64,000 nt of DNA from Prochlorococcus sp. AG-363-O06 (GTDB lineage: Bacteria > Cyanobacteriota > Cyanobacteriia > PCC-6307 > Cyanobiaceae): positions 1 to 64,000 of the forward strand of contig QCFY01000004.1 of NCBI GenBank assembly GCA_003280085.1, given 5' to 3'. The notes under the pieces were generated by a model, which worked only from the letters and a program-made list of their open reading frames with translations, was not told the origin of the DNA and made no database searches. Positions 1 through 64,000 of the stretch are shown here, one piece after another (the first letter of the stretch is position 1; every line of letters starts with the position of its first letter). The translations under genes were made by a program, and so were the position numbers.

Positions 1-436
1 GAGCTACTAAAAGGATTGGCATTTTGATAGAACTTGCTGCAGATAGAGGTTCATTTGGTATCAACTCTGCATAGCTTCCTATGCCTATAAACTTAAGATA
101 AGCACTAGCTTTTAATGAATTTCTCTTGCCAGCCAATTCTTTCCATTTTTTGCTTAGACTTTTAATTTCTCTACTGTATAAAGGGTTTCTATTTATTAAT
201 CCATTTCCTGAAGATAACAAGTTAAGGTAGGAATTGGTTTTGTTATAATGCTTTATTGAAGAATTCTTTAGAGATAACCATTGCTTGAATAAGTTTTTAT
301 TTTCAGATGTAGAAAATGATTTTAGTGTTGTGCCTGCGATAACGCCAAGGCCAACTCCAAAGATCATTAATCGCAAAAAAGCTTGTATTGGAGTAAATAT
401 CTTTGATTTTTTTTTCGGAGCTTGATTATTGGCCAA
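1..436 (-). CDS. Serine hydrolase, class A beta-lactamase-like (partial, cut by window edge)
   Basis: This frame is open from a TTG at 434-436 to the left edge, about 145 codons, and was read directly from the reverse strand. The N-terminus is lysine-rich and followed by a hydrophobic stretch (about residues 18-38: LRLMIFGVGLGVIAGTTL), which suggests a membrane anchor or signal peptide. Near the edge the sequence AASSIKMPILLVA contains an SxxK motif followed by a hydrophobic helix, the pattern around the nucleophilic serine of class A beta-lactamases and related penicillin-binding serine hydrolases. The rest of the catalytic domain lies outside the window. It follows the TrmJ-like gene by 28 nt on the same strand, so it is probably the last gene of that operon. 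An in-frame stop lies upstream of the TTG and there is no ATG between them. Antibiotic resistance should not be inferred; a cell-wall-related role is more likely. Confidence 0.68.
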   Translation of the reverse strand, partial: MANNQAPKKKSKIFTPIQAFLRLMIFGVGLGVIAGTTLKSFSTSENKNLFKQWLSLKNSSIKHYNKTNSYLNLLSSGNGLINRNPLYSREIKSLSKKWKELAGKRNSLKASAYLKFIGIGSYAELIPNEPLSAASSIKMPILLVA

Positions 437-464
437 TTTTATGAGCTTTTGTTTGTAGTTTTAG

Positions 465-1217
465 TTAAGAGTTGCGTGAGTCAATTGCCCACCGCATTTG
501 ATGCAAAATACCTCTTAGCATTGAGATCTCCTTGGCTTTGACCTCGCCCCTCTGAAGTAAAGCTTTGATTTTCTGCATTCTTGACTCAGCAGTATGGTCC
601 ATAAGAAATCCAATTTCCAATAAGAGCTGCCTGGAATCTTCAATGTAATCATTTAATTCTTTAGGAGATGCAATTTCTTGACCTTCCTTTATTTTGATTG
701 ATTCAAAACCAACTTTATTGTTTGAACAATATAGTTGGTGTAGCAATATTCCTACCGCATGGGAAAGATTAAGTGATGGATAGGCTGATTCTGTTTCTAT
801 GGTTATTACTTTTTGAGCCATTTGTAGTTCTTGATTAGTAAGACCTCTATCTTCCCGCCCAAAAACTAAGGCAATATTTTCTGATTTGCTTTGTTTAAAG
901 AACCATTCAAGAGCCTTTTCAGGAGAATAAAGGGGTATCGCTAAGTCATGATCTATTCGGCCGCAAGTCGCTATAACGCTTTGACAATCTGAGATTGCAT
1001 CTATAAGGGAATTTGATTTCTTTGCTGCTTCAAGAAAATATTTCCCCTTAAGAGCCATCTGTTTTGCCTGTGGGTCTAAAGGGTCACATTTTGGAGATAT
1101 GAGACGTAATTGGTGGACACCATAGTTTTCGCAAAGTCTTGCAATGCTCCCCAAATTGATTGGCCCGCTGGGTTCAACGAGTATGACTATTACTTTTGGA
1201 AAGTTGTTTTTTTTCAA
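465..1217 (-). CDS. RNA 2'-O-methyltransferase, TrmH/SpoU family (TrmJ-like)
   Basis: This 250-residue protein is a SPOUT-class S-adenosylmethionine-dependent RNA methyltransferase that probably 2'-O-methylates tRNA or rRNA in the cytoplasm. All three SpoU motifs are visible: NLGSIAR at residues 21-27, LVFGREDRGL at about 117-126, and SLNLSHAVG at 148-156 in the knotted cofactor site. The C-terminal extension after about residue 165 resembles the TrmJ (Xm32) subgroup rather than the short TrmL. The substrate cannot be fixed from sequence alone. The start is a TTG that overlaps the stop of the upstream cytochrome gene (TTGA), so the two are probably translationally coupled. Confidence 0.85.
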   Translation of the reverse strand: MKKNNFPKVIVILVEPSGPINLGSIARLCENYGVHQLRLISPKCDPLDPQAKQMALKGKYFLEAAKKSNSLIDAISDCQSVIATCGRIDHDLAIPLYSPEKALEWFFKQSKSENIALVFGREDRGLTNQELQMAQKVITIETESAYPSLNLSHAVGILLHQLYCSNNKVGFESIKIKEGQEIASPKELNDYIEDSRQLLLEIGFLMDHTAESRMQKIKALLQRGEVKAKEISMLRGILHQMRWAIDSRNS

Positions 1218-1627
1218 TTTAGTGAATTTAGATGCTTTAAAAGATCTGCCATTTCCTGAGGCTCTAATTCAAATCTGGGCATAGGTGGTGTGCGCCCTTT
1301 AGTCACCTGATTGATTATCTTGGTTTTACTGAGTCGAGTGCTTACGTCATGAAGGTTTGGTCCAATAAGGCCTTGAGCATTGACACCATGGCACCCTGCG
1401 CAGTTCATTCGAAATAGTTGACTTCCTTTTTCTGTTGATCCTTCTAGCTTCAATGCTGAATCTATATATGGATCAATTCGCCAGATTGTTGAAATGCCAA
1501 AAATAAAAAGAAGGCACACAACACCAGCCAAAACGATGTATAAGCTAGGGAATCCTTTCTTGCTTCCTGACTTGTCTGCAGCGGTTGATGACGGGGCCGT
1601 CACGGAAAGAGGGGGAACATGAAACAA
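1214..1627 (-). CDS. cytM: Cytochrome cM
   Basis: This is a small membrane-anchored c-type cytochrome of 137 residues. One hydrophobic segment (about residues 29-47) is followed by WRIDPYID and then a single heme-binding CAGCH at 76-80; Met116 in the segment TPPMPRFE is the probable sixth ligand. This architecture and the WRIDPY segment match cyanobacterial cytochrome cM, which in Synechocystis has been linked to suppression of photosynthesis in dark or heterotrophic conditions. The first start is a TTG at 1627; a GTG at 1603 is a possible shorter start that keeps the membrane segment. It lies 15 nt after rsmD and overlaps the start of the TrmJ-like gene. Confidence 0.85.
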   Translation of the reverse strand: MFHVPPLSVTAPSSTAADKSGSKKGFPSLYIVLAGVVCLLFIFGISTIWRIDPYIDSALKLEGSTEKGSQLFRMNCAGCHGVNAQGLIGPNLHDVSTRLSKTKIINQVTKGRTPPMPRFELEPQEMADLLKHLNSLN

Positions 1628-1642
1628 TTGTGCTAGATAGTC

Positions 1643-2350
1643 CTAGCTTTTGCGACTAAATGATTGAACCTCTTCTTTGTGGAATCGTTCTTGGGCTGAT
1701 TCCGGTAACACTCTTAGGTCTTTTTGTGGCGGCATGGAATCAGTATCGACGGAGTACTCCTTTGGGGGGCTAATCAAAAGTAATGCACTCTTTCCATAAA
1801 ACCGACTTTTCTCTTCCTTCCATTCCTTTGGGACATTTGGTGTCTTAAGAGGAGAGTATTCGCAAATCACAATTGAATTCTTCTTGATCCATTGACCTTG
1901 CAGAAGATTTTCAAGCACTAGAGGATAAATGTCACAATCATATGGGGGATCTAGATAAATAAGATCAAACCTTTGAGCCTCAAGGTTTGATGAACATTTT
2001 TCTTTATAACTATTCCACCCTTTTTGGAGCCATTTAATTGCATCTCCTTGAATAACTTCTACATATTTTTCGTTTGAAAGCTTGATGGCAGTATTTAATA
2101 GGTTTTCTCTGCAAATAAAAGCTGCTTTTTTATTTCGCTCAACAGCAACTACCCTTTGGCTTCCTCTTTGCAGGGCTTCGCATCCAATTGCACCACTGCC
2201 GCTAAATAGATCTAGCCAATGCGCGCCTATAAGCTTTTTTTGAAGAATATTCATTAGTGCTTCTCTTACTTTTGCAGTGGTTGGTCTTGTGGTGTTCCCA
2301 CTTGGACTCAAAAGTCGACTGCCTCCTGAAACACGTAGTTTTCCACTCAT
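1643..2350 (-). CDS. rsmD: 16S rRNA (guanine966-N2)-methyltransferase RsmD
   Basis: This 235-residue Rossmann-fold methyltransferase modifies G966 of 16S rRNA during small-subunit assembly. The SAM-binding motif [10 protein letters not shown] is at about residues 47-56 and the catalytic LDPPYD, typical of N2-guanine and N6-adenine methylases, at 133-138. The N-terminal [15 protein letters not shown] segment is characteristic of RsmD. The protein carries a C-terminal tail of roughly 35 residues beyond the core that looks poorly conserved. Its start overlaps the stop of hisH, indicating co-transcription. Confidence 0.92.
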
Positions 2351-2991
2351 TGGAAGCTTTTAGCACCATCTTTTAACCATTGAAGCCACCGTAATAGAAG
2401 GTTTTGACCTGCTATAGATGACTTTTCAGGATGAAATTGACATGCTCCTAATCTGCCTTTCCACACCATCGCAGTGACGGAGCTATTGCCAAACTTGGTT
2501 GTTGCTGCAATGACTTCTGGGTTCGAAGGTTTTGCTGCAAACGAATGTACAAAGTACATCCAATTTGTACTGTCATTTACGTCTAATAAAGGGCATTCCT
2601 TTTCTTGCTTGAGCATTGACCAGCCCATATGAGGAATCCTTTCGTTTTGATCAGGTGGTAATCGTTGAACATGTCCATTTAAAAGACCAAGACCTGATTC
2701 CATGCCTTCATCACTTGAATCAAATAGTAATTGGAGTCCAAGGCATATTCCTAAAAGAGGCCTGTCATTTGCTGACCAGTCCTTTAGGAAAGGTATTAGC
2801 CCTGTCATTCTTAAGTTTTTCATTGCTGGATCGAAGGCCCCTACTCCAGGAAGTATGAGGGCCGTGCATTTATCTAAATCATTAGGAGATTTAACTGTTA
2901 GCAGTGGCTTTTTAAGCCTCTGAAAAGCCTGACTAACTGAGTGTAGGTTGCCCATGCCGTAGTCAATTAAGCCTAGGCGTGAATCCAGCAA
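2347..2991 (-). CDS. hisH: Imidazole glycerol phosphate synthase, glutamine amidotransferase subunit
   Basis: HisH hydrolyses glutamine and passes ammonia to HisF in histidine synthesis; the by-product AICAR feeds purine synthesis. The class I amidotransferase triad is intact: Cys83 in LLGICLGLQLLF, with His187 and Glu189 in QFHPEKS. The N-terminus DYGMGNLHSV is typical of the family. The length of 214 residues is normal. The start is TTG at 2991, with a purine-rich stretch AGGACAAAAGAAA just upstream. The next gene, rsmD, overlaps its end. Confidence 0.95.
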   Translation of the reverse strand: MLDSRLGLIDYGMGNLHSVSQAFQRLKKPLLTVKSPNDLDKCTALILPGVGAFDPAMKNLRMTGLIPFLKDWSANDRPLLGICLGLQLLFDSSDEGMESGLGLLNGHVQRLPPDQNERIPHMGWSMLKQEKECPLLDVNDSTNWMYFVHSFAAKPSNPEVIAATTKFGNSSVTAMVWKGRLGACQFHPEKSSIAGQNLLLRWLQWLKDGAKSFQ

Positions 2992-3056
2992 TTTCTTTTG
3001 TCCTAAAATTTTCTACCTGATCAAATTAAACTTTTTTGGAAAAGTTTGCTTAAAGA

Positions 3057-3380
3057 TCAAAGGTATTTTGAGATGGTTCCAGAGAGTGTTGCCTTGGGTA
3101 CGGCACCAACTACTGTGTCAACTTTTTGACCTCCTTTGAAGACCATCAAAGTGGGAATGCTTCTAATCCCGTATTGACTGGCAACATTGGGATTTTCATC
3201 TGTATTTAATTTAAAGACTTTAATTTTGCCTTCAAATTCTTTTGAGATCTCCTCCACTATTGGAGCAACCATTCGGCAGGGACCACACCAAGGTGCCCAG
3301 AAGTCAACCAATACTGGTACATCGCTTTTTAAGACTTCCTGTTCAAAGGAAGCATCTGTGACTGCAGCTGCGCTTGACAT
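3057..3380 (-). CDS. trxA: Thioredoxin
   Basis: This is a canonical m-type thioredoxin with the redox motif WCGPC (Cys32 and Cys35 with the chosen start). It reduces disulfides in light-regulated enzymes using electrons from ferredoxin-thioredoxin or NADPH-thioredoxin reductase. I chose the ATG at 3380 because it gives 107 residues, the family's usual length, and is preceded by GCGAAGGT as a ribosome binding site. An in-frame ATG at 3449 would add 23 non-conserved residues and runs close to the small RNA upstream. The Yfr1 gene lies directly upstream on the same strand, the arrangement known from Prochlorococcus and marine Synechococcus. Confidence 0.95.
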
Positions 3381-3480
3381 ACCTTCGCTAAAGACTATCT
3401 CGGGCAAATGTAGCAACTGTTTTCTAAATAAAGGCTTTAATGACATCACATGTGAACTGCGAAGATCAAAAATGCCAAAT

Positions 3481-3504
3481 AAAAAAGCCCGAATGCATCG
3501 GGCT
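3481..3504 (-). terminator. Rho-independent terminator of Yfr1
   Basis: On the minus strand AGCCCGA, loop TGCAT, TCGGGCT forms a perfect 7-bp stem followed by TTTTTT at 3486-3481. It doubles as the 3' stem-loop of Yfr1. Confidence 0.92.
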
Positions 3505-3540
3505 GGTTGGTGTGAGGAGTGTGTGGGCCGAGGCCCTCAC
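3481..3540 (-). ncRNA. yfr1: Yfr1 small regulatory RNA
   Basis: On the minus strand this 60-nt interval contains, in order: a 5' hairpin (GTGAGGGC, loop CTCG, GCCCACAC); the unpaired motif ACTCCTCACAC at 3520-3510; a short spacer; and a 7-bp GC-rich hairpin followed by six Ts. The 11-nt motif is the invariant single-stranded core of cyanobacterial Yfr1, which base-pairs near the start sites of target mRNAs such as porin-like genes. The location between trxA and guaB is also the published one for this group. A candidate -10 box TAGTAT at 3552-3547 places the transcription start at about 3540. I see no convincing -35 box. Confidence 0.93.
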
Positions 3541-3600
3541 GTATTGATACTAACGCTTGTTCTGAATGTATACATTGGTTTTTTGTCATAGAAATTCCTT

Positions 3601-4764
3601 TTATTTGCCCATTCCCAGCTGCTGTGCTTTTTGATAAACTTTTCCTTCTGTTAGAAGAGACGGGGCTACTACAACTTCTACTTCTTGCATCTCTTTGATT
3701 GTTTGTGCCCCTAAGGTCCCCATTGAGGTTTTTAAGGCACCAAGAAGATTGTGAGTACCATCATCTAATAGCGCAGGGCCTTGGAGGATTCGCTTAATGC
3801 TGCCAGTTGAGCCTACTTTGATTCGGGTACCCCTTGGAAGGACTGGACTTGGAGTGGCCATTCCCCAATGAAACCCTCTTCCGGGGGCTTCTTCCGCTCT
3901 CGCAATAGGAGAACCAATCATCACCGCATCTGCTCCACAAGCAATACATTTACAAATATCTCCACCTGTCACTATTCCACCATCAGCAATTATCGGAACA
4001 TAATTCCCGGTTTCTTTCTCAAAGTCGTTTCTGGCAGCTGCACAGTCCGCCACAGCCGAAGCTTGTGGAATTCCAACTCCTAATACTCCTCTAGATGTAC
4101 AAGCCGCTCCTGGGCCGATTCCAACCATGACTCCCGCTGCTCCGGCTTTCATTAATTGGAGAGCTACTTCGTAAGTCACGCAATTTCCAATAATTACTGG
4201 TATCCCAATCTCTTTGCAGAGCTGTTTTAGATCAAGTTTCTTACGCCCTTTTGGTCCAATGTGCTCGGTCGAAACAACTGTGGCCTGCACAAAAAACATG
4301 TCAGCACCTGCACTTTTAATCGTTTCTCCAAAACGTATTGCTGCAGCAGGTGTTGCGCTAACAGCGGCTATTCCACCTCTAGATTTTATTTCTTGTATTC
4401 GTTGGGTAATCAGAATTTCTTTGATTGGTTCGCTGTAAACCTTTTGCATTAAAGGTACGAAGTTTTCTTTATCTACTGAGGTGATTTGATCAAAAACGGA
4501 TGAAGTGTCTTCATATCTTGTTTGAACCCCTTCGAGATTGAGAACTCCTAAAGCTCCCAGCTTGGATAGCTCTATGGCCATATTTACATCCACAACACCA
4601 TCCATTGCGCTTGCAATGATTGGGATTTCACGTTTGACTCCCCCAACATGCCAGGTGGTGTCAGCGATCTCCGGGTCGACGGTTCTGCCCCCAGGAACGA
4701 GTGCAATTTCATCAATTCCATAGGCTCGGCGTACAACCTTGGAGTGACCTAGCTGAAGATCCAC
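3601..4764 (-). CDS. guaB: GuaB3-type IMP dehydrogenase
   Basis: This is a TIM-barrel IMP dehydrogenase/GMP reductase family protein of the GuaB3 subgroup; it should oxidise IMP to XMP in guanine nucleotide synthesis. The substrate segment GVMVGIGPGAACTSRG carries the cysteine loop, and ADGGIVTGGDICKCIACGAD forms the phosphate-binding region. There is no CBS-domain insertion, which separates it from standard GuaB. The first in-frame start is TTG at 4797, but the GTG at 4764 begins directly at DLQLGHSK, where GuaB3 homologues normally start, and gives 387 residues. Yfr1 and trxA follow on the same strand. Confidence 0.88.
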   Translation of the reverse strand: MDLQLGHSKVVRRAYGIDEIALVPGGRTVDPEIADTTWHVGGVKREIPIIASAMDGVVDVNMAIELSKLGALGVLNLEGVQTRYEDTSSVFDQITSVDKENFVPLMQKVYSEPIKEILITQRIQEIKSRGGIAAVSATPAAAIRFGETIKSAGADMFFVQATVVSTEHIGPKGRKKLDLKQLCKEIGIPVIIGNCVTYEVALQLMKAGAAGVMVGIGPGAACTSRGVLGVGIPQASAVADCAAARNDFEKETGNYVPIIADGGIVTGGDICKCIACGADAVMIGSPIARAEEAPGRGFHWGMATPSPVLPRGTRIKVGSTGSIKRILQGPALLDDGTHNLLGALKTSMGTLGAQTIKEMQEVEVVVAPSLLTEGKVYQKAQQLGMGK

Positions 4765-4845
4765 ATCTGATGCAACACAGTCTCGCCAAGTTACCAAGTA
4801 CTGGGCCTTAATCTCTCTTTGTGGTGAATAGAGAATGAAAAACCC

Positions 4846-5418
4846 TTAATTTTCAGTGTTTTTAAATCTAAGCAGGAACTTTTTAAATGCAGCAAAAAGT
4901 TCTTCTCGTGTTTTAGCTCGAGCAAGCTTGCTTAAGAAGAATGTTGCCAGCCAAAATGTTCCTGCCAGCTGAAACATGCGAGGAGCTAATGGAATTAGTT
5001 CTATTGCCCCTAGGAGTCTTCCATAAACCTGAATCCAAATTGCAAGAACTCCAATAGTTAAAAGTGGAAGAATTATTTGGAAAGGCTTAATTGAGGTTTC
5101 AGAGCTAGATGCCTTATCCCACCACTGTTTAACCTTGCTTTGGAGCAGCTGCCATTCGCCACCCTGCTCAGCGTCGATATTGGGATTTAATAGGGCTTCT
5201 TGCTCGCGAATAGTTGCCTTTTCAGTTGTGATAACTTCCTGATTATTTGAAATGTCAGGAGCTGAAGACTTAAATGGCTTTTCGCTTTTGATTTCCGTTG
5301 GATCTGAAGAAACTTTTAGGTTTGGCAAATTAGTTGTAAAAGAAGTTTTCTTGGGTGTTTTTTTTCCTTCTAAATTGTCTTGACTCCCTTCTGGCTTCAA
5401 TCCTTCTGAGGAACCCAT
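4846..5418 (-). CDS. CAAD/CURT1-domain thylakoid membrane protein
   Basis: This 190-residue protein has a long, polar, Lys/Ser-rich, probably disordered N-terminus (1-90), then an amphipathic WWDKA segment. Two hydrophobic helices follow (about 107-128 and 143-163, around LIPLAPRMFQLAGTFWLATFF), and a basic amphipathic tail ends the protein. This two-helix layout with a short loop rich in Ile/Pro/Leu matches the CAAD domain. That domain is found appended to some cyanobacterial aminoacyl-tRNA synthetases and as the thylakoid-curvature protein CURT1. A role in thylakoid membrane shaping is inference. It is transcribed away from gyrA. Confidence 0.72.
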   Translation of the reverse strand: MGSSEGLKPEGSQDNLEGKKTPKKTSFTTNLPNLKVSSDPTEIKSEKPFKSSAPDISNNQEVITTEKATIREQEALLNPNIDAEQGGEWQLLQSKVKQWWDKASSSETSIKPFQIILPLLTIGVLAIWIQVYGRLLGAIELIPLAPRMFQLAGTFWLATFFLSKLARAKTREELFAAFKKFLLRFKNTEN

Positions 5419-5570
5419 TTTTTACTTAAGACTTGATTTTAATTTTAAATATGTCTTTTGAGGTTGACTACTTAGTTGTATTAAGAGCTAATACTTGAAT
5501 CTTTTCCCTTCTAAAACTGAACAACTACCCGTTTGCCGAGATAACCTGATGGCTGGTAACCAGCTCTTAT

Positions 5571-8216
5571 ATGGCTGATCCAGTGGGGCCTGGCAATGGA
5601 GGTCCCGGAGAGTCCGACGATCGGATCATCCAGACAGATTTGAGAAACGAAATGTCGCGCTCCTATTTGGAGTATGCGATGAGTGTCATTGTTGGGCGTG
5701 CCTTGCCAGATGCAAGGGATGGTCTAAAGCCAGTTCATCGTCGAATCCTTTATGCGATGTATGAACTTGGATTGACTAGTGATAGGCCTTACAGGAAATG
5801 TGCACGTGTAGTTGGTGAAGTTCTTGGCAAATACCACCCTCATGGAGATACAGCTGTTTATGACGCGTTGGTGAGGATGGCTCAAAACTTTTCCATGCGA
5901 ATGCCATTGATTGATGGACATGGAAATTTTGGCTCTGTAGATAATGATCCCCCTGCTGCAATGAGATATACAGAATCTCGTTTACAGGCGCTTACTTCTG
6001 ACAGTCTTCTTGAAGATATAGAGGCTGAGACTGTTGACTTCTCAGATAATTTCGATGGATCTCAGCAAGAACCAACTGTTTTGCCTGCACGAATTCCACA
6101 GTTGTTGCTAAATGGCTCTTCTGGAATAGCAGTAGGAATGGCAACAAATATTCCTCCGCACAATCTAGGGGAGTTAATAGATGGACTTCAGGCACTTATT
6201 TGTAACCCTGATTTAAGTGATAAAGAATTGAATCAGATAATTAGTGGGCCTGATTTCCCAACAGGTGGTCAAATTTTAGGTAGAAGTGGGATACGCGAAA
6301 CTTACCTTTCTGGAAAAGGTTCTGTGACTATGCGAGGAGTCGCAAATATTGAGACACTTGAATCGCCTGGTAGGCCTGATAGGGATGCAATCATCATCAC
6401 TCAGCTTCCTTATCAAACAAATAAAGCTGCATTAATAGAACGAATTGCAGATATGGTAAATGATAAAAAGTTAGAGGGCATTTCTGATATTCGTGATGAA
6501 AGTGATCGCGATGGTATGAGAATAGTGGTTGAATTACGTAGAGATGCATATCCACAAGTTGTTTTAAATAATCTCTTTAAGTTAACTCCTCTCCAAACAA
6601 ATTTTAGTGCAAATATGCTTGCACTTGTTAATGGAGAGCCTGTCTTATTGACTCTTCGTAGAATGCTTCAGGTTTTTCTTGACTTTAGGATTGAAACTAT
6701 TGAAAGAAGAACACGTTATTTACTACGTAAAGCAGAAGAGAGAAATCATATCTTATTAGGCTTGTTGGTTGCTTTAGATCAATTAGATCCAATAATTGCT
6801 CTTATTAGAGCTGCTTCAGATACAGCAACTGCAAAAATGCAATTACAGGAGCACCATGGCCTTACGGAAATCCAAGCTGATGCCATTCTTCAAATGCAGC
6901 TTAGAAGGCTAACTGCATTAGAAGCAGATAAAATAAGACTAGAACATGAAGATCTTGTTAATAAGATTGAAGACCTTAAAGATATTTTGAACCGAAGAGA
7001 GCGCGTTTTAGACCTTATAAAAGATGAATTGTTAAAGCTTAGAGAAAAGTATTACACACCTAGATGTACAGAAATACTTGATCTTGGTGGTGGTCTTGAA
7101 GATATAGATTTGATTGCGAATGAGAGATCCGTAGTCTTGTTAACTGAAACAGGCTATTTAAAAAGGATGCCTGTTAGTGAGTTTGAAGCCACAAGTAGAG
7201 GAACTCGAGGGAAGGCAGGTACTAGAAGTCAGGGAGAAGAAGAAGTTAAGTTGTTTATTAGTTGCAATGATCATGACACTCTTCTTTTGTTTAGTGATCG
7301 TGGAGTTGCTTATGCATTACCCGCTTACAGAGTTCCTCAATGTAGTAGATCTGCTAAAGGAACTCCTGTAGTTCAATTGCTTCCCATCCCTCGTGAAGAA
7401 GCTATTACTTCCCTTCTTTCAGTCAGTTCTTTTGATGATGAAACTCACCTTTTAATGCTTACTCAAGGAGGTTTTATTAAAAGAACACCCCTTTCAGCAT
7501 TTGAGAGAATTCGTTCTAACGGGTTAATTGCGATTGGATTAGCAGAAGGAGATGCACTTACATGGGTCAGATTGGCTGTTAATGGAGATAGTGTTTTGAT
7601 TGGCTCTAAAGCTGGTATGACAATTCACTTTCGATTAAATGATGATGAATTAAGGCCTTTAGGTAGGACGGCTAGAGGCGTTCGCTCTATGAATTTACGT
7701 TCTGGAGATTCACTAGTGAGTATGGATGTTTTACCCATTGAACTTGCTGACCAGGTAGATCAAAGCTCTACTATTGATTCTGATGAGGGTTCAGAGATTA
7801 ATAATTCTGCTGAAGGACCATGGGTTCTTGTTGCTTCTGCTACAGGACTAGGCAAAAGAGTGCCAGTCACGCAATTTCGTTTGCAAAAGCGTGCAGGCAT
7901 GGGTTTGCGTGCGATCAAATTTAGGCGAGAAGGTGATGAATTAGTTGGTTTAAAAGTTTTAGGGCAAGGTGAAGAACTTTTATTAGTTAGTGAGAAAGGT
8001 GTAATAGTCAGGACAAGTGCTGATCAAATACCTCAACAATCTCGAGCTGCTACTGGGGTTAGGCTTCAACGTTTAGATTCTGGTGATCGTCTTTCGGAGG
8101 TGGTTTTGGTGCCGCCTGAGCCTGAGTCGCAGGAAGACAATCATTTGGGAGTTGAAGATATACCCGAGAAAAATGCTACGAATAACCCTGGACAAGCTAA
8201 ATCTTCAATTAGTTGA
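5571..8216 (+). CDS. gyrA: DNA gyrase subunit A
   Basis: GyrA is the DNA breakage-reunion subunit of gyrase, which introduces negative supercoils with GyrB. The catalytic tyrosine is Tyr133 in AAMRYTE. The quinolone-determining region reads [17 protein letters not shown], with threonine where E. coli has Ser83 and aspartate at the Asp87 position. The N-terminal winged-helix/tower domain spans to about residue 500. The C-terminal six-bladed pinwheel follows; its first blade has SRGTRGKAG where E. coli has the GyrA box QRRGGKG. An acidic insertion (about residues 725-745, [13 protein letters not shown]) sits between later blades. At 881 residues with a full pinwheel it is GyrA rather than ParC. 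Its stop overlaps the lycopene cyclase start. Confidence 0.93.
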
Positions 8217-9451
8217 AATTGAATAATTGTGCTGATGTTTTAGTTATGGGAGCAGGCCCAGCTGCTCTTTGCATAGTTGCAGAATTAGTTGAACAGAATC
8301 TTGCAGTTACGGCAATAGCTTCTCAGGCACCAGACCAGCCTTGGCCCAATACCTATGGTATTTGGGCAGAGGAATTGGAATCACTGGGTTTAGCTTCTCT
8401 ATTGGGGCATCGTTGGACTAATACCGTTAGCTATTTTGGAAATGGTTTAGGAGATGATGATTCTGCGCTAGTAAACCATCATTTTGATTATGGCCTTTTC
8501 GATCAAGATGCTTTGCAAAAAGCTTTTCTTGAGAGATGCAGTGAGGTGACTTGGCGAATTGAAACTGCAGAGGAAGTTCGTGTTTTAGGTGCGACTACTG
8601 AAGTTTTCTGCAAATCAGGAAGTGTTTATCGGGCAAGAGTTGTTATAGATGCCAGTGGTCATAGGAGTCGCTTTATTCAGCGTCCATATCTCGGGCCTGT
8701 GGCAGAGCAAGCTGCATATGGGGTGGTTGGCCGTTTTAGTGCTCCTCCTGTTGAGGATGCTCAATTCGTTTTAATGGATTTTCGGCCAGATCACTTGACC
8801 AAGGAGGAAATTACTGAACCTCCTTCCTTTTTGTATGCAATGGATTTTGGAGAAGGAGTATTTTTTGTAGAGGAAACTTCGCTTGCATGTGCTCCGCCCC
8901 TTTCTTTTAGTACTTTAAAAAAAAGATTGCATGCTCGATTAGCACATAGAGGTGTTGAAATTAAAGAAGTTATTCATGAAGAGCATTGTTTGTTCCCAAT
9001 GAATTTACCTTTGCCAGATCGTACTCAACCTGTTTTGGCATTTGGTGGAGCAGCAAGTATGGTCCATCCCGCATCTGGATATATGGTTGGTGCTCTTTTA
9101 AGAAGGGCGCCAACTCTGGCAAGTCAGTTGGCTGTTGCATTGTCTAAGGAACCAGCCCTTGACTCTGCATCTTTAGCCCGGGAAGGCTGGAAGTCTTTGT
9201 GGACTCGAGAATTAATTCAACGTCATCGTTTGTATCAGTTTGGTTTGCGTAGACTTATGAGTTTCGATGAGGCAAGGTTAAGGCATTTCTTTGCCACATT
9301 TTTCCGATTACCTAGAGAAGATTGGTCGGGATTTTTGGCTAATACTCTTCCTTTGCCTCGTCTTTTGATGGTTATGCTTAAGCTTTTCTCAATATCACCT
9401 TGGCAGGTTCGGTTTGGGATGATTTTTGGTGTAAAGCAAATTAAGAGTTAA
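8213..9451 (+). CDS. crtL: Lycopene cyclase, CrtL family
   Basis: This 412-residue flavoprotein cyclises the ends of lycopene to make carotene rings, on the path to the divinyl-chlorophyll-associated alpha-carotene and zeaxanthin. The FAD-binding [11 protein letters not shown] is near the N-terminus. The CrtL signature [12 protein letters not shown] lies around residues 43-54, and [16 protein letters not shown] is in the C-terminal half. Prochlorococcus has two paralogues, one beta and one mixed epsilon/beta; I favour the beta enzyme from its length and a remembered neighbourhood near leuA, but cannot prove it. The start is TTG at 8213, overlapping the gyrA stop by 4 nt. The 3' end overlaps the convergent GH57 gene by 4 nt. 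Confidence 0.87.
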
Positions 9452-11010
9452 CTCTTGGCCCAATCTTTTGTTTGTATTAATGGGAATAAAGAATCTTCTT
9501 TCTCTATGTAATCTAGGAAGTCTATAGATAACTCTTCTTTTTCTTCAATAGTTTTAATTAGTTTCCAAAATCTATTTAAGTGAAGGTTAATTCTTTCTTT
9601 TGCTAGATCTGTTGTGGTTCCAGCTCTAAGGATAAAACTCCAATCAGATGATTGGGCTAAAAGTAATTCTTTACCAGCTTGTTTAAGCATTCTTTGATGG
9701 TGGGGATCTTTCATTTCAATAGATGAAAACTTGATCATTGCTTTACTGGCCTTGCTCCATTTTTTTATTAGCCAATCATTTGTATCGTTTAACCAATAGT
9801 TGTGATAGCCACCTTGCCCCCAACTCGATGGAGAAGGTTCGCATAATTGAAGTTTAGAACTGCTTGAAAGTTGTTCTCTTAGATGCGTAAAATTTATTTC
9901 CTCATTATTGTTTTGGGTAAAAAGTTCGGCAAGAAACTCTGGCCCCTCAAACCACCAATGTCCAAAAAGCTCAGCATCAAAAGGCGCCGTTAATAATGGC
10001 TTCTTACCCATAGTAGTTTTTATACGGGCCATTTCTAAACGACGTGATTTTAAATAATCCTTGGCATGTTCTTTGATTCGAATATTTGCAATTTTAGGAT
10101 CGTAAATTTCCTTTTTATCTAATGGGCAATTTAATCCAGTCACTCTGTGGAGTTTTAAACCTAAAGGACGTCTATCTAAAACCCCTATTTCTTTAAGCCT
10201 TTCCAGTGGAAGATCCCAACCAAGATCTTTATGAAATTCTCTATAAGAAGAATTGCCTGGATACCCTTGCTTCGCAGACCAAACTGGCAGAGTTGACTCA
10301 CTATCTCTCCCGAAAAAGGCAATACCGTTTTTGCTACATATTGGAGAGTAAATCCCATACCTAGGTCTTGGCTTTGCATGCAAAATGCCGTGGCCATCAA
10401 GTACTGCATATCTAAGACCAGCTTCAAGCATTAGGCGATCAAGTCCTTCGTAATAAGCGCATTCAGGGAGCCAAATGCCTAATGGACGTTCTCCTAAGAG
10501 ACGTAAATGTTCTCTTACAGCTGTTCTTAATTGGCCTCTTACGGATTCTGGATTTTCTCTTAGAAGAGGAAGGTAGCCATGTGTTGCAGCACAGGTTAAA
10601 AGATCAACGACACCAGCCTTTTGAAGATTAGAAAAACGCTTTATCACTTCTCCATTGCAAGATTGCCAATTTCGCAATTGATGTTTGATTTTTTCCAAAA
10701 GATGACTGCCTGCATTTTTTAACTCTTGCGGCAACTCTTCTAGTAGGCACATTCGTCTTCTGATCCAAGCAGGGAAGCGCTGTTTTAGTTCTGGATCATC
10801 TAGTAGAGATAAGAGGGTTGGAGATAGTCCTATTGTTATTTTCGGGTTTTGCTCTTTTGCGGCTTTTGATACTTCAAGGATTTCCAGTAAAGGTAGATAG
10901 CATTCCATTAGGGCCTGAAAAAACCAGTCCTCTTCTAGAGAACCCGCTTTTGCTGACCTTACATAAGGAAGATGAGCGTGCAGCACTATGGCGAGTTCGC
11001 CTTTGGCCAA
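9448..11010 (-). CDS. Glycoside hydrolase family 57, probable 1,4-alpha-glucan branching enzyme
   Basis: This is a 520-residue GH57 enzyme, probably making alpha-1,6 branches in glycogen or remodelling alpha-glucans. GH57 motifs are present: the N-terminal HAHLPYVR; WLPECAYYEGL with the likely nucleophile Glu183; and TAPFDAELFGHWWFEGP with the likely acid/base Asp345. A C-terminal helical domain of the DUF1957 type follows. The length matches bacterial GH57 branching enzymes. The malQ gene elsewhere in the window would act on the same polymer. Whether it branches or hydrolyses cannot be told from sequence. Its end overlaps crtL tail to tail by 4 nt. Confidence 0.85.
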   Translation of the reverse strand: MAKGELAIVLHAHLPYVRSAKAGSLEEDWFFQALMECYLPLLEILEVSKAAKEQNPKITIGLSPTLLSLLDDPELKQRFPAWIRRRMCLLEELPQELKNAGSHLLEKIKHQLRNWQSCNGEVIKRFSNLQKAGVVDLLTCAATHGYLPLLRENPESVRGQLRTAVREHLRLLGERPLGIWLPECAYYEGLDRLMLEAGLRYAVLDGHGILHAKPRPRYGIYSPICSKNGIAFFGRDSESTLPVWSAKQGYPGNSSYREFHKDLGWDLPLERLKEIGVLDRRPLGLKLHRVTGLNCPLDKKEIYDPKIANIRIKEHAKDYLKSRRLEMARIKTTMGKKPLLTAPFDAELFGHWWFEGPEFLAELFTQNNNEEINFTHLREQLSSSSKLQLCEPSPSSWGQGGYHNYWLNDTNDWLIKKWSKASKAMIKFSSIEMKDPHHQRMLKQAGKELLLAQSSDWSFILRAGTTTDLAKERINLHLNRFWKLIKTIEEKEELSIDFLDYIEKEDSLFPLIQTKDWAKS

Positions 11011-11160
11011 ATTCCCAACACAGATTGATTAAATTTATACCGGCTTGTATTCCTATTAAAATTTTCATAGCTCTAGTTGATGTTTCTAGAAAGTTTTTAC
11101 AAGCTTGTTTACTTGGATTGAGCATTTTTTTTGAAGCGACATGACTATTAATTACTGAGT

Positions 11161-11265
11161 TCAACTCTTGGATTGCAGTCGTGCTGCTTTAAAAGCTTGC
11201 AGGTTTTGGAGGGATAAAGTTAGCAAATCTTCTATTTTGCTTTTTGATATAAAACTTGATTCCAA
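11161..11265 (-). CDS. Candidate 34-codon small ORF upstream of the GH57 gene
   Basis: On the minus strand a TTG at 11265 opens a short frame. The translation is helix-forming and protein-like: ESSFISKSKIEDLLTL, then SLQNLQAFKAARLQSKS, ending TGA at 11161. An AGGAG lies about 10 nt before the TTG. There is no ATG and an in-frame stop lies just upstream. It would be the only gene in the 343-nt gap (11011-11353) between the divergent GH57 gene and leuA, ending 150 nt before the GH57 start. Even amino-acid composition and a plausible ribosome site favour it; short length and a TTG start count against it. I do not recognise the sequence. Otherwise the gap should hold the two divergent promoters, but I could not assign clear boxes. 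Confidence 0.33.
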   Translation of the reverse strand: MESSFISKSKIEDLLTLSLQNLQAFKAARLQSKS

Positions 11266-11353
11266 AATTACAAATTCTCCTAACCCGAAAATTCAGGCTT
11301 TGAATTAGAGTTTAAATACCAGTAAAAGACCAAATTTCTCATAAGGCTGTTTT

Positions 11354-12976
11354 ATGGCCAAAGATCCAGGCCGTGTTTTTATTTTCGACACTACTTTGCG
11401 TGATGGCGAGCAATCTCCTGGTGCAAGTCTTAATTTGGAGGAAAAGCTTGCAATCGCTCAGCAATTAGCCAGGCTAGGTGTTGATGTTATAGAAGCAGGT
11501 TTTCCTTTCGCTAGTCAAGGCGACTTTTTGGCAGTTCAAAAAATTGCTGAACAGGTAGGTGGAATTGATGGACCAATTATTTGTGGTTTAGCACGTGCTT
11601 CAAGTGCAGATATAAAAGCTTGTTTTGAAGCAGTTAAGCCTGCTCCGAGAAGACGAATACATACATTTATTGCTACAAGCGATATTCATTTAGAGCATAA
11701 GCTCAGAAAATCAAGAAAAGAAGTTTTGGAAATAGTTCCTGAAATGGTTTCCTTTGCGCGCTCTTTAATAGATGACATTGAATTCTCTTGTGAGGATGCA
11801 GGACGAAGTGATCCGGAGTTCCTATATGAAGTTATAGAATTGGCCATAGCAGCTGGTGCAGGGACTATAAATATTCCAGATACTGTTGGATATTCAACAC
11901 CATCAGAATTTGGAGAACTGATTGAAGGAATAAATAAAAATGTATCAAATATAAATGAGGCTGTTTTGTCAGTTCATGGTCACAATGATTTAGGTTTAGC
12001 TGTAGCTAATTTCCTTGAGGCTGTAAAGAAAGGAGCAAGACAACTGGAGTGCACTATTAATGGCATTGGTGAGAGAGCCGGTAATGCGGCTTTGGAAGAG
12101 TTGGTCATGGGATTGCATGTAAGACGTCGTTATTTCAATCCTTTCTTTGGAAGGGCGGCGGATAGTCCTACTCCTCTTACAGCTATTCGTACTGAGGAGA
12201 TCACAAAGACTTCCAGATTGGTTTCGAACCTTACTGGCATGGTTGTTCAACCCAATAAAGCAATTGTTGGAGCCAATGCCTTTGCACATGAATCAGGTAT
12301 TCATCAAGATGGGGTTCTCAAAAATCGCTTAACTTATGAAATAGTTGATGCTCAAACTGTAGGTTTAACAGACAATAGGATCTCTCTAGGTAAACTAAGT
12401 GGCAGAAGTGCTGTTAGGGCAAGATTTGAGGAGCTTGGTTATGACTTGAGTCGTGAAGATTTAAATGAGGCATTTGCAAGATTTAAAGATCTTGCCGACC
12501 GAAAAAGAGACATAACTGATAGAGATTTAGAAGCAATAGTTAGTGAGCAGGTTCAGCAGCCTGAGGCGCGTTTTCAATTGCGTTTGGTTCAAGTTAGTTG
12601 TGGTAATGCCTTGAGACCTACTGCCACGGTAACTCTTGCTGATCAAGATGGGCAGGAGAAGACTACTGTTGCAATTGGAACCGGTCCTGTAGATGCGGTA
12701 TGCAGAGCTTTAAATGATTTAGCTGGTGAGCCAAATGAATTGATTGAATTTTCAGTCAAATCAGTAACAGAAGGAATTGATGCTATGGGCGAAGTGACTA
12801 TTAGGCTTCGCAGAGAAGGGAAACTTTATTCAGGACATTCCGCTGATACAGATGTTGTGGTGGCCGCTGCACAGGCATATATAAATGCCTTGAACAGACT
12901 TATTTCTGTTCAAGGGTCAAAAGCCCTTCATCCGCAGTTTGATGTTGTTGAAGCTCCTACACGCCCAACTATTTGA
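11354..12976 (+). CDS. leuA: 2-isopropylmalate synthase
   Basis: LeuA condenses acetyl-CoA with 2-ketoisovalerate, the first committed step of leucine synthesis. The DRE-TIM barrel motif [13 protein letters not shown] is near the N-terminus. The metal-binding [12 protein letters not shown] is at about 207-218, and GIGERAGNA follows. [14 protein letters not shown] lies at about 309-322, in the catalytic linker region. A C-terminal LeuA_dimer domain (about 390-520) with the [17 protein letters not shown] segment should bind leucine for feedback inhibition. The 540-residue length is normal for the long form. An acetolactate or ilv cluster is not adjacent. Confidence 0.96.
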
Positions 12977-13033
12977 TTGCCAATATTAAATCCTCTATGG
13001 GAGAATCAGTGACAGTTGTTTGACTGGATATCA

Positions 13034-13261
13034 ATGGAGGTTCGAAAAAGGCTCTATCGAATTGTTGGTCTTGATGGCAATCCTCATCCAGTCCTGGATA
13101 CTCCTTTTGAGACAAAGGATGCGGCTATGGGCGCAGCTAATCAATGGTGTGTCGGTCAGGGTTCGGAATGTACTTTGAGCTATAGAGGCATAGGTGTAGA
13201 GGTTTTGACTAGAAGTGGTGTGTGGAGAACAGTTGGTTATCCAGAAAATTGTTTAAGGTAA
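13034..13261 (+). CDS. Conserved-looking small hypothetical protein
   Basis: I do not recognise this protein of about 75 residues, but the translation looks like a compact folded beta-rich domain. Features are KRLYRIVGLDGNPHPV, then a helix AAMGAANQWC, and a C-terminal GVEVLTRSGVWRTVGYP. Three cysteines are present. I chose the ATG at 13034. An in-frame TTG at 13016 would add six residues and is the one with a GGGAGA purine stretch upstream, so the start is uncertain. It follows leuA by under 60 nt on the same strand and precedes the thiamine-binding-like gene, probably in one transcript. Confidence 0.65.
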   Translation: MEVRKRLYRIVGLDGNPHPVLDTPFETKDAAMGAANQWCVGQGSECTLSYRGIGVEVLTRSGVWRTVGYPENCLR

Positions 13262-13297
13262 GTTTGTCTTGAACAATCGCGTGACCTTTTTATTCTG

Positions 13298-13603
13298 ATG
13301 TGGGTGAGTGTTGACTTCTGTCTTGTTCCTTTAGGGGTCGGTGTATCTCTTTCCCCTTATATTGCTGCTTGTCAACGTGTGATTGATAAAGATGGGCTTG
13401 AGTATGAGTTAGGACCTAATGGAACTTCTGTTGAAGGAGAATGGGTAGAAGTTTTTGAATGTATTAAAAAATGCCATGAGGAAGTTCATCGTCTAGGTGT
13501 AGATAGGATATATGCAACCTTGAAAGTAAATACCCGTACTGACCGAAGGCAATCTTTTCGTGAGAAGGTTGGCAGTGTTATTTCTTCTTTGGATAAGCAT
13601 TGA
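13298..13603 (+). CDS. MTH1187-family thiamine-binding-like protein (DUF77)
   Basis: This 101-residue protein has the ferredoxin-like fold pattern of the MTH1187/YkoF-related family. The markers are an opening beta strand VDFCLVPLGVGVSLSPYI, the central YELGPNGTSVEGEW, and a closing KVNTRTDRR. Members of this family bind thiamine-like ligands and often sit near thiamine transporters; the physiological role is not settled. It lies 36 nt after the preceding small gene on the same strand. The start ATG at 13298 aligns with the usual family start. Confidence 0.82.
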   Translation: MWVSVDFCLVPLGVGVSLSPYIAACQRVIDKDGLEYELGPNGTSVEGEWVEVFECIKKCHEEVHRLGVDRIYATLKVNTRTDRRQSFREKVGSVISSLDKH

Positions 13604-13780
13604 TACGCGCTAAAGTTAAGCAATATATTGGGAATGAAGAAAATTAAATCTATGGATCTATGTCTCTTTTATTTTTTCGAGCCAGAGCTTTACTATTCCA
13701 AGTAGTGTCTTAAAATTTATATGCTTTCTAATAAGTTGCGTAAATGATGCTTAGCTTGGAAAGAAGGAGCATTTCTTTAA

Positions 13781-14173
13781 ATGAATAAGGAAGTAAGGGG
13801 TTATTGGCTGCTGACATGGCTTGGCCTTTTGGCAAACATTGCGGCTTTACCAGTTATCGCGGTTGTTGCATTTGCTGGCCCACCATTGCAAACAGCAAAT
13901 ATAAGTTTAGCTATAAGCGTTGCTTGGCCTGCTGCCGTTGTCGGGATTGTTGCCTCTGCTGGCTTGTTGGCCCAGCGCCGTTGGGGTGTGATTTTAACAA
14001 TAGTTGCACTTTCAATGGCTCTTTCAGCTTCTTTACCTTATGGAGTTGTTAGATTGGTATTAATTAGAGATCCTCAATCATTAGGCGGGTTGTCTCTTCT
14101 AATGTCAATGTTGAATTTAATGGCATTAATTTATTGGTGTAGGCCAGTCCATAGGCGTTATCGTAGACTTTAA
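13781..14173 (+). CDS. Four-helix membrane protein of unknown function
   Basis: This 130-residue protein is almost entirely hydrophobic, with about four transmembrane helices (near 10-31, 43-64, 70-92 and 102-120). A short basic C-terminus (HRRYRRL) is probably cytoplasmic. The ATG at 13781 is preceded by AAGAAGGAG, a good ribosome site although 12-13 nt away. I recognise no family. The 177-nt space before it contains nothing I can identify except AT-rich sequence likely to hold its promoter. Confidence 0.75.
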   Translation: MNKEVRGYWLLTWLGLLANIAALPVIAVVAFAGPPLQTANISLAISVAWPAAVVGIVASAGLLAQRRWGVILTIVALSMALSASLPYGVVRLVLIRDPQSLGGLSLLMSMLNLMALIYWCRPVHRRYRRL

Positions 14174-14281
14174 GACGATTATATTTAGATTCATCCTATT
14201 ATCTGACTTGACTTTCAGTTAGAAACATTGATAAGAAGTTGAATGTAAGTTTTTTATATTCTTTTTCAGGTTATCTGTCGG

Positions 14282-16399
14282 TCATGCTGGGGTTGATGCA
14301 CTAGGAGAATTGATTGGATAAGCTATTCGTCTATGTCGCATTCTTCTCCAAACTTTTACAAAAGAGCGAATTACAAGTTCTATTTCGGCTCTATTTAGGC
14401 TGCTTTCTTTGAGTTGCCCATCACGCAGTCTCGATTCAACTATTTTGCGAACAGTCGAGTATGCAGCTTCATCTGTAGTTTTAGGATCTAGAGATCTAAG
14501 TGCTGCTTCACATCCATCGGCAAGCATTAGTATTCCTGTTTCTCGTGAGCGAGGAATTGGACCTTTATAACGAAATTGGCTCTCAGTAATGGAAGGATCA
14601 ATTTCTTTTGCTCGGTGAAGGAAATATCCCATTTTTAGAGTCCCTTGATGCTCAGGAATGAAATCTGCTATTGGTCGAGGAAGACGATGACGTCTTGCAA
14701 GCTTCAGTCCTTCATCTACATGAGCTTGTAAAACATTTGCACTAGCAAAAGGGTCGTTAATCTCGTCGTGAGGGTTTGTGTCATTTGTTTGATTCTCTAT
14801 AAACCATTTTGGTGCATAGAGTTTGCCCACATCATGGTAAAGAGCACCTGTTCTAATCAGATCTACATCAGCTCCAATGCTTCTTGCCCCTTCTTCTGCC
14901 ATGCCGCAGATCATCAATGTGTGTTCAAATGTTCCAGGAGCTTCTGATGAAAGCCTTCGTAAGAGAGGCCTTTCATGGTCTGCCAGTTCCATTAAACGGG
15001 CTCTAGTGATTAGTCCAAATGCGTTTTCAATAATTGGAATGAGGAGAATAGTTAGCATTAGCATTGCCCCCATGACTAAAGCTTCAGAAACCAATTCTTC
15101 TGAATTTGGAGCTAATTTCCCCCAGGCGCTAGAAGCTGAATCGAAGCGAGTTCTTAGAACGGCCCATTCTCCTATCAGGGCAGCAAATGGTAAGAGAACT
15201 GCCATTTGTAATAATTGAGCCCGGCTTCTCATTCTCCCTCCTTGAAAAGCAACTATTGCGGCAGCAATACAGGCAACTAGCATTCGTCCTTCACCAATGC
15301 CACTAACTGGAACAGGCCAAAATAGACTTGCTATTGACATCCATGCGAGGGCTGATGGTGTGCCTATACCTTGGGATAAGAGAAGAGTCGGAGGGACGAG
15401 TACTGCTAATGGACTAACAGCAGCACCAAACCAAACTTTGCTCGCTTGTGTAATCACTAGAAGTCCTAAAGCAAGAAAACCATGACGTGGTTGAAGACAT
15501 GGCTTTTCCCTTCTCATTATTAAAATTAATATTCCACAGCCTGCTAGTGCCAAACTGAAATTAAATAGCCAAATAAATGGTTTAGGACTTCTTTTTACTA
15601 ATCCAAAGTAATCAAGTACATCAAATGCTTGAGAACTAATAACGTCCCCTTTCCTTGTTATAAGGTCCCCTTTACTTACTTGGATGTTTGGAATGCCTTG
15701 TTTTGTAATTAACTCTTCTAAAAGGCGCTGGCTTCTGACCGCATCTATCTTCAGATTGCTAGCGCCAAAGAATGTATTGGCAAGAATTCTGCTTCCAAGA
15801 GTTTTTGCAGGACCATCTTTTTCACCTAATTGATTTAATTGTAGAGAAGATGCATTTTCTAATTGATCTATTGCAAGTGTATTAATTAGTCCTTGACTAA
15901 GCATCCTTTGTGCTGCTGAATATATTTCATCCTCCCAGAATTTTTTTGCTGAACTTGATCTTTTGTTAAGCCAAACTTCTTCTTCTGGTAGAAGATTTAT
16001 TGGCCCTATTCTGTCCCTATCACTACTATTTGCTACAAGCTCTAACTGAATTAGTTGTTTTTCTAATTGCAGTAGGAGTTTTTGCGAGGTTTGTTTGTCA
16101 ATTACTTGAACAAAGGTTCTTGGAATTAAATCAGAACGTTTTTGTTGAAGCGCTTGACTATCTTCGACAAGAGCATCTTTAGGGGCGATAGCATCAAATG
16201 GAGCCATTACGCCAGGCTTAAGGTCAGGCTCTACTAGAAAGTGCCAACTTGAAATGATTGCTACCAAGCAACAAACCAATAGCAACCCTGTTTTATGAGG
16301 ATTTGACCATCGGACAACTGACCGTCTTGGCGACTCTATTCGAAGCCATCTTTGCCAAAGGCGTTTGAAATTAGGAATCTTTGCCACATGGTTTGGCAC
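14282..16399 (-). CDS. 7TM-HD membrane phosphohydrolase (PgpH-like, probable c-di-AMP phosphodiesterase)
   Basis: This is a 705-residue membrane protein of the 7TMR-HDED family. One N-terminal helix is followed by a large extracytoplasmic region (about 70-270), then a block of about seven membrane helices (275-470). A cytoplasmic HD domain carries HTLMICGMAEEGA, then LYHDVGKLYAPKWF and PHDEIN. The metal-binding histidines and the HD dyad are all present. Family members such as Listeria PgpH hydrolyse c-di-AMP. The same window encodes the c-di-AMP synthase CdaA at 45849, supporting that substrate by inference. The start is GTG at 16399. It diverges from folD with only 58 nt between them. Confidence 0.85.
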   Translation of the reverse strand: MPNHVAKIPNFKRLWQRWLRIESPRRSVVRWSNPHKTGLLLVCCLVAIISSWHFLVEPDLKPGVMAPFDAIAPKDALVEDSQALQQKRSDLIPRTFVQVIDKQTSQKLLLQLEKQLIQLELVANSSDRDRIGPINLLPEEEVWLNKRSSSAKKFWEDEIYSAAQRMLSQGLINTLAIDQLENASSLQLNQLGEKDGPAKTLGSRILANTFFGASNLKIDAVRSQRLLEELITKQGIPNIQVSKGDLITRKGDVISSQAFDVLDYFGLVKRSPKPFIWLFNFSLALAGCGILILIMRREKPCLQPRHGFLALGLLVITQASKVWFGAAVSPLAVLVPPTLLLSQGIGTPSALAWMSIASLFWPVPVSGIGEGRMLVACIAAAIVAFQGGRMRSRAQLLQMAVLLPFAALIGEWAVLRTRFDSASSAWGKLAPNSEELVSEALVMGAMLMLTILLIPIIENAFGLITRARLMELADHERPLLRRLSSEAPGTFEHTLMICGMAEEGARSIGADVDLIRTGALYHDVGKLYAPKWFIENQTNDTNPHDEINDPFASANVLQAHVDEGLKLARRHRLPRPIADFIPEHQGTLKMGYFLHRAKEIDPSITESQFRYKGPIPRSRETGILMLADGCEAALRSLDPKTTDEAAYSTVRKIVESRLRDGQLKESSLNRAEIELVIRSFVKVWRRMRHRRIAYPINSPSASTPA

Positions 16400-16457
16400 C
16401 TATTAGTTACGCTAGCTATATCTTCAAGGCATGGTTGTTTTGGCGAAGATTTAGTTC

Positions 16458-17366
16458 ATGGCATTAAAACTTGATGGTAAAAAACTTGCTTTGGAGATAG
16501 AAGATCGTCTTCGGCAAGGTATTGCAGACGAATTGTCTGTGGCAGGGAGGCCTCCGGGGTTGGCTGTTATTCGAGTTGGAGATGATCCTGCTAGTGGAGT
16601 ATATGTATCAAATAAAAAGAAAGCATGTGAGCGCATCGGTGTTGCCAGCCTTGGCTGTCATTTACCTAAAGGAGCTTCTTCTGAAACTGTTATTAAAGAA
16701 ATTCAGTCCCTTAATAGCAATCCTTTAGTTGATGGAATTCTTCTTCAACTACCTCTGCCCTCGGGTTTGGATGAAGGAATCTTGTTACAAACAATTGACC
16801 CAGATAAAGATGCTGATGGTTTGCATAGTTGCAACCTTGGGAAACTACTTAAAGGTGAAAAGGGTTCTCGTTCATGTACCCCAGCTGGGGTTATGGCGTT
16901 ATTAGCCTGCAATAACTTATCAGTTGAAAGTAAAAGGGTGGTGGTTATTGGTAGGAGTATTTTGGTTGGGAAGCCAATGGCTTTAATGCTTCAATCAGCC
17001 AATGCGACAGTCACTGTTGCACATTCAAAAACAAATAATTTACCTGAACTAACTAAAGAGGCTGATTTGCTTGTAGTTGCTGCTGGGAAGCCAAAAATGA
17101 TTGGCCCAGAATATATTCGTCCAGGTTCTGTGGTTGTTGATATTGGGATACATAGGATTCAAAGTTCTTTTTCATCGGGAGATGGATCAAAGCAGCAATT
17201 ATGTGGAGATGTTTGTTATGACGAGGTTGAACCTATTGTTAGTGCAATTACTCCTGTACCTGGTGGAGTAGGTCCTATGACAGTTGCAATGCTTCTTGTT
17301 AATACAGTTAATAGTTGGAAAAACCATTGCGGTTTGTCCCTTGACTTGGAGGATTTGTTCCCATGA
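16458..17366 (+). CDS. folD: Bifunctional methylenetetrahydrofolate dehydrogenase/cyclohydrolase
   Basis: FolD interconverts 5,10-methylene- and 10-formyl-tetrahydrofolate, supplying one-carbon units. The catalytic lysine lies in [13 protein letters not shown] (about residues 53-65). [12 protein letters not shown] and [14 protein letters not shown] (NADP-binding) are present, and [15 protein letters not shown] near the end is the family signature. Length 302 is typical. It is the first gene of a plus-strand run with crtE, a DUF212 protein and a helicase. Confidence 0.96.
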
Positions 17367-17416
17367 ACCTGTCAAGCCTGAGAGAATCGTAATTACGCGA
17401 CAATTAGACCAATCTT

Positions 17417-18319
17417 ATGGCAGAAGAAATAACTCCTGGTTTTGATTTCCCTTCTTATCTGGCTGAGGCCAGAAAGAGTGTAGAAGCAGCCCTAGACAGT
17501 TCTTTGGGTCCAGAGAGGCCTGAAAAGTTAAGGGAAGCTATGCGCTATTCCCTTTTGGCTGGTGGCAAAAGGTTGAGACCTATTCTTTGTCTTGCAGCTT
17601 GTGAATTTGCAGGTGGTGAAACTCAGCACGCTTTGCCGACGGCAGTTGCTTTAGAGATGATTCACACCATGTCTCTTATTCATGATGACCTTCCTGCTAT
17701 GGACAATGATGACTTAAGACGAGGCAGGCCTACTAATCACAAAGTTTATGGAGATGCAGTTGCAATACTTGCTGGAGATGCTCTGTTGACACGTGCATTT
17801 GAGATGGTTTCTTTGAGAAGCTCAGGAGTACCTTCAGAAAGATTGCTGAGAGTGGTCGGAGAGTTGTCTTTGTTGGCTGGGGCACCTGGACTAGTCGGTG
17901 GCCAGGTTGTAGACCTTGAATGTGAAGGTAAACAGGTTGATTTGGAAACGTTGGAATTTATTCATCTTCATAAGACAGGAGCTCTTTTGAAAGCATGCGT
18001 TACTTGTGGAGGATTAATTGCCGGTGCTTCTGAAGAGATGTTGGATGCTTTGCGAACTTATTCAAAAGGCATTGGATTGGCTTTTCAGATCATTGACGAC
18101 ATACTTGATGTGACTGCAAGCAGCGATGTTCTTGGGAAGACTGCTGGGAAAGATGTAATTGCAGATAAGACTACTTATCCCAAATTGCTTGGACTTGATG
18201 AGTCGAGAAAGCGTGCAGTTGAGCTAGTGACTGAGGCTAAAGAGGCCTTGTCTCCATGGTCAACCCATTCTCAACCTCTCTTGTCATTAGCTGATTACAT
18301 CACTAGTCGTGACAGATGA
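17417..18319 (+). CDS. crtE: Geranylgeranyl diphosphate synthase
   Basis: This trans-prenyltransferase builds C20 geranylgeranyl diphosphate from IPP for carotenoids, the chlorophyll phytyl tail and quinones. Both aspartate-rich motifs are present: [14 protein letters not shown] near residue 93 and IIDDILD near 219. [11 protein letters not shown] marks the IPP-binding segment. The 300-residue length is normal. Its stop codon overlaps the start of the next gene (ATGA). Confidence 0.95.
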
Positions 18320-18828
18320 ACCTTACTGAGCATTCTCTATCTTTTGCTTCTCAATTTTTTGACAATGCTGTTTTGGCATGGGCCTTGTTGGCTTGTGGAA
18401 TAGCTCAATTTCTCAAATTGTTTTTTGAACTTATTCGATTTAAGAAATTGCGCCCTTCTGTTTTGATTGAAACTGGTGGCATGCCCTCAAGTCATTCGGC
18501 TCTTGTAACGGGTACAGCCTCTGGAGTTGGGTGGGAATTAGGTTTTAATCATCCAGGGTTTGCAATAGCTGCGACCCTGGCTTTTGTAGTTATGTATGAC
18601 GCTAGTGGCATAAGACGATCTTCCGGATTGATTGCCGAAAGGGTAAATCTTTTGCCTAAAGATATTTGGCCGGATAAGCCAGATAAGCTTCTGAAGGAAT
18701 CCCTTGGGCATACTCGAATTGAGGTTTTGGTAGGAAGTTTTATTGGTCCTTTGGTTGCTTTGCCAGGGTTGGCGTTTGTTGGCTCACCACTACATTTTGC
18801 TCAAACAATTGGATTAAACATTGGATAA
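18316..18828 (+). CDS. Divergent PAP2 family membrane protein (DUF212)
   Basis: This 170-residue membrane protein contains [14 protein letters not shown], the signature of the DUF212 divergent acid-phosphatase/PAP2 group, and [13 protein letters not shown], which replaces the usual second phosphatase motif. Several hydrophobic helices surround these. Because it is coupled to crtE by a 4-nt overlap, a role with prenyl diphosphates or prenyl alcohols is an attractive but unproven idea. Plant homologues in this family have been studied but do not settle the bacterial role. Confidence 0.85.
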
Positions 18829-18839
18829 GAGGATTTTTT

Positions 18840-20291
18840 TTGGGCACTTTTTCTCTTGAATTAACTACAGACCAAAGCAATGCTCTTGAAACCTTTAAGC
18901 TTTGGCTAAATAGTTCACCTAAAGGTTCTCCATTTGTTCTGAGCGGTTTTGCAGGCAGTGGAAAAACATTTCTATCTACAAGGTTCCTAAAGATTGCCGA
19001 TTCTAAAGGGTTGTGCTGGACAGTAGCGGCACCAACTCATAAAGCAGTTGGTGTTTTGCGTTGTTCGATGGAGTTGGAGGGATTAAGACCTGTTTGGTAT
19101 CCCTCTACTATTCATAGGTTGCTGCGACTCAAGTTGAAAAGAAAAGGTGACCTTGAAACTTGTGAGCAAACTGAACAAACCGCAAATTCGTTACAAAATT
19201 TGCATTTAGTTCTAATTGACGAGGCCTCAATGATAGATAGCAAGCTTCTAGAGATAGCTTTGCAATGCGCATATTGCTTTTCAACTCGTCTTGTTTTTGT
19301 AGGTGATCCAGCTCAGTTGCCTCCGGTCGGAGAGTCGAAGAGCTCTGTATTCTCATTGAAAAGGGCCGTTACATCTGAGCTAAAACAGGTTGTAAGACAC
19401 CAGGGACCTGTATTGAATCTGGCTAGTCGACTAAGGGATGGTCGCCTACCCTGCCAGCAACCTCCATGTTTCCCAATCTGTAAGAGTGACAAAGGTGTTG
19501 TTGGTTGCTTGGATAGCCAGGACTGGCTGGCTCGTGCAAAGCAAGCATTAAAAGAAGCGTCTATCCAGGAGGATCCTGATGCGGCAAGGATTCTTTGCTA
19601 CACCAATAAAAGTCTTGAAAAATTAGTTCCTCACGCGAGACGAGCTATACATGGGGAAATGGCTGATCAATTACCCGTTTTGCCTGGAGAAATACTTATA
19701 ACGAGAATGGCTGTTATGGCTCCAGCCTCAAGGGATGGAGTGGAGAATGGAGAAGAACCAGATATGCTTCTTGGCTCAAATAGAGAGCTTGTTGTTACTG
19801 ATGTTGTGCCGGAAAGGTGTGATTTGGCTGAGTTTGGAATTACTTCTCAGTCTGATTGGACTGTTCCTGTAATTGAAACTCTGGTTGCCAAAGTTTGTGC
19901 AGGTGAAAAGGCATTTTCTTTAAGGTTACTGCCTCCTCCTGGGACTTCTCCAAGATCTCTTCTTGACAATTGTTTAGATCGATTAAGGCAGAATGCCAAG
20001 CAAGGAGGTAAGCAAGACAGCAGAACTATTTGGCGCAAGTTCTTTTTAGTTCGTGATGCATTTGCGTCACTTGGTCCAGCTTCGGTTCTGACGGTTCATA
20101 GGAGTCAAGGAAGTAGCTTTGGCGAGGTTTTTGTTTCTTCAGATGTTTTTTGGCCTAAAGAATTATCCCTAAGAAAGCAATTGATTTATGTTGCTGTTAG
20201 CAGGGCAAGGGAAGGTGTTTGGTTCTTAGGGAATAAGCAACTAGATTCTCAGAACTCCATTTGGTATGACCAATTAAACCAATTGATTTGA
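18840..20291 (+). CDS. SF1B RecD-like/Dda-like DNA helicase
   Basis: This 483-residue helicase has Walker A FAGSGKTFLSTRFL, then APTHKAVGVL, Walker B LVLIDEASMID, motif III FVGDPAQLPPVGE, and a C-terminal UvrD_C_2 region with LTVHRSQGSSFGEVFV and YVAVSRAREG. That layout matches superfamily 1B (RecD, Dda, Pif1 relatives). It lacks the N-terminal domain of true RecD2, and the true RecD of RecBCD is encoded separately at 57370-59100. It may act in replication restart or repair. The start is TTG at 18840, preceded by AAGAGG at a good distance. It converges on cobB with 6 nt between the two. Confidence 0.85.
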   Translation: MGTFSLELTTDQSNALETFKLWLNSSPKGSPFVLSGFAGSGKTFLSTRFLKIADSKGLCWTVAAPTHKAVGVLRCSMELEGLRPVWYPSTIHRLLRLKLKRKGDLETCEQTEQTANSLQNLHLVLIDEASMIDSKLLEIALQCAYCFSTRLVFVGDPAQLPPVGESKSSVFSLKRAVTSELKQVVRHQGPVLNLASRLRDGRLPCQQPPCFPICKSDKGVVGCLDSQDWLARAKQALKEASIQEDPDAARILCYTNKSLEKLVPHARRAIHGEMADQLPVLPGEILITRMAVMAPASRDGVENGEEPDMLLGSNRELVVTDVVPERCDLAEFGITSQSDWTVPVIETLVAKVCAGEKAFSLRLLPPPGTSPRSLLDNCLDRLRQNAKQGGKQDSRTIWRKFFLVRDAFASLGPASVLTVHRSQGSSFGEVFVSSDVFWPKELSLRKQLIYVAVSRAREGVWFLGNKQLDSQNSIWYDQLNQLI

Positions 20292-20297
20292 ATTTGG

Positions 20298-21701
20298 TTA
20301 TTCAGACTCTCTTCTTTCTAGAGCTAATCGCCACTTTGTAATTATGTTTGGGTTGCTTGCCCAGTGGATGTGAATCCAGCTTGCGTGTAGCAAGCTATTT
20401 CCCCACCCTTCACTTGTTTCTCCCAAGGAATAACCCTTAACTACCCATAATGATTTTGTTTTTTGGTTTTTTTTAAGAGAAGCCTTTCTTTCGGTTAATT
20501 TTTTTTTGCTTGGAGTAGGGTTTATTTCCCATCTATGAAATTCGTGTCCATGTAGGTTTTCCTTGCAATTAAGGATGAGTCCATTACCTTTTGCTTTCAT
20601 TTCTCTATACCCAACTTGAAGCTTGCCTTTTTGGGCATCGAATGGAAGTATATCTGCCATTCGATATGTTTGGTTATCTAAGGCAGTAAGGTTTCGACCA
20701 AGGAGGAGCATGCCACCACATTCGGCATATACCGGATTGCTATTACAAAAGAGCTTTAGTTCATTTAGACTCCTTTTGGAGAGGCTTAATTGTTTTGCAT
20801 ATTGCTCTGGGAATCCTCCAGGAATTATTAACCCTTTAGCCTCTTTGGGAATGGGTTCGTCTTCTGTCGGTTTCCATTTTAGTAGAGGCATTCCGTAAGA
20901 TTCAAGGCATTCTTTGGTCTCTTCATATCGAAAGTGAAAAGCATTATCTTCTGCAATTGCGACGGGAAATTGCCTTAATTTTTTTTGGTGTCTATATAGG
21001 CTTTCAATTGGACTTTTCGATAGTGGGGGAGCCTTTAACAGTCTTATTAATTCAGTAAGATTTAAATTCGATTTTGCGATTTCTGCCCATTTAGAAATGT
21101 AGTGGTCTAAACCTTTGATTTCATTAACTGGTACAAGTCCTAGATGTCTACTAGGTAATTGTAATTCAGACCTATTTGGTAAACAGCCAAGTAGCCGTAC
21201 ATCAATTTGATCTAGGACTTCTTTTAGTAATACTTTGTGTCTGTCACTGCTTATACGATTCAGAACTACGCCAGCCAAGTGTATTTCAGGGTCTTGATCT
21301 CGAAATCCTTTAATCAATGCACCTAATGAGGCGGATTGGCCACGTGCATCAACTATTAATATTACTGGAACATTTAGCAGACGGGCAATATTGGCAGTAC
21401 TTCCATTGGATGAGCTCCCAACTCCATCAAATAGTCCCATGACTCCTTCGATTAAGGCTAAATCTGCATTCCCTCCAAAGCCATGGAAGCTTTCTATAAC
21501 CCACTTTTCTCCACATAGATGAATATCTAAGTTGCGGCATGGTCTCTTTGAAACCGCTGATAGATGTTGTGGATCAAGGTAATCAGGCCCAACTTTAAAT
21601 GGTTGAATACTTAAACCTTCTCTTGTTGCCCAAGACGCAATTAGAAGACTTAATAATGTTTTTCCGCTTCCTGATGATGGAGCTGCGATTACACAAGACA
21701 T
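20298..21701 (-). CDS. cobB: Cobyrinate a,c-diamide synthase
   Basis: This is the CobB/CbiA amidotransferase, which amidates the a and c side chains of cobyrinate or hydrogenobyrinate in cobamide (pseudo-B12) synthesis. The N-terminal ATP-binding AAPSSGSGKT is at residues 6-15. DYLDPQHLSAVSKRPCRNLD is characteristic. The C-terminal class I glutaminase domain has AECGGMLLLG (nucleophilic Cys) and LHASWIHIHWA near the end. Length 467 is normal. It follows opcA on the same strand after about 30 nt. Confidence 0.93.
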   Translation of the reverse strand: MSCVIAAPSSGSGKTLLSLLIASWATREGLSIQPFKVGPDYLDPQHLSAVSKRPCRNLDIHLCGEKWVIESFHGFGGNADLALIEGVMGLFDGVGSSSNGSTANIARLLNVPVILIVDARGQSASLGALIKGFRDQDPEIHLAGVVLNRISSDRHKVLLKEVLDQIDVRLLGCLPNRSELQLPSRHLGLVPVNEIKGLDHYISKWAEIAKSNLNLTELIRLLKAPPLSKSPIESLYRHQKKLRQFPVAIAEDNAFHFRYEETKECLESYGMPLLKWKPTEDEPIPKEAKGLIIPGGFPEQYAKQLSLSKRSLNELKLFCNSNPVYAECGGMLLLGRNLTALDNQTYRMADILPFDAQKGKLQVGYREMKAKGNGLILNCKENLHGHEFHRWEINPTPSKKKLTERKASLKKNQKTKSLWVVKGYSLGETSEGWGNSLLHASWIHIHWASNPNIITKWRLALERRESE

Positions 21702-21732
21702 TAAATATTAGGTAGGTAAAGGCTTTTATTTT

Positions 21733-23031
21733 TTATACATGTGAAGTGGAATACAGCTTAGAAGCTATCGGTGCAGCAGCTGCTAGTAGTGGACTAGTGG
21801 TACCTCGACTACTTTCTAAAAGCCTCGCTACATCCATTTCAACTGAATCAATTTGATTGGAAACCATCTCTTCAATTAATTCCATACTTGCCATCCCACC
21901 AGCTTCCAGTCTCATACACTCACTAGTTTTTGAGCCGAGAATTACACATAGTGCAGAGTGCTTTACTTGCTCTAATTCACAGATCATTCGCATGCCAACT
22001 ATTTGACCAGGATGAATGCTTGGGTTTCCAACTGGTAAAGCTATTAGTCGTAATGAAACTATCCCCCCATCTGGGCGCTTAAATGTTGCTTTTAAAAGTT
22101 CACCAGAATCAAGGCTTGTTTCCATGACTTCCCAGGACAACCTACTTGCTATCCATGCGGCTAAAAGTAGACCTTGTACAGGATGATCACCTTCGACATC
22201 TATATCCAAGCTAGTAATTGTATTTAAAGATTCACGTCTGTGAGGTGGATCAAATACTTCTGCAAGGCTTTCTCTCCAACTTCTTAGCCTTAGCCAATTA
22301 AGGTCGTTTATCGCTTGATCTCCGACAACTTTTTTATCTAATAGGCTTAGACAATTAGCTGGCTCACCCAGAGAAGTATCGATAATTAATCTTCTGTTAG
22401 GTGTAGCTAGTTCTTCAAATAGGTTTTGTGCTTCGTCAAGATTTCCATTCCACCAAAGCCATGAAGGTAGATCTTTAGGCAACAAGGTTGGAAGAATTTG
22501 TAGTCCATTATCAATTGAATTTTGTCCACCTCTTAAAACAACTACATCACCACAAGCAGACTTGTCACTATCTTCCGATAAAGGACAGTATGCCGCTACA
22601 AGGGTTTCAAGTGGTTGCCCTGTGCGAAGAGTTGGAGCAAGAGTAATTAAACGCCTTGGTTTAAGTGTGCTAATTGAAGTGTCTATATGTTGCCCTCTTA
22701 GATCTTGTTGACTGATGTCACCTTGGCATTGCTTTAGACAAGCGGTGATTTTTGGGTCCAGTGGTGGCGTGCTATGTGGCAAGTCTTTATCCAGGATCAC
22801 TTGGCGCGCTGCGTCAATTAATGATTGAGGTTGTGTACCGGTTATTGGCCCTTTTATTCTGCCAGTTCTGACTAATTCCTGTTCAAGCCAGGCTGGTTGC
22901 CATATTAATAAACAAAATGTATTTGCTCCTTTGTTTCCAATTGGGCCTTTGCTCCAAAGCTGTTTTAGATAGCTAGGGATTTCGCTTGGTGGTATTTGTA
23001 GGGGAGTTTGAAGAGTTAATTGAGGTGACAT
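21733..23031 (-). CDS. opcA: Glucose-6-phosphate dehydrogenase assembly protein OpcA
   Basis: OpcA is the allosteric activator of Zwf in cyanobacteria; its activity depends on redox through thioredoxin. The 432-residue protein, encoded 33 nt after zwf, contains the conserved PSEIPSYLKQLW segment, the central DTSLGEPANCLSLL and the C-terminal DPPHRRESLNTI. Cysteines at the positions of ENTACLKQC and NCLSLL could be thioredoxin targets, but I cannot align them. Pairing with zwf makes the call secure. Confidence 0.92.
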   Translation of the reverse strand: MSPQLTLQTPLQIPPSEIPSYLKQLWSKGPIGNKGANTFCLLIWQPAWLEQELVRTGRIKGPITGTQPQSLIDAARQVILDKDLPHSTPPLDPKITACLKQCQGDISQQDLRGQHIDTSISTLKPRRLITLAPTLRTGQPLETLVAAYCPLSEDSDKSACGDVVVLRGGQNSIDNGLQILPTLLPKDLPSWLWWNGNLDEAQNLFEELATPNRRLIIDTSLGEPANCLSLLDKKVVGDQAINDLNWLRLRSWRESLAEVFDPPHRRESLNTITSLDIDVEGDHPVQGLLLAAWIASRLSWEVMETSLDSGELLKATFKRPDGGIVSLRLIALPVGNPSIHPGQIVGMRMICELEQVKHSALCVILGSKTSECMRLEAGGMASMELIEEMVSNQIDSVEMDVARLLESSRGTTSPLLAAAAPIASKLYSTSHV

Positions 23032-23064
23032 TGTCGTATTTTGCAGGAATGATTTTTTAATTGT

Positions 23065-24582
23065 TTATGGACGTCTCCATAACAATTTGTCTTTAGCTAG
23101 GAGCTCGTCAGAAGCAGCTGGTCCCCATGTTCGAGACTCATAAGGATATATAGGCAGTTTCCATGGCTGGTCTTCAATTAGTTCCAAAAGAGGTGTATAA
23201 ATTCGCCAGGCTGCTTCAACTTCATCACTCCTTGTAAACAGAGTGGGATCTCCAAGCATGGCATCAGCTAATAATCGGACATAGCCTTCGTCAGAAGGTT
23301 CTCCGAAAGATTGGTCATAAGAAAACTCCATTTCCACAGGCCTGCTTTTCATCCCTGAGCCAGGAGCTTTTACTTCGAACCGAAATTTAGCTCCTTCATC
23401 GGGCTGAATTCTTAGTATTAGTTGGTTTGATGAAGGCTGCCCAACTGTTGAATCGAAAAGGTGTACAGGAGCCTCTCTAAAAGTAAGGACAACCTCACTG
23501 AGTCTTTTTGGTAGACGTTTTCCAGTCCTTAAATAAAAAGGAACCCCTTGCCAGCGCCAATTTTCTACAAATAGCTTCATTGCTACATATGTCTCTGTAG
23601 TGCTGCCAGGAGTAACACCAGATTCATCTTGGTAGCCAAGTAATGGGAATTTCTTCGCACCTCCTTTTGTGTATTGACCTCTTATGCAGCAATTCCAAGG
23701 TTCAGCTTCGTCTGCCAGCCGCGCAGCTTGTAAAACTTTTGCTTTTTCGTTTCGAATAGCTTCAGGGTCAAAGTGACCAGGTGGTTCCATAGCAGTTATT
23801 GCCAGCATTTGAGTGAGATGATTTTGGACCATGTCACGAAGTGCTCCTGAAGTCTCGTAATACCCAGCGCGTTCTTCAACTCCTACAGTTTCTGCAGCTG
23901 TTATTTGAATACTTGATATGAAATTGCGATTCCAAATCGGTTCGAAAATAGTATTGGCAAATCTAAGTACCAAAATGTTTTGTACAGTTTCTTTACCTAG
24001 GTAATGATCTATTCTGAAAATTTGACTTTCTTGCCCACAACTTTGAACTAGCTGATTGAGAGATTGTGCACTGCTGTAGTCCCGTCCAAAGGGCTTTTCT
24101 ATTACTACACGACTTCTCTTTGGATCATTTAGCAGTCCAGCAGAAGAAAGTGCTTTGCAGCCATTTCCATAAAACTTAGGAGAAACTGAAAGATAAAAAG
24201 TTCTGTTCCCATGAGTGGATCTTAAATAATCTATTTCTTCTAACCGCTTGGCTAACCGCAATACATCCTCCTGTTGCTGAAGATCAACAGGTTCGTAGAA
24301 AAGTCCTTTAACAAATAGCTCCCAAGAAGAAGAGTTTTCTTGAACTTTGCTACCTAAGGCTTCTGCCATTTTTTGGCGGAAGGTTTCATCACTCCATTGT
24401 CTTCTGGCGCAACCAAGTAATGCAAATTCACTAGGTAGTCGCCTTTGCAGAAAAAGCTCAAAAAGGGCTGGCACCAGTTTGCGGTGCGTAAGGTCGCCAC
24501 TTGCGCCAAAAATAACGAGGCATTGAGGTGCAATTACCCGCTCTTGTCGAAGACCAATCCTTAAGGGGTTCGTTGTCGGCAT
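23065..24582 (-). CDS. zwf: Glucose-6-phosphate 1-dehydrogenase
   Basis: Zwf oxidises glucose-6-phosphate to 6-phosphogluconolactone, opening the oxidative pentose phosphate pathway and providing NADPH at night. The NADP-binding FGASGDLTHRKLVPALF is at about 25-41. The active-site signature RIDHYLGKETVQNI is at about 195-208, with the catalytic histidine in DHYLGK. Length 505 is typical. opcA follows immediately, so activator and enzyme are made together. A terminator separates it from petH upstream, so zwf has its own promoter between about 24583 and 24705. Confidence 0.97.
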   Translation of the reverse strand: MPTTNPLRIGLRQERVIAPQCLVIFGASGDLTHRKLVPALFELFLQRRLPSEFALLGCARRQWSDETFRQKMAEALGSKVQENSSSWELFVKGLFYEPVDLQQQEDVLRLAKRLEEIDYLRSTHGNRTFYLSVSPKFYGNGCKALSSAGLLNDPKRSRVVIEKPFGRDYSSAQSLNQLVQSCGQESQIFRIDHYLGKETVQNILVLRFANTIFEPIWNRNFISSIQITAAETVGVEERAGYYETSGALRDMVQNHLTQMLAITAMEPPGHFDPEAIRNEKAKVLQAARLADEAEPWNCCIRGQYTKGGAKKFPLLGYQDESGVTPGSTTETYVAMKLFVENWRWQGVPFYLRTGKRLPKRLSEVVLTFREAPVHLFDSTVGQPSSNQLILRIQPDEGAKFRFEVKAPGSGMKSRPVEMEFSYDQSFGEPSDEGYVRLLADAMLGDPTLFTRSDEVEAAWRIYTPLLELIEDQPWKLPIYPYESRTWGPAASDELLAKDKLLWRRP

Positions 24583-24705
24583 AATTATTGGACTTCGGCC
24601 AATTGCCGATAAAGATTTTAAATATTTAAATTCAAAGTGCTAATTAGCATCTCGCCATAGTTTGTTCTCGGATGCCCAAAAAGCAAGAAATCTTTCGGGA
24701 AAAAT

Positions 24706-24742
24706 TGAAAAAGTCGCCTGTGTTAATAAAGACAGGCGACTT
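24706..24742 (-). terminator. Rho-independent terminator after petH
   Basis: A perfect 11-bp inverted repeat (AAGTCGCCTGT at 24711-24721 and ACAGGCGACTT at 24732-24742, 10-nt loop) is followed on the minus strand by a run of Ts interrupted by one other base. It begins about 50 nt after the petH stop. Confidence 0.88.
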
Positions 24743-24790
24743 AGCTGTTAATTTAATTTGATTTGATTAGGAGTATTAGTCGTATAAAGT

Positions 24791-25936
<1,146 letters not shown>

Positions 25937-25975
25937 TTAGTAGCGAAATCCATCTCTTGAGTTCACGTTTTGTGA

Positions 25976-26635
25976 TTGGCACAGCAGATCCACTGGAGGG
26001 CTGGTGGAATTTCATTAGGGCTTTTCTGTATTGTTCACAAGCTGAGTGGTAGAAATTCTGAGTTGTCCACTATTTCAACCTATAAGGATTTTGTGCTTTC
26101 AAATGAACTTGGGGAAATTAATTCTCAAGTGATTTTGCCCCAAACCATTGAGCAGACAATGGAGAAGCTTCCAAATGGTGTTAGAAGATTGGCAGCTCAA
26201 CTAAGAACCCCGATTGATTTTCAATCTATTTGGTCTGTTTTGACTGATTATGATCAGTTGAGCAACCATATCCCTAATCTTGCCTCAAGTAGCTTGATTT
26301 CAAGGGAAGGGAACCTTGTTCATTTAAGGCAAGTTGGTTCTCAGAAGTTTTTAGGATTTAACTTTTCTGCAGAAGTTCATTTAGAGCTTTTAGAAGATTT
26401 ACCAGAAGGTCTTTTGCAATTTCATTTACTAAAAGGCGACTTCAGGCGCTTTGAAGGCTCTTGGATGCTTAGCAGTTTGCCAAACGGAATAGGGACTTGT
26501 TTGCTTTATCAGCTAGTGGTTCAAGGTTGTATTGGAATGCCAGTAGCGCTAATTGAAAAACGACTTAGGCAAGACTTAAAGGCCAATCTTGAAGCTGTAG
26601 AGCTTGCGGCCTCAAAATTGCAGAGCTTTAAATGA
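25976..26635 (+). CDS. SRPBCC/START-like lipid-binding family protein (COQ10-type)
   Basis: From about residue 78 the protein has the cyclase/dehydrase pattern: RTPIDFQSIWSVLTDYDQL, HIPNLASSSLI, then strands LVHLRQVGSQ and LQFHLLKGDFRRFEGSW, and a long C-terminal helix. This is the SRPBCC fold, a hydrophobic-ligand pocket found in COQ10 and polyketide cyclases. In cyanobacteria these proteins are unassigned; a quinone or pigment ligand is only a guess. The longest frame starts at TTG 25976. The first 60 or so residues look unconserved, so a start nearer the domain is possible. It ends just before a bidirectional terminator. Confidence 0.75.
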   Translation: MAQQIHWRAGGISLGLFCIVHKLSGRNSELSTISTYKDFVLSNELGEINSQVILPQTIEQTMEKLPNGVRRLAAQLRTPIDFQSIWSVLTDYDQLSNHIPNLASSSLISREGNLVHLRQVGSQKFLGFNFSAEVHLELLEDLPEGLLQFHLLKGDFRRFEGSWMLSSLPNGIGTCLLYQLVVQGCIGMPVALIEKRLRQDLKANLEAVELAASKLQSFK

Positions 26636-26687
26636 AAAATTTTCATGAATAGTCACAAGAATCGCTCTTTCAAGCGGACTTTGCATC

Positions 26688-26728
26688 AAAAAAACCTCAA
26701 AAAGTTAATTGCTTTTTGAGGTTTTTTT
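26688..26728. terminator. Bidirectional Rho-independent terminator
   Basis: A run of As, CCTCAAAAAG (26695-26704), a 7-nt loop, CTTTTTGAGG (26712-26721) and a run of Ts give a terminator working in both directions. It serves the SRPBCC gene on the plus strand and tRNA-Glu on the minus strand. Confidence 0.88.
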
Positions 26729-26741
26729 CTAATTGGATCAA

Positions 26742-26814
26742 TACCCCCAAGGGGATTCGAACCCCTGTCGCCTCCGTGAAAGGGAGGTGTCCTAGGCCTC
26801 TAGACGATGGGGGC
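26742..26814 (-). tRNA. trnE: tRNA-Glu (anticodon TTC)
   Basis: The 73-nt cloverleaf was read from the reverse strand: acceptor GCCCCCA paired with TGGGGGT plus discriminator A; anticodon stem CCTCC/GGAGG with loop CTTTCAC; and T-arm CAGGGGTTCGAATCCCCT. The TTC anticodon reads GAA/GAG. No CCA is encoded. Glutamyl-tRNA is also the precursor for chlorophyll and heme synthesis in cyanobacteria. Confidence 0.97.
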
Positions 26815-26858
26815 GAGGCCGAGATCTAACAGACTTAATCTATAGTCTCATCCGAAAG

Positions 26859-28016
26859 CTACGGGCCCACCTCGCCCTCCGTCAAGGTATCTATCTCTTT
26901 GCCTTGACCTTGCCAAACTGGAACTGTGAAATAAAAGCAAGCTCCCTTACTAGGTTCTGATACAACCCAAATTTTCCCTCCATGGACTTCTACTATCCTT
27001 CTGCAGACTGAAAGTCCAACACCAAAACCTGAAGTTAATCCAGACGTTTGAGGTAATCGAACACGGTCCAAAAATATTCTTTGTTGTTCTCCTTCAGGGA
27101 TTCCAGGTCCACTGTCACAAACGCTTACTTCAACCCATTGATTTGTTCTATGAAGCATTGTTATTGAAATTTCACCTTCTGATTGTGTGAATTTCAATGC
27201 GTTTTCTATTAGGTTTAATAAGACCTGACGCATTCTTCTCTGATCTCCAAAAACTTTTGGTAAATCAAGAGGTATATCTGTATTTACTTGTATTCCTCTT
27301 CTTAGCCAAAGTTTTTCCAGCTCTAGAATTGCCTCTGCAGCAAGGTTTGCAAGGTCTAAACGTTGAGGATTGAATAGAGACTCCCATTTTGTAGTACCTA
27401 CCTCCAAGAGATCTTTTGATAAAACTTCAATCTCTCCAAGCCTCCTCTGAATCAAGTCTTGGAATTTTGCAAGATCTATTTGGCCTAGTTGTTGACTCTG
27501 AACTGCTAATGCTGCTGCTGTTAGTGGTGTTCTCAATTCATGAGCAACCATTCTAAGGAGCCTTTCTTGAGAATTTATTTGTTCTATTAAGGTTTGGTTT
27601 TCTTGCCTCAGGACCAATAGTTCATCTTCCAGTTGCAGTTCTTTTTGAGTTGTGCTGGGTGCAATTTCTGTTGGCCTTAAACTGAGGCCTAATCCATTTA
27701 CTACTGTTTCTTGCTCCCATCTTGGCAGCCAGGTTCTTAATTGTTGGTAGATAGCGCTTCCAGCAAAAACTTGTTTAGGTGCAGGGGATAATTTAATCAG
27801 CGCTGGTATTGCTATAAGTCTATGCAGCTCTAAAAGTTCAGGTTGATCACTTGGATCAGCCATTTGAAGAGTGACTCTGAAGCCACAGTCCTCCTTCTCA
27901 AGGAATTGGATGACTGCACCTAAGTCACCTCTTGAGAGGTGGTGGCGAGAGGCTACTAGCAGCAACTTTAAGTGCTGCTGATTTTGTTTATCGGCCCCAT
28001 CCACAGGGTCTAGCAC
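26859..28016 (-). CDS. sasA: Clock-associated histidine kinase SasA
   Basis: SasA reads the KaiC oscillator and phosphorylates the response regulator RpaA to time gene expression. Residues 15-100 form the KaiB-like, thioredoxin-fold sensor domain ([18 protein letters not shown] through [13 protein letters not shown]). The dimerisation helix carries the phosphoacceptor His159 in [11 protein letters not shown]. The ATPase domain has the N box [17 protein letters not shown] and GFGVGLSVC. The 385-residue length is normal. The start is GTG at 28016, with an imperfect palindrome about 25 nt upstream. kai genes are not in this window. Confidence 0.95.
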
Positions 28017-28038
28017 TTGGCAAAAATTCAGTTACTTA

Positions 28039-28060
28039 TTATGAGCCCTAGGAGTCATAA
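28039..28060. promoter_or_regulatory. Imperfect palindrome upstream of sasA
   Basis: The 22-bp segment reads TTATGA, GC, CCTAGG, AG, TCATAA. The two outer 6-mers and the central CCTAGG are symmetrical, so 18 of 22 positions match. It begins 23 nt upstream of the sasA start and could be an operator or a 5' UTR hairpin. No regulator is suggested by the sequence. Confidence 0.35.
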
Positions 28061-28351
28061 TTTAAAAGAAATCTAGCTAACTATGAACAGTTATTTGTAC
28101 CATTAGCGTCTAACTGTAATTTATTTTTGTCTTTCTTAAGTTGTATTTATAACACTTTTGGTATTAATGAGTATCTTTATTTGATATTCAGCCATAAAAA
28201 GATTCGGAAGTCTTTTGCTAAAAATAATTCAAGAAAAAATATTGATGAGTCCATTTTTTTGGTCAAAGCAGATGACTATACAAAGCTTTTTGTCACAGAC
28301 GAATTTTGAATGTCCGCTAAATTGCCAAGTATGAATTCATAACTCATTCTG
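28061..28351. other. Intergenic region between sasA and a secreted-protein gene
   Basis: This AT-rich stretch between divergent genes should hold the promoters for sasA and the gene at 28352. A TTG-initiated frame at 28127-28309 translates to 60 residues of unconvincing composition (YLYLIFSHKKIRKSFAKNN), and I do not count it as a gene. I see no tRNA, terminator or repeat here. Confidence 0.5.
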
Positions 28352-28789
28352 GTGCGCTTTACTACAACTCTATTTGGAAGGGTTTTGACCAAGCCCTTGA
28401 TTCTATTCATTCCATTTTTAGTTCTCTTCATCTCTTCTGGCATAGGCGCAGAAGCTAAACCCAAAACCAGACCTGCTACTAAAGATGATGTTTTTTTGTA
28501 TAGGGGTCTTGGAGCTTCCTATATCTGTAATGCAAGAGCAGCAGGAGTCGAATTTCCAAAGGCTGCTTGGATTGCGGCTGCTACGTATGCTCAAGTTCTT
28601 AATGGAAGACATGGTGGGTTTGTGGCCTCTGCAGGAAAGAAAAAACTTACCGAGAAACAATTGTTTGCAGGCGCTGAATTTCAGATTATTACTGGCGCAT
28701 TGCAATATTGCCCTAAAGAGATCCCTGGTGATGTTAAAGATAAGATAAATGAAGCTATTAAGAGCCAACCAAAGTCTAAAAGAAGATAA
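28352..28789 (+). CDS. Small secreted protein of unknown function
   Basis: This 145-residue protein starts with GTG. Its N-terminal basic region and hydrophobic core (VLTKPLILFIPFLVLFISSGIGAEA, written in two parts: positive charge to about residue 14, core 15-31) end at a likely AEA cleavage site near residue 34. The mature part is about 110 residues, basic at the end (KSQPKSKRR), with two cysteines (YICNAR and QYCPKE) that could form a disulfide. I do not recognise the family with confidence. Close homologues are likely in other marine picocyanobacteria, but this is not checked. Confidence 0.72.
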   Translation: MRFTTTLFGRVLTKPLILFIPFLVLFISSGIGAEAKPKTRPATKDDVFLYRGLGASYICNARAAGVEFPKAAWIAAATYAQVLNGRHGGFVASAGKKKLTEKQLFAGAEFQIITGALQYCPKEIPGDVKDKINEAIKSQPKSKRR

Positions 28790-28910
28790 GTAAAGATAAT
28801 GTTCTTGCCTAAGGTTGAGATTTCTGAAATATAGAATGTGTATTCTTATCTTTTATGGTTGATAACTTTTTTTATTAGGATGAAGAAGTACAGATTGACT
28901 CTTAACCTTT

Positions 28911-28946
28911 AACTTAAGATTGATTATTAACTTAAGATTGATTATT
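28911..28946. repeat. Perfect 18-bp tandem duplication
   Basis: The unit AACTTAAGATTGATTATT occurs twice in direct tandem, at 28911-28928 and 28929-28946, just downstream of the prs stop and between convergent genes. It looks like a recent slippage duplication. Confidence 0.95.
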
Positions 28947-28958
28947 TTTTGATTGGAT

Positions 28959-29960
28959 CTAACGAAACATTGAGCTAACTGAACTTTCTTCGTGTATACG
29001 CCAGATTGCTTCTCCAAGCATATTTGCCACTGATAAGACTTTGAGTTGAGGAAAAATCTGATCAGAATCTAGAGGGATGCTGTTTGTAACTATGACTTGC
29101 TCAAAAAGCCCTTTTGACGAAAGACGTTCACATGCTGGTGGAGAGAACACTGCATGTGAGGCACAAGCAATTACCCTTTCTGCTCCCTCCTTTCTTAAAA
29201 GCTCTGCACCAGCAGTAATTGTCCCGCCAGTATCAATCATGTCATCTATAAGAATTGCAGTTTTGCCTGCTACATCGCCTATGACTGTAAGACTTTGCGA
29301 AACGTTATGTGCCGATCTCCTCTTGTCAATTATTGCTAAAGGAGCATCTTTCATTTGTTTTGCAAAAGCTCTTGCTCTTGCAACCCCTCCTACGTCTGGG
29401 GAAACAACCACAACCTCCCCTAAATCTTTGGTAGAAAGATAATCCACTAGAACAGGAGAGCCATAAATGTGATCACATGGAATATCGAAATAACCCTGAA
29501 TTTGGGCAGAGTGCAAATCCATGGCTAATACCCTGTCAACTCCTGACTTGACAAGCAGGTTTGCAGTTAACTTTGCAGTTATTGATTCTCTGCCTGCAGT
29601 TTTTCTGTCTGCTCTTGCATAGCCATAATAAGGAATTACAGCCGTAATTTGCCTGGCTGAAGCACGTTTACATGCATCTACCATGATCATCAGTTCCATT
29701 AGATTGTCATTTACTGGTGCGCATGTCGGCTGAATCAAGAAAACATCACATCCACGAATTGATTGCTGTATTTGTACGTAAAGTTCACCATCAGCAAATT
29801 TTTTGCAGACTCTTGGTCCATCAGTAACCCCTAAATAAGCAGCTATCTCTCTTGCTAATGCTGGGTTTGATGTCCCACTAAAAATTCTCAGCCTTCTTGT
29901 GTCATGACTGATACTCTTACTCTCTTGTTCAGTCCGTGCTGCAGTCAAAAAACTTGTCAC
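28959..29960 (-). CDS. prs: Ribose-phosphate pyrophosphokinase
   Basis: Prs makes PRPP from ribose-5-phosphate and ATP for nucleotides, histidine and tryptophan. Present are RLRIFSGTSNPALA, PYYGYARADRKTAGRESI (ATP and metal site), the catalytic flexible-loop region DKRRS, and the PRPP-binding IDDMIDTGGTI. I chose the GTG at 29960, which begins at TSFLTAARTEQES as in picocyanobacterial homologues. An in-frame start at 30020 would add 20 residues and run close to the divergent gene at 30048. Confidence 0.94.
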   Translation of the reverse strand: MTSFLTAARTEQESKSISHDTRRLRIFSGTSNPALAREIAAYLGVTDGPRVCKKFADGELYVQIQQSIRGCDVFLIQPTCAPVNDNLMELMIMVDACKRASARQITAVIPYYGYARADRKTAGRESITAKLTANLLVKSGVDRVLAMDLHSAQIQGYFDIPCDHIYGSPVLVDYLSTKDLGEVVVVSPDVGGVARARAFAKQMKDAPLAIIDKRRSAHNVSQSLTVIGDVAGKTAILIDDMIDTGGTITAGAELLRKEGAERVIACASHAVFSPPACERLSSKGLFEQVIVTNSIPLDSDQIFPQLKVLSVANMLGEAIWRIHEESSVSSMFR

Positions 29961-30047
29961 GGTGCAGCTAAGGAACATCTGCTGTATACCGATGGTAATG
30001 CTCGAATCGCTCAACACCAAATCTTTTAATAAGCTGATGTTCTGACC

Positions 30048-30584
30048 ATGGTTTGTAATACGCCTTTTTTAGTTGCCACAGGCTTACTTCCTGAGCGTGC
30101 AATGTCTTTGGCCTGTAATGCTTTATCAAAGGCTTGGGGTGGAGATCTATTTAGCGTTAGCTACAAAGAAAACCCTGATTTATTTCTTAACTCTTTGTCT
30201 TGCAATGATGGATTAATTCAATTGATAGGCGATGCAGCGATATTTGACCTTAAACATGGAACTTGGCTGGAAGCCTTAGGTTCTTGGCGTCAGCCAACTA
30301 TTTTCATGGCTCAACCCTTGTCCTCTGGGGAAATGCCTGGTGTTGCGGGTGCTTATGTTTGTCTTGCGAAGAAGCTTTCAGTACCTCTGCTTGGAATTGT
30401 GCAAGTTGGAGGACATTGGAATGAGTCTTTGAGACGTTGCGATGGCCTGCCTTGGTGCGGCTACATTCCATTACAAGAAAAGACTAATTTTTCAGGTTCA
30501 GATTTGAGGAGTAATAGTTTGGATCTTAGAGTTGAGGAGGTTGCCAGTTGCTTGCGTAATAGAAAGAATTTTTTAATTGCTTGA
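30048..30584 (+). CDS. Hypothetical protein, unrecognised family
   Basis: This 178-residue soluble protein has no motif I can name. It alternates helices and strands as an alpha/beta fold would: ERAMSLACNALSKAWGGDLF, LIQLIGDAAIFD, IFMAQPLSSGEMPGVAG, VPLLGIVQVGGHWN. The start is ATG at 30048, 87 nt from the prs GTG in the divergent direction. Its last 59 nt overlap, tail to tail, with a small membrane-protein frame on the other strand. Codon use resembles its neighbours, so I take it as a real core gene of unknown function. Confidence 0.7.
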   Translation: MVCNTPFLVATGLLPERAMSLACNALSKAWGGDLFSVSYKENPDLFLNSLSCNDGLIQLIGDAAIFDLKHGTWLEALGSWRQPTIFMAQPLSSGEMPGVAGAYVCLAKKLSVPLLGIVQVGGHWNESLRRCDGLPWCGYIPLQEKTNFSGSDLRSNSLDLRVEEVASCLRNRKNFLIA

Positions 30585-30792
30585 TATCTTTTTGATTAGG
30601 ATGACTTGACTTGATTTCTTCATTAAGAATTATATTTTTAATAGCGGATTGTTTATCAATGCTTGGCCTTGATTCATCTCCTCTAGGCCAAATTAAATTT
30701 ATAGCTGTTGTTGCAAGCCAAATCCCAAGTAAGCCTGCACCTAAATAGTGAATTGCTAGTCCTGGATTTCTAAGGAGAAGCTTAATGCTCAT
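30526..30792 (-). CDS. Possible small single-span membrane protein
   Basis: This 88-residue frame has an N-terminal membrane helix preceded by a basic segment (KLLLRNPG, then LGAGLLGIWLATTAINLIWP at about residues 17-36) and a polar tail. The helix and the Arg/Gly/Asp turn after it look like a genuine protein. However, there is no obvious ribosome site and the last 20 codons run antisense through the end of the gene at 30048. An alternative is that only the N-terminal part is conserved. Confidence 0.5.
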   Translation of the reverse strand: MSIKLLLRNPGLAIHYLGAGLLGIWLATTAINLIWPRGDESRPSIDKQSAIKNIILNEEIKSSHPNQKDIKQLKNSFYYASNWQPPQL

Positions 30793-31162
30793 AATTATTT
30801 TGGTTTATTTATTGATTTGCATAGTACCCAATACTTTGACTTGAAATCAAGAATGAATTCACAAGGTTGATCTATTATAGCTCTAAGAAAATAAAATAGG
30901 AAAACAAGATTTGTTGCTTAAAGGGTTCATTTAATGGAATCATCCTTAATTATTATTAAATCTTTAGATTTATTTTCTATATTATATATATTGGTCAATA
31001 ATAACCCTGCGTAAAGGTTTGTTTTTTTTTGTCAATGAGGTTATATGAACTTTCTAATTCAAAAAAAACTTTTAAATTAAAAATTTGATTTGCTGATAAA
31101 GGTTGGATGAGATAAGCAGATTCGAAAATAATTTTAATAGTTGTACCGCCTTGATCTTTTTA
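30793..31162. other. AT-rich intergenic region upstream of malQ
   Basis: These 370 nt are strongly AT-rich with homopolymer runs and the alternating TATATTATATATATT at about 30979-30993. The region should hold the promoter of malQ and of the small membrane-protein gene. TTGATCTATTATAG near 30870 contains a TATTAT that could be a -10 box, but without a spaced -35. I see no RNA gene or inverted repeat strong enough to list. Confidence 0.5.
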
Positions 31163-32725
31163 ATGTCTCTGCCTAACAAAGGTAAGGCTCGCACTCTAGG
31201 TGTATTACTTCATCCCTCGGCATTGCCTTCAAGTCCTGTATGCGGAAATTTTGGAGAGGCAGCCAGGTCTTGGTTGTACAAGCTGGCTGAAAATCAAATA
31301 GGTGTTTGGCAGTTCTTACCACTTGCGCCTACTGATAGGACTGGATCTCCATATAGCTCGCCTTCAAGTTTCGCCTTGAATCCATGCTTTTTAGATGCTA
31401 ATGATCTTGTATCTGAAGGCTTTATAGATTCATGCGCCATTAATCAACTTCCTGGGTTTGATGAGGTTAAAAACTCAGTCGTAAACTTAAGTCTTGCAGA
31501 AAATAGGAGTTATGTTTTAGGAAAGGTTTTAAGGGAATACTGGGATAAACAGGATGAATCAAGACATTTTGCATTTATTTCTTGGTGTCAACAACAGTTT
31601 TGGCTTGAAGACCATGTCGCATTTATGGAACTACGACGACAGTACAAAGGTCGACCTTGGTGGGAATGGGAAAAAAATTTGTCACTTCATAGATCTATTT
31701 CATTAGCAAAATGGCGTAAGAAATATAAATTAAATCTTTTAGAGCATCGCCTATTGCAATGGCATTTGCATCGCCAATGGGATTCGCTTAGATCTTTAGC
31801 AAAAGATTTGGGAATTTTGCTTTTTGGCGATATGCCTTTTTATGTCTCTAGAGATAGCGCAGATGTCTGGAGCAAAAGAGGTTTGTTTTCCATATCGCCT
31901 AATGGGGATATGGAGATTCAAAGTGGAGTCCCTCCTGATTATTTTTCTAGTACTGGTCAGCTTTGGGGAACGCCCGTTTATTCCTGGCCTGTGCACCAAT
32001 TCACTAGATTTCGCTGGTGGCGTAGTCGATTCGCTAATCAATGGAATCAAGTTGACTTATTGCGCTTAGATCATTTTCGGGCTCTTGAGTCTTTTTGGGC
32101 TGTTCCTGGAAATCAAAAGACAGCAGAAAGTGGAGAATGGAAAAAATCTCCTGGGAATGAACTTTTGGGTCTTTTAAGACAAGATTGTGGATGCAATGCT
32201 CTTCCATTGGTTGCAGAGGATTTAGGTATCATTACCCCTGAAGTTGAGGAGTTAAGAGATTCCTTCATGCTTTCTGGAATGAAGGTTCTTCAGTTTGCTT
32301 TTGATGGAAACCCTCAAAACCCATATCTTCCTGAGAATATTAAGGGAAAAAATTGGGTTGTATATACAGGAACCCATGACAACCCAACTACTCTTGAATG
32401 GTGGAATTCAATTGATGATCAAATTCGAGAAAGGGTTTTAGAAAGATCAGACCATCAAATCTATGCCCCATCTTGGAAGCTATTAGAAATGGGTTTGGCA
32501 AGTGAGGCAAATCTTGTAATTGCGCCTTTACAAGATTTGCTTTGTTTAGATGCGGAAGCACGGTTTAACCAACCAGGTGTCATAGGCAATAATTGGATTT
32601 GGCGTATGGAATCATTTGACCAACCTTTGGATAATGCTTTGAAGGGCTACTGTTCTAGAGGCAATCTTTGGGGGAGAGACTTGGCAGGTGCCTCTGGCTT
32701 GTTAGAAATATCTTCAATAAGATAA
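31163..32725 (+). CDS. malQ: 4-alpha-glucanotransferase (amylomaltase)
   Basis: MalQ (GH77) transfers alpha-1,4-glucan segments during glycogen breakdown and maltose recycling. GDMPFYVSRDSADVW, the nucleophile region LLRLDHFRALESFW, the acid/base region VAEDLGIITPEVEEL and YTGTHDNPTTLEWW are all intact. I chose the ATG at 31163 (MSLPNKGKARTLGVLLHP), giving 520 residues as usual. A TTG at 31103 with AAAGG immediately upstream would add 20 unconserved residues. The final 79 nt are also coding on the opposite strand for the RodZ-like gene. Confidence 0.94.
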   Translation: MSLPNKGKARTLGVLLHPSALPSSPVCGNFGEAARSWLYKLAENQIGVWQFLPLAPTDRTGSPYSSPSSFALNPCFLDANDLVSEGFIDSCAINQLPGFDEVKNSVVNLSLAENRSYVLGKVLREYWDKQDESRHFAFISWCQQQFWLEDHVAFMELRRQYKGRPWWEWEKNLSLHRSISLAKWRKKYKLNLLEHRLLQWHLHRQWDSLRSLAKDLGILLFGDMPFYVSRDSADVWSKRGLFSISPNGDMEIQSGVPPDYFSSTGQLWGTPVYSWPVHQFTRFRWWRSRFANQWNQVDLLRLDHFRALESFWAVPGNQKTAESGEWKKSPGNELLGLLRQDCGCNALPLVAEDLGIITPEVEELRDSFMLSGMKVLQFAFDGNPQNPYLPENIKGKNWVVYTGTHDNPTTLEWWNSIDDQIRERVLERSDHQIYAPSWKLLEMGLASEANLVIAPLQDLLCLDAEARFNQPGVIGNNWIWRMESFDQPLDNALKGYCSRGNLWGRDLAGASGLLEISSIR

Positions 32726-33558
32726 ATATCTTTATCTATTCTCTTTGGGAAATATTCCTTGCCTTTCCAAACCAATTTGTCTGATTTTTGTAACGGAGGT
32801 CTTATCGTTAGGGTTATAGGTGCTTTTACCTTTAATTTAAATCTACCATTTTTTATTGTTAGGTAAGCCTTCTCTCCATAAGAATCTCTAAGCCTTATTT
32901 CACTTGCTCTTCGGATATTTATTTCGAGCCATCCTTTACCTCTTTCTGCAAATAGAAGCTTAAAGTTTGATCTAATCCAATTATCTCTAAAGCTCTCTTT
33001 TGGGCTTTTACTATTAATAATTCGATCTGATTTGTTTGCTGAAGTACTTAAACTTAGATTTATAGGAGCTATTGTTTTGGTTTTGGAGACAGCTAATCTC
33101 CTATAGTAATTGTTTAAGAGAAGAATAGTCACTAACATCACAAAAAAGTAGATCAAACTTCCTGGAAATGTTTGAAAGATTTCTAGGCTGCTAGGGGTAA
33201 GAAACTTTCTATGACTGTCAAACTTCATATTCTTTTGAGAGTTTATTATACTATTTAAACTGCCAACTGTTAGTCCTAAATGTCTTTCTAGAAGACTTAT
33301 CATAGAATTAAGATATGTCCTTTCTGGTAGTTTGTCTAACCATCCTTCTTCTAAAGCTTCCAAAACGGTAGGTGAGATTTTTGTTTCAATTGCTAGTTTA
33401 TTTATACTTATCCCTAGTTTCTCCCGTTTTTCTTTCAGGGCCTTGCCTGCTTCTTTAATTGATTGGATGTTGCTATTGGTATTTAAATTCATCTGATTTT
33501 TATCAATGCTAATTGAATTTTTAAAGGGGATTTTTAATCCTAGGAATTTCCTAATCAT
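32647..33558 (-). CDS. RodZ-like protein: HTH, membrane helix, DUF4115
   Basis: This bitopic protein has a cytoplasmic Cro/C1-type helix-turn-helix (about residues 40-110: GKALKEKREKLGISINKLA, KISPTVLEALEEG). One membrane helix follows (LIYFFVMLVTILLLNNYY). A periplasmic C-terminal part contains ERGKGWLEINIRRASEIRLR and ends near PPLQKSDKLVWKG, resembling DUF4115. This is the RodZ architecture; RodZ links the MreB cytoskeleton to cell-wall growth. I chose the ATG at 33558, which overlaps the stop of the pseudouridine synthase (ATGA). A start at 33615 would add 19 residues. The last 25 codons overlap malQ on the other strand, which is unusual. Confidence 0.8.
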   Translation of the reverse strand: MIRKFLGLKIPFKNSISIDKNQMNLNTNSNIQSIKEAGKALKEKREKLGISINKLAIETKISPTVLEALEEGWLDKLPERTYLNSMISLLERHLGLTVGSLNSIINSQKNMKFDSHRKFLTPSSLEIFQTFPGSLIYFFVMLVTILLLNNYYRRLAVSKTKTIAPINLSLSTSANKSDRIINSKSPKESFRDNWIRSNFKLLFAERGKGWLEINIRRASEIRLRDSYGEKAYLTIKNGRFKLKVKAPITLTIRPPLQKSDKLVWKGKEYFPKRIDKDIYLIEDISNKPEAPAKSLPQRLPLEQ

Positions 33559-34280
33559 ATTGATGGACTCTTGAGAAGATTTTCCCAAGAATCTCTTCCT
33601 AACTCTTTCCAGCACCCCTCTTTTAAGCTGTCTAATCTAATATTTGCTATTTGGATCCTTTTTAAGTCAAGAACTGGATTACCTATTAGCTCTGCGATTC
33701 GCCTTATTTGTCTGTTTCTTCCTTCCTTAAGGATTATTTTTAATAAGCTTTTTCCTTCTGAATGCTTTAGAGGAGTTATTATCATTGGTAAAGTAATTCT
33801 TCCATCGAGGTTAATGCCACTCCTCCATCTATCTAGACTCTTCATGGATGGTACACCTTTAACCCAAACAAGATAAGTTTTTTTGTGTGAATATCTTGGA
33901 TGACTAAGTTTTAGTGTTAATTCCCCATTATTTGTAAGGAGTATGGCTCCTCGACTATCTAGATCTAGCCGCCCTATGGGGTACAAACCTTTGCGTAAAT
34001 TTCTAGGTAGTAATTCTAATACCGTTCTTCTGCCATGATTGTCTGAACAACTACATATAACCCCAATTGGTTTGTTAATTAAGAAAACTCTATCCTTCCT
34101 TTTTATCTCTATAGGCTTTCCATCCACTTTAATCCTATCTTTAAATGGATCTGCAATATCTCCTAGCTGTGCATGATGATCATTAATAAGTACTCTACCC
34201 TCTTTTATAAGCTCCTCAGCTTTTCTCCTTGAACATAGGCCAGAAGAAGCTATTAATTTTTGCACCCTCTCTGTTCTCAT
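33555..34280 (-). CDS. Pseudouridine synthase, RsuA/RluB/RluE/RluF family
   Basis: This 241-residue protein has an N-terminal S4 RNA-binding domain (RVQKLIASSGLCSRRKAEELI) and the catalytic signature GRLDLDSRGAILLTNNG, where the first Asp after GRL is the nucleophile. KEGRNRQIRRIAELIG closes the catalytic domain. Cyanobacteria usually carry one such enzyme acting on 23S or 16S rRNA; the site is not determinable here, though RluB-like is most likely. The next gene starts within its stop codon. Confidence 0.9.
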   Translation of the reverse strand: MRTERVQKLIASSGLCSRRKAEELIKEGRVLINDHHAQLGDIADPFKDRIKVDGKPIEIKRKDRVFLINKPIGVICSCSDNHGRRTVLELLPRNLRKGLYPIGRLDLDSRGAILLTNNGELTLKLSHPRYSHKKTYLVWVKGVPSMKSLDRWRSGINLDGRITLPMIITPLKHSEGKSLLKIILKEGRNRQIRRIAELIGNPVLDLKRIQIANIRLDSLKEGCWKELGRDSWENLLKSPSI

Positions 34281-34292
34281 TATAATAAATTT

Positions 34293-35981
34293 TTAGGCAA
34301 CCATAGGGTTCGCTTTCTGAATTAACTCTGCTGCAATCTTCCTGGCTCTAAATGTTTTTCTTAATAGTTTTATTAGAGCCTTTAGTTCTTTTGCATCAAG
34401 TCGATCATCTTTAATTAAGTTCATTAATAGACTATTGCGGATCAATGAGCCATCCTTGCTAAATAATAACTTTATTCCTGCACTTGCTACCGGAATTATT
34501 TCTGATGATTGATCCTCACTTTCTTTGATTATTACTTTTAAAAGACTTTCAATTCTTTCAATACGAATGCCGCCATTTTCATCGAAAATTACTTCCATAA
34601 GGATTTTTAGCATTTCCTTGCTATCGCCAGAAAGTAGCCTTTTAGCAACATAAGGATAGGCTATCGCAATTATTTTAAAGTTAGGGTCTAATCTAAGAGC
34701 TAAACCCTCTTGACTGACTATGGCTCTGATTATTAATGCAAATCTTGCAGGAACACGAAATGGGTAATCAAACATTAATTTTGAAAATTGATCTGTAATT
34801 TCCTTAAAATTAAATGAATTGACTTCTTCTCCAAGAGAACCTCCTAACACTTTTTCTAAGACAGGAGTTATTCTTGAAAGATCATAGTCTTCTTTTAGAA
34901 ACTCAAGTTTTTGGAAGTCTTTTGCAAGTTCGGCAAAATCTTTGTTTATTATATGTACAACTGCACCAGTAAGTATTAACCTGTCTTCATTGCTAATAGA
35001 ATCCATCATTCCAAAATCTACATAGGCTAGATGCCCCATCCCATTTGTATTGCCTCTCAAAGCAAACATATTGCCTGGATGTGGGTCTGCGTGGAAGAAT
35101 CCAAATTCGAGCAATTGTTGAATGCCACTAATAACCCCAGTTTTAATTATTAATGATGGGTCTAAACTTTCTTTTTTAAGTTCATTTCTATCCCTTAGTT
35201 TTGTTCCTTCAATCCATGAGGTTGTGATAACCTTATGGGATGAGAGCATTGACTCAACTTTAGGAATGGTAATAGCCTTATTGTTAACAAAAAGAGCAGC
35301 AAACTTTTCAGCATTTTCTGCTTCTTTTTTATAGTCAATTTCTTCAAATAAACTTTTTCCAAACTCATCAATGATTTCACCTAGGCCGATACCAAGATTA
35401 AGAGGTAAAACTGGCGCACCAACAATCCCCAGTAACTTAATAATTACTAAATCTCGCCGGACAATAAACCTCAAATCAGGCCTTTGGACTTTAACTGCTA
35501 CCCAGTAGTTACCTTGTAGTCGTGCTTTATAAACTTGTCCAAGACTAGCTGCTGCTATGGGCTCTTTTGGAAATTCTTCAAATAGAAGATCAGCAGGTGA
35601 ACCAAGTTCATGTTCGATAATCCTTAAGGCTTCCTCGTGTTCAAAGGGTGGTAGGTCGTCTTGAAGTTTTGTCAGCTCTTCGAGCCAGTCGCTTCTTATA
35701 AGATCAGGCCTTGTAGATAGTGCTTGACCTACTTTTATGAAGCATGGGCCAAGATTGGTAATACTTACAAGGATTTTATTCGCAAGTTCTTTTTGATTTT
35801 CCTTTTTTGGGCTTCTGCTATTTATAAGCAAAAGAACCGCAAGGCTAAATATTGTGATAATGATTTCTAGTAGTCTTGGTATCCATATCCATGGACGAAC
35901 TAGCAGCCATCCCATATCTCTAGAAGGCTCATACTCCATGAGGGCCTCTTCTTCTGCAATAGGGGAAACTGTATTTGGCAC
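34293..35981 (-). CDS. ABC1/UbiB/AarF family atypical kinase
   Basis: This 562-residue protein kinase-like protein has the ABC1 family's KxGQ region (CFIKVGQALSTRPDLI), an Ala-rich loop (EPIAAASLGQVYKA), VAVKVQRPDL carrying the ATP-site lysine, HADPHPGNMFAL, and YVDFGMMDSI in place of the DFG motif. Two hydrophobic segments lie at the N-terminus (LLVRPWIWIPRLLEIII). Family members support isoprenoid-quinone synthesis, and relatives exist in plastid plastoglobules. Cyanobacteria have several paralogues; which one this is cannot be said. It diverges from the PLP enzyme by 59 nt. Confidence 0.9.
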   Translation of the reverse strand: MPNTVSPIAEEEALMEYEPSRDMGWLLVRPWIWIPRLLEIIITIFSLAVLLLINSRSPKKENQKELANKILVSITNLGPCFIKVGQALSTRPDLIRSDWLEELTKLQDDLPPFEHEEALRIIEHELGSPADLLFEEFPKEPIAAASLGQVYKARLQGNYWVAVKVQRPDLRFIVRRDLVIIKLLGIVGAPVLPLNLGIGLGEIIDEFGKSLFEEIDYKKEAENAEKFAALFVNNKAITIPKVESMLSSHKVITTSWIEGTKLRDRNELKKESLDPSLIIKTGVISGIQQLLEFGFFHADPHPGNMFALRGNTNGMGHLAYVDFGMMDSISNEDRLILTGAVVHIINKDFAELAKDFQKLEFLKEDYDLSRITPVLEKVLGGSLGEEVNSFNFKEITDQFSKLMFDYPFRVPARFALIIRAIVSQEGLALRLDPNFKIIAIAYPYVAKRLLSGDSKEMLKILMEVIFDENGGIRIERIESLLKVIIKESEDQSSEIIPVASAGIKLLFSKDGSLIRNSLLMNLIKDDRLDAKELKALIKLLRKTFRARKIAAELIQKANPMVA

Positions 35982-36040
35982 GTTTGACAGAATTAACGAG
36001 ATCGTTGTTCCTGAGACTTTAGAAAATCAGAGATTCTTTC

Positions 36041-37438
36041 ATGGGGCTTTACCGACTATTGGGCAGAAATCTTGGTAGGGGGCTTTTCCTCCCTGCGCAT
36101 GGTCGAGGTGCTGCACTGCCAGATCAATTAAGAATACTTCTAAAAAAGAAAGCGGGTATTTGGGATTTGCCAGAGCTTGCTGAAATAGGAGGACCATTGC
36201 TTGAAAAAGGAGAAATTGCAAAATGTCAGAACGAATTAGCTGAATCCATTGGTGCTTCCAGAGCCTGGTTTGGCGTAAATGGAGCTACTGGGCTATTGCA
36301 GGCAGCCTTACTCGCAATAGCCAGACCAGGTCAAGCTGTATTAATGCCAAGGAATGTCCACAAAAGCATCATTAATGCTTGTGTCCTCGGGGACCTGATA
36401 CCAGTGATTTTTGATATTCCTTTTTCGGTTGACCTTGGTCATCATCTTCCACCTGATGGGATTTGGTTGGAAAAGGTATTAGATGAATTAGGCGATAAGC
36501 AAATACAGATAGCAGCAGCAGTCTTTGTTCACCCAACTTATCAAGGATATGCAGAAGCAATTAGGCCGCTAATCTCTCAAATTCATCAGATGAAATTACC
36601 TGTCTTAGTGGATGAGGCTCATGGCTCCCATTTTGCTATTAACACTGAAAGTGATTTGCCAGAATCTTCCTTAACGGCCGGAGCAGATTTAATTGTTCAT
36701 TCACTTCATAAATCATCAACTGGCTTAGTTCAAACAGCTGTTCTTTGGCTGCAAGGCGAACTTGTTGACCCTTGTTGCGTTGAAAGAGCACTGGGGCTAC
36801 TGCAGACAACTAGCCCCAGTGCGTTATTACTTGCTTCTTGTGATGCATCTTTAAGTGAATGGAGAACAAGTAAAGGACAAAAGAAATTGACCAGACAACT
36901 TGACTTTGCCAAAGATCTCCACAAAAAGTTGACCAAGGATGGTCTTCCATTGATTGAGAATCAAGATCCATTAAGGCTTGTTTTAAATTCTGGCTCTAAA
37001 GGGATTAATGGTTTTGATGCTGACTCTTGGTTTATTAATCATGGTTTGATAGCTGAGCTCCCTGAGCCGGCAACTTTGACTTTTTGCTTGGGATTCGCTC
37101 AGCAAAAAGGTTTATCTTTCAAAATGAATAATGCATGGGATTCTCTTTTGGCAGCCAGTGAAGAACTGCAGCCATTGCAATCATTTGATAGACCTCCCAA
37201 CTCTTTGGTGGCAATACCTAGGATGGATTGTGGTATGGCATTAAGGGCAAAGTCTCATACTGTCCCATTAGATGAGGCTCTGGGATTGACTGCAGCAGAA
37301 TTGGTTTGTCCTTACCCCCCAGGTATCCCTTTCGTCGTCCCTGGAGAAGAATTTGATCAAGAACGTATTAATTGGCTTGTTAGTCAAAAGCGCTTTTGGT
37401 TAGATCACATACCCGCAAATTTGCTTGTTGTAAGTTAG
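36041..37438 (+). CDS. PLP-dependent Orn/Lys/Arg decarboxylase-fold enzyme
   Basis: This 465-residue fold-type I enzyme has the family opening LFLPAHGRGAALP, then WFGVNGATGLLQAAL, LMPRNVHKSIINACVL, PVLVDEAHGSHF (the Asp that pairs with the PLP ring) and the Schiff-base lysine in HSLHKSSTGL. The C-terminal domain with CPYPPGIPFVVPGE matches the Orn/Lys/Arg decarboxylase group. It lacks the long N-terminal wing domain of the E. coli inducible enzymes and resembles the short cyanobacterial/Bacillus SpeA-like type. Lysine, arginine or ornithine are possible substrates, making a polyamine; I cannot choose between them. Confidence 0.85.
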   Translation: MGLYRLLGRNLGRGLFLPAHGRGAALPDQLRILLKKKAGIWDLPELAEIGGPLLEKGEIAKCQNELAESIGASRAWFGVNGATGLLQAALLAIARPGQAVLMPRNVHKSIINACVLGDLIPVIFDIPFSVDLGHHLPPDGIWLEKVLDELGDKQIQIAAAVFVHPTYQGYAEAIRPLISQIHQMKLPVLVDEAHGSHFAINTESDLPESSLTAGADLIVHSLHKSSTGLVQTAVLWLQGELVDPCCVERALGLLQTTSPSALLLASCDASLSEWRTSKGQKKLTRQLDFAKDLHKKLTKDGLPLIENQDPLRLVLNSGSKGINGFDADSWFINHGLIAELPEPATLTFCLGFAQQKGLSFKMNNAWDSLLAASEELQPLQSFDRPPNSLVAIPRMDCGMALRAKSHTVPLDEALGLTAAELVCPYPPGIPFVVPGEEFDQERINWLVSQKRFWLDHIPANLLVVS

Positions 37439-37550
37439 TTGTAATTATTATTTTTTTATATTATTAATCCAATAGAAGCTTTTTGTGATCAATTTTCTAC
37501 ATCTGATTTATTATTAATTGTTTGAAGGTGCTTGTTGCTTTTGCTTAGTG

Positions 37551-38471
37551 ATGAGGATTAAAGGATTGAAATCGAGCACACTTTTTGCGTTACGGTTCTC
37601 TGAAAAACGCCTTCTAAGCGGAATTGCTGCTGGTTTGTTTGGCCTTTTGGTTATTGGCCTTGGGGGATGGTGGTTCGCTATTGCTTTAGGAGTGATTGTT
37701 CATATTGGATTGTTGGAGTTTTTTAGGATGGCTCAATTCACAGGTATAAGGCCAGCAACAAAAACTACTCTTGTGGCTTGTCATTTGTTACTTATAAGTA
37801 CTCAGCTAGGCGTTAACGGTGGCTTGCCCTCTGATTTGGCTTCGGCGATATTGCCTTTGTCTGGAGCTGCTATATGTGGTTGGTTGCTATTGCAACCTAT
37901 AACAGGTTCGATCTCTGATATAGCAACGTCAATCTTTGGCTTATTTTATTTAGGCTTTTTACCAAGTCACTGGCTTAGATTGCGTAATTTTACTGATGTA
38001 ACTTTTGCAAATAACTTAACTTTTTTTACTGAGAAGTTCCAAGGCTCTCTTCCTCTTGGAATGATAATAACCCTTCTTGCTTGTTTGATGATCGTAGCAA
38101 GTGATATAGGATCATATTTTTTTGGTAGAAGATTTGGCAGAAGACCTTTGTCTCCGATATCTCCAAGTAAAACAATAGAAGGTGCACTTGGAGGTTTTTT
38201 ATCTGCAATGGTAATGGGGGCCATTTCAGGTGAAGTACTTGGTTGGAAGTGGGGGGTTATTTTTGGCGCTTGTTTAGGTGCTTTGGTTGCTTTGTTCGCC
38301 CTGGTTGGTGATCTAACAGAATCAATGATGAAAAGAAATGCAGGTCTTAAGGATTCTGGAGATGCTTTGCCTGGACATGGAGGAATTCTTGACAGAATAG
38401 ATAGCTATTTATTCACCCCTGCTGTGGTTTTCTATGTAGTTAAGTTATTCTTGCCAATTGTTAGAGGTTGA
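37551..38471 (+). CDS. cdsA: Phosphatidate cytidylyltransferase
   Basis: CdsA makes CDP-diacylglycerol, here mainly for phosphatidylglycerol needed in thylakoids. The protein has about eight membrane helices. The C-terminal CDP-alcohol-cytidylyltransferase signature SPSKTIEGALGGF is followed by GDLTESMMKRNAGLKDSG and LPGHGGILDRIDSY, with the metal-binding aspartates. I prefer the ATG at 37551 (MRIKGLKSSTLF); the first in-frame TTG at 37518 adds 11 residues that look non-coding. Confidence 0.93.
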   Translation: MRIKGLKSSTLFALRFSEKRLLSGIAAGLFGLLVIGLGGWWFAIALGVIVHIGLLEFFRMAQFTGIRPATKTTLVACHLLLISTQLGVNGGLPSDLASAILPLSGAAICGWLLLQPITGSISDIATSIFGLFYLGFLPSHWLRLRNFTDVTFANNLTFFTEKFQGSLPLGMIITLLACLMIVASDIGSYFFGRRFGRRPLSPISPSKTIEGALGGFLSAMVMGAISGEVLGWKWGVIFGACLGALVALFALVGDLTESMMKRNAGLKDSGDALPGHGGILDRIDSYLFTPAVVFYVVKLFLPIVRG

Positions 38472-38474
38472 TCT

Positions 38475-39098
38475 TCATGCCTTAACAGAGCTCTCTAGCT
38501 TAATTAGCACTTCGTCAGAAGATACTTCTGCCTTGATTATATGTATAGCTGGATCCATTGGGAAATAGAAACTTGAATTATCTTTCTCATTAACCAGAAC
38601 GAGCTTTCTATTAAGGACGTCTAACAGGAATATTTTTGAGTTTGATTCCTTGATTAACTTTATCTTTCCATTGTTTATTACTATTCTTTCAAAGTCTTTT
38701 GTATTTAGACAATTATTTCCTATCCATTCCTTTAGCCAGAACCAATCTTTAGAGTCTAAACAATCATTTATACCATTTTCTCCTATAGAAACTTCAGCAA
38801 AGATCTTGAAATCCTTTGCAAATTTAATTTTATTATCAGCACTTCTTAAATTAAGTTTGAAATAAATTGAATCGCTTCTTATCTTTGCAGAATTTAGTAA
38901 AATGCCCTCGAAGTTTATCATCTTTGCATCTAAACTTACATATTGTAAATATCCTTTTATGAGTTCAAATATCCCCCCGTTAAGATTGATATGCAGGTGT
39001 TCTATTGATTTGCACCTGTTGATGATCCATATCTTAATAGCTGATTCAACTACACCTAAGAATGGGTTCTTGTTAACCTTTAAAGATTCTTTTGACAT
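38475..39098 (-). CDS. LmeA-like phospholipid-binding protein (DUF2993)
   Basis: This 207-residue protein is made of repeated beta strands with little helix, in the pattern of DUF2993. The N-terminal helix SAIKIWIINRCKSIEHLHINL is followed by many strands such as VSLDAKMINFEGILL and SDSIYFKLNLRS. DUF2993 includes the mycobacterial periplasmic LmeA and has a tubular lipid-binding fold. No clear signal peptide is visible. It overlaps the end of the upstream alpha/beta hydrolase by 26 nt on the same strand, so the two are probably co-expressed. Confidence 0.7.
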   Translation of the reverse strand: MSKESLKVNKNPFLGVVESAIKIWIINRCKSIEHLHINLNGGIFELIKGYLQYVSLDAKMINFEGILLNSAKIRSDSIYFKLNLRSADNKIKFAKDFKIFAEVSIGENGINDCLDSKDWFWLKEWIGNNCLNTKDFERIVINNGKIKLIKESNSKIFLLDVLNRKLVLVNEKDNSSFYFPMDPAIHIIKAEVSSDEVLIKLESSVKA

Positions 39099-39990
39099 TT
39101 AAAAATTTTTCTTTGTTAAGGCTTAGCCACCGATTAGCTACTTTTTTAGGCTGATCAAGATGTGGTAAGTGACCGCAATTAGTGAATTCCTCAACATTTG
39201 GCTTTAGTAAGCATATAGATTGTTTTTTTAATTTGCTTGTAATAATTCTATCGTTTACTCCCCAAATACTATGTAATGGTTGACTTGGTAAAGAATTCAT
39301 AGAGCAGGAGAAACCACCGTTCCTAGCAAATGCTGCTAGTGAACTGTTCCAACCTGGTATCTGAAGGTGTAAAGATGCTATTTGTTCTTCTGCTTTACCC
39401 ACACTTTTATTTGGATCTGCAAAGGCTTGTCTGCATAAACTTTTTCTTACAAATTGCTGACTAAGAAACCATACACCGACTTTATCAAGAATTGGAGGGA
39501 TGGGTTTCGGTGGTTCTGTTAACCCAGCTGGCGCAAGAAGTAGTATTCGATTGATTTTTTTAGGTAGGATTTTTGCTAGTTCTAATGCTACTGCACCTCC
39601 CATTGAGGCACCAATAACACCAATGCTTTGATTACTTGGTATTTGGCTTATGATTATTTTAAGGTGGAGTAGTAAAGAATTTTTATCATAATTAGCATTC
39701 TTTGGCCTCGGACAAAAACCAAACCCAAATAAGTCTGGAATAAATAATTGATGATGTTCTTTTAAATATGGGACAAGACGACGGAATTCAAGGAAGCTGC
39801 TATCAAATCCATGCAAAAGTAAAAGTGGACTCCCTTTGCCAATAATTGCTATAGGGTATATATCGGATTTTTCTTTAGAGAGTTCTTTTAATTCCCACCA
39901 TTGCAATTGATTTGCCAACTCAGAGGCTAGTGGGTCTAGCAGTCCTTGCCTAAGTTTTTTGAAAATAGCTTCTTCTTTAGATTTGCTCAT
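39073..39990 (-). CDS. Alpha/beta hydrolase
   Basis: This 305-residue alpha/beta-hydrolase-fold enzyme carries the oxyanion HGFDSSFLEFR segment, the nucleophile elbow GASMGG (Ser within GxSxG), an acidic residue in WGVNDRIITS, and the catalytic histidine in CGHLPHLDQP. The triad appears complete. The substrate is unknown; cyanobacterial relatives include putative lipases and chlorophyll-related hydrolases. It lies between a GldA-like dehydrogenase upstream and the LmeA-like gene, all on the minus strand. Confidence 0.85.
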   Translation of the reverse strand: MSKSKEEAIFKKLRQGLLDPLASELANQLQWWELKELSKEKSDIYPIAIIGKGSPLLLLHGFDSSFLEFRRLVPYLKEHHQLFIPDLFGFGFCPRPKNANYDKNSLLLHLKIIISQIPSNQSIGVIGASMGGAVALELAKILPKKINRILLLAPAGLTEPPKPIPPILDKVGVWFLSQQFVRKSLCRQAFADPNKSVGKAEEQIASLHLQIPGWNSSLAAFARNGGFSCSMNSLPSQPLHSIWGVNDRIITSKLKKQSICLLKPNVEEFTNCGHLPHLDQPKKVANRWLSLNKEKFLNVKRIFKG

Positions 39991-40026
39991 TTTCTCGTTG
40001 AGAATTTGAATTTAATTACTGTTTCT

Positions 40027-41133
40027 CTAGGAATCTACTGGTATCTCTACTTGGCTCCTAAACATTGCTTCCAGTAACTCACCTTCATTTACTTCGAAAG
40101 GAAGATTTTTCATGTCTGAAACTTTCGAACAAGAGTATCTACAAGCTTTCTTTATGTCACCAATGCTAACATTATCTAAACCAAGATCATTAATGTTCGT
40201 TGGCAAATTAATATCTCTTAGAAATTTAATTAGTTGATTTCTAGCTTGTTCAGCAAGCTTATTATTTAACAATTTTTCTTCTAGATTTAATTGAACTAAG
40301 ATGCCAAAACCTACAAGTTCTCCATGCAGATGATTGCTTGAAAATGGTAGCTGGGTAAGACCATTGTGTATTGCATGTGCAGCAGCGGCTCTACATTTTG
40401 AGCCCCCTATTCCACCTGTAAGACCAGCTGTAAGCGAGCAACCTTCTATGACTCTTATCCAGGCAGAGCTATTTTTGTTTGTAAAAGCTTCTTTGCTATC
40501 TATTAATAATTGGTCTCTTAATACCCTCGACATTTGAACAGCTTGTTGTACAAGTCCATCTTCACTATGACCACTACTTAGAGATGATTCATACCATTTT
40601 GCTAAGGCATCTGCTATTCCACTAGCAAGCGTTCTCTTTGGAGCTGTCCTTATGAACTTATGATCAAATATCAATAGATCTGGGCATGAATTTAATTCTT
40701 GCTCCCTTTCAAAAGCTCCTAGATGTGTATAGATATTTGATAACGCAGTCCATCCTGCACAAGTTGAAGCACTGAGAGGGATTGTTATGCATGGAATTCC
40801 TATGCGATGAGCTAAAAGCTTTCCTGCATCAAGAACTTTACCTCCACCTGAAGCGATAATTGCATCACATTTATTGCTAATGGCAAAAGACTTTATTCTT
40901 TTAAGATCAACCTCACAGCAGTCAAACTCAAGATTTGATATTTTTGGGTTGACTTGAATTATTTTTAGATCTTCTTCAATAAGTGATCTGATTGCTTGAG
41001 TTGAGTCGCTTCTTCCTAGCAATAGAGGTCTTTTAGCTATTTGCTTTATAAGATACCTTCCTTTAACCCAAGCACCTTCTCCATGGAGTAATTTTTTGGG
41101 AGCTATTGAGTGAGAATAAAGTTTATCCTTCAT
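40027..41133 (-). CDS. Glycerol dehydrogenase-like iron-containing alcohol dehydrogenase
   Basis: This 368-residue enzyme belongs to the GldA/dehydroquinate-synthase-like fold. The NAD-binding ASGGGKVLDAGKLLAH and substrate-side TIPLSASTCAGWTALS are present. The metal ligands appear as Asp in ASGIADALAKW and two histidines in HAIHNGLTQL and HLHGELVGFG. It could oxidise glycerol or a related polyol, or reduce dihydroxyacetone. Marine picocyanobacteria generally carry a gene of this type next to clpC-like neighbours, but no function is established. It follows clpC after about 36 nt. Confidence 0.85.
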   Translation of the reverse strand: MKDKLYSHSIAPKKLLHGEGAWVKGRYLIKQIAKRPLLLGRSDSTQAIRSLIEEDLKIIQVNPKISNLEFDCCEVDLKRIKSFAISNKCDAIIASGGGKVLDAGKLLAHRIGIPCITIPLSASTCAGWTALSNIYTHLGAFEREQELNSCPDLLIFDHKFIRTAPKRTLASGIADALAKWYESSLSSGHSEDGLVQQAVQMSRVLRDQLLIDSKEAFTNKNSSAWIRVIEGCSLTAGLTGGIGGSKCRAAAAHAIHNGLTQLPFSSNHLHGELVGFGILVQLNLEEKLLNNKLAEQARNQLIKFLRDINLPTNINDLGLDNVSIGDIKKACRYSCSKVSDMKNLPFEVNEGELLEAMFRSQVEIPVDS

Positions 41134-41169
41134 TGTCTACATATAAAGATAATAAGAAGTCAACGCTAT

Positions 41170-43725
41170 TTATAGTCCTATCCCTGCTAGTTCTTGCACT
41201 TGGTTCGCGTTATTTAAATTGCGAACAACAATTGCCTTGTTTTCATCAACATCTACTATTGCTTCATCACCATCTTTAATTCTTCCTGAAAGAACTTCTT
41301 CGGCTAGGCTGTCTTCAAGTAATCGCATGACTGCTCTTCTTAAAGGCCTTGCACCGTAGGATGGATTGTACCCTTCTTCAACAAGCCGTTCTTTGAATGA
41401 GTCTGAGACTGTTAATGTAATTCCTTTCTCTTTGATTCGTAAGAAAACCTCCTTAAGCATTATTTCTGCAATATCTTTAACTTCATCTCTAGTTAATTGC
41501 CTGAATACAATTATTTCATCTAATCGGTTGAGGAATTCTGGCCTAAAGTATTGTTTTAGCTCTTCATTTACTAGAGAACGAATTCTATTGTATTGACTGT
41601 CTTCAGCATTTTCACCAGAGAATTCAAATCCAAGTCCGCCACCACCCTTTTCAATGACTTTTGAACCTATGTTTGAAGTCATTATTATTAGAGTGTTTTT
41701 AAAATCTACTGTCCTTCCTTTTGAGTCAGTTAATCGTCCATCTTCTAGAAGTTGTAAGAGTAAGTTGAAAACATCTGGATGGGCTTTTTCTATCTCGTCA
41801 AATAAAACTACTGTATATGGTCTTCTTCTTACAGCTTCAGTAAGTTGCCCACCTTCATTGAATCCAACATATCCTGGAGGAGATCCAATTAGTTTGCTGA
41901 CAGTATGTCTCTCCATGAATTCAGACATATCTAAACGAATCATGGCTTCTTCGCTTCCAAAGAAATATGTTGCAAGTGCTTTTGTTAATTCTGTTTTACC
42001 TACGCCTGTAGGCCCAGAAAAAATGAAGCTAGCTATTGGGCGATTGGGATTCTTAAGTCCTACTCTGGCTCTTCGAATAGCCTTGGAAACAGCCTTTACA
42101 GCTTCATCTTGACCAATTAACCTTTGATGCAATGTCTCTTCCATATTTAGTAATTTGACTGACTCACTTTCCGTTAGTTTCTGAACAGGAACACCAGTCC
42201 ATGATGCAACTATTTGAGCAATATCCTCTTCTCCAACTGTTGGTGCTGTGATCTTCTCCTGCTCTGCATTTAAGGTTTTTTCTTTATCTATAACAGGTTC
42301 TATATTCTCCTTTACTTTTACTTCTTCTTCTTTTCCCTGCCTAATATTTTGTAGAAGTGTTCTTATTTTGCTTCGAAGCTCAACTTCTTTTTCTCTAAGT
42401 TCTCCTGCCTGGGTAAAGTCCTGATCTCTTACAGCTTCTTCTTTCTCTTTTTGTATTTTGCGTAGTTCTTTGTCTACTTCTTTGGCTTCGGGTGGAAGCT
42501 TTGAATTTAGTAACCTTACTCTGCTTCCAGCTTCGTCAATTAGATCTATAGCTTTATCTGGTAGGAACCTATCAGATATATACCTGTCTCCAAGATTTGC
42601 AGCTGCTTCAAGCGCTTCATCAGTAATTTTTAGTCTGTGATGTTGTTCGTATCGTTCTCTTAATCCTCTCAGAATTTCAATTGTGTCTTCAATTGAAGGC
42701 TCTCCTACCATTACAGGTTGAAAACGTCTTTCTAAAGCAGCGTCTCTTTCTATGTGCTTTCTATATTCATCCAATGTTGTTGCACCTATGCATTGAAGTT
42801 CTCCTCTCGCTAAAGCTGGTTTAAGTATGTTTGCGGCATCAATAGCACCTTCAGCTGCTCCAGCACCTATAAGAGTATGTACTTCATCAATTACAAGAAT
42901 TACATTACCTGCAGACTTAATCTCTTCCATTATTTTTTTTAATCTTTCTTCGAATTCTCCTCGATATTTAGTACCTGCAACTAATAACCCTATGTCAAGG
43001 GTTAATACTCTTTTATCTTCAAGTATGTCTGGTATATCACCTTGATGGATTCTTTGTGCTAGGCCCTCTGCAATAGCTGTTTTGCCAACTCCAGGCTCGC
43101 CAATCAGCACAGGATTATTTTTCGTTCTGCGCCCAAGGATTTGTATTACCCTGTCTATCTCGTTATGTCGGCCAACTACAGGGTCTAGTTTCGATTCACT
43201 GGCTAGTTTGGTCAAATTTGTTCCAAACTCATCAAGGGTGGCTGTTTTTAATGCCCCTTTCCCACTACCTCCACCAGTTGTGACTTCGGCAGTTTCGCCA
43301 AGCATTCGGATTACTTGAGTTCTGATTTTTGTGAGGTCTACTCCTACGTTCTCAAGCACTCTGGCTGCTACACCTTCACCTTCACGTATAAGGCCTAGCA
43401 GTAGGTGTTCTGTACCTATGTAATTGTGCCCAAGCTGTCTGGCTTCTTCAAGTGACAGTTCAAGTACCCTCTTTGCTCTTGGTGTGAATGGAATCTCGAC
43501 TGCAACAAACCCTGAGCCCCTACCAATAATTTTTTCAACTTCTACTCGTGCATCTTTAAGATTCACGCCCATTGACTTGAGAACCTTCGCGGCTACTCCT
43601 GTCCCTTCTCCAATCAGTCCTAGAAGTATTTGTTCAGTGCCTACAAAATTATGCCCAAGGCGACGAGCCTCTTCTTGGGCAAGCATTATCACTTTGATGG
43701 CTTTCTCAGTAAACCGCTCGAACAT
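41170..43725 (-). CDS. clpC: ATP-dependent Clp protease ATP-binding subunit ClpC
   Basis: ClpC is the Hsp100 unfoldase that feeds proteins to ClpP/ClpR in cyanobacteria. The domains in order are two ClpN repeats (residues 1-150), AAA module 1 with [15 protein letters not shown] and [11 protein letters not shown], and a UVR domain in the coiled-coil middle region ([18 protein letters not shown]). AAA module 2 follows with [16 protein letters not shown] and [13 protein letters not shown], then a C-terminal D2-small domain. Length 851 is standard. Codons match neighbours. The promoter probably lies in the 183 nt upstream (43726-43908). Confidence 0.97.
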
Positions 43726-43908
43726 GGGCTATGCCACGTACAGGTACTCCTAATTTATCAGGATTGCGAGGTAATTGTTGGGGCTGCGTCCTTTTGGCTA
43801 AATATCTTGCCAATAAATGGATGTATTTTTTAAGTTACTAATATAATGTTTGTAAATTTGAATTTTTAATATTGCTGAAAACTACGTTTTCAATTAACTA
43901 AAATTGCC

Positions 43909-44358
43909 TTAAGTGGATACTACAGTCTCTAAATCTTTCCATTGAAGTAAGGCATCACTTCCATCTTGATAGTAGGACTTCCTTTCCCCTTTGGTTGTAA
44001 AACCCATGCTTTTATAAAGTGCTTTTGCCGCATCATTAGTATTTGATACTTCTAATGTAGCTTTAATTACTCCTTTTAGCTTGGCTTGATTTAACAAGTT
44101 TTTAAGGATAGATTTTCCTAATCCTTGCCTGCGATATTTGGGGTGAACGGCAATAGCTGTTAGTTGAAGCTCATCAATTACGATCCATCCGCAAGCCATC
44201 GCCAAAAGGTCTGAGTTTTTTGCAATTCCAACACAAATTCTTTCGCAGTCACTTAGCTCCTTTTGCCAATGCTGCTTACTCCATAATCCTCCTAGAGCCA
44301 AAGCATCTAGTTCAAGACATGCTTTTGTATCATTAGGTCCCAATGCTTTTAAATTCAT
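43909..44358 (-). CDS. rimI: GNAT acetyltransferase, RimI-like
   Basis: This 149-residue acetyltransferase has the GNAT acetyl-CoA motif A, AIAVHPKYRRQGLGKSIL (about residues 75-92), and motif B with LEVSNTNDAAKALYKSMGF, the RimI/TsaB-associated subgroup signature. It probably acetylates the N-terminal alanine of a ribosomal protein, although RimI specificity is only inferred. It diverges from lysA. Confidence 0.85.
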   Translation of the reverse strand: MNLKALGPNDTKACLELDALALGGLWSKQHWQKELSDCERICVGIAKNSDLLAMACGWIVIDELQLTAIAVHPKYRRQGLGKSILKNLLNQAKLKGVIKATLEVSNTNDAAKALYKSMGFTTKGERKSYYQDGSDALLQWKDLETVVST

Positions 44359-44460
44359 CTTTCTGTTGGTGGAATCAAATCCCTAATTGGTAATTTTATT
44401 CCTTAATATTTCCAATAGAGGCTTGCAATTTTTAATTATTCTTCAATTTGATCAAAGCCC

Positions 44461-45822
44461 ATGACTAAGAAAAGCTCCTATGAATCGGATATAGATTTAA
44501 TTAGCCCTAATAGAAATATATCGCCTATTACTACGGAGTTGGATTTTCAAAAGAGACTTCAGGTCGGTGGTTGTGTTCTTAGTGTGCTTGCAGAGCGCTT
44601 TGGGACACCTCTTTATGTGATTGATGAGGCAACTATCCGTATGGCTTCTAAGACCTATAGAGAATCTTTGAAGAAGTATTACCCTGGGGAATCGCTTGCT
44701 TTGTACGCTTCAAAGGCAAACAGCTCATTATTTATGAGTAGTTTGATTGCTTCAGAGGGGCTTGGACTCGATGCAGTCTCCGAGGGCGAGATGATAACTG
44801 CATTGAATGGCGGAGTCGCGGGAGATAAAATAGTTCTTCATGGGAACAATAAATCTGATCGTGAATTGTTATTTGCCTATAAAAATGGCGTGACAATTGT
44901 CCTTGATAATCAACATGATGTAATCCGATTACAACAACTTATTCCTGCTGGAAGCCCTCCTGCAAGATTAATGCTGCGCTTTACACCTGGTATTGAATGC
45001 CATACACATGAATATATAAGGACTGGCCATTTAGATAGCAAATTTGGGTTTGATCCCGATGAACTTGAGTCGGTTCTTATTAGTTTGAAAGACGTTAATT
45101 GGGGGGTCCTTATGGGGTTGCATGCACATATAGGGTCCCAAATTTTTGAATTAGAGCCACATAGAGATTTGATAAATGTAATGACCGATGTATTGCAGCT
45201 GGCAAGGGGGCTAGGTCATCCAGTTAAAGATTTAAATGTAGGTGGTGGGCTAGGCATTAAGTATGTGGATTCAGATAAACCACCTTCTATCGATGATTGG
45301 ATCAAGACTATTGCTGAGGAGCTTGTTCAAACTTGCAAAAAAAAGAACATTAAGCTGCCTAGGTTAATGTGTGAACCTGGTCGCTCATTAGTAGCATCTG
45401 CAGGAATAACCCTCTATACAATTGGGTCTAAAAAGGATATTCCTGGTCTTAGAAAATACTTATCTGTTGATGGAGGTATGAGTGATAATCCTAGGCCTAT
45501 AACTTATCAATCACTTTATACAGCTTGCCTTGCTGACCGCCCCTTAGAGCTAACTGAACAAATAGTTACTATAGCTGGCAAACATTGTGAGTCTGGAGAT
45601 GTTTTACTTAAGGACTTTAAATTGCCAAAATGTAAATCTGGTGATTTACTTGTTGTGTTTGGAACGGGAGCATACAATTACTCCATGAGTTCTAATTACA
45701 ATCGTATCCCTAGACCTGCGGCAGTAGTAGTTAATTCTGGAGAAGCTGATTTGATTCAAAAAAGAGAAGAGCCTAGTGATCTTTTGAGGTTCGATGTACT
45801 ACCTGAGCGCTTTAGGGCGTAA
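44461..45822 (+). CDS. lysA: Diaminopimelate decarboxylase
   Basis: LysA makes L-lysine from meso-diaminopimelate, the last step of lysine synthesis and a drain on the cell-wall precursor. The fold-type III PLP enzyme shows the Schiff-base lysine in ALYASKANSS, HIGSQIFELE, the phosphate-binding NVGGGLGIKY, CEPGRSLVASAG and the C-terminal catalytic cysteine in GKHCESGDVL. Length 453. It heads a tightly spaced plus-strand operon ending with the gene at 49530. Confidence 0.95.
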   Translation: MTKKSSYESDIDLISPNRNISPITTELDFQKRLQVGGCVLSVLAERFGTPLYVIDEATIRMASKTYRESLKKYYPGESLALYASKANSSLFMSSLIASEGLGLDAVSEGEMITALNGGVAGDKIVLHGNNKSDRELLFAYKNGVTIVLDNQHDVIRLQQLIPAGSPPARLMLRFTPGIECHTHEYIRTGHLDSKFGFDPDELESVLISLKDVNWGVLMGLHAHIGSQIFELEPHRDLINVMTDVLQLARGLGHPVKDLNVGGGLGIKYVDSDKPPSIDDWIKTIAEELVQTCKKKNIKLPRLMCEPGRSLVASAGITLYTIGSKKDIPGLRKYLSVDGGMSDNPRPITYQSLYTACLADRPLELTEQIVTIAGKHCESGDVLLKDFKLPKCKSGDLLVVFGTGAYNYSMSSNYNRIPRPAAVVVNSGEADLIQKREEPSDLLRFDVLPERFRA

Positions 45823-45848
45823 ACTAAATTTAACGTCGGGGCCATTGA

Positions 45849-46754
45849 GTGAATTTGTGGGTGCTGATAAATCAACGCCTTTTTCTCGATGTTCTGTTCG
45901 CTTCTGGCTTGGGAATACTTCTTTTCTCAAGGGTTAACGAGCCAAGAACCCTATGGCTTCTAAGGGGCTATCTATTTCTCGTTTCTTTTGCTTGGGTCGT
46001 AAATAGATTTGCCACCTTGCCAATCACTTCTAAGTTGATTGATGCATTAGTACTTGCCTGTTCCTTGTCCCTTGGAATCCTTTGGCAGGGTGAGCTTAGA
46101 AGATTGATGGAACTCTTGGGAACAGGTCGCTTGCCAGCACTTTTAGGTAATCCACAACGAGAATTTAGATCTAATGCTAGTACCGTCAATCAATTAACAG
46201 AGGCGGCTGGACGTCTTTCTCAGAGCAGAAGAGGTGCACTTGTGGTTGTTGATTTAGGAAGTGATTTAAGACCAGAGGATTTCTTGTATCCAGGTATTCC
46301 TGTAGATGCACAATTTTCTACAGAACTACTTCTTAACCTTTTTGCATCTGATACCCCTCTCCATGATGGCGCAGTATTAGTTAAAGGTAATCGCATTGTT
46401 TCTGCAGGAGTTATCTTACCTTTATCACGTCAAGGAATTAGTAGATATGGAACTAGACATTTAGCTGCATTGGGTATAACTGAGCGTTTTGATAGATGTA
46501 TATGTGTTGTTGTTTCGGAGGAGTCAGGAACATTATCTTTAGCCAATCAAGGAAGGCTTGAGCGACCCATTACAAGTAGCCGATTGCTTGATTTGTTAAA
46601 GGAGTTGAGTGGAGCCCCTATGGGTACATCCAATGTCAAGTCTGGTATTTCTGGCACTAGTAATGCTAAATCTGCTGTAATCCCTATTGAGCCAAAAACT
46701 ATCTCTAGAGGTAGTGTTGGTTTAAAAAAACCTAAGAAGGAAAATTTCCAGTGA
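45849..46754 (+). CDS. cdaA: Diadenylate cyclase CdaA (DacA)
   Basis: CdaA condenses two ATP into the second messenger c-di-AMP at the membrane. Three N-terminal transmembrane helices (about 8-28, 35-54 and 61-80) precede the DAC domain. The catalytic DGA is at 173-175 in [15 protein letters not shown]. The second motif reads [10 protein letters not shown], with leucine at 205 where Bacillus and Listeria enzymes have arginine (RHR). [15 protein letters not shown] completes the domain. A low-complexity Ser/Gly/Lys tail follows residue 255. The start is GTG at 45849; the stop overlaps uppS (GTGA). Confidence 0.92.
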
Positions 46755-47548
46755 GCCGCACTTCGGCAATAACCACTGATCAGACAAAGGTCTGCACCCT
46801 ACCCACTGGTTTGGATAAGGGTCGTTTGCCATCACATATTGCTGTAATTATGGATGGCAATGGGCGTTGGGCTAAATCTAGAGGTCTCCCAAGGGCCCTA
46901 GGACATAGAGCAGGAGTTGAAGCTCTTAAGACAACACTTCGCCTATGTAGTGATTGGGGTATAAAAGCTTTGACTGTATATGCTTTCTCAACTGAAAATT
47001 GGTCTAGACCTGAAGATGAGGTCAATTTTTTGATGGCTCTATTTGAACGTGTTTTGCAGAATGAATTGGAATCATTACAAAACGAGAAAGTGCGAATAAA
47101 TTTCCTTGGTGATCTTGATTCTCTTCCAAGACGATTGCAGCAATTAATTGAGGAAGCTAGAAATCTAACTGCTATGAATAAAGGTATAAGTTTTAATGTT
47201 TGCACAAATTATGGAGGGAGACGTGAGTTAGTGCTTGCAGCTCAGAAACTGGCTAAGCGCTCTTTAAATGGAGATCTAGATCCTGACATGATTGATGAAA
47301 ATATTTTCGCTTCAGAACTTTTCACTGCTAGTTTGGTCGACCCTGATCTACTTATTCGTACTAGTGGTGAAAGACGCATTAGTAATTTCTTACTTTGGCA
47401 ATTGGCTTATGCGGAGATACATGTTACAGATGTTCTATGGCCGGACTTTGATGAACAAGCATTGTCAAAGGCCTTGTTTGATTATCAATCACGCTGTAGG
47501 CGTTTTGGTGGGTTAGATCCAATGAGCTCAGAACATCATCACCTTTAA
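46751..47548 (+). CDS. uppS: Isoprenyl transferase / undecaprenyl diphosphate synthase
   Basis: This cis-prenyltransferase makes the C55 lipid carrier for peptidoglycan and O-antigen. The signature [19 protein letters not shown] contains the catalytic aspartate. [10 protein letters not shown] and the C-terminal [19 protein letters not shown] are characteristic. Length 265 with a GTG start that overlaps the cdaA stop by 4 nt. The neighbourhood lysA-cdaA-uppS links cell-wall precursors and c-di-AMP, which controls wall and osmotic homeostasis in other bacteria. Confidence 0.96.
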
Positions 47549-47572
47549 GCATAAAAATTGGATTAGACTCTA

Positions 47573-48574
47573 ATGACTCTTATCGAAAAAGAAATTCCCA
47601 CTTCTAAGAAAGTTTCTACTCGTCATGATTGGACTATTGAAGAAATCGTAGGTTTTCTTGAGATGCCTCTAATGGACTTGTTGTGGCAGGCCCAGAAAAT
47701 CCATCGTGAGGCGAACCCAGGATATAAAGTTCAATTAGCTTCATTGCTAAGCGTAAAAACAGGAGGCTGTGAAGAAGATTGTGCTTACTGTCCTCAATCA
47801 ATACATAACAGTAGCGATGTGTCTGGGCAACCAGTATTAGATGTCCAACCAGTTCTTGAAAAAGCTCGATTAGCTAAAGAGGCTGGTGCTGATCGTTTTT
47901 GTATGGGCTGGGCCTGGAGAGAAATTCGTGATGGAGCAGCCTTTAATTCAATGCTTGAGATGGTTAGTGGTGTAAGAGATCTTGGATTGGAGGCTTGTGT
48001 TACTGCTGGAATGCTTACAGATAATCAAGCATCCCGTTTGGCTGATGCTGGTCTGACTGCTTATAATCATAATTTAGATACAAGTCCTGAGCATTATGGA
48101 GAGATAATTACTACTCGTACTTATCAAGAAAGACTTGAAACCTTGGAACGAGTTCGTATGCATGGCATTCACATTTGTTGTGGTGGAATTATTGGGATGG
48201 GAGAATCAATTTCTGATAGAGCATCTTTATTGAAAATATTGGCATCTTTAAAACCTCATCCTGAAAGTGTACCAATTAATTCTTTAGTGGCAGTAGAAGG
48301 AACTCCTTTAGAAGATTCTTTACCAGTTGATTCTTTAGAGGTGGTTCGAATGGTTGCTACTGCAAGAATTCTTATGCCATCAACCCGTGTAAGGTTAAGT
48401 GCGGGGAGAGAAAGTCTTAGTAGAGAGGCTCAAATACTTTGTTTTCAAGCCGGTGCAGATTCAATTTTCTATGGAGATACATTGTTGACAACCTCTAACC
48501 CTGAAGTCGCTGCTGATAGAGAATTGCTCTCTCAGGCTGGTGTTGATATTACTTCAATAGTTGATGATTTATGA
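47573..48574 (+). CDS. bioB: Biotin synthase
   Basis: This radical-SAM enzyme inserts sulfur into dethiobiotin. The cluster-binding [13 protein letters not shown] has the CxxxCxxC spacing (about residues 63-70). Other marks are [26 protein letters not shown] (with the arginine that ligates the auxiliary 2Fe-2S cluster) and [10 protein letters not shown]. Length 333 is normal. It starts 25 nt after uppS and overlaps the next gene by 4 nt. Other bio genes are not seen in the window. Confidence 0.97.
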
Positions 48575-49533
48575 ATCTAAAGAATGATTATGTTAAGGGC
48601 CTTCAACTTAAGGTTGCAGCCTTTTATTTATTTCAGCCTTTAGATGAAGATGCTGTTTCGTTGATATTGGATCAACTTTCTATTTCGGCAGATAAATATA
48701 ACGTAAATGGGACTGTTTTGGTTGCTTTAGAAGGTATTAATGGCACAATCTGTGGTTCATTTAAAGGCGTTGATGCTTTGTTGGTACTTATTGGCAAGTT
48801 GTTATCGAATGATTCCTTGCAAGTAAAGATTAGTTGGACTGATAAGCAAGCCTTTCGACGGTTTCGTATTCGTCGTAAGGCTGAAATCGTTACCATGGGG
48901 ATTCAGGATGTTAACCCTCACGACTCTGTTGGTGTTTATGTAGAACCATCTGATTGGAATGAACTTCTAAATGATCCAAATACAATCGTTATTGATACAC
49001 GAAATGAATACGAGATTGGGATAGGGGGATTTGAAGGCAGTTTAAATCCACATACAAGATGTTTTAGACAGTTCCCAGAATGGGTACAAAAAGAACTTCA
49101 TCCTTTGGTCAAAGATAGACCCACTGCCAGAATTGCCATGTATTGTACTGGAGGTATCCGTTGCGAAAAGGCTACTTCATATTTGATTAAGGAGGGTTTT
49201 AAGGATGTATATCACCTTCATGGAGGCATATTACGTTATTTAGAAGAAACGCCTAAAGAAGATAGCCTTTGGGAAGGAGAATGTTTTGTTTTTGATCAAA
49301 GAGTCGCCTTGAATCAAAACCTAATCCCAGGAGTTCATATCTTATGCCATGCTTGTGGCATGCCATTAAGCCCAACAGATGTAACTGATGTTAGTTATAT
49401 TGCTGGGGTTCAATGTAATCACTGTAAGGATCTTTATAGTGATAAAGATCGTGTTCGCTTTGCAGAGAGACAAAGGCAATTTGAGCAGCAATCAGTTCAA
49501 GCTTTAGTAATAGAAGATAGTAAAAAATCTTGA
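48571..49533 (+). CDS. trhO: tRNA uridine(34) hydroxylase TrhO (rhodanese-related)
   Basis: TrhO (YceA family) hydroxylates U34 of certain tRNAs, an oxygen-dependent route to 5-hydroxyuridine. The 320-residue protein has an N-terminal acylphosphatase-like domain ([16 protein letters not shown]), then a rhodanese domain with the catalytic cysteine in [18 protein letters not shown]-terminal zinc-like region follows with [12 protein letters not shown] and [13 protein letters not shown]. It overlaps bioB at its start and the following gene at its end. Confidence 0.93.
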
Positions 49534-50033
49534 ATTGTATTAATTTACAAGCCTTAGAAAGAGAGGCTTCAAAAGCAGGTTTTTTACTTCGAGTACAAGT
49601 TAGGCGGCCATTAGGGTTGTGGATAATTAGAATTGTTGTTGCAAAGCAGATTGAACCTGAGAAGGTGATTATTTTAGGAGAAATGAAGGCTTGGGCTTAT
49701 TCTTCAATTAATGGTTTTCAGTTGGATACTATGCGCGTTAGCAAAGATTCACCTCCTAGTGTAGGCCATTTGATTTGGACGTCTACTATGGCTTGGGTCT
49801 TAGAGGCTACACCATGCAGGAAAGCACGATTATTAGCTATTAGAGATAACGAAAAACAGAATTTACGCTTGGTGAGATATTTTTCACGAAGAGGTTTCCA
49901 TTCAGTTCGAGAAGTTGGGGCTTCTCCGCTTGATTTGTTATTAAGAATAGTTTGGGGAGGGGCTGGAACATTAATGACAGGTGACTGTAAAGAGGTTCTT
50001 ATGAAAAGCTATCTTTTGTGGCAAAAAATATAG
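49530..50033 (+). CDS. Hypothetical protein with weak GNAT resemblance
   Basis: This 167-residue protein starts with TTG overlapping the trhO stop (TTGA). I do not recognise it with certainty. The segment ARLLAIRDNEKQNLRLVRYFSRRGF looks like the acetyl-CoA binding and alpha-4 region of GNAT enzymes (Gln/Asn then a helix ending in GF). However, the canonical Q/RxxGxG/A loop is not visible. SPPSVGHLIWTSTMAWVLEATP and DLLLRIVWGGAGTLMTGDC are other distinctive stretches. It is the last gene of the lysA operon. Confidence 0.6.
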   Translation: MNCINLQALEREASKAGFLLRVQVRRPLGLWIIRIVVAKQIEPEKVIILGEMKAWAYSSINGFQLDTMRVSKDSPPSVGHLIWTSTMAWVLEATPCRKARLLAIRDNEKQNLRLVRYFSRRGFHSVREVGASPLDLLLRIVWGGAGTLMTGDCKEVLMKSYLLWQKI

Positions 50034-50047
50034 TAATCCTAAAAGGT

Positions 50048-50968
50048 TTAGATATCCGCTGCATGATAACTACTTCTAACTAGAGGCCCACTGCTTACTT
50101 TCTTGAATCCTAGGCTATTAGCTATATCAGCAAAGTGCCTGAAATCTTCTGGCTGCCAATAGTGTTGTACAGGAATATGAGCCAGAGACGGACGTAGGTA
50201 TTGTCCTAGAGTTAGATACTGGCAATCTATTCTACGTAAATCTTCCATTGTTTTAATAACTTCTTCACTGGTTTCCCCTAATCCAAGCATTAGACCTGAT
50301 TTCGTGGGAATTTGAGGGGCAAGTTCCCTTGAGGCTTTTAAAAGCCCAAGTGATCGAGAATATGTAGCCCCACGTCTAACTTCTTTTTGAAGACGCTCTA
50401 CAGTCTCCAGATTGTGGTTAAAGCAAATGGGCCTCATCTTGAGAACTGTACTTAGACGTTGCCTTTGTGCCTTTATTGCCTCTTCTTGATTGGTATACCC
50501 TCCCCAAAAGTCGGGAGTTAATACTTCAATCGCTACATTTGGGTTGGTTTCTCGAATTGCTTTGATGCTTGAACTAAAGAGGCTAGCCCCTTGATCATGT
50601 AGGTCATCACGTGCAACTGATGTAATGACTACATATTTAAGTCCCAATTCTTTGACAGCAGTTGCTAAATGGTTTGCCTCTAATGGATCGATGGCTTGAG
50701 GAGCTTTCCCTTTCTCAACTTGGCAAAAGGCACAGCTTCTCGTACAAATTGACCCGCCTATTAAAAAAGTTGCTGTGCCAGCGGCATAACACTCGCTTCT
50801 ATTGGGACACCTCCCTTCTTCGCATATTGTGTGCAATTTTTGATGTTTAACTAGTCGCTGAACTCTCTCGATATCAGATACTTTCCCAATGGATGGACGA
50901 ATCCATTGAGGAAGTCTTTCCTTTGGAAGGGTGTTGCTGTAAATAGTTTTTTTATTTGTTTGTGGCAT
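50048..50968 (-). CDS. lipA: Lipoyl synthase
   Basis: LipA is a radical-SAM enzyme inserting two sulfurs into octanoyl groups on the E2 and H proteins. Both cluster motifs are present: CEEGRCPNRSEC (auxiliary, near residue 48) and CTRSCAFC (radical SAM, near 77). SVARDDLHDQGA and HNLETVERL follow, and the C-terminus has the conserved SSYHA. Length 306 is usual. It begins 12 nt after recR, forming a recR-lipA pair. Confidence 0.95.
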   Translation of the reverse strand: MPQTNKKTIYSNTLPKERLPQWIRPSIGKVSDIERVQRLVKHQKLHTICEEGRCPNRSECYAAGTATFLIGGSICTRSCAFCQVEKGKAPQAIDPLEANHLATAVKELGLKYVVITSVARDDLHDQGASLFSSSIKAIRETNPNVAIEVLTPDFWGGYTNQEEAIKAQRQRLSTVLKMRPICFNHNLETVERLQKEVRRGATYSRSLGLLKASRELAPQIPTKSGLMLGLGETSEEVIKTMEDLRRIDCQYLTLGQYLRPSLAHIPVQHYWQPEDFRHFADIANSLGFKKVSSGPLVRSSYHAADI

Positions 50969-50980
50969 GACTTTGCTTAG

Positions 50981-51580
50981 CTATTCCATCTTTTGCCGTC
51001 CTTCAAGAGCACGAGTTAGGGTTACATCATCCGCATATTCAAGCTCACTTCCAACGGGAAGTCCGTAAGCTATTCTAGTTACACTAGTAAATGGCTTTAG
51101 AAGTCTCGCTAGGTATAAGCTTGTGGTATCCCCTTCAACGCTTGGTGTAAGGGCAAGTATTACTTCCTTTGTAGAGGTTTGATCGACTCTTTTAATAAGG
51201 CTAGGAATTTGCAGCATTTCAGGCCCAATTCCATCCATAGGAGAAATTAGTCCGCCGAGTACATGGTAGTGGCCTTTGAACTCTCTTGTACGTTCAAGTG
51301 CAATTAAGTCTCGGGAGTCTGCTACTACGCAGATTAGGTCTTTAATTCGTTGAGGATTACGACAAATTTCACATTCATCAGCTTCACTTAAATGAAAGCA
51401 ACTTTTGCACTGTCCCACCTTGGTCCTTGCTTCAAGTAGAGCCTTTGAAAATTCATGAATTTTGTGTTCTGGTTGCCGCAGTAAATGCAAAGCAAGCCTT
51501 TGGGCAGTTCTTGGACCAATGCCAGGTAGTTGTTCGAAGTGGTCTATCAGTCGAGAAAGAGGTCTTGTAAAGCTGCTCAG
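50981..51580 (-). CDS. recR: Recombination protein RecR (unusual start)
   Basis: RecR works with RecO (and RecF) to load RecA on gapped DNA. The C4 zinc finger [16 protein letters not shown] and the Toprim domain ([27 protein letters not shown]) are clear. The conserved N-terminal helix-hairpin-helix [20 protein letters not shown] is encoded upstream of the first standard start. The only ATG/GTG/TTG in frame is TTG at 51490, which would cut this domain off. The CTG at 51580 gives 199 residues, the normal RecR length, so I list it from there. A frameshift or base error cannot be excluded. Confidence 0.85.
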
Positions 51581-51698
51581 GGTCTTTAGTGCAGTTGATC
51601 TGAATTCAAGTATTTTAAGACTAAAAATTTGAAATTTAAAAACTCTTCCCAGTCATCAGGAGATTCCGGCAGAATAGTAAATGTGTAAAGGTTGACCT

Positions 51699-52256
51699 AT
51701 GGTCAAAAAACTTCGTTTTTCATTGAGAGCTCTTTTCTCTATTCTGCTTGCCTTGGTTGTCACTGCTTGCTCTGCAAGCGGTACTTCGGGCTTGAACTCA
51801 TTCCAAAGCCCAGATGGCCGTTATGCTTTTCTTTATCCAAATGGTTGGACTCGTGTTGCAGTCGAGGGTGGGCCTGCCGTAGTTTTTCACGATTTGATTA
51901 ATAGTGATGAAACGCTTAGCTTGGTAGTGTCAAAGGTTGAGAATTCGGTGCTTTTAGAGGGTCTTGGAAGTCCTGAGACTGTGGGAGAACGATTAGTGAA
52001 AGAAGTTATTGCGCCTGAAGGTGCAGGAAGAGACGTTGAATTATTGGATGCAAAAGAGCGAGATGCATCTGGCCACACTTTTTATGATTTGGAGTATTCA
52101 GTTCATCTTGAGGATCGAGATAGACATGAAATAGCAACCTTGGTAATCGATAGAGGATATTTATATACATTGGCAACTAGTACTAATCAGCAAAGATGGC
52201 CTAAAGTTAAGGACCTTTTTAATCGCGTAATCGAATCGTTTACATTCTTGATCTGA
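51699..52256 (+). CDS. psbP: Photosystem II PsbP-like lipoprotein (CyanoP)
   Basis: CyanoP is a lumenal lipoprotein of photosystem II, thought to act in its assembly. The 185-residue protein has a signal peptide with lipobox VVTACSAS (lipidated Cys at about 25). PsbP strands follow, such as FQSPDGRYAFLYPNGW, VVFHDLINSDETLSLVVSKV and LATSTNQQRWPKVKDLF near the C-terminus. The length suits the PsbP fold. Its last codons sit in one arm of a 20-bp inverted repeat. Confidence 0.93.
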   Translation: MVKKLRFSLRALFSILLALVVTACSASGTSGLNSFQSPDGRYAFLYPNGWTRVAVEGGPAVVFHDLINSDETLSLVVSKVENSVLLEGLGSPETVGERLVKEVIAPEGAGRDVELLDAKERDASGHTFYDLEYSVHLEDRDRHEIATLVIDRGYLYTLATSTNQQRWPKVKDLFNRVIESFTFLI

Positions 52257-52290
52257 GTAATATCCTATTTCTCAGATCAAGAATGTAAAC
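52238..52290. terminator. 20-bp perfect inverted repeat at convergent gene ends
   Basis: The 20 bases from 52238 (GTTTACATTC, then TTGATCTGAG) repeat exactly in inverted orientation at 52271-52290, with a 13-nt loop. One arm contains the end of psbP (stop at 52256) and the other the end of the ABC gene (stop at 52277). The RNA hairpin would be strong in both directions, but neither side has a U-tract, so its action as a terminator is inferred. Confidence 0.6.
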
Positions 52291-54121
52291 CAGCTTGAAC
52301 TTGCCACAAGTCTTTATAGGCCCCATTCTTACTTAGAAGTTGTTCATGACTTCCTCTTTCGATAATTTTTCCCTGACTCATTACTATAATTTTATTAGCG
52401 TTTCTTACTGTGCTTAATCTATGAGCAATTATTATAGTTGTTCTTTTACTTGCAAGTTTAATTAAGGATCTTTGAATTGCTGCTTCTGTTTCATTGTCAA
52501 CTGCAGCTGTAGCTTCATCCAGAATAAGAATGGGTGCATTTTTTATAATTGCTCTAGCAAGCGCTATTCTTTGCCTTTGCCCTCCAGATAACCTTTGACC
52601 TCTTTCTCCAACAAGTGTATCGTATTTATTTGGCAAATCATTTATAAATGAAGCTGCTTCTGCAAACTCTGCTGCTTCTTCAATTGATGCTTGGGAAGCA
52701 TTCTCACACCCGTAAGCAATATTTTCTTTAATCGTGCCATGAAATAGGTAAAATTCTTGACTTACTAGAGCTATGCACTTCCGAAGATCTTTTAGATGAT
52801 AATCCTCTATTGAAGTATTATCAATTAAGATTCTTCCGGCATTAATTGAATAAAGTCTTAAAAGTAATTTTGCAATTGTACTTTTTCCTGATCCAGTTGC
52901 ACCAACTATTCCAAGAGTAGATCCAGCTGGTATAGTTAGACTAAAGCCATTAAATATATTTTCTCGGCCTATATAATTGAATCCAATATTATCGAATTTA
53001 ATTTCTCCATTTACATCCTTTCTATTAATACGTTCCAACCCCCCAGAGATCATGACTGGCTTGTCTATGAGGTCTAAAACACGATTTGTCGACGCCATCG
53101 AACGTTGGTATTCATCTAATGTATTTCCTAAAGTTGTCAAAGGCCAGAGGAGCCGTTGCGTTATAAAAACAAGAAAGCTATATGTGCCTACTGTCATATT
53201 TCCTTGCCAAGCCTGTAGCCCTCCGATTAATAGTATTGCAAGAAAAGCAAATAATATTGCAAATCGTATTAAGGGAATAAATGCAGCAGATAAATTGATG
53301 GCTCTCTGATTACTTCTTCTATAAGATTCACTATCTCTTTCAATCCTATTTAATTCCAATATTTCAGTTGTATAGCTTTTTATGGTAAGCATCCCTCCTA
53401 TATTGTTACTTAGCCGGGCTGCTAAATCACCAGCCTTTTCTCTTACTTCTTTATATCTAGGTCTTAATTTTTTTTGAAATCCTATTGAACCCCAAAGTAT
53501 TATTGGTATTGGCAGAAATGCAAGTAATGCAACACCAGGAGCTAATATTGCCATAGCTCCTCCTACTAGTAATACTGTTACTATTAGCTGAAGTATTTGA
53601 TTAGCTCCGTGGTCTAGAAATCTCTCTAGTTGATTGACATCATCATTGAGAATCGCAAGCAACCTACCAGTACTATCTTGTTCGAAGAAGGCCATCTCTA
53701 GCTTTTGAAGATGCTTGTAAGCCTTGATTCTTAGATTGTGTTGTGTTTTTTGAGCTAGATTTCGCCAAAGTACGCCATATAGGTATTCGAATAATGATTC
53801 GGCAGTCCAAATAAAAAATGATAGGAATGCTATTACTCCTAATTGGCTTGGTACCCCGGAAAACCCATGCTTTCCTAACCACGATGTTTGTTCGTTAACA
53901 ACAACATCAACGGATAGGCCTATTAATACAGGTGGTGCTAAATCAAAGAATTTGTTTAGGACTGAACAGCTTGCTGCAGAGATGACAAGCTTTCGCTCAC
54001 TTCTTAGGTTGCTAAGAAGTCTTAGTAAGGCACTTTTATCCGTTTTTACTGGGGTTCTCATAGGGTATGTAGAAAAAGTTTGGAAGTTGCTAGGTAATAA
54101 CTTTTGCTTTATTTGACTCAA
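52277..54121 (-). CDS. ABC transporter, fused permease and ATPase (MsbA-like exporter)
   Basis: This is a homodimeric type IV exporter of 614 residues. Six membrane helices span about 40-320. The nucleotide-binding domain has Walker A VGATGSGKSTIAKLLL, the Q-loop in VSQEFYLFHG, the signature LSGGQRQRIALARA, Walker B ILILDEATAAVD and the H-loop IIAHRLSTVR. The substrate is unknown; lipids or lipopolysaccharide precursors are common for this group. The first start is TTG at 54121; the ATG at 54061 (MRTPVKTDKS) is an alternative. It converges on psbP. Confidence 0.9.
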   Translation of the reverse strand: MSQIKQKLLPSNFQTFSTYPMRTPVKTDKSALLRLLSNLRSERKLVISAASCSVLNKFFDLAPPVLIGLSVDVVVNEQTSWLGKHGFSGVPSQLGVIAFLSFFIWTAESLFEYLYGVLWRNLAQKTQHNLRIKAYKHLQKLEMAFFEQDSTGRLLAILNDDVNQLERFLDHGANQILQLIVTVLLVGGAMAILAPGVALLAFLPIPIILWGSIGFQKKLRPRYKEVREKAGDLAARLSNNIGGMLTIKSYTTEILELNRIERDSESYRRSNQRAINLSAAFIPLIRFAILFAFLAILLIGGLQAWQGNMTVGTYSFLVFITQRLLWPLTTLGNTLDEYQRSMASTNRVLDLIDKPVMISGGLERINRKDVNGEIKFDNIGFNYIGRENIFNGFSLTIPAGSTLGIVGATGSGKSTIAKLLLRLYSINAGRILIDNTSIEDYHLKDLRKCIALVSQEFYLFHGTIKENIAYGCENASQASIEEAAEFAEAASFINDLPNKYDTLVGERGQRLSGGQRQRIALARAIIKNAPILILDEATAAVDNETEAAIQRSLIKLASKRTTIIIAHRLSTVRNANKIIVMSQGKIIERGSHEQLLSKNGAYKDLWQVQAGLHS

Positions 54122-54198
54122 AATCCATCAGATCTTTAATTAGTTCTCTATTCATGTGTTTTCGTGGCTAGAAAATAATTATCGCTTAAGGAGCATTG

Positions 54199-54405
54199 AT
54201 GTCCCGTTCTAGAGCCTCTAATAGGTTTAATCGGTTTGCCGCTAAAAAGCGCAGAGAAGCTCTCCGATCTTCAGTTCCAGGACTTTCTGAAGGCTCCCAT
54301 AAGCAACTAAGCCCTATCAGTGACGCCCACAAGCTTCTTGACAATGCTTTGTGTAAAGAGCTTTTAATAGACTTGATGGAGCCCCAAGTTGATGAAAATA
54401 CTTGA
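54199..54405 (+). CDS. Small basic hypothetical protein
   Basis: This 68-residue protein has a strongly basic N-terminal half (RSRASNRFNRFAAKKRREAL) and an acidic helical C-terminal half (DNALCKELLIDLMEPQVDEN). The ATG at 54199 has the ribosome site AAGGAG about 6 nt upstream, one of the best in the window, so it is very likely translated. I recognise no family. A nucleic-acid-binding role is only suggested by charge. It diverges from the ABC exporter and converges on the RRM gene. Confidence 0.75.
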   Translation: MSRSRASNRFNRFAAKKRREALRSSVPGLSEGSHKQLSPISDAHKLLDNALCKELLIDLMEPQVDENT

Positions 54406-54469
54406 GGCTGAGCAGGTTTCTAAGTACTCAGTTGCTTGGTTTTTAGATTCTTAAAGGGCTAATTCCAAC

Positions 54470-54748
54470 TCACCCGTTATTAAAATTGCGATTTCCTCCA
54501 GATCTCTCTCTAGGAGTAGCTTTATTTACCCTGATATTTCGTCCCATCCATTCAACCTCTTGAAGATCATCTATTGCTTTTTGCTCGTCTGAATCATTGA
54601 CCATTTCTACAAAGGCAAAACCACGCTTCCTGCCAGTGTCACGTTCAATAGGGAGAGTGCATTGTTTTACTTCTCCATATTGACTGAAAAGATTCAGTAA
54701 GTCTTCTTGCTCTGCTTGGAAGGATAAGTTTCCTATGTAGATGGTCAT
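54470..54748 (-). CDS. rbp: RRM-type RNA-binding protein
   Basis: This 92-residue cyanobacterial Rbp has a single RNA-recognition motif: RNP2 IYIGNL at residues 3-8 and RNP1 KRGFAFVEM near 41-49, with a short Gly/Asn/Arg tail (RERSGGNRNFNNG). Such proteins are cold-induced and bind mRNA, including transcripts destined for thylakoids. The 336-nt upstream space (54749-55084) may be a long 5' leader. Confidence 0.95.
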   Translation of the reverse strand: MTIYIGNLSFQAEQEDLLNLFSQYGEVKQCTLPIERDTGRKRGFAFVEMVNDSDEQKAIDDLQEVEWMGRNIRVNKATPRERSGGNRNFNNG

Positions 54749-55084
54749 TCCTAAGGGGACAGATGGGGTGAGATCAGAAGGCCTTAGTCCGAAAAGGAAA
54801 ACCCTTAAGTACTTGGCTTTACACCAAGCTTATAGGAATCTAGCCATTTGGAGACTTTTGAAGGGGCTGATTAGCATCTAAGTTACAGGTTTGTTTGTTT
54901 TGCTATTTGGAAATGCTGATAATTAAGTTGCTTTATGATTTCCTGCAGAGTGTTTCTCTTGATAATTCTTAGAACTATTTCGCGATTTGTGTCTATTAAG
55001 TAACCCATGATTTACAAACTAACTTTACTTTTGCTTTTGATATAATTCTATTTTGACCATCTTTCTAAAGATTAAATAATTCTT
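54749..55084. other. Intergenic region upstream of the RRM gene
   Basis: These 336 nt lie between the RRM gene and the small secreted-protein gene, both on the minus strand. On that strand a small hairpin CTTGG/CCAAG (5-bp stem at about 54811-54829) lies in the likely leader. No ORF, tRNA or clear terminator is visible. A promoter for the RRM gene is expected here. Confidence 0.4.
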
Positions 55085-55384
55085 TTAGAGCTGGAAGATC
55101 CTGGTAGCCTTTTCTTTGCAGCTTTTTTTTGCTATGGCTATGGACTGTCCACTTCTAACTTGTTTAAGAAAGCACTTGCATGTATAGATTCCCATTCCAG
55201 AAGGCAATGAAAGACTAGAATTCTCCATCTGCTTTTTGAAATTTCTAAGACATATTCTTTTCAGAATACCAGTCTGCTCATTTGTATTTAAATTCTTATT
55301 ATATTCATCATGTTTTATTTTAATGCTGGAAGATGTGTTTGCTATTATCAATAGATTGCTGTAAATAACTAATAGTTTAATCAT
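55085..55384 (-). CDS. Small secreted cysteine-containing protein, coupled to DEAD-box gene
   Basis: This 99-residue protein starts with ATG inside the stop of the DEAD-box helicase gene (ATGA), so the two are co-translated. A short N-terminal hydrophobic segment (IKLLVIYSNLLIIANTS) could be a signal peptide. The C-terminal part has GIYTCKCFLKQVRSGQSI and KKSCKEKA, a CxC...C pattern that may bind metal or form disulfides. I recognise no named family. The coupling strongly suggests that it is expressed; the function is unknown. Confidence 0.62.
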   Translation of the reverse strand: MIKLLVIYSNLLIIANTSSSIKIKHDEYNKNLNTNEQTGILKRICLRNFKKQMENSSLSLPSGMGIYTCKCFLKQVRSGQSIAIAKKSCKEKATRIFQL

Positions 55385-57225
55385 GAGGTTTTTTGGATCT
55401 GTAACTCTCTATTCATTACTCTTAGTTTCTTGAGGTCTCTAAAGGTTTTTTCTGGCATTCCTTTAGGGAGGTCTACGAAGCTGTAACAGTCGAAAATATG
55501 AATTCTGCCAATCATTCTTCCTTGAATTCCAGTTTCATTGGCAATTGCGCCAACAAGATTTCCAGGCTTGACTCTGTCACGATGCCCAACCTCAACTCGG
55601 AATCTATCCATGTTTTCTTCAGGTGGACTAATTGGCCTATCATTTCTTCTCCGATAATTTTGTCCGTTTTCTCTTGAGTCTGTGCGACGCGACCTGGGGC
55701 TTGGCTGTCTTAGCCAATTTTCATCACCTTGTGCAAGTAGTGGAGATGGACCAATTGCAAGATTAACCGCTGCCAAAGCCAGTCCTTCAGGATCTAGATT
55801 TAGTTCCTCACTGAGTTTCTGCAGTAAGTCTTTAATTAGGTCTGTTTCCTCTTCATGATCCCTCCCGGTAACTGCTGCTTTAGATAATTTGGCTTGCAAT
55901 CTGTCAAGGCGGCTTTGATTGATAGCAGCATTATTGGGTATTTCCATTTGTTCTATTGGTTGTCCAACAGCTCTTTCTAGGCTTCTAATAAAGCGCTTTT
56001 CTCTATGATTAACAAATAAAATTGCCTCTCCACTTCTGCCTGCGCGTCCTGTACGACCAATTCTGTGAACATACGCTTCGGTATCAAATGGGATGTCGTA
56101 ATTTATTACCAAGCCAATCCTTTCAACATCAAGTCCTCTTGCAGCAACATCTGTTGCTACAAGGATATTGACACCTCCTTTTCTTAGTCGTTCTACAGTC
56201 CTTTCACGCTGTGTTTGTGCGACATCACCGTTTAACACGGCAACATTATATCCTGACGACTCTAATACTTCGGCAATAGTAAGAGTTATTACCTTTGTAC
56301 GTGCAAAAACAATGACGCCTATTGATTCATCTGCTTCTACTTCTAAAACTCTTTTTAAAATTTCTAGCTTGTGACCACTTTGTAGAGTTATAAATCTCTG
56401 ATTAATGGGATGAGACTCCTGAGGTCGTTTCTTTATGATTATTTCTGCAGGGTCATTGAGATATTTCTTTGAAAGCTTTCTTATCTCAGATGGCATGGTT
56501 GCTGAGAACAGTACCATCTGTCGATTTTCTGGTAATTGTTCGAGGATCCATTCAACATCGTCAATAAATCCCATCCTTAGCATCTCATCAGCTTCATCAA
56601 GAACCAAGCTGGTTAGTTCATTCGTTCTAAAAGTGCCTTGCCGAATATGGTCCATAACTCTTCCCGGTGTTCCAACAACTACGTCAACTCCTTTTTTTAG
56701 AGCATAAATTTGGGATCGAAAGTCCGCACCGCCGTAAACGGCAAGTATTTTTAAATCAGGATGTCCCGCTGCGTAGTCTTTAAATGAATCTGCTACTTGC
56801 ATAGCTAGTTCACGTGTTGGAGCAAGAACTAATACCTTTGGGTTATTCCCATTCTTTTCAAGCCTTTCAAGAATTGGAAGTGCAAATGCTGCTGTTTTTC
56901 CTGTTCCAGTCTGGGCTTGACCAACAAGATCACGGCCTAGCATTAACTCAGGGAAAGCAGCTTTCTGAATAGGAGAAGGCTCTGTATAGCCTTTTTTCTC
57001 GATAGTTTTAAGTAATGCGGTGCTAAACCCAAATCCACTAAATCCTTTTAGTGTGTTTTCTTCTTTTTTAGATCCAGTGGTTTCTACATCTTCTTTGGGA
57101 TCTGAACTCTCTTCTTTTATTTCTAAATCCATGGAAGAAATATTTCTTTCACTGGATTTTGAGATCTCTGACAGTGGGAGATCGTCTGGGCACGATTTCA
57201 CCGCGTCCGCTTTTGCCTTTTTCAT
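55381..57225 (-). CDS. deaD: DEAD-box ATP-dependent RNA helicase
   Basis: This 614-residue RNA helicase resembles CsdA/DeaD and the cyanobacterial CrhR. An acidic disordered N-terminus (1-65) precedes the Q motif PSPIQKAAFP. Motif I AQTGTGKTAAFALP, DEADEMLRMGF, SAT in LFSATMPSEI, and motif VI HRIGRTGRAGRSG are intact. A Ser/Arg-rich linker (PSPRSRRTDSRENG) leads to a C-terminal DbpA-type RNA-binding domain (RVEVGHRDRVKPGNLVGAIA). It should remodel structured RNA, ribosome assembly intermediates or cold-stabilised mRNA. Confidence 0.95.
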   Translation of the reverse strand: MKKAKADAVKSCPDDLPLSEISKSSERNISSMDLEIKEESSDPKEDVETTGSKKEENTLKGFSGFGFSTALLKTIEKKGYTEPSPIQKAAFPELMLGRDLVGQAQTGTGKTAAFALPILERLEKNGNNPKVLVLAPTRELAMQVADSFKDYAAGHPDLKILAVYGGADFRSQIYALKKGVDVVVGTPGRVMDHIRQGTFRTNELTSLVLDEADEMLRMGFIDDVEWILEQLPENRQMVLFSATMPSEIRKLSKKYLNDPAEIIIKKRPQESHPINQRFITLQSGHKLEILKRVLEVEADESIGVIVFARTKVITLTIAEVLESSGYNVAVLNGDVAQTQRERTVERLRKGGVNILVATDVAARGLDVERIGLVINYDIPFDTEAYVHRIGRTGRAGRSGEAILFVNHREKRFIRSLERAVGQPIEQMEIPNNAAINQSRLDRLQAKLSKAAVTGRDHEEETDLIKDLLQKLSEELNLDPEGLALAAVNLAIGPSPLLAQGDENWLRQPSPRSRRTDSRENGQNYRRRNDRPISPPEENMDRFRVEVGHRDRVKPGNLVGAIANETGIQGRMIGRIHIFDCYSFVDLPKGMPEKTFRDLKKLRVMNRELQIQKTS

Positions 57226-57238
57226 CTAAATAGGGGTT

Positions 57239-57263
57239 GCCTGACTAACCCTTCAAATCAGGC
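57239..57263 (-). promoter_or_regulatory. Hairpin in the 5' leader of deaD
   Basis: On the minus strand GCCTGA (57263-57258) and TCAGGC (57244-57239) can pair as a 6-bp stem with a 13-nt loop, about 14 nt before the deaD ATG. It is downstream of recD, but lacks the U-tract of a terminator, so a leader structure is more likely. Confidence 0.4.
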
Positions 57264-57369
57264 AGACAACTTCCAATCGGTATTTAACCGCCCTTTGTTG
57301 GTCGCCCTTTTAAAGGTGATTTTAATTTATCATTTTAAGTTAACCCATTATGGAATTCAATAATTTTCT

Positions 57370-59100
57370 TCATTCAGTAGGCAGATTCATTGAATTTGGT
57401 GTTAGGAAAAGGTCTGCACTTATTCGGGCCCTGGTCAACGCTGTATAAATTAATCTTTTTGCATATTCTTCCTCTTGTGAAGCTAAAGCACTTTTCTTGT
57501 TTTGTGGTGCTGTTCTGTCTGGCCATAAAAGAAGTACTTTTTTAGCTTCACTTCCTTGTGCTTTGTGGATCGTCATTGCTAGAGCAGGCTCGATTTGTCT
57601 GATACGTGTGGGGTGGATTAAGACAGGTATGAAATTTTGAGATTCTGAAAAGGTTTGAAAAATTAACTGGCGATTATCTCCATTGCCGATAAGAATACCT
57701 ATATCACCATTTGCAAGACCTAATTCAGGTTGGTTTGCTCCACAAATTATTGGTGTTCCTTCAGGCCAGTTTTTAAAATCATTTTCAAAACCATTTCCTA
57801 ATAGCTCTCGATGAAGATGATTGACTCCCCAGTGACCACTCCTTCTTGGACAAAGAACAATTAAATCTTCTAAGAGTGAGAATATTTTTAGAATGTCTAT
57901 TTTCTTTCTGCTAATGAGGTCATGCTTATCGACTGAATTTGAAGAGTTTAGATTGATGGTCTGGGCAAGGTCTTTAAGTTTTGAATAGTGTTCCTGAATA
58001 GTTTTTAGAGCCAAATAAGGAATGACCTTGGGTTTGCAAATAAAGCTTTTAATATTAGATTCAATCGGTAAATTTGAGATAAATTGCCAGCATGATGATA
58101 TAGGTTGTTCTGTAATTAAACTAGTAAGAGAAGCAAGAGCTCCTTGATTCCTATAGACTTTATTTAGGCGAATTGAGCTGTTTGTGAATTGCTTAATGAC
58201 ATCTTTTTTTTGCAGATGATGCCAAATGGAACCACTCCCAATAGGAGGCAATTGATTCTGATCTCCTACTAAAACCAGTTGGCAATTCTCAGGCAATGCA
58301 TCCAATAGTGCTTTCATTAAGGCTAATTCCACCATTGACATCTCATCAATTACAAGTAAGTCAACTGGTAAAGGATTCTTTTTATTTCGATTAAAACCTC
58401 CTGGTATTGCATCGAGATAGCTATGCAGTGTTTTACAGGAGGCATTTGATAGAGATTCTTTATTATGATGATCTAATGTCTCCAAATTCGCGTGTAGGGT
58501 GTCTTTTAGTCGGCGTGTGGCCTTGCCAGTCGGTGCAGTAAGACCTATTTTTAGATTAGGATTAAGCCAAAGAGCTCTTTCCAAAATACTTATTACTGTT
58601 CTTGTTTTTCCAGTTCCTGGACCACCACTTAGCAGAATGACGCTTTTTGTTTCTATCGCTAGAACAGCATTCTGTTGCTCTTGGCTTAGTTCTTGATTAA
58701 TTGATGGAATTATTTCTTTTTTTTGGCTCTGAAAAGTTGTTATTTCTTTAGTTGATCTCTTTATCAATCCACTTATCACTTTTTCCAAATCATCATGCCA
58801 TCTTTTCCACCTGAGTTGATTCCCAACCAGAACCATCGGAGGACTTTCACCATCTAACCAACCACTGTTTTCAAGAGCATCCTTATGTGCTTTTGGCCAA
58901 CCTTTTTCTTTGATTTCATCTGGGGGCTGATTTAAACTTAAATCAACTTCCAGTCCACCTTTTAGTAATGCTCCAATCATTGCATTGACTAGATCTTCAA
59001 GATAAGGTGATGGTTTGTTGGGAGGCATCCGTTTCAGCAATGTTTTATAGAGTGCTGATGAGAGATTTTGAGATTCGCCTATAGAATTGTGTTGACTCAT
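57370..59100 (-). CDS. recD: Exodeoxyribonuclease V alpha subunit
   Basis: RecD is the fast 5'-3' helicase of the RecBCD complex, which resects double-strand breaks. In 576 residues the N-terminal domain (1-145) is followed by Walker A LSGGPGTGKTRTVI (about 157-170), Walker B LLVIDEMSMVE, LVGDQNQLPPIGSG and the C-terminal AMTIHKAQGSEAKKVLLLW with YTALTRARI. Its ATG overlaps the recB stop by 4 nt, so RecB and RecD are made together. Confidence 0.93.
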   Translation of the reverse strand: MSQHNSIGESQNLSSALYKTLLKRMPPNKPSPYLEDLVNAMIGALLKGGLEVDLSLNQPPDEIKEKGWPKAHKDALENSGWLDGESPPMVLVGNQLRWKRWHDDLEKVISGLIKRSTKEITTFQSQKKEIIPSINQELSQEQQNAVLAIETKSVILLSGGPGTGKTRTVISILERALWLNPNLKIGLTAPTGKATRRLKDTLHANLETLDHHNKESLSNASCKTLHSYLDAIPGGFNRNKKNPLPVDLLVIDEMSMVELALMKALLDALPENCQLVLVGDQNQLPPIGSGSIWHHLQKKDVIKQFTNSSIRLNKVYRNQGALASLTSLITEQPISSCWQFISNLPIESNIKSFICKPKVIPYLALKTIQEHYSKLKDLAQTINLNSSNSVDKHDLISRKKIDILKIFSLLEDLIVLCPRRSGHWGVNHLHRELLGNGFENDFKNWPEGTPIICGANQPELGLANGDIGILIGNGDNRQLIFQTFSESQNFIPVLIHPTRIRQIEPALAMTIHKAQGSEAKKVLLLWPDRTAPQNKKSALASQEEEYAKRLIYTALTRARISADLFLTPNSMNLPTE

Positions 59101-62100
59101 TTGCCACCTTCTTTTAAAACTTGATCAAGTAGCAACACACGTTCTATAGGTGCTTTTTCGACAATTAAACCAGGTGTAAATGCCTTATTATTTTGTTGGC
59201 TCATTGCCTCTGAGCCAGGTACACCTCTAAGAAATACATATATATATCCGCCAAGATGCTCAAAAGGTGAATAATTTCGAAGCCTCCATTTAAGAAAACG
59301 GTGAAGGGCTACTAAGTATAAATGTGCTTGTAATGGATAGTGGTGTAAAACCATTTGATTTTCCATGGCTTGAGCACTGTAATTGTGTGGTCCACATTCA
59401 ACTAAATTTCCTTCTGAGTCATGATTACCAACCCAGTTGCTTTTCCAATCTGTAACCCACCAACGCGCTTTTTTAGTGTTTTCATTATCAGCAAAGACAA
59501 GGTCTATTGACCCAGTAAGAAATCCTTGACTGATAACTTTTAAAGATTCAACTTCTTTTGCATAATTGGCGGAAAATTTTGCTAAAGGGTTTTTTCTAAA
59601 TGTATTCGCAATATCTATAGCAGTAATGGGTTTTTTTTCATGTGCGAGAGGAAGATCAAACCTCATCTCACGTATTCCTCGGTTAGTATTTATCTGGTCA
59701 AAACTCAAGTTTCCAAGTGGTCCCCCAATTGGCGTAGACAATAGATTTGATAGGCCTTCTTGCACAGCATTAGTTAGACTGCAATCCAGTCCTGCTTTTA
59801 AAAGCTCTTCTTCAATTATTTGCTTTGAGGAATCTTCTTTAGGTGAGTCAGTGTATTCGATCCGCTCTAGAATTTTATGTAGACATTCACCTGCAGCTGT
59901 GCCTCGTGGGAATTTTGCTAAAGGTCCGTTTATAGGCCATAGGTTTTTTTTAGATGGCATTGAATTGTGGTTGTTCAACCTTTCATTTTCAATAGACCTA
60001 GGCAATTCTTTGTTGCTTAGGTCAGTATCTTTACCTTCTTCAAGGGCTATTGGATCTAAATAAATTTTGTGTTCGTCTGAGTTGAGGTTGGCTATCCATG
60101 AGGAATAACTACTTCTACCCCAGTGCTTCTCAAGTCTCCTTTGTGGCAAGGGGCCCAAAGAAAGACTACCAGTTGGCTGAGGTTGGACCCATTGCCCTTT
60201 AAGTTGCTTATGTTCTGATGCGCTGAGTGTGATCGGGATGTCATTGTCCAGAAACCTACTTTTCATTTCCATATGAGATAGTCTCTGAAGTCTCTCTTGA
60301 GAGGATTTATTTCCAAAAATAAAATTGCTTAATGGATTACCTTCTTGGTTGGCTGCTAGTGCCCAGAAAATTATTAATTCATATTTGGCACGTGTCATTG
60401 CCACATAAGACAATCTCTCGGCTTCTTGGATTGCAGATATTTTAGCTTTGTTGAATGCAATTTTACCCGCACCCCAATTATTATTCAGGGCTATCAACCA
60501 ATTCTTCTCATTCTCTATCCGCCATAACGGACCTTTTGGGATGGGGGGAGCTTCCCATAGATATGGACATATAACTACTCGATATTCAAGGCCTTTGCTT
60601 CTATGTATAGTTACTATATTGATTGCACTATTTGAGACGTCGCTATTTGGTTGTCGATTATCACTTACTGGTGCTGAAGGTTGTATTCGTTGTTGTCTGA
60701 GCCATCTTGCTGCACCTGTCGCATCTAACTCCTTTAGATGAATTGCTTCTTGTACCAATTGGGCACATTGTTGAAGGTCGCCAAGCATCCTCCCTCTTTC
60801 TGAAAGGTTTGCAATGGTCTCACTTTCTAATAATTCTCCGAGGCAACCCAAAAGGCCCTTTCTATTTAAACTATTGCTCCAGTCTCTAAAACGGTTTGAT
60901 AATTCGTCAATTTCATCACTGACTTCAGCGGCTGTTAATCTTTTTGCTGACCATTGCATGAGGTCAGAGCATGCAACGAGTCGGATGGCCTTTGTATTAC
61001 TTGGACTTGCAAGACAGTTTAGAAACCATTGCAACATTCTTGAGGCTTTACTAGTAAGAACGTCTCCTTGACTAACAAGTCGGCTAGGCAGTTTAGTTTT
61101 TGCTAATGATGAACGAATCTTTTCTGCTTGGCTATGTCGGCTGACTAGTACACATATGTCTGAGGGTGTAATTTGTGTTTGATTTTTTAATACATCTAAG
61201 ACACAGTTGGCTACAGCAACTGGTATTAGTTCTTCAACTTTACTTTTAGGTTGTAAAACAGAGCAGGCCTCTTTTTTAACATCCCCAATGCTATTCACTG
61301 TTATTAACTTTAGGGGATGCTGCTCATCTGGTATGGTCCTAGGATCTTCATCTGCCCTAGATATTAATGCTGGTACTTTTAATTGCGAATGAATAAGCCC
61401 AGGAGCCATGAATTTGTTAAGTGCATTCATTAGAGAACTTGAGGCCCGAAAATTCTCCACTAGGACGTCTATTCGATCTACTTCATTGCGTACATTTATG
61501 TATGTATTTAGATCTCCACCTCTGAAACTGTAAATTGCTTGTTTGGGATCGCCTACCATTAGAAGTAGATGTTCACTACTAAGTCCAAAAGCTTGTTTGA
61601 GTATTCTCCATTGGACTGGATCAGTGTCTTGGAATTCATCTATAAGTGCAACTCGATATTTATTGCGCACTTTCTTTAATAGTTGTGAGACCATTTGAGG
61701 ACTAGATTTTCTAGTAGCAGGCAAAGGGTCTAAGGTCCTAATTAAATCTCCATAACTCATTACACCAATTTCTTTTCTTCGTTCATTTAGGGTTTTATAG
61801 GTCCAATGCAAAGCATGACACCAAACTAATTCAGCTGGTTTATCCCATAAATCAGCAATTGCTTTATGCAATATTGGATTTGATAGAGATTCACTTTTTT
61901 CACCATTCCTAGAGATTGCTGCAGAAAAAATTCCAGGGTGGTAATAATTTCCTAATATTTTCTGAGCCCGTATGTCTCCATAATAGATTTTATCTTCTTT
62001 GATTAGATTCTTTTTATTCAGCTTCAATTCTTCAATCCATTCATTAATCAATTGATAACGATCTGTTTTAGGCTTAGGGCTAAAAGGTTTTGTATTTGAT

Positions 62101-62900
62101 AGCCCTTGATTTCTCCAATAAGTAGCAAAGTCCCTTAGGCCTAGTTCTAGGGCCTTACCGTCTGTTCTCCATTGAGCGACAAAGTTTCCCCATAATTGAT
62201 CTAGGGATTGTTCAAAGTAATTGGCTAATTGTTCTGAGGCATTGAGCTTTACAATGTCTCTTTTAAGTTCAAGACTTGGATCACTATCTATTTTGGTGAG
62301 ATTATCTTCCAAATTTTCAATACTTAGACCTGCATCGATGAGACCTTTTAAATCTTCAGGATGTAGCCCTAAGACTTGCTCTTTCCAATATGCATGAACT
62401 GTTTCAATGATAAGTTGTTTGCTGTCTCCTTCCAAGCTAGGTCGTATTGGTGTTTCACTTTCTAATGAGTTACGTAGGATAGTACGTCTACAGAAGCCGT
62501 GTATCGTTGTTATGTCGGCTCTGTCAAGACCATCTAGTGCTTCTAATAACCTACTTGCATAAATTGATCGTCTATTTGCTGGATGACCATAACTTTCAAG
62601 CCATTCTTTTAGAACCTCATCTTTTGAGTTGTTAACTGTTGTTGTCTCTAAACCTTCTAATGCCATTGATAAACGTTCGCTAATTCTTGCTTTTAACTCT
62701 GCAGCTGAAGCTTCTGTAAAAGTTACTACTAAAATTTCATTTATTGAGTGGTTACCTTCAGTGATTAATCGGAGTACTAAGTGAGCAAGAGCAAAGGTTT
62801 TTCCTGTCCCTGCACTAGCTTCTATTAATCTGTTGCCTGGCTTGAGAGGGTACTCATTTGCATTAAACCTTATTCCTACTTGTTGACTTTTGTGATTCAT
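59097..62900 (-). CDS. recB: Exodeoxyribonuclease V beta subunit
   Basis: RecB provides the 3'-5' helicase and the single nuclease of RecBCD. Residues 1-850 form the UvrD-like helicase: EASAGTGKTFALAHLVL at about 27-43, TTIHGFC, VALIDEFQDTDPVQW, LMVGDPKQAIYSFRGG, then VTIHRSKGLEYRVVI and YVAMTRAKYEL. The C-terminal nuclease keeps GECLHKILERI, GSIDLVFAD, WWVTDWKSNWVG (catalytic Asp and Lys) and YPLQAHLYLVAL. Length 1267 is normal. The recC gene is not adjacent; upstream lies an unrelated methyltransferase-like gene. Confidence 0.95.
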   Translation of the reverse strand: MNHKSQQVGIRFNANEYPLKPGNRLIEASAGTGKTFALAHLVLRLITEGNHSINEILVVTFTEASAAELKARISERLSMALEGLETTTVNNSKDEVLKEWLESYGHPANRRSIYASRLLEALDGLDRADITTIHGFCRRTILRNSLESETPIRPSLEGDSKQLIIETVHAYWKEQVLGLHPEDLKGLIDAGLSIENLEDNLTKIDSDPSLELKRDIVKLNASEQLANYFEQSLDQLWGNFVAQWRTDGKALELGLRDFATYWRNQGLSNTKPFSPKPKTDRYQLINEWIEELKLNKKNLIKEDKIYYGDIRAQKILGNYYHPGIFSAAISRNGEKSESLSNPILHKAIADLWDKPAELVWCHALHWTYKTLNERRKEIGVMSYGDLIRTLDPLPATRKSSPQMVSQLLKKVRNKYRVALIDEFQDTDPVQWRILKQAFGLSSEHLLLMVGDPKQAIYSFRGGDLNTYINVRNEVDRIDVLVENFRASSSLMNALNKFMAPGLIHSQLKVPALISRADEDPRTIPDEQHPLKLITVNSIGDVKKEACSVLQPKSKVEELIPVAVANCVLDVLKNQTQITPSDICVLVSRHSQAEKIRSSLAKTKLPSRLVSQGDVLTSKASRMLQWFLNCLASPSNTKAIRLVACSDLMQWSAKRLTAAEVSDEIDELSNRFRDWSNSLNRKGLLGCLGELLESETIANLSERGRMLGDLQQCAQLVQEAIHLKELDATGAARWLRQQRIQPSAPVSDNRQPNSDVSNSAINIVTIHRSKGLEYRVVICPYLWEAPPIPKGPLWRIENEKNWLIALNNNWGAGKIAFNKAKISAIQEAERLSYVAMTRAKYELIIFWALAANQEGNPLSNFIFGNKSSQERLQRLSHMEMKSRFLDNDIPITLSASEHKQLKGQWVQPQPTGSLSLGPLPQRRLEKHWGRSSYSSWIANLNSDEHKIYLDPIALEEGKDTDLSNKELPRSIENERLNNHNSMPSKKNLWPINGPLAKFPRGTAAGECLHKILERIEYTDSPKEDSSKQIIEEELLKAGLDCSLTNAVQEGLSNLLSTPIGGPLGNLSFDQINTNRGIREMRFDLPLAHEKKPITAIDIANTFRKNPLAKFSANYAKEVESLKVISQGFLTGSIDLVFADNENTKKARWWVTDWKSNWVGNHDSEGNLVECGPHNYSAQAMENQMVLHHYPLQAHLYLVALHRFLKWRLRNYSPFEHLGGYIYVFLRGVPGSEAMSQQNNKAFTPGLIVEKAPIERVLLLDQVLKEGGK

Positions 62901-63002
62901 TTTTCAGAAACCTGCTTTATTTTGCTTCGCATAATCCCATGGTTACTATCAAACACAAAGCAATCTCCAGAGGTTGTGATTGATTAGAGTAAATATACAT
63001 AC

Positions 63003-63563
63003 TTATGACCGCCAATCAAGCAGAGGTAAATATGGAATTATTGCAGAAGTTCTGTTCATATATATCTTGTACTCTGGATGTAGCTGAATAAGCTTTGCTT
63101 CTTCTCTATGGGCTTTCCCCTTTAAAAGAAGGCATAATAAAATAAATAGTAATACATGCAGTAAACTTCCTATCGCAATTGTTATTCCTATAGAACAAAT
63201 CAAAAGTGATTGATATAGAGGATGTCGACAATATCTATAAGCAATAGTTGTTACTAGATCTGCGCCTTGCTTTGGATCTGGAAGTGGACTAAGGCTTTTG
63301 CCAAGGCTATAGAATGCTATGCATGCAAGCAAAGTTCCTAGTAGAAAGATAAAAGAACCAAAATACCTTATAGAAATTGGCCAATCGATTCCAATATCAC
63401 CTGGTTCAGGATAGGCCTTCAATAAGTGGAATGTGATTAAAATTATTTGGCCAACCAACCACCACTCTCCTTTTCTATTGTTGACCAACCCAGCCCAAGT
63501 AAGTTCCCAGCCTGAAAATGCTATAAGGAAGTCCTTGGCGGAGTTTTTGCTTGGTTGCTCCAA
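63003..63563 (-). CDS. Isoprenylcysteine carboxyl methyltransferase-like membrane protein
   Basis: This is a 186-residue protein with about four to five membrane helices. The C-terminal half has the ICMT/PEMT pattern: YRYCRHPLYQSLLI, later REEAKLIQLHPEYKIYMNRTSAIIP, where the His-Pro and Glu-Glu residues contact S-adenosylmethionine. No protein prenylation is known in cyanobacteria, so the acceptor may be a small isoprenoid or lipid. The start TTG at 63563 is tentative. The gene is separate from recB, which starts 102 nt downstream of its stop. Confidence 0.8.
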   Translation of the reverse strand: MEQPSKNSAKDFLIAFSGWELTWAGLVNNRKGEWWLVGQIILITFHLLKAYPEPGDIGIDWPISIRYFGSFIFLLGTLLACIAFYSLGKSLSPLPDPKQGADLVTTIAYRYCRHPLYQSLLICSIGITIAIGSLLHVLLFILLCLLLKGKAHREEAKLIQLHPEYKIYMNRTSAIIPYLPLLDWRS

Positions 63564-63721
63564 TTCTGTGTATAAAAAACATTAATTATGAGCTTATACT
63601 TGTTTTTGATGACTTTTCTCTTCATTAAATAAATACAACTAAAGTTATTCCTCCTACTAAGGAAATTGAGTTTAATGTTCTTCTTTGAGTAAAGGTTTTA
63701 AAGATTATTAATAGTCTGAAT

Positions 63722-64000
63722 TTAGTTCTTTGTCTTTTCAAGATTCTCGAAAATAGGACTATATAGTGCGTTTATTGCACTTCGAAATCCTTTGCTATTG
63801 ATTATATCTGATGCTTCACAGTCCTCTCCAAAACAAATCTGCATTTCTGGTCTATTTCTCTCTCCTTTTAATGAGTATGTCCCATTCCATACTGTCTCAA
63901 ACTCCTTAATAGAATCAGCTGAGCCGTCTATATTTTTTGACACATAGGCCCAACCACTCTCAGGTGGGACAGGCCAGCACTTTGTCATTCCATGCGTTGC
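63722..64000 (-). CDS. Hypothetical protein, partial at the right edge
   Basis: The frame ending at 63722 is open to the window edge, so the start cannot be decided. An internal ATG at 63988 would give 88 residues (MTKCWPVPPESGWAYVS onward). There are several cysteines (TKCWP, ICFGEDCEAS) and no recognised motif. The even composition and use of WPVPPESGW suggest a real, probably extracytoplasmic protein. Possibly the visible part is the C-terminus of a longer gene. Confidence 0.5.
   Translation of the reverse strand, partial: ATHGMTKCWPVPPESGWAYVSKNIDGSADSIKEFETVWNGTYSLKGERNRPEMQICFGEDCEASDIINSKGFRSAINALYSPIFENLEKTKN

What the first reader, a model, noticed from the sequence alone, without database searches (positions are those of the whole stretch)
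3481..3540. Yfr1 small RNA with intact ACTCCTCACAC core, between trxA and guaB
All elements of Yfr1 are visible: 5' hairpin, 11-nt unpaired core, terminator hairpin and a -10 box TAGTAT with start at about 3540. The RNA is known, but its exact boundaries and targets in this strain are not, and it is easily missed by gene callers.
Basis: partly seen in the sequence, partly recalled or inferred. Interest (0 to 1): 0.5.

Follow-up and report, generated by a model that had tools for sequence, protein, structure and literature searches.

The report
Canonical Yfr1 RNA, Prochlorococcus-like cyanobacterium
This is an ordinary, intact copy of a well-known small regulatory RNA of cyanobacteria; its likely binding site sits just before the start of both outer-membrane porin genes found in this genome, and relatives that lost this RNA still keep that site.

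Summary
Window 3540→3481 (minus strand) is Yfr1: 64.9 bits against RF01116 (cut-off 38), exact ACTCCTCACAC core predicted unpaired between a 5' hairpin and a terminator, a -10-like box at the matching place in 63 of 63 rows, between guaB and trxA. It is the only copy above cut-off in this genome; 335 of 400 family genomes have one above cut-off. A new member of a known family.

Likely mechanism: the core pairs with GUGUGAGGA at the porin ribosome site. Both porins found in this genome carry it. In family porin starts it stands (≥8 nt) in 47 of 52 sites of Yfr1-bearing genomes, against 0 of 50 and 0 of 74 control starts.

Unexpected: the site persists where Yfr1 is gone: 16 of 18 sites in eight low-light-type genomes, 3 of 3 in a sponge-symbiont-like genus. 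Seven of those eight carry a Yfr10-like RNA with the same core. In G024, with decayed yfr1 and no Yfr10-like RNA seen, the site is gone (0 of 3). Yfr10 standing in for Yfr1 is already proposed in print; the site survey is what this adds. No expression data.

The parts
3481..3540 (-). yfr1, predicted 57-60 nt transcript, 5' end near 3540, 3' end in T run
   Evidence: RF01116 64.9 bits at 3540-3484; fold z -4.87; 5' end by homology to the MED4 sequence in PMC2190773
3521..3540 (-). 5' hairpin: 7 bp with one 1x1 internal loop
3510..3520 (-). ultraconserved core ACTCCTCACAC, predicted unpaired (unpaired stretch 3520-3505)
   Evidence: exact core in 47 of 55 guaB-trxA spacers drawn from unnamed family genomes
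3486..3504 (-). Rho-independent terminator stem-loop, 7 bp, followed by T run 3485-3481
3547..3552 (-). -10-like hexamer TAGTAT; TANNNT at the matching place in 63 of 63 rows with a core
3601..4797 (-). guaB (IMP dehydrogenase), upstream neighbour; start codon not settled
3057..3380 (-). trxA (thioredoxin), downstream neighbour

Best explanation
It is the trans-acting small RNA Yfr1. From its own promoter downstream of guaB it is transcribed as a roughly 60-nt RNA whose two hairpins hold the core ACUCCUCACAC single-stranded. The core pairs with GUGUGAGGA boxes that overlap the ribosome site of OprB-type porin mRNAs and lowers their translation. The genome also encodes three Yfr2 (Cyano-1) RNAs with the complementary motif, which probably titrate Yfr1, and two Yfr10-like loci sharing the core. 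Shown here by sequence: the gene, its predicted structure, the porin boxes, the Yfr2 copies. Inferred from published work on other strains: transcription, repression of porins, titration by Yfr2.
For: RF01116 full-length hit, single copy above cut-off in the genome. Fold and terminator. Synteny guaB-yfr1-trxA as in the table of PMC2190773, exact core in 47 of 55 such spacers. Covariation on 60 rows chosen to hold the core: 91.2% of cells paired against 19.8 to 51.8% when slid, 42 double changes against 17.9 shuffled. Porins: GUGUGAGGA 14-15 nt before ATG in both porins found in this genome, duplex -17.3 and -16.3 kcal/mol. Family porin starts: run of at least 8 nt in 47 of 52 sites in Yfr1-bearing genomes; 0 of 50 window ORF starts and 0 of 74 trxA starts have even 7 nt. 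Porins are reported Yfr1 targets in MED4 (PMC6778093) and among predicted Yfr1 targets in Nostoc (PMC6974561). Three Cyano-1 copies.
Against: No expression data. A genome-wide pattern GTGAGGA-N4-18-ATG gave 19 places against 18 for the reversed control, so there is no general enrichment; the two porins are the only convincing gene starts among them. Seven of 50 control ORF starts also reach a duplex energy of -12 or lower, one of them -17.1, so energy alone discriminates weakly. Sites persist in Yfr1-less genomes, so the box cannot be kept by Yfr1 alone. Five of 52 sites in Yfr1-bearing genomes have runs under 8 nt.
Confidence: 0.9

Rival explanations
1. The element is only the transcription terminator of guaB, or a leader of trxA, with no RNA of its own.
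For: It lies between two co-directional genes and ends in a terminator. No -35 box was found.
Against: A terminator does not explain a full-length RF01116 match, an 11-nt core kept exactly in 47 of 55 spacers, a positioned -10 in 63 of 63 rows or a covarying 5' hairpin. Yfr1 was verified by Northern blot in other cyanobacteria (PMC2190773).
Confidence: 0.03
2. The segment is coding: a short minus-strand ORF beginning MTKNQCIHSEQ runs through it, and a 134-aa plus-strand ORF covers it.
For: Both frames are open.
Against: The alignment shows length changes of one or a few bases in hairpin loops and spacer with pairing kept, which would shift either frame. I did not search relatives for these peptides.
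Confidence: 0.01
3. The GUGUGAGGA box before porins is just a strong ribosome site and has nothing to do with Yfr1.
For: It contains AGGA, and it persists in genomes without Yfr1 (16 of 18 sites).
Against: 0 of 50 window ORF starts and 0 of 74 trxA starts have even a 7-nt run. In G024, with decayed yfr1 and no Yfr10-like RNA seen, the porin leaders lack the box (0 of 3). Mutation of the core abolished the footprint on the ppa target in MED4 (PMC6778093).
Confidence: 0.12

Closest known systems
Yfr1 (RF01116), Voss et al. 2007 PMC2190773
   Same: Core, two hairpins, terminator, length, guaB-trxA position, placing of the 5' end at the first stem base.
   Different: Only sequence details: the window copy has a 1x1 A-A interruption in the 5' stem and a 16-nt unpaired stretch, both within the published range.
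Yfr10/Yfr12/Yfr18, Steglich 2008 PMC2518516 and Lambrecht 2019 PMC6778093
   Same: Share the core; in this genome two Yfr10-like loci (C9:8276 and C9:14736) lie just upstream of Cyano-1 hits, the arrangement printed for high-light strains.
   Different: Not the given locus. The second copy reads CCTCCTCACAC. Neither 135-nt stretch folds better than shuffles.
Yfr2 / Cyano-1 (RF01701)
   Same: Carries a complement of the core; three copies above cut-off in this genome.
   Different: A partner and probable titrator of Yfr1, not the same RNA. That Cyano-1 is the Yfr2 family is recalled, not from a call.

Membership tests
Yfr1 (RF01116) | Score above the Rfam gathering cut-off over the full model | tested here: met
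   64.9 against 38 bits, positions 1-59 of 59
Yfr1 (RF01116) | Exact undecanucleotide ACUCCUCACAC | tested here: met
   3520-3510
Yfr1 (RF01116) | Core in an unpaired stretch of 16-20 nt | tested here: met
   16 nt unpaired in the predicted fold; the range is from the abstract of PMC2190773
Yfr1 (RF01116) | 5' stem-loop of 6-10 bp, one bulge or internal loop allowed | tested here: met
   7 bp plus a 1x1 loop; range
Yfr1 (RF01116) | 3' GC-rich hairpin of 6-9 bp with U tail | tested here: met
   7 bp, then TTTTT; range
Yfr1 (RF01116) | Length 54-69 nt | tested here: met
   57-60 nt from predicted ends only
Yfr1 (RF01116) | Position guaB -> yfr1 -> trxA (25 to 27 of 31 published genomes) | tested here: met
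Yfr1 (RF01116) | Abundant transcript | not testable with these tools
   no RNA data
Yfr1 (RF01116) | Complementarity to porin mRNA leaders | tested here: met
   2 of 2 porins found in this genome; regulation itself not testable here
Yfr2 / Cyano-1 (RF01701), partner loci | Score above gathering cut-off | tested here: met
   49.7, 47.8 and 45.3 against 41 bits
Yfr10-like, partner loci | Core plus terminator, next to a Yfr2 gene | tested here: inconclusive
   core (one copy with a mismatch) and terminator-like hairpin read by eye at both C9 loci, Cyano-1 adjacent; folds no better than shuffles

The most novel reading that the evidence does not exclude
The porin GUGUGAGGA box belongs to the core motif rather than to Yfr1: selection keeps the box as long as any core-bearing RNA remains. 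Low-light lineages that lost yfr1 keep the box and carry a Yfr10-type RNA that presents the same core; sponge-symbiont-like cyanobacteria lost yfr1 independently, keep the box and carry a different core-plus-terminator candidate at another locus; and a lineage with neither a sound yfr1 nor a visible substitute has lost the box.
Probability: 0.5. Interest if true: 0.5.

Novelty: new member of a known kind. Interest (0 to 1): 0.3.

Why it matters
The given copy adds one more strain to a family already found almost everywhere in cyanobacteria. What is useful is the comparison around it: this sRNA gene has been lost at least twice in the family while its best-known target site stayed. That makes the published suggestion that Yfr10 partly covers for Yfr1 in SS120 (PMC6778093) testable from sequence across many lineages and with porin-leader reporters.

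Tried and rejected
Phage-borne Yfr1: a scan of viral contigs for core plus terminator gave 4 contigs, with no guaB or trxA on the stretches held and no Rfam hit above cut-off. Among 33 loci encoding relatives of the gene before it, the core stands in 4 (the same four contigs); most of the others have in its place a hairpin with a different stem and a loop around TTGACTC, and a few are cut short or unlike. The few named relatives are Roseobacter phages. Rejected as a chance likeness.

Genome-wide target enrichment: rejected, 19 places against 18 in the control.

ACTCCTCACAC at C18:13586 of this genome lies inside an ORF that begins [28 protein letters not shown] (elongation factor Tu by recall), on its strand, and is taken as chance.

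RNAalifold on the MAFFT alignment found only the terminator; the 5' hairpin was therefore counted with a structure that I named. The 60 rows were chosen to hold the exact core, so core invariance in them is by construction; the unselected figure is 47 of 55.

The first porin table counted five genomes in which neither guaB nor Yfr1 was seen as Yfr1-bearing, and one porin twice; one search corrects both. The 82 sites are not all matches: they are the best site of 30 genomes, 40 further listed rows whose match begins at residue 1, and the sites less one duplicate. Five further sites looked at later have the box in 2 of 5; in the other three the start codon is uncertain. They are not in the counts.

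A first folding of the low-light Yfr10-like loci used the wrong strand for three of them; one search repeats it.

Full report
Observation. The minus strand of 3540-3481 reads GTGAGGGCCTCGGCCCACAC, then ACTCCTCACAC, then CAACC, then the terminator stem-loop AGCCCGATGCATTCGGGCT and a T run. Rfam RF01116 covers it end to end at 64.9 bits, cut-off 38. The predicted fold has z -4.87 and leaves the core and five following bases unpaired. The only terminator-like site in the spacer is this one.

Place and copy number. guaB lies upstream and trxA downstream, all on the minus strand. The genome held for the window is 1.42 Mb in 38 contigs, 77% complete, and is the only genome of its genus in the collection; it has no other match near the cut-off (the next is 15 bits). 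Of 400 family genomes 337 have a match at E 0.01 or better and 335 pass the cut-off; among the fairly complete ones 234 of 251 have a match. I name the organism only as a lineage of the Prochlorococcus/Synechococcus family: the GuaB+TrxA tree leaves it unresolved among rows that include Prochlorococcus sp. AG-363-B04 (L006, whose contig has the length and match of G027's).

Promoter and ends. In all 63 rows that hold a core in the guaB-trxA spacer (two rows left out: a duplicate and the decayed G024 copy) a TANNNT hexamer stands at a matching place upstream of the 5' hairpin; 34 of 63 fit the tighter TA[AGT][TA]AT. In Prochlorococcus loci with the MED4 hairpin the hexamer is TATTAT, and the printed MED4 sequence starts at the first stem base (PMC2190773). 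This places the window's 5' end at about 3540.

Structure across relatives. On 60 distinct rows, 91.2% of cells pair, against at most 51.8% when the 3' side is slid; cells with double change number 42 against a shuffled mean of 17.9, while two other measures (pairs with double change, further pair types) do not exceed their shuffles. The pair at columns 12-28, the A-A position of the window copy, fails in 40 of 60 rows, so it is best read as an internal loop in this group.

Partners in the genome. Exact ACTCCTCACAC occurs three times: yfr1, C9:8276 and C18:13586. C9:8276 and a one-mismatch copy at C9:14736 each stand about 80 bases upstream of a Cyano-1 (Yfr2) match and are followed by a terminator-like hairpin. 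A third Cyano-1 is at C15:1339. PMC6778093 (passages) reports Yfr10 upstream of Yfr2 in high-light strains and PMC2518516 (passages) lists Yfr10, 12 and 18 beside Yfr2, 4 and 5. This genome has the same layout though it lies outside the clade of rows with MED4-like hairpins, which I take for the high-light clade.

Target site. One search finds two porins of this type in the genome; the first is an OprB porin by Pfam, the other is 43% identical to it. Both have GTGTGAGGA 14-15 bases before ATG. Of 76 family genomes searched, 65 have such porins. Of the 82 sites examined a run of at least 8 bases of the complement of the core stands in 47 of 52 in Yfr1-bearing genomes, 6 of 6 in genomes whose status is unknown, 16 of 18 in eight Yfr1-less low-light-type genomes, 3 of 3 in genus g9 and 0 of 3 in G024. 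Controls: 0 of 50 ORF starts in the window, 0 of 74 trxA starts, and under 0.4% of shuffled leaders. Yfr1-bearing and Yfr1-less low-light sites do not differ (p = 1.0); sites are not independent, so p values are guides only.

Loss of yfr1. On the tree the seven rows without Yfr1 need two changes, and starred branches force two. The low-light loss is known for the LLII/III ecotypes (PMC2190773, PMC6778093); that my low-light rows are those ecotypes is inferred. Genus g9 has a spacer alike in length and letters to that of Candidatus Synechococcus spongiarum SH4 (L020), so I read it as the sponge-symbiont group; a search for Yfr1 with spongiarum found no paper in the library used, which does not show that it is unreported elsewhere. 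G024 keeps the core but neither hairpin (17.9 bits; fold z +1.39). For G015, G077, G092 and G090 absence rests on the negative Yfr1 search and on genus, not on a spacer that I read.

Substitutes. Seven of the eight Yfr1-less low-light genomes hold a locus with GGACACTCCTCACAC or its near likeness, a following complement of GGACA in most, and a terminator (G010 L317, G064 L304 and L313, G092 L314, G038 L311, G077 L291, G065 L286, G015 L287); TTGGTATA stands upstream in seven of these eight loci, L313 being the exception. Of seven loci folded, the core sits in a hairpin loop in five and is partly paired in two, L311 and L286. G032, 53% complete, shows none. This resembles Yfr10, which PMC6778093 reports in SS120 and proposes as a partial stand-in for Yfr1; I had no Yfr10 sequence to compare with. 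In all three g9 genomes examined the core is followed by a GCTCCCA..TGGGAGC terminator at a conserved locus (L306, L316, L315); its fold is no better than shuffles (for L306; for L315, a stretch that cuts the terminator), so it is only a candidate. In G024 I saw no Yfr10-like locus among its three core matches. One search covered a 10-base pattern exactly, so variants would be missed.

What was read. PMC2190773: parts 1-2 of 4. PMC6778093: parts 1-3 of 7 plus passages. PMC2518516 and PMC6974561: passages. All other papers: search listings only. The original porin-target paper that these cite was not read.

Verdict. The comparative result on the porin site is the part worth following.

Noticed in passing
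G000 C9:8129-8286 and C9:14588-14746 (L114, L120): Two tandem pairs of a Yfr10-like core locus and a Yfr2/Cyano-1 RNA about 6.4 kb apart on one contig, the layout printed for high-light strains, in a genome outside that clade.
   Followed up: partly
L177, L178, L020 (guaB-trxA spacers of genus g9 and Ca. Synechococcus spongiarum SH4): yfr1 is missing and the spacer is 47 bases in all three; a second, independent loss in the family.
   Followed up: partly
L168 / L290 (G024): A yfr1 that keeps the exact core but has lost both hairpins; its three porins lack the complementary box.
   Followed up: yes
L173 (G048) and L363: Yfr1 with variant core ATTCCTCACAC; one porin leader of the same genome reads GTGTGAGGAA, which matches the variant one base further than the usual core.
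   Followed up: partly
G000 C2:11382-11395, minus strand (L215): A porin-like start (TGTGAGGAACTAATG, MKLFKKSLV then stop) with no porin similarity after it; perhaps the remnant of a third porin.
   Followed up: partly
L326 12041-12100 and relatives L328-L354: Marine phage contigs with a short hairpin of changing stem and a loop around TTGACTC followed by a strong terminator, right after a small gene; a possible conserved phage RNA, the few named relatives being Roseobacter phages.
   Followed up: partly
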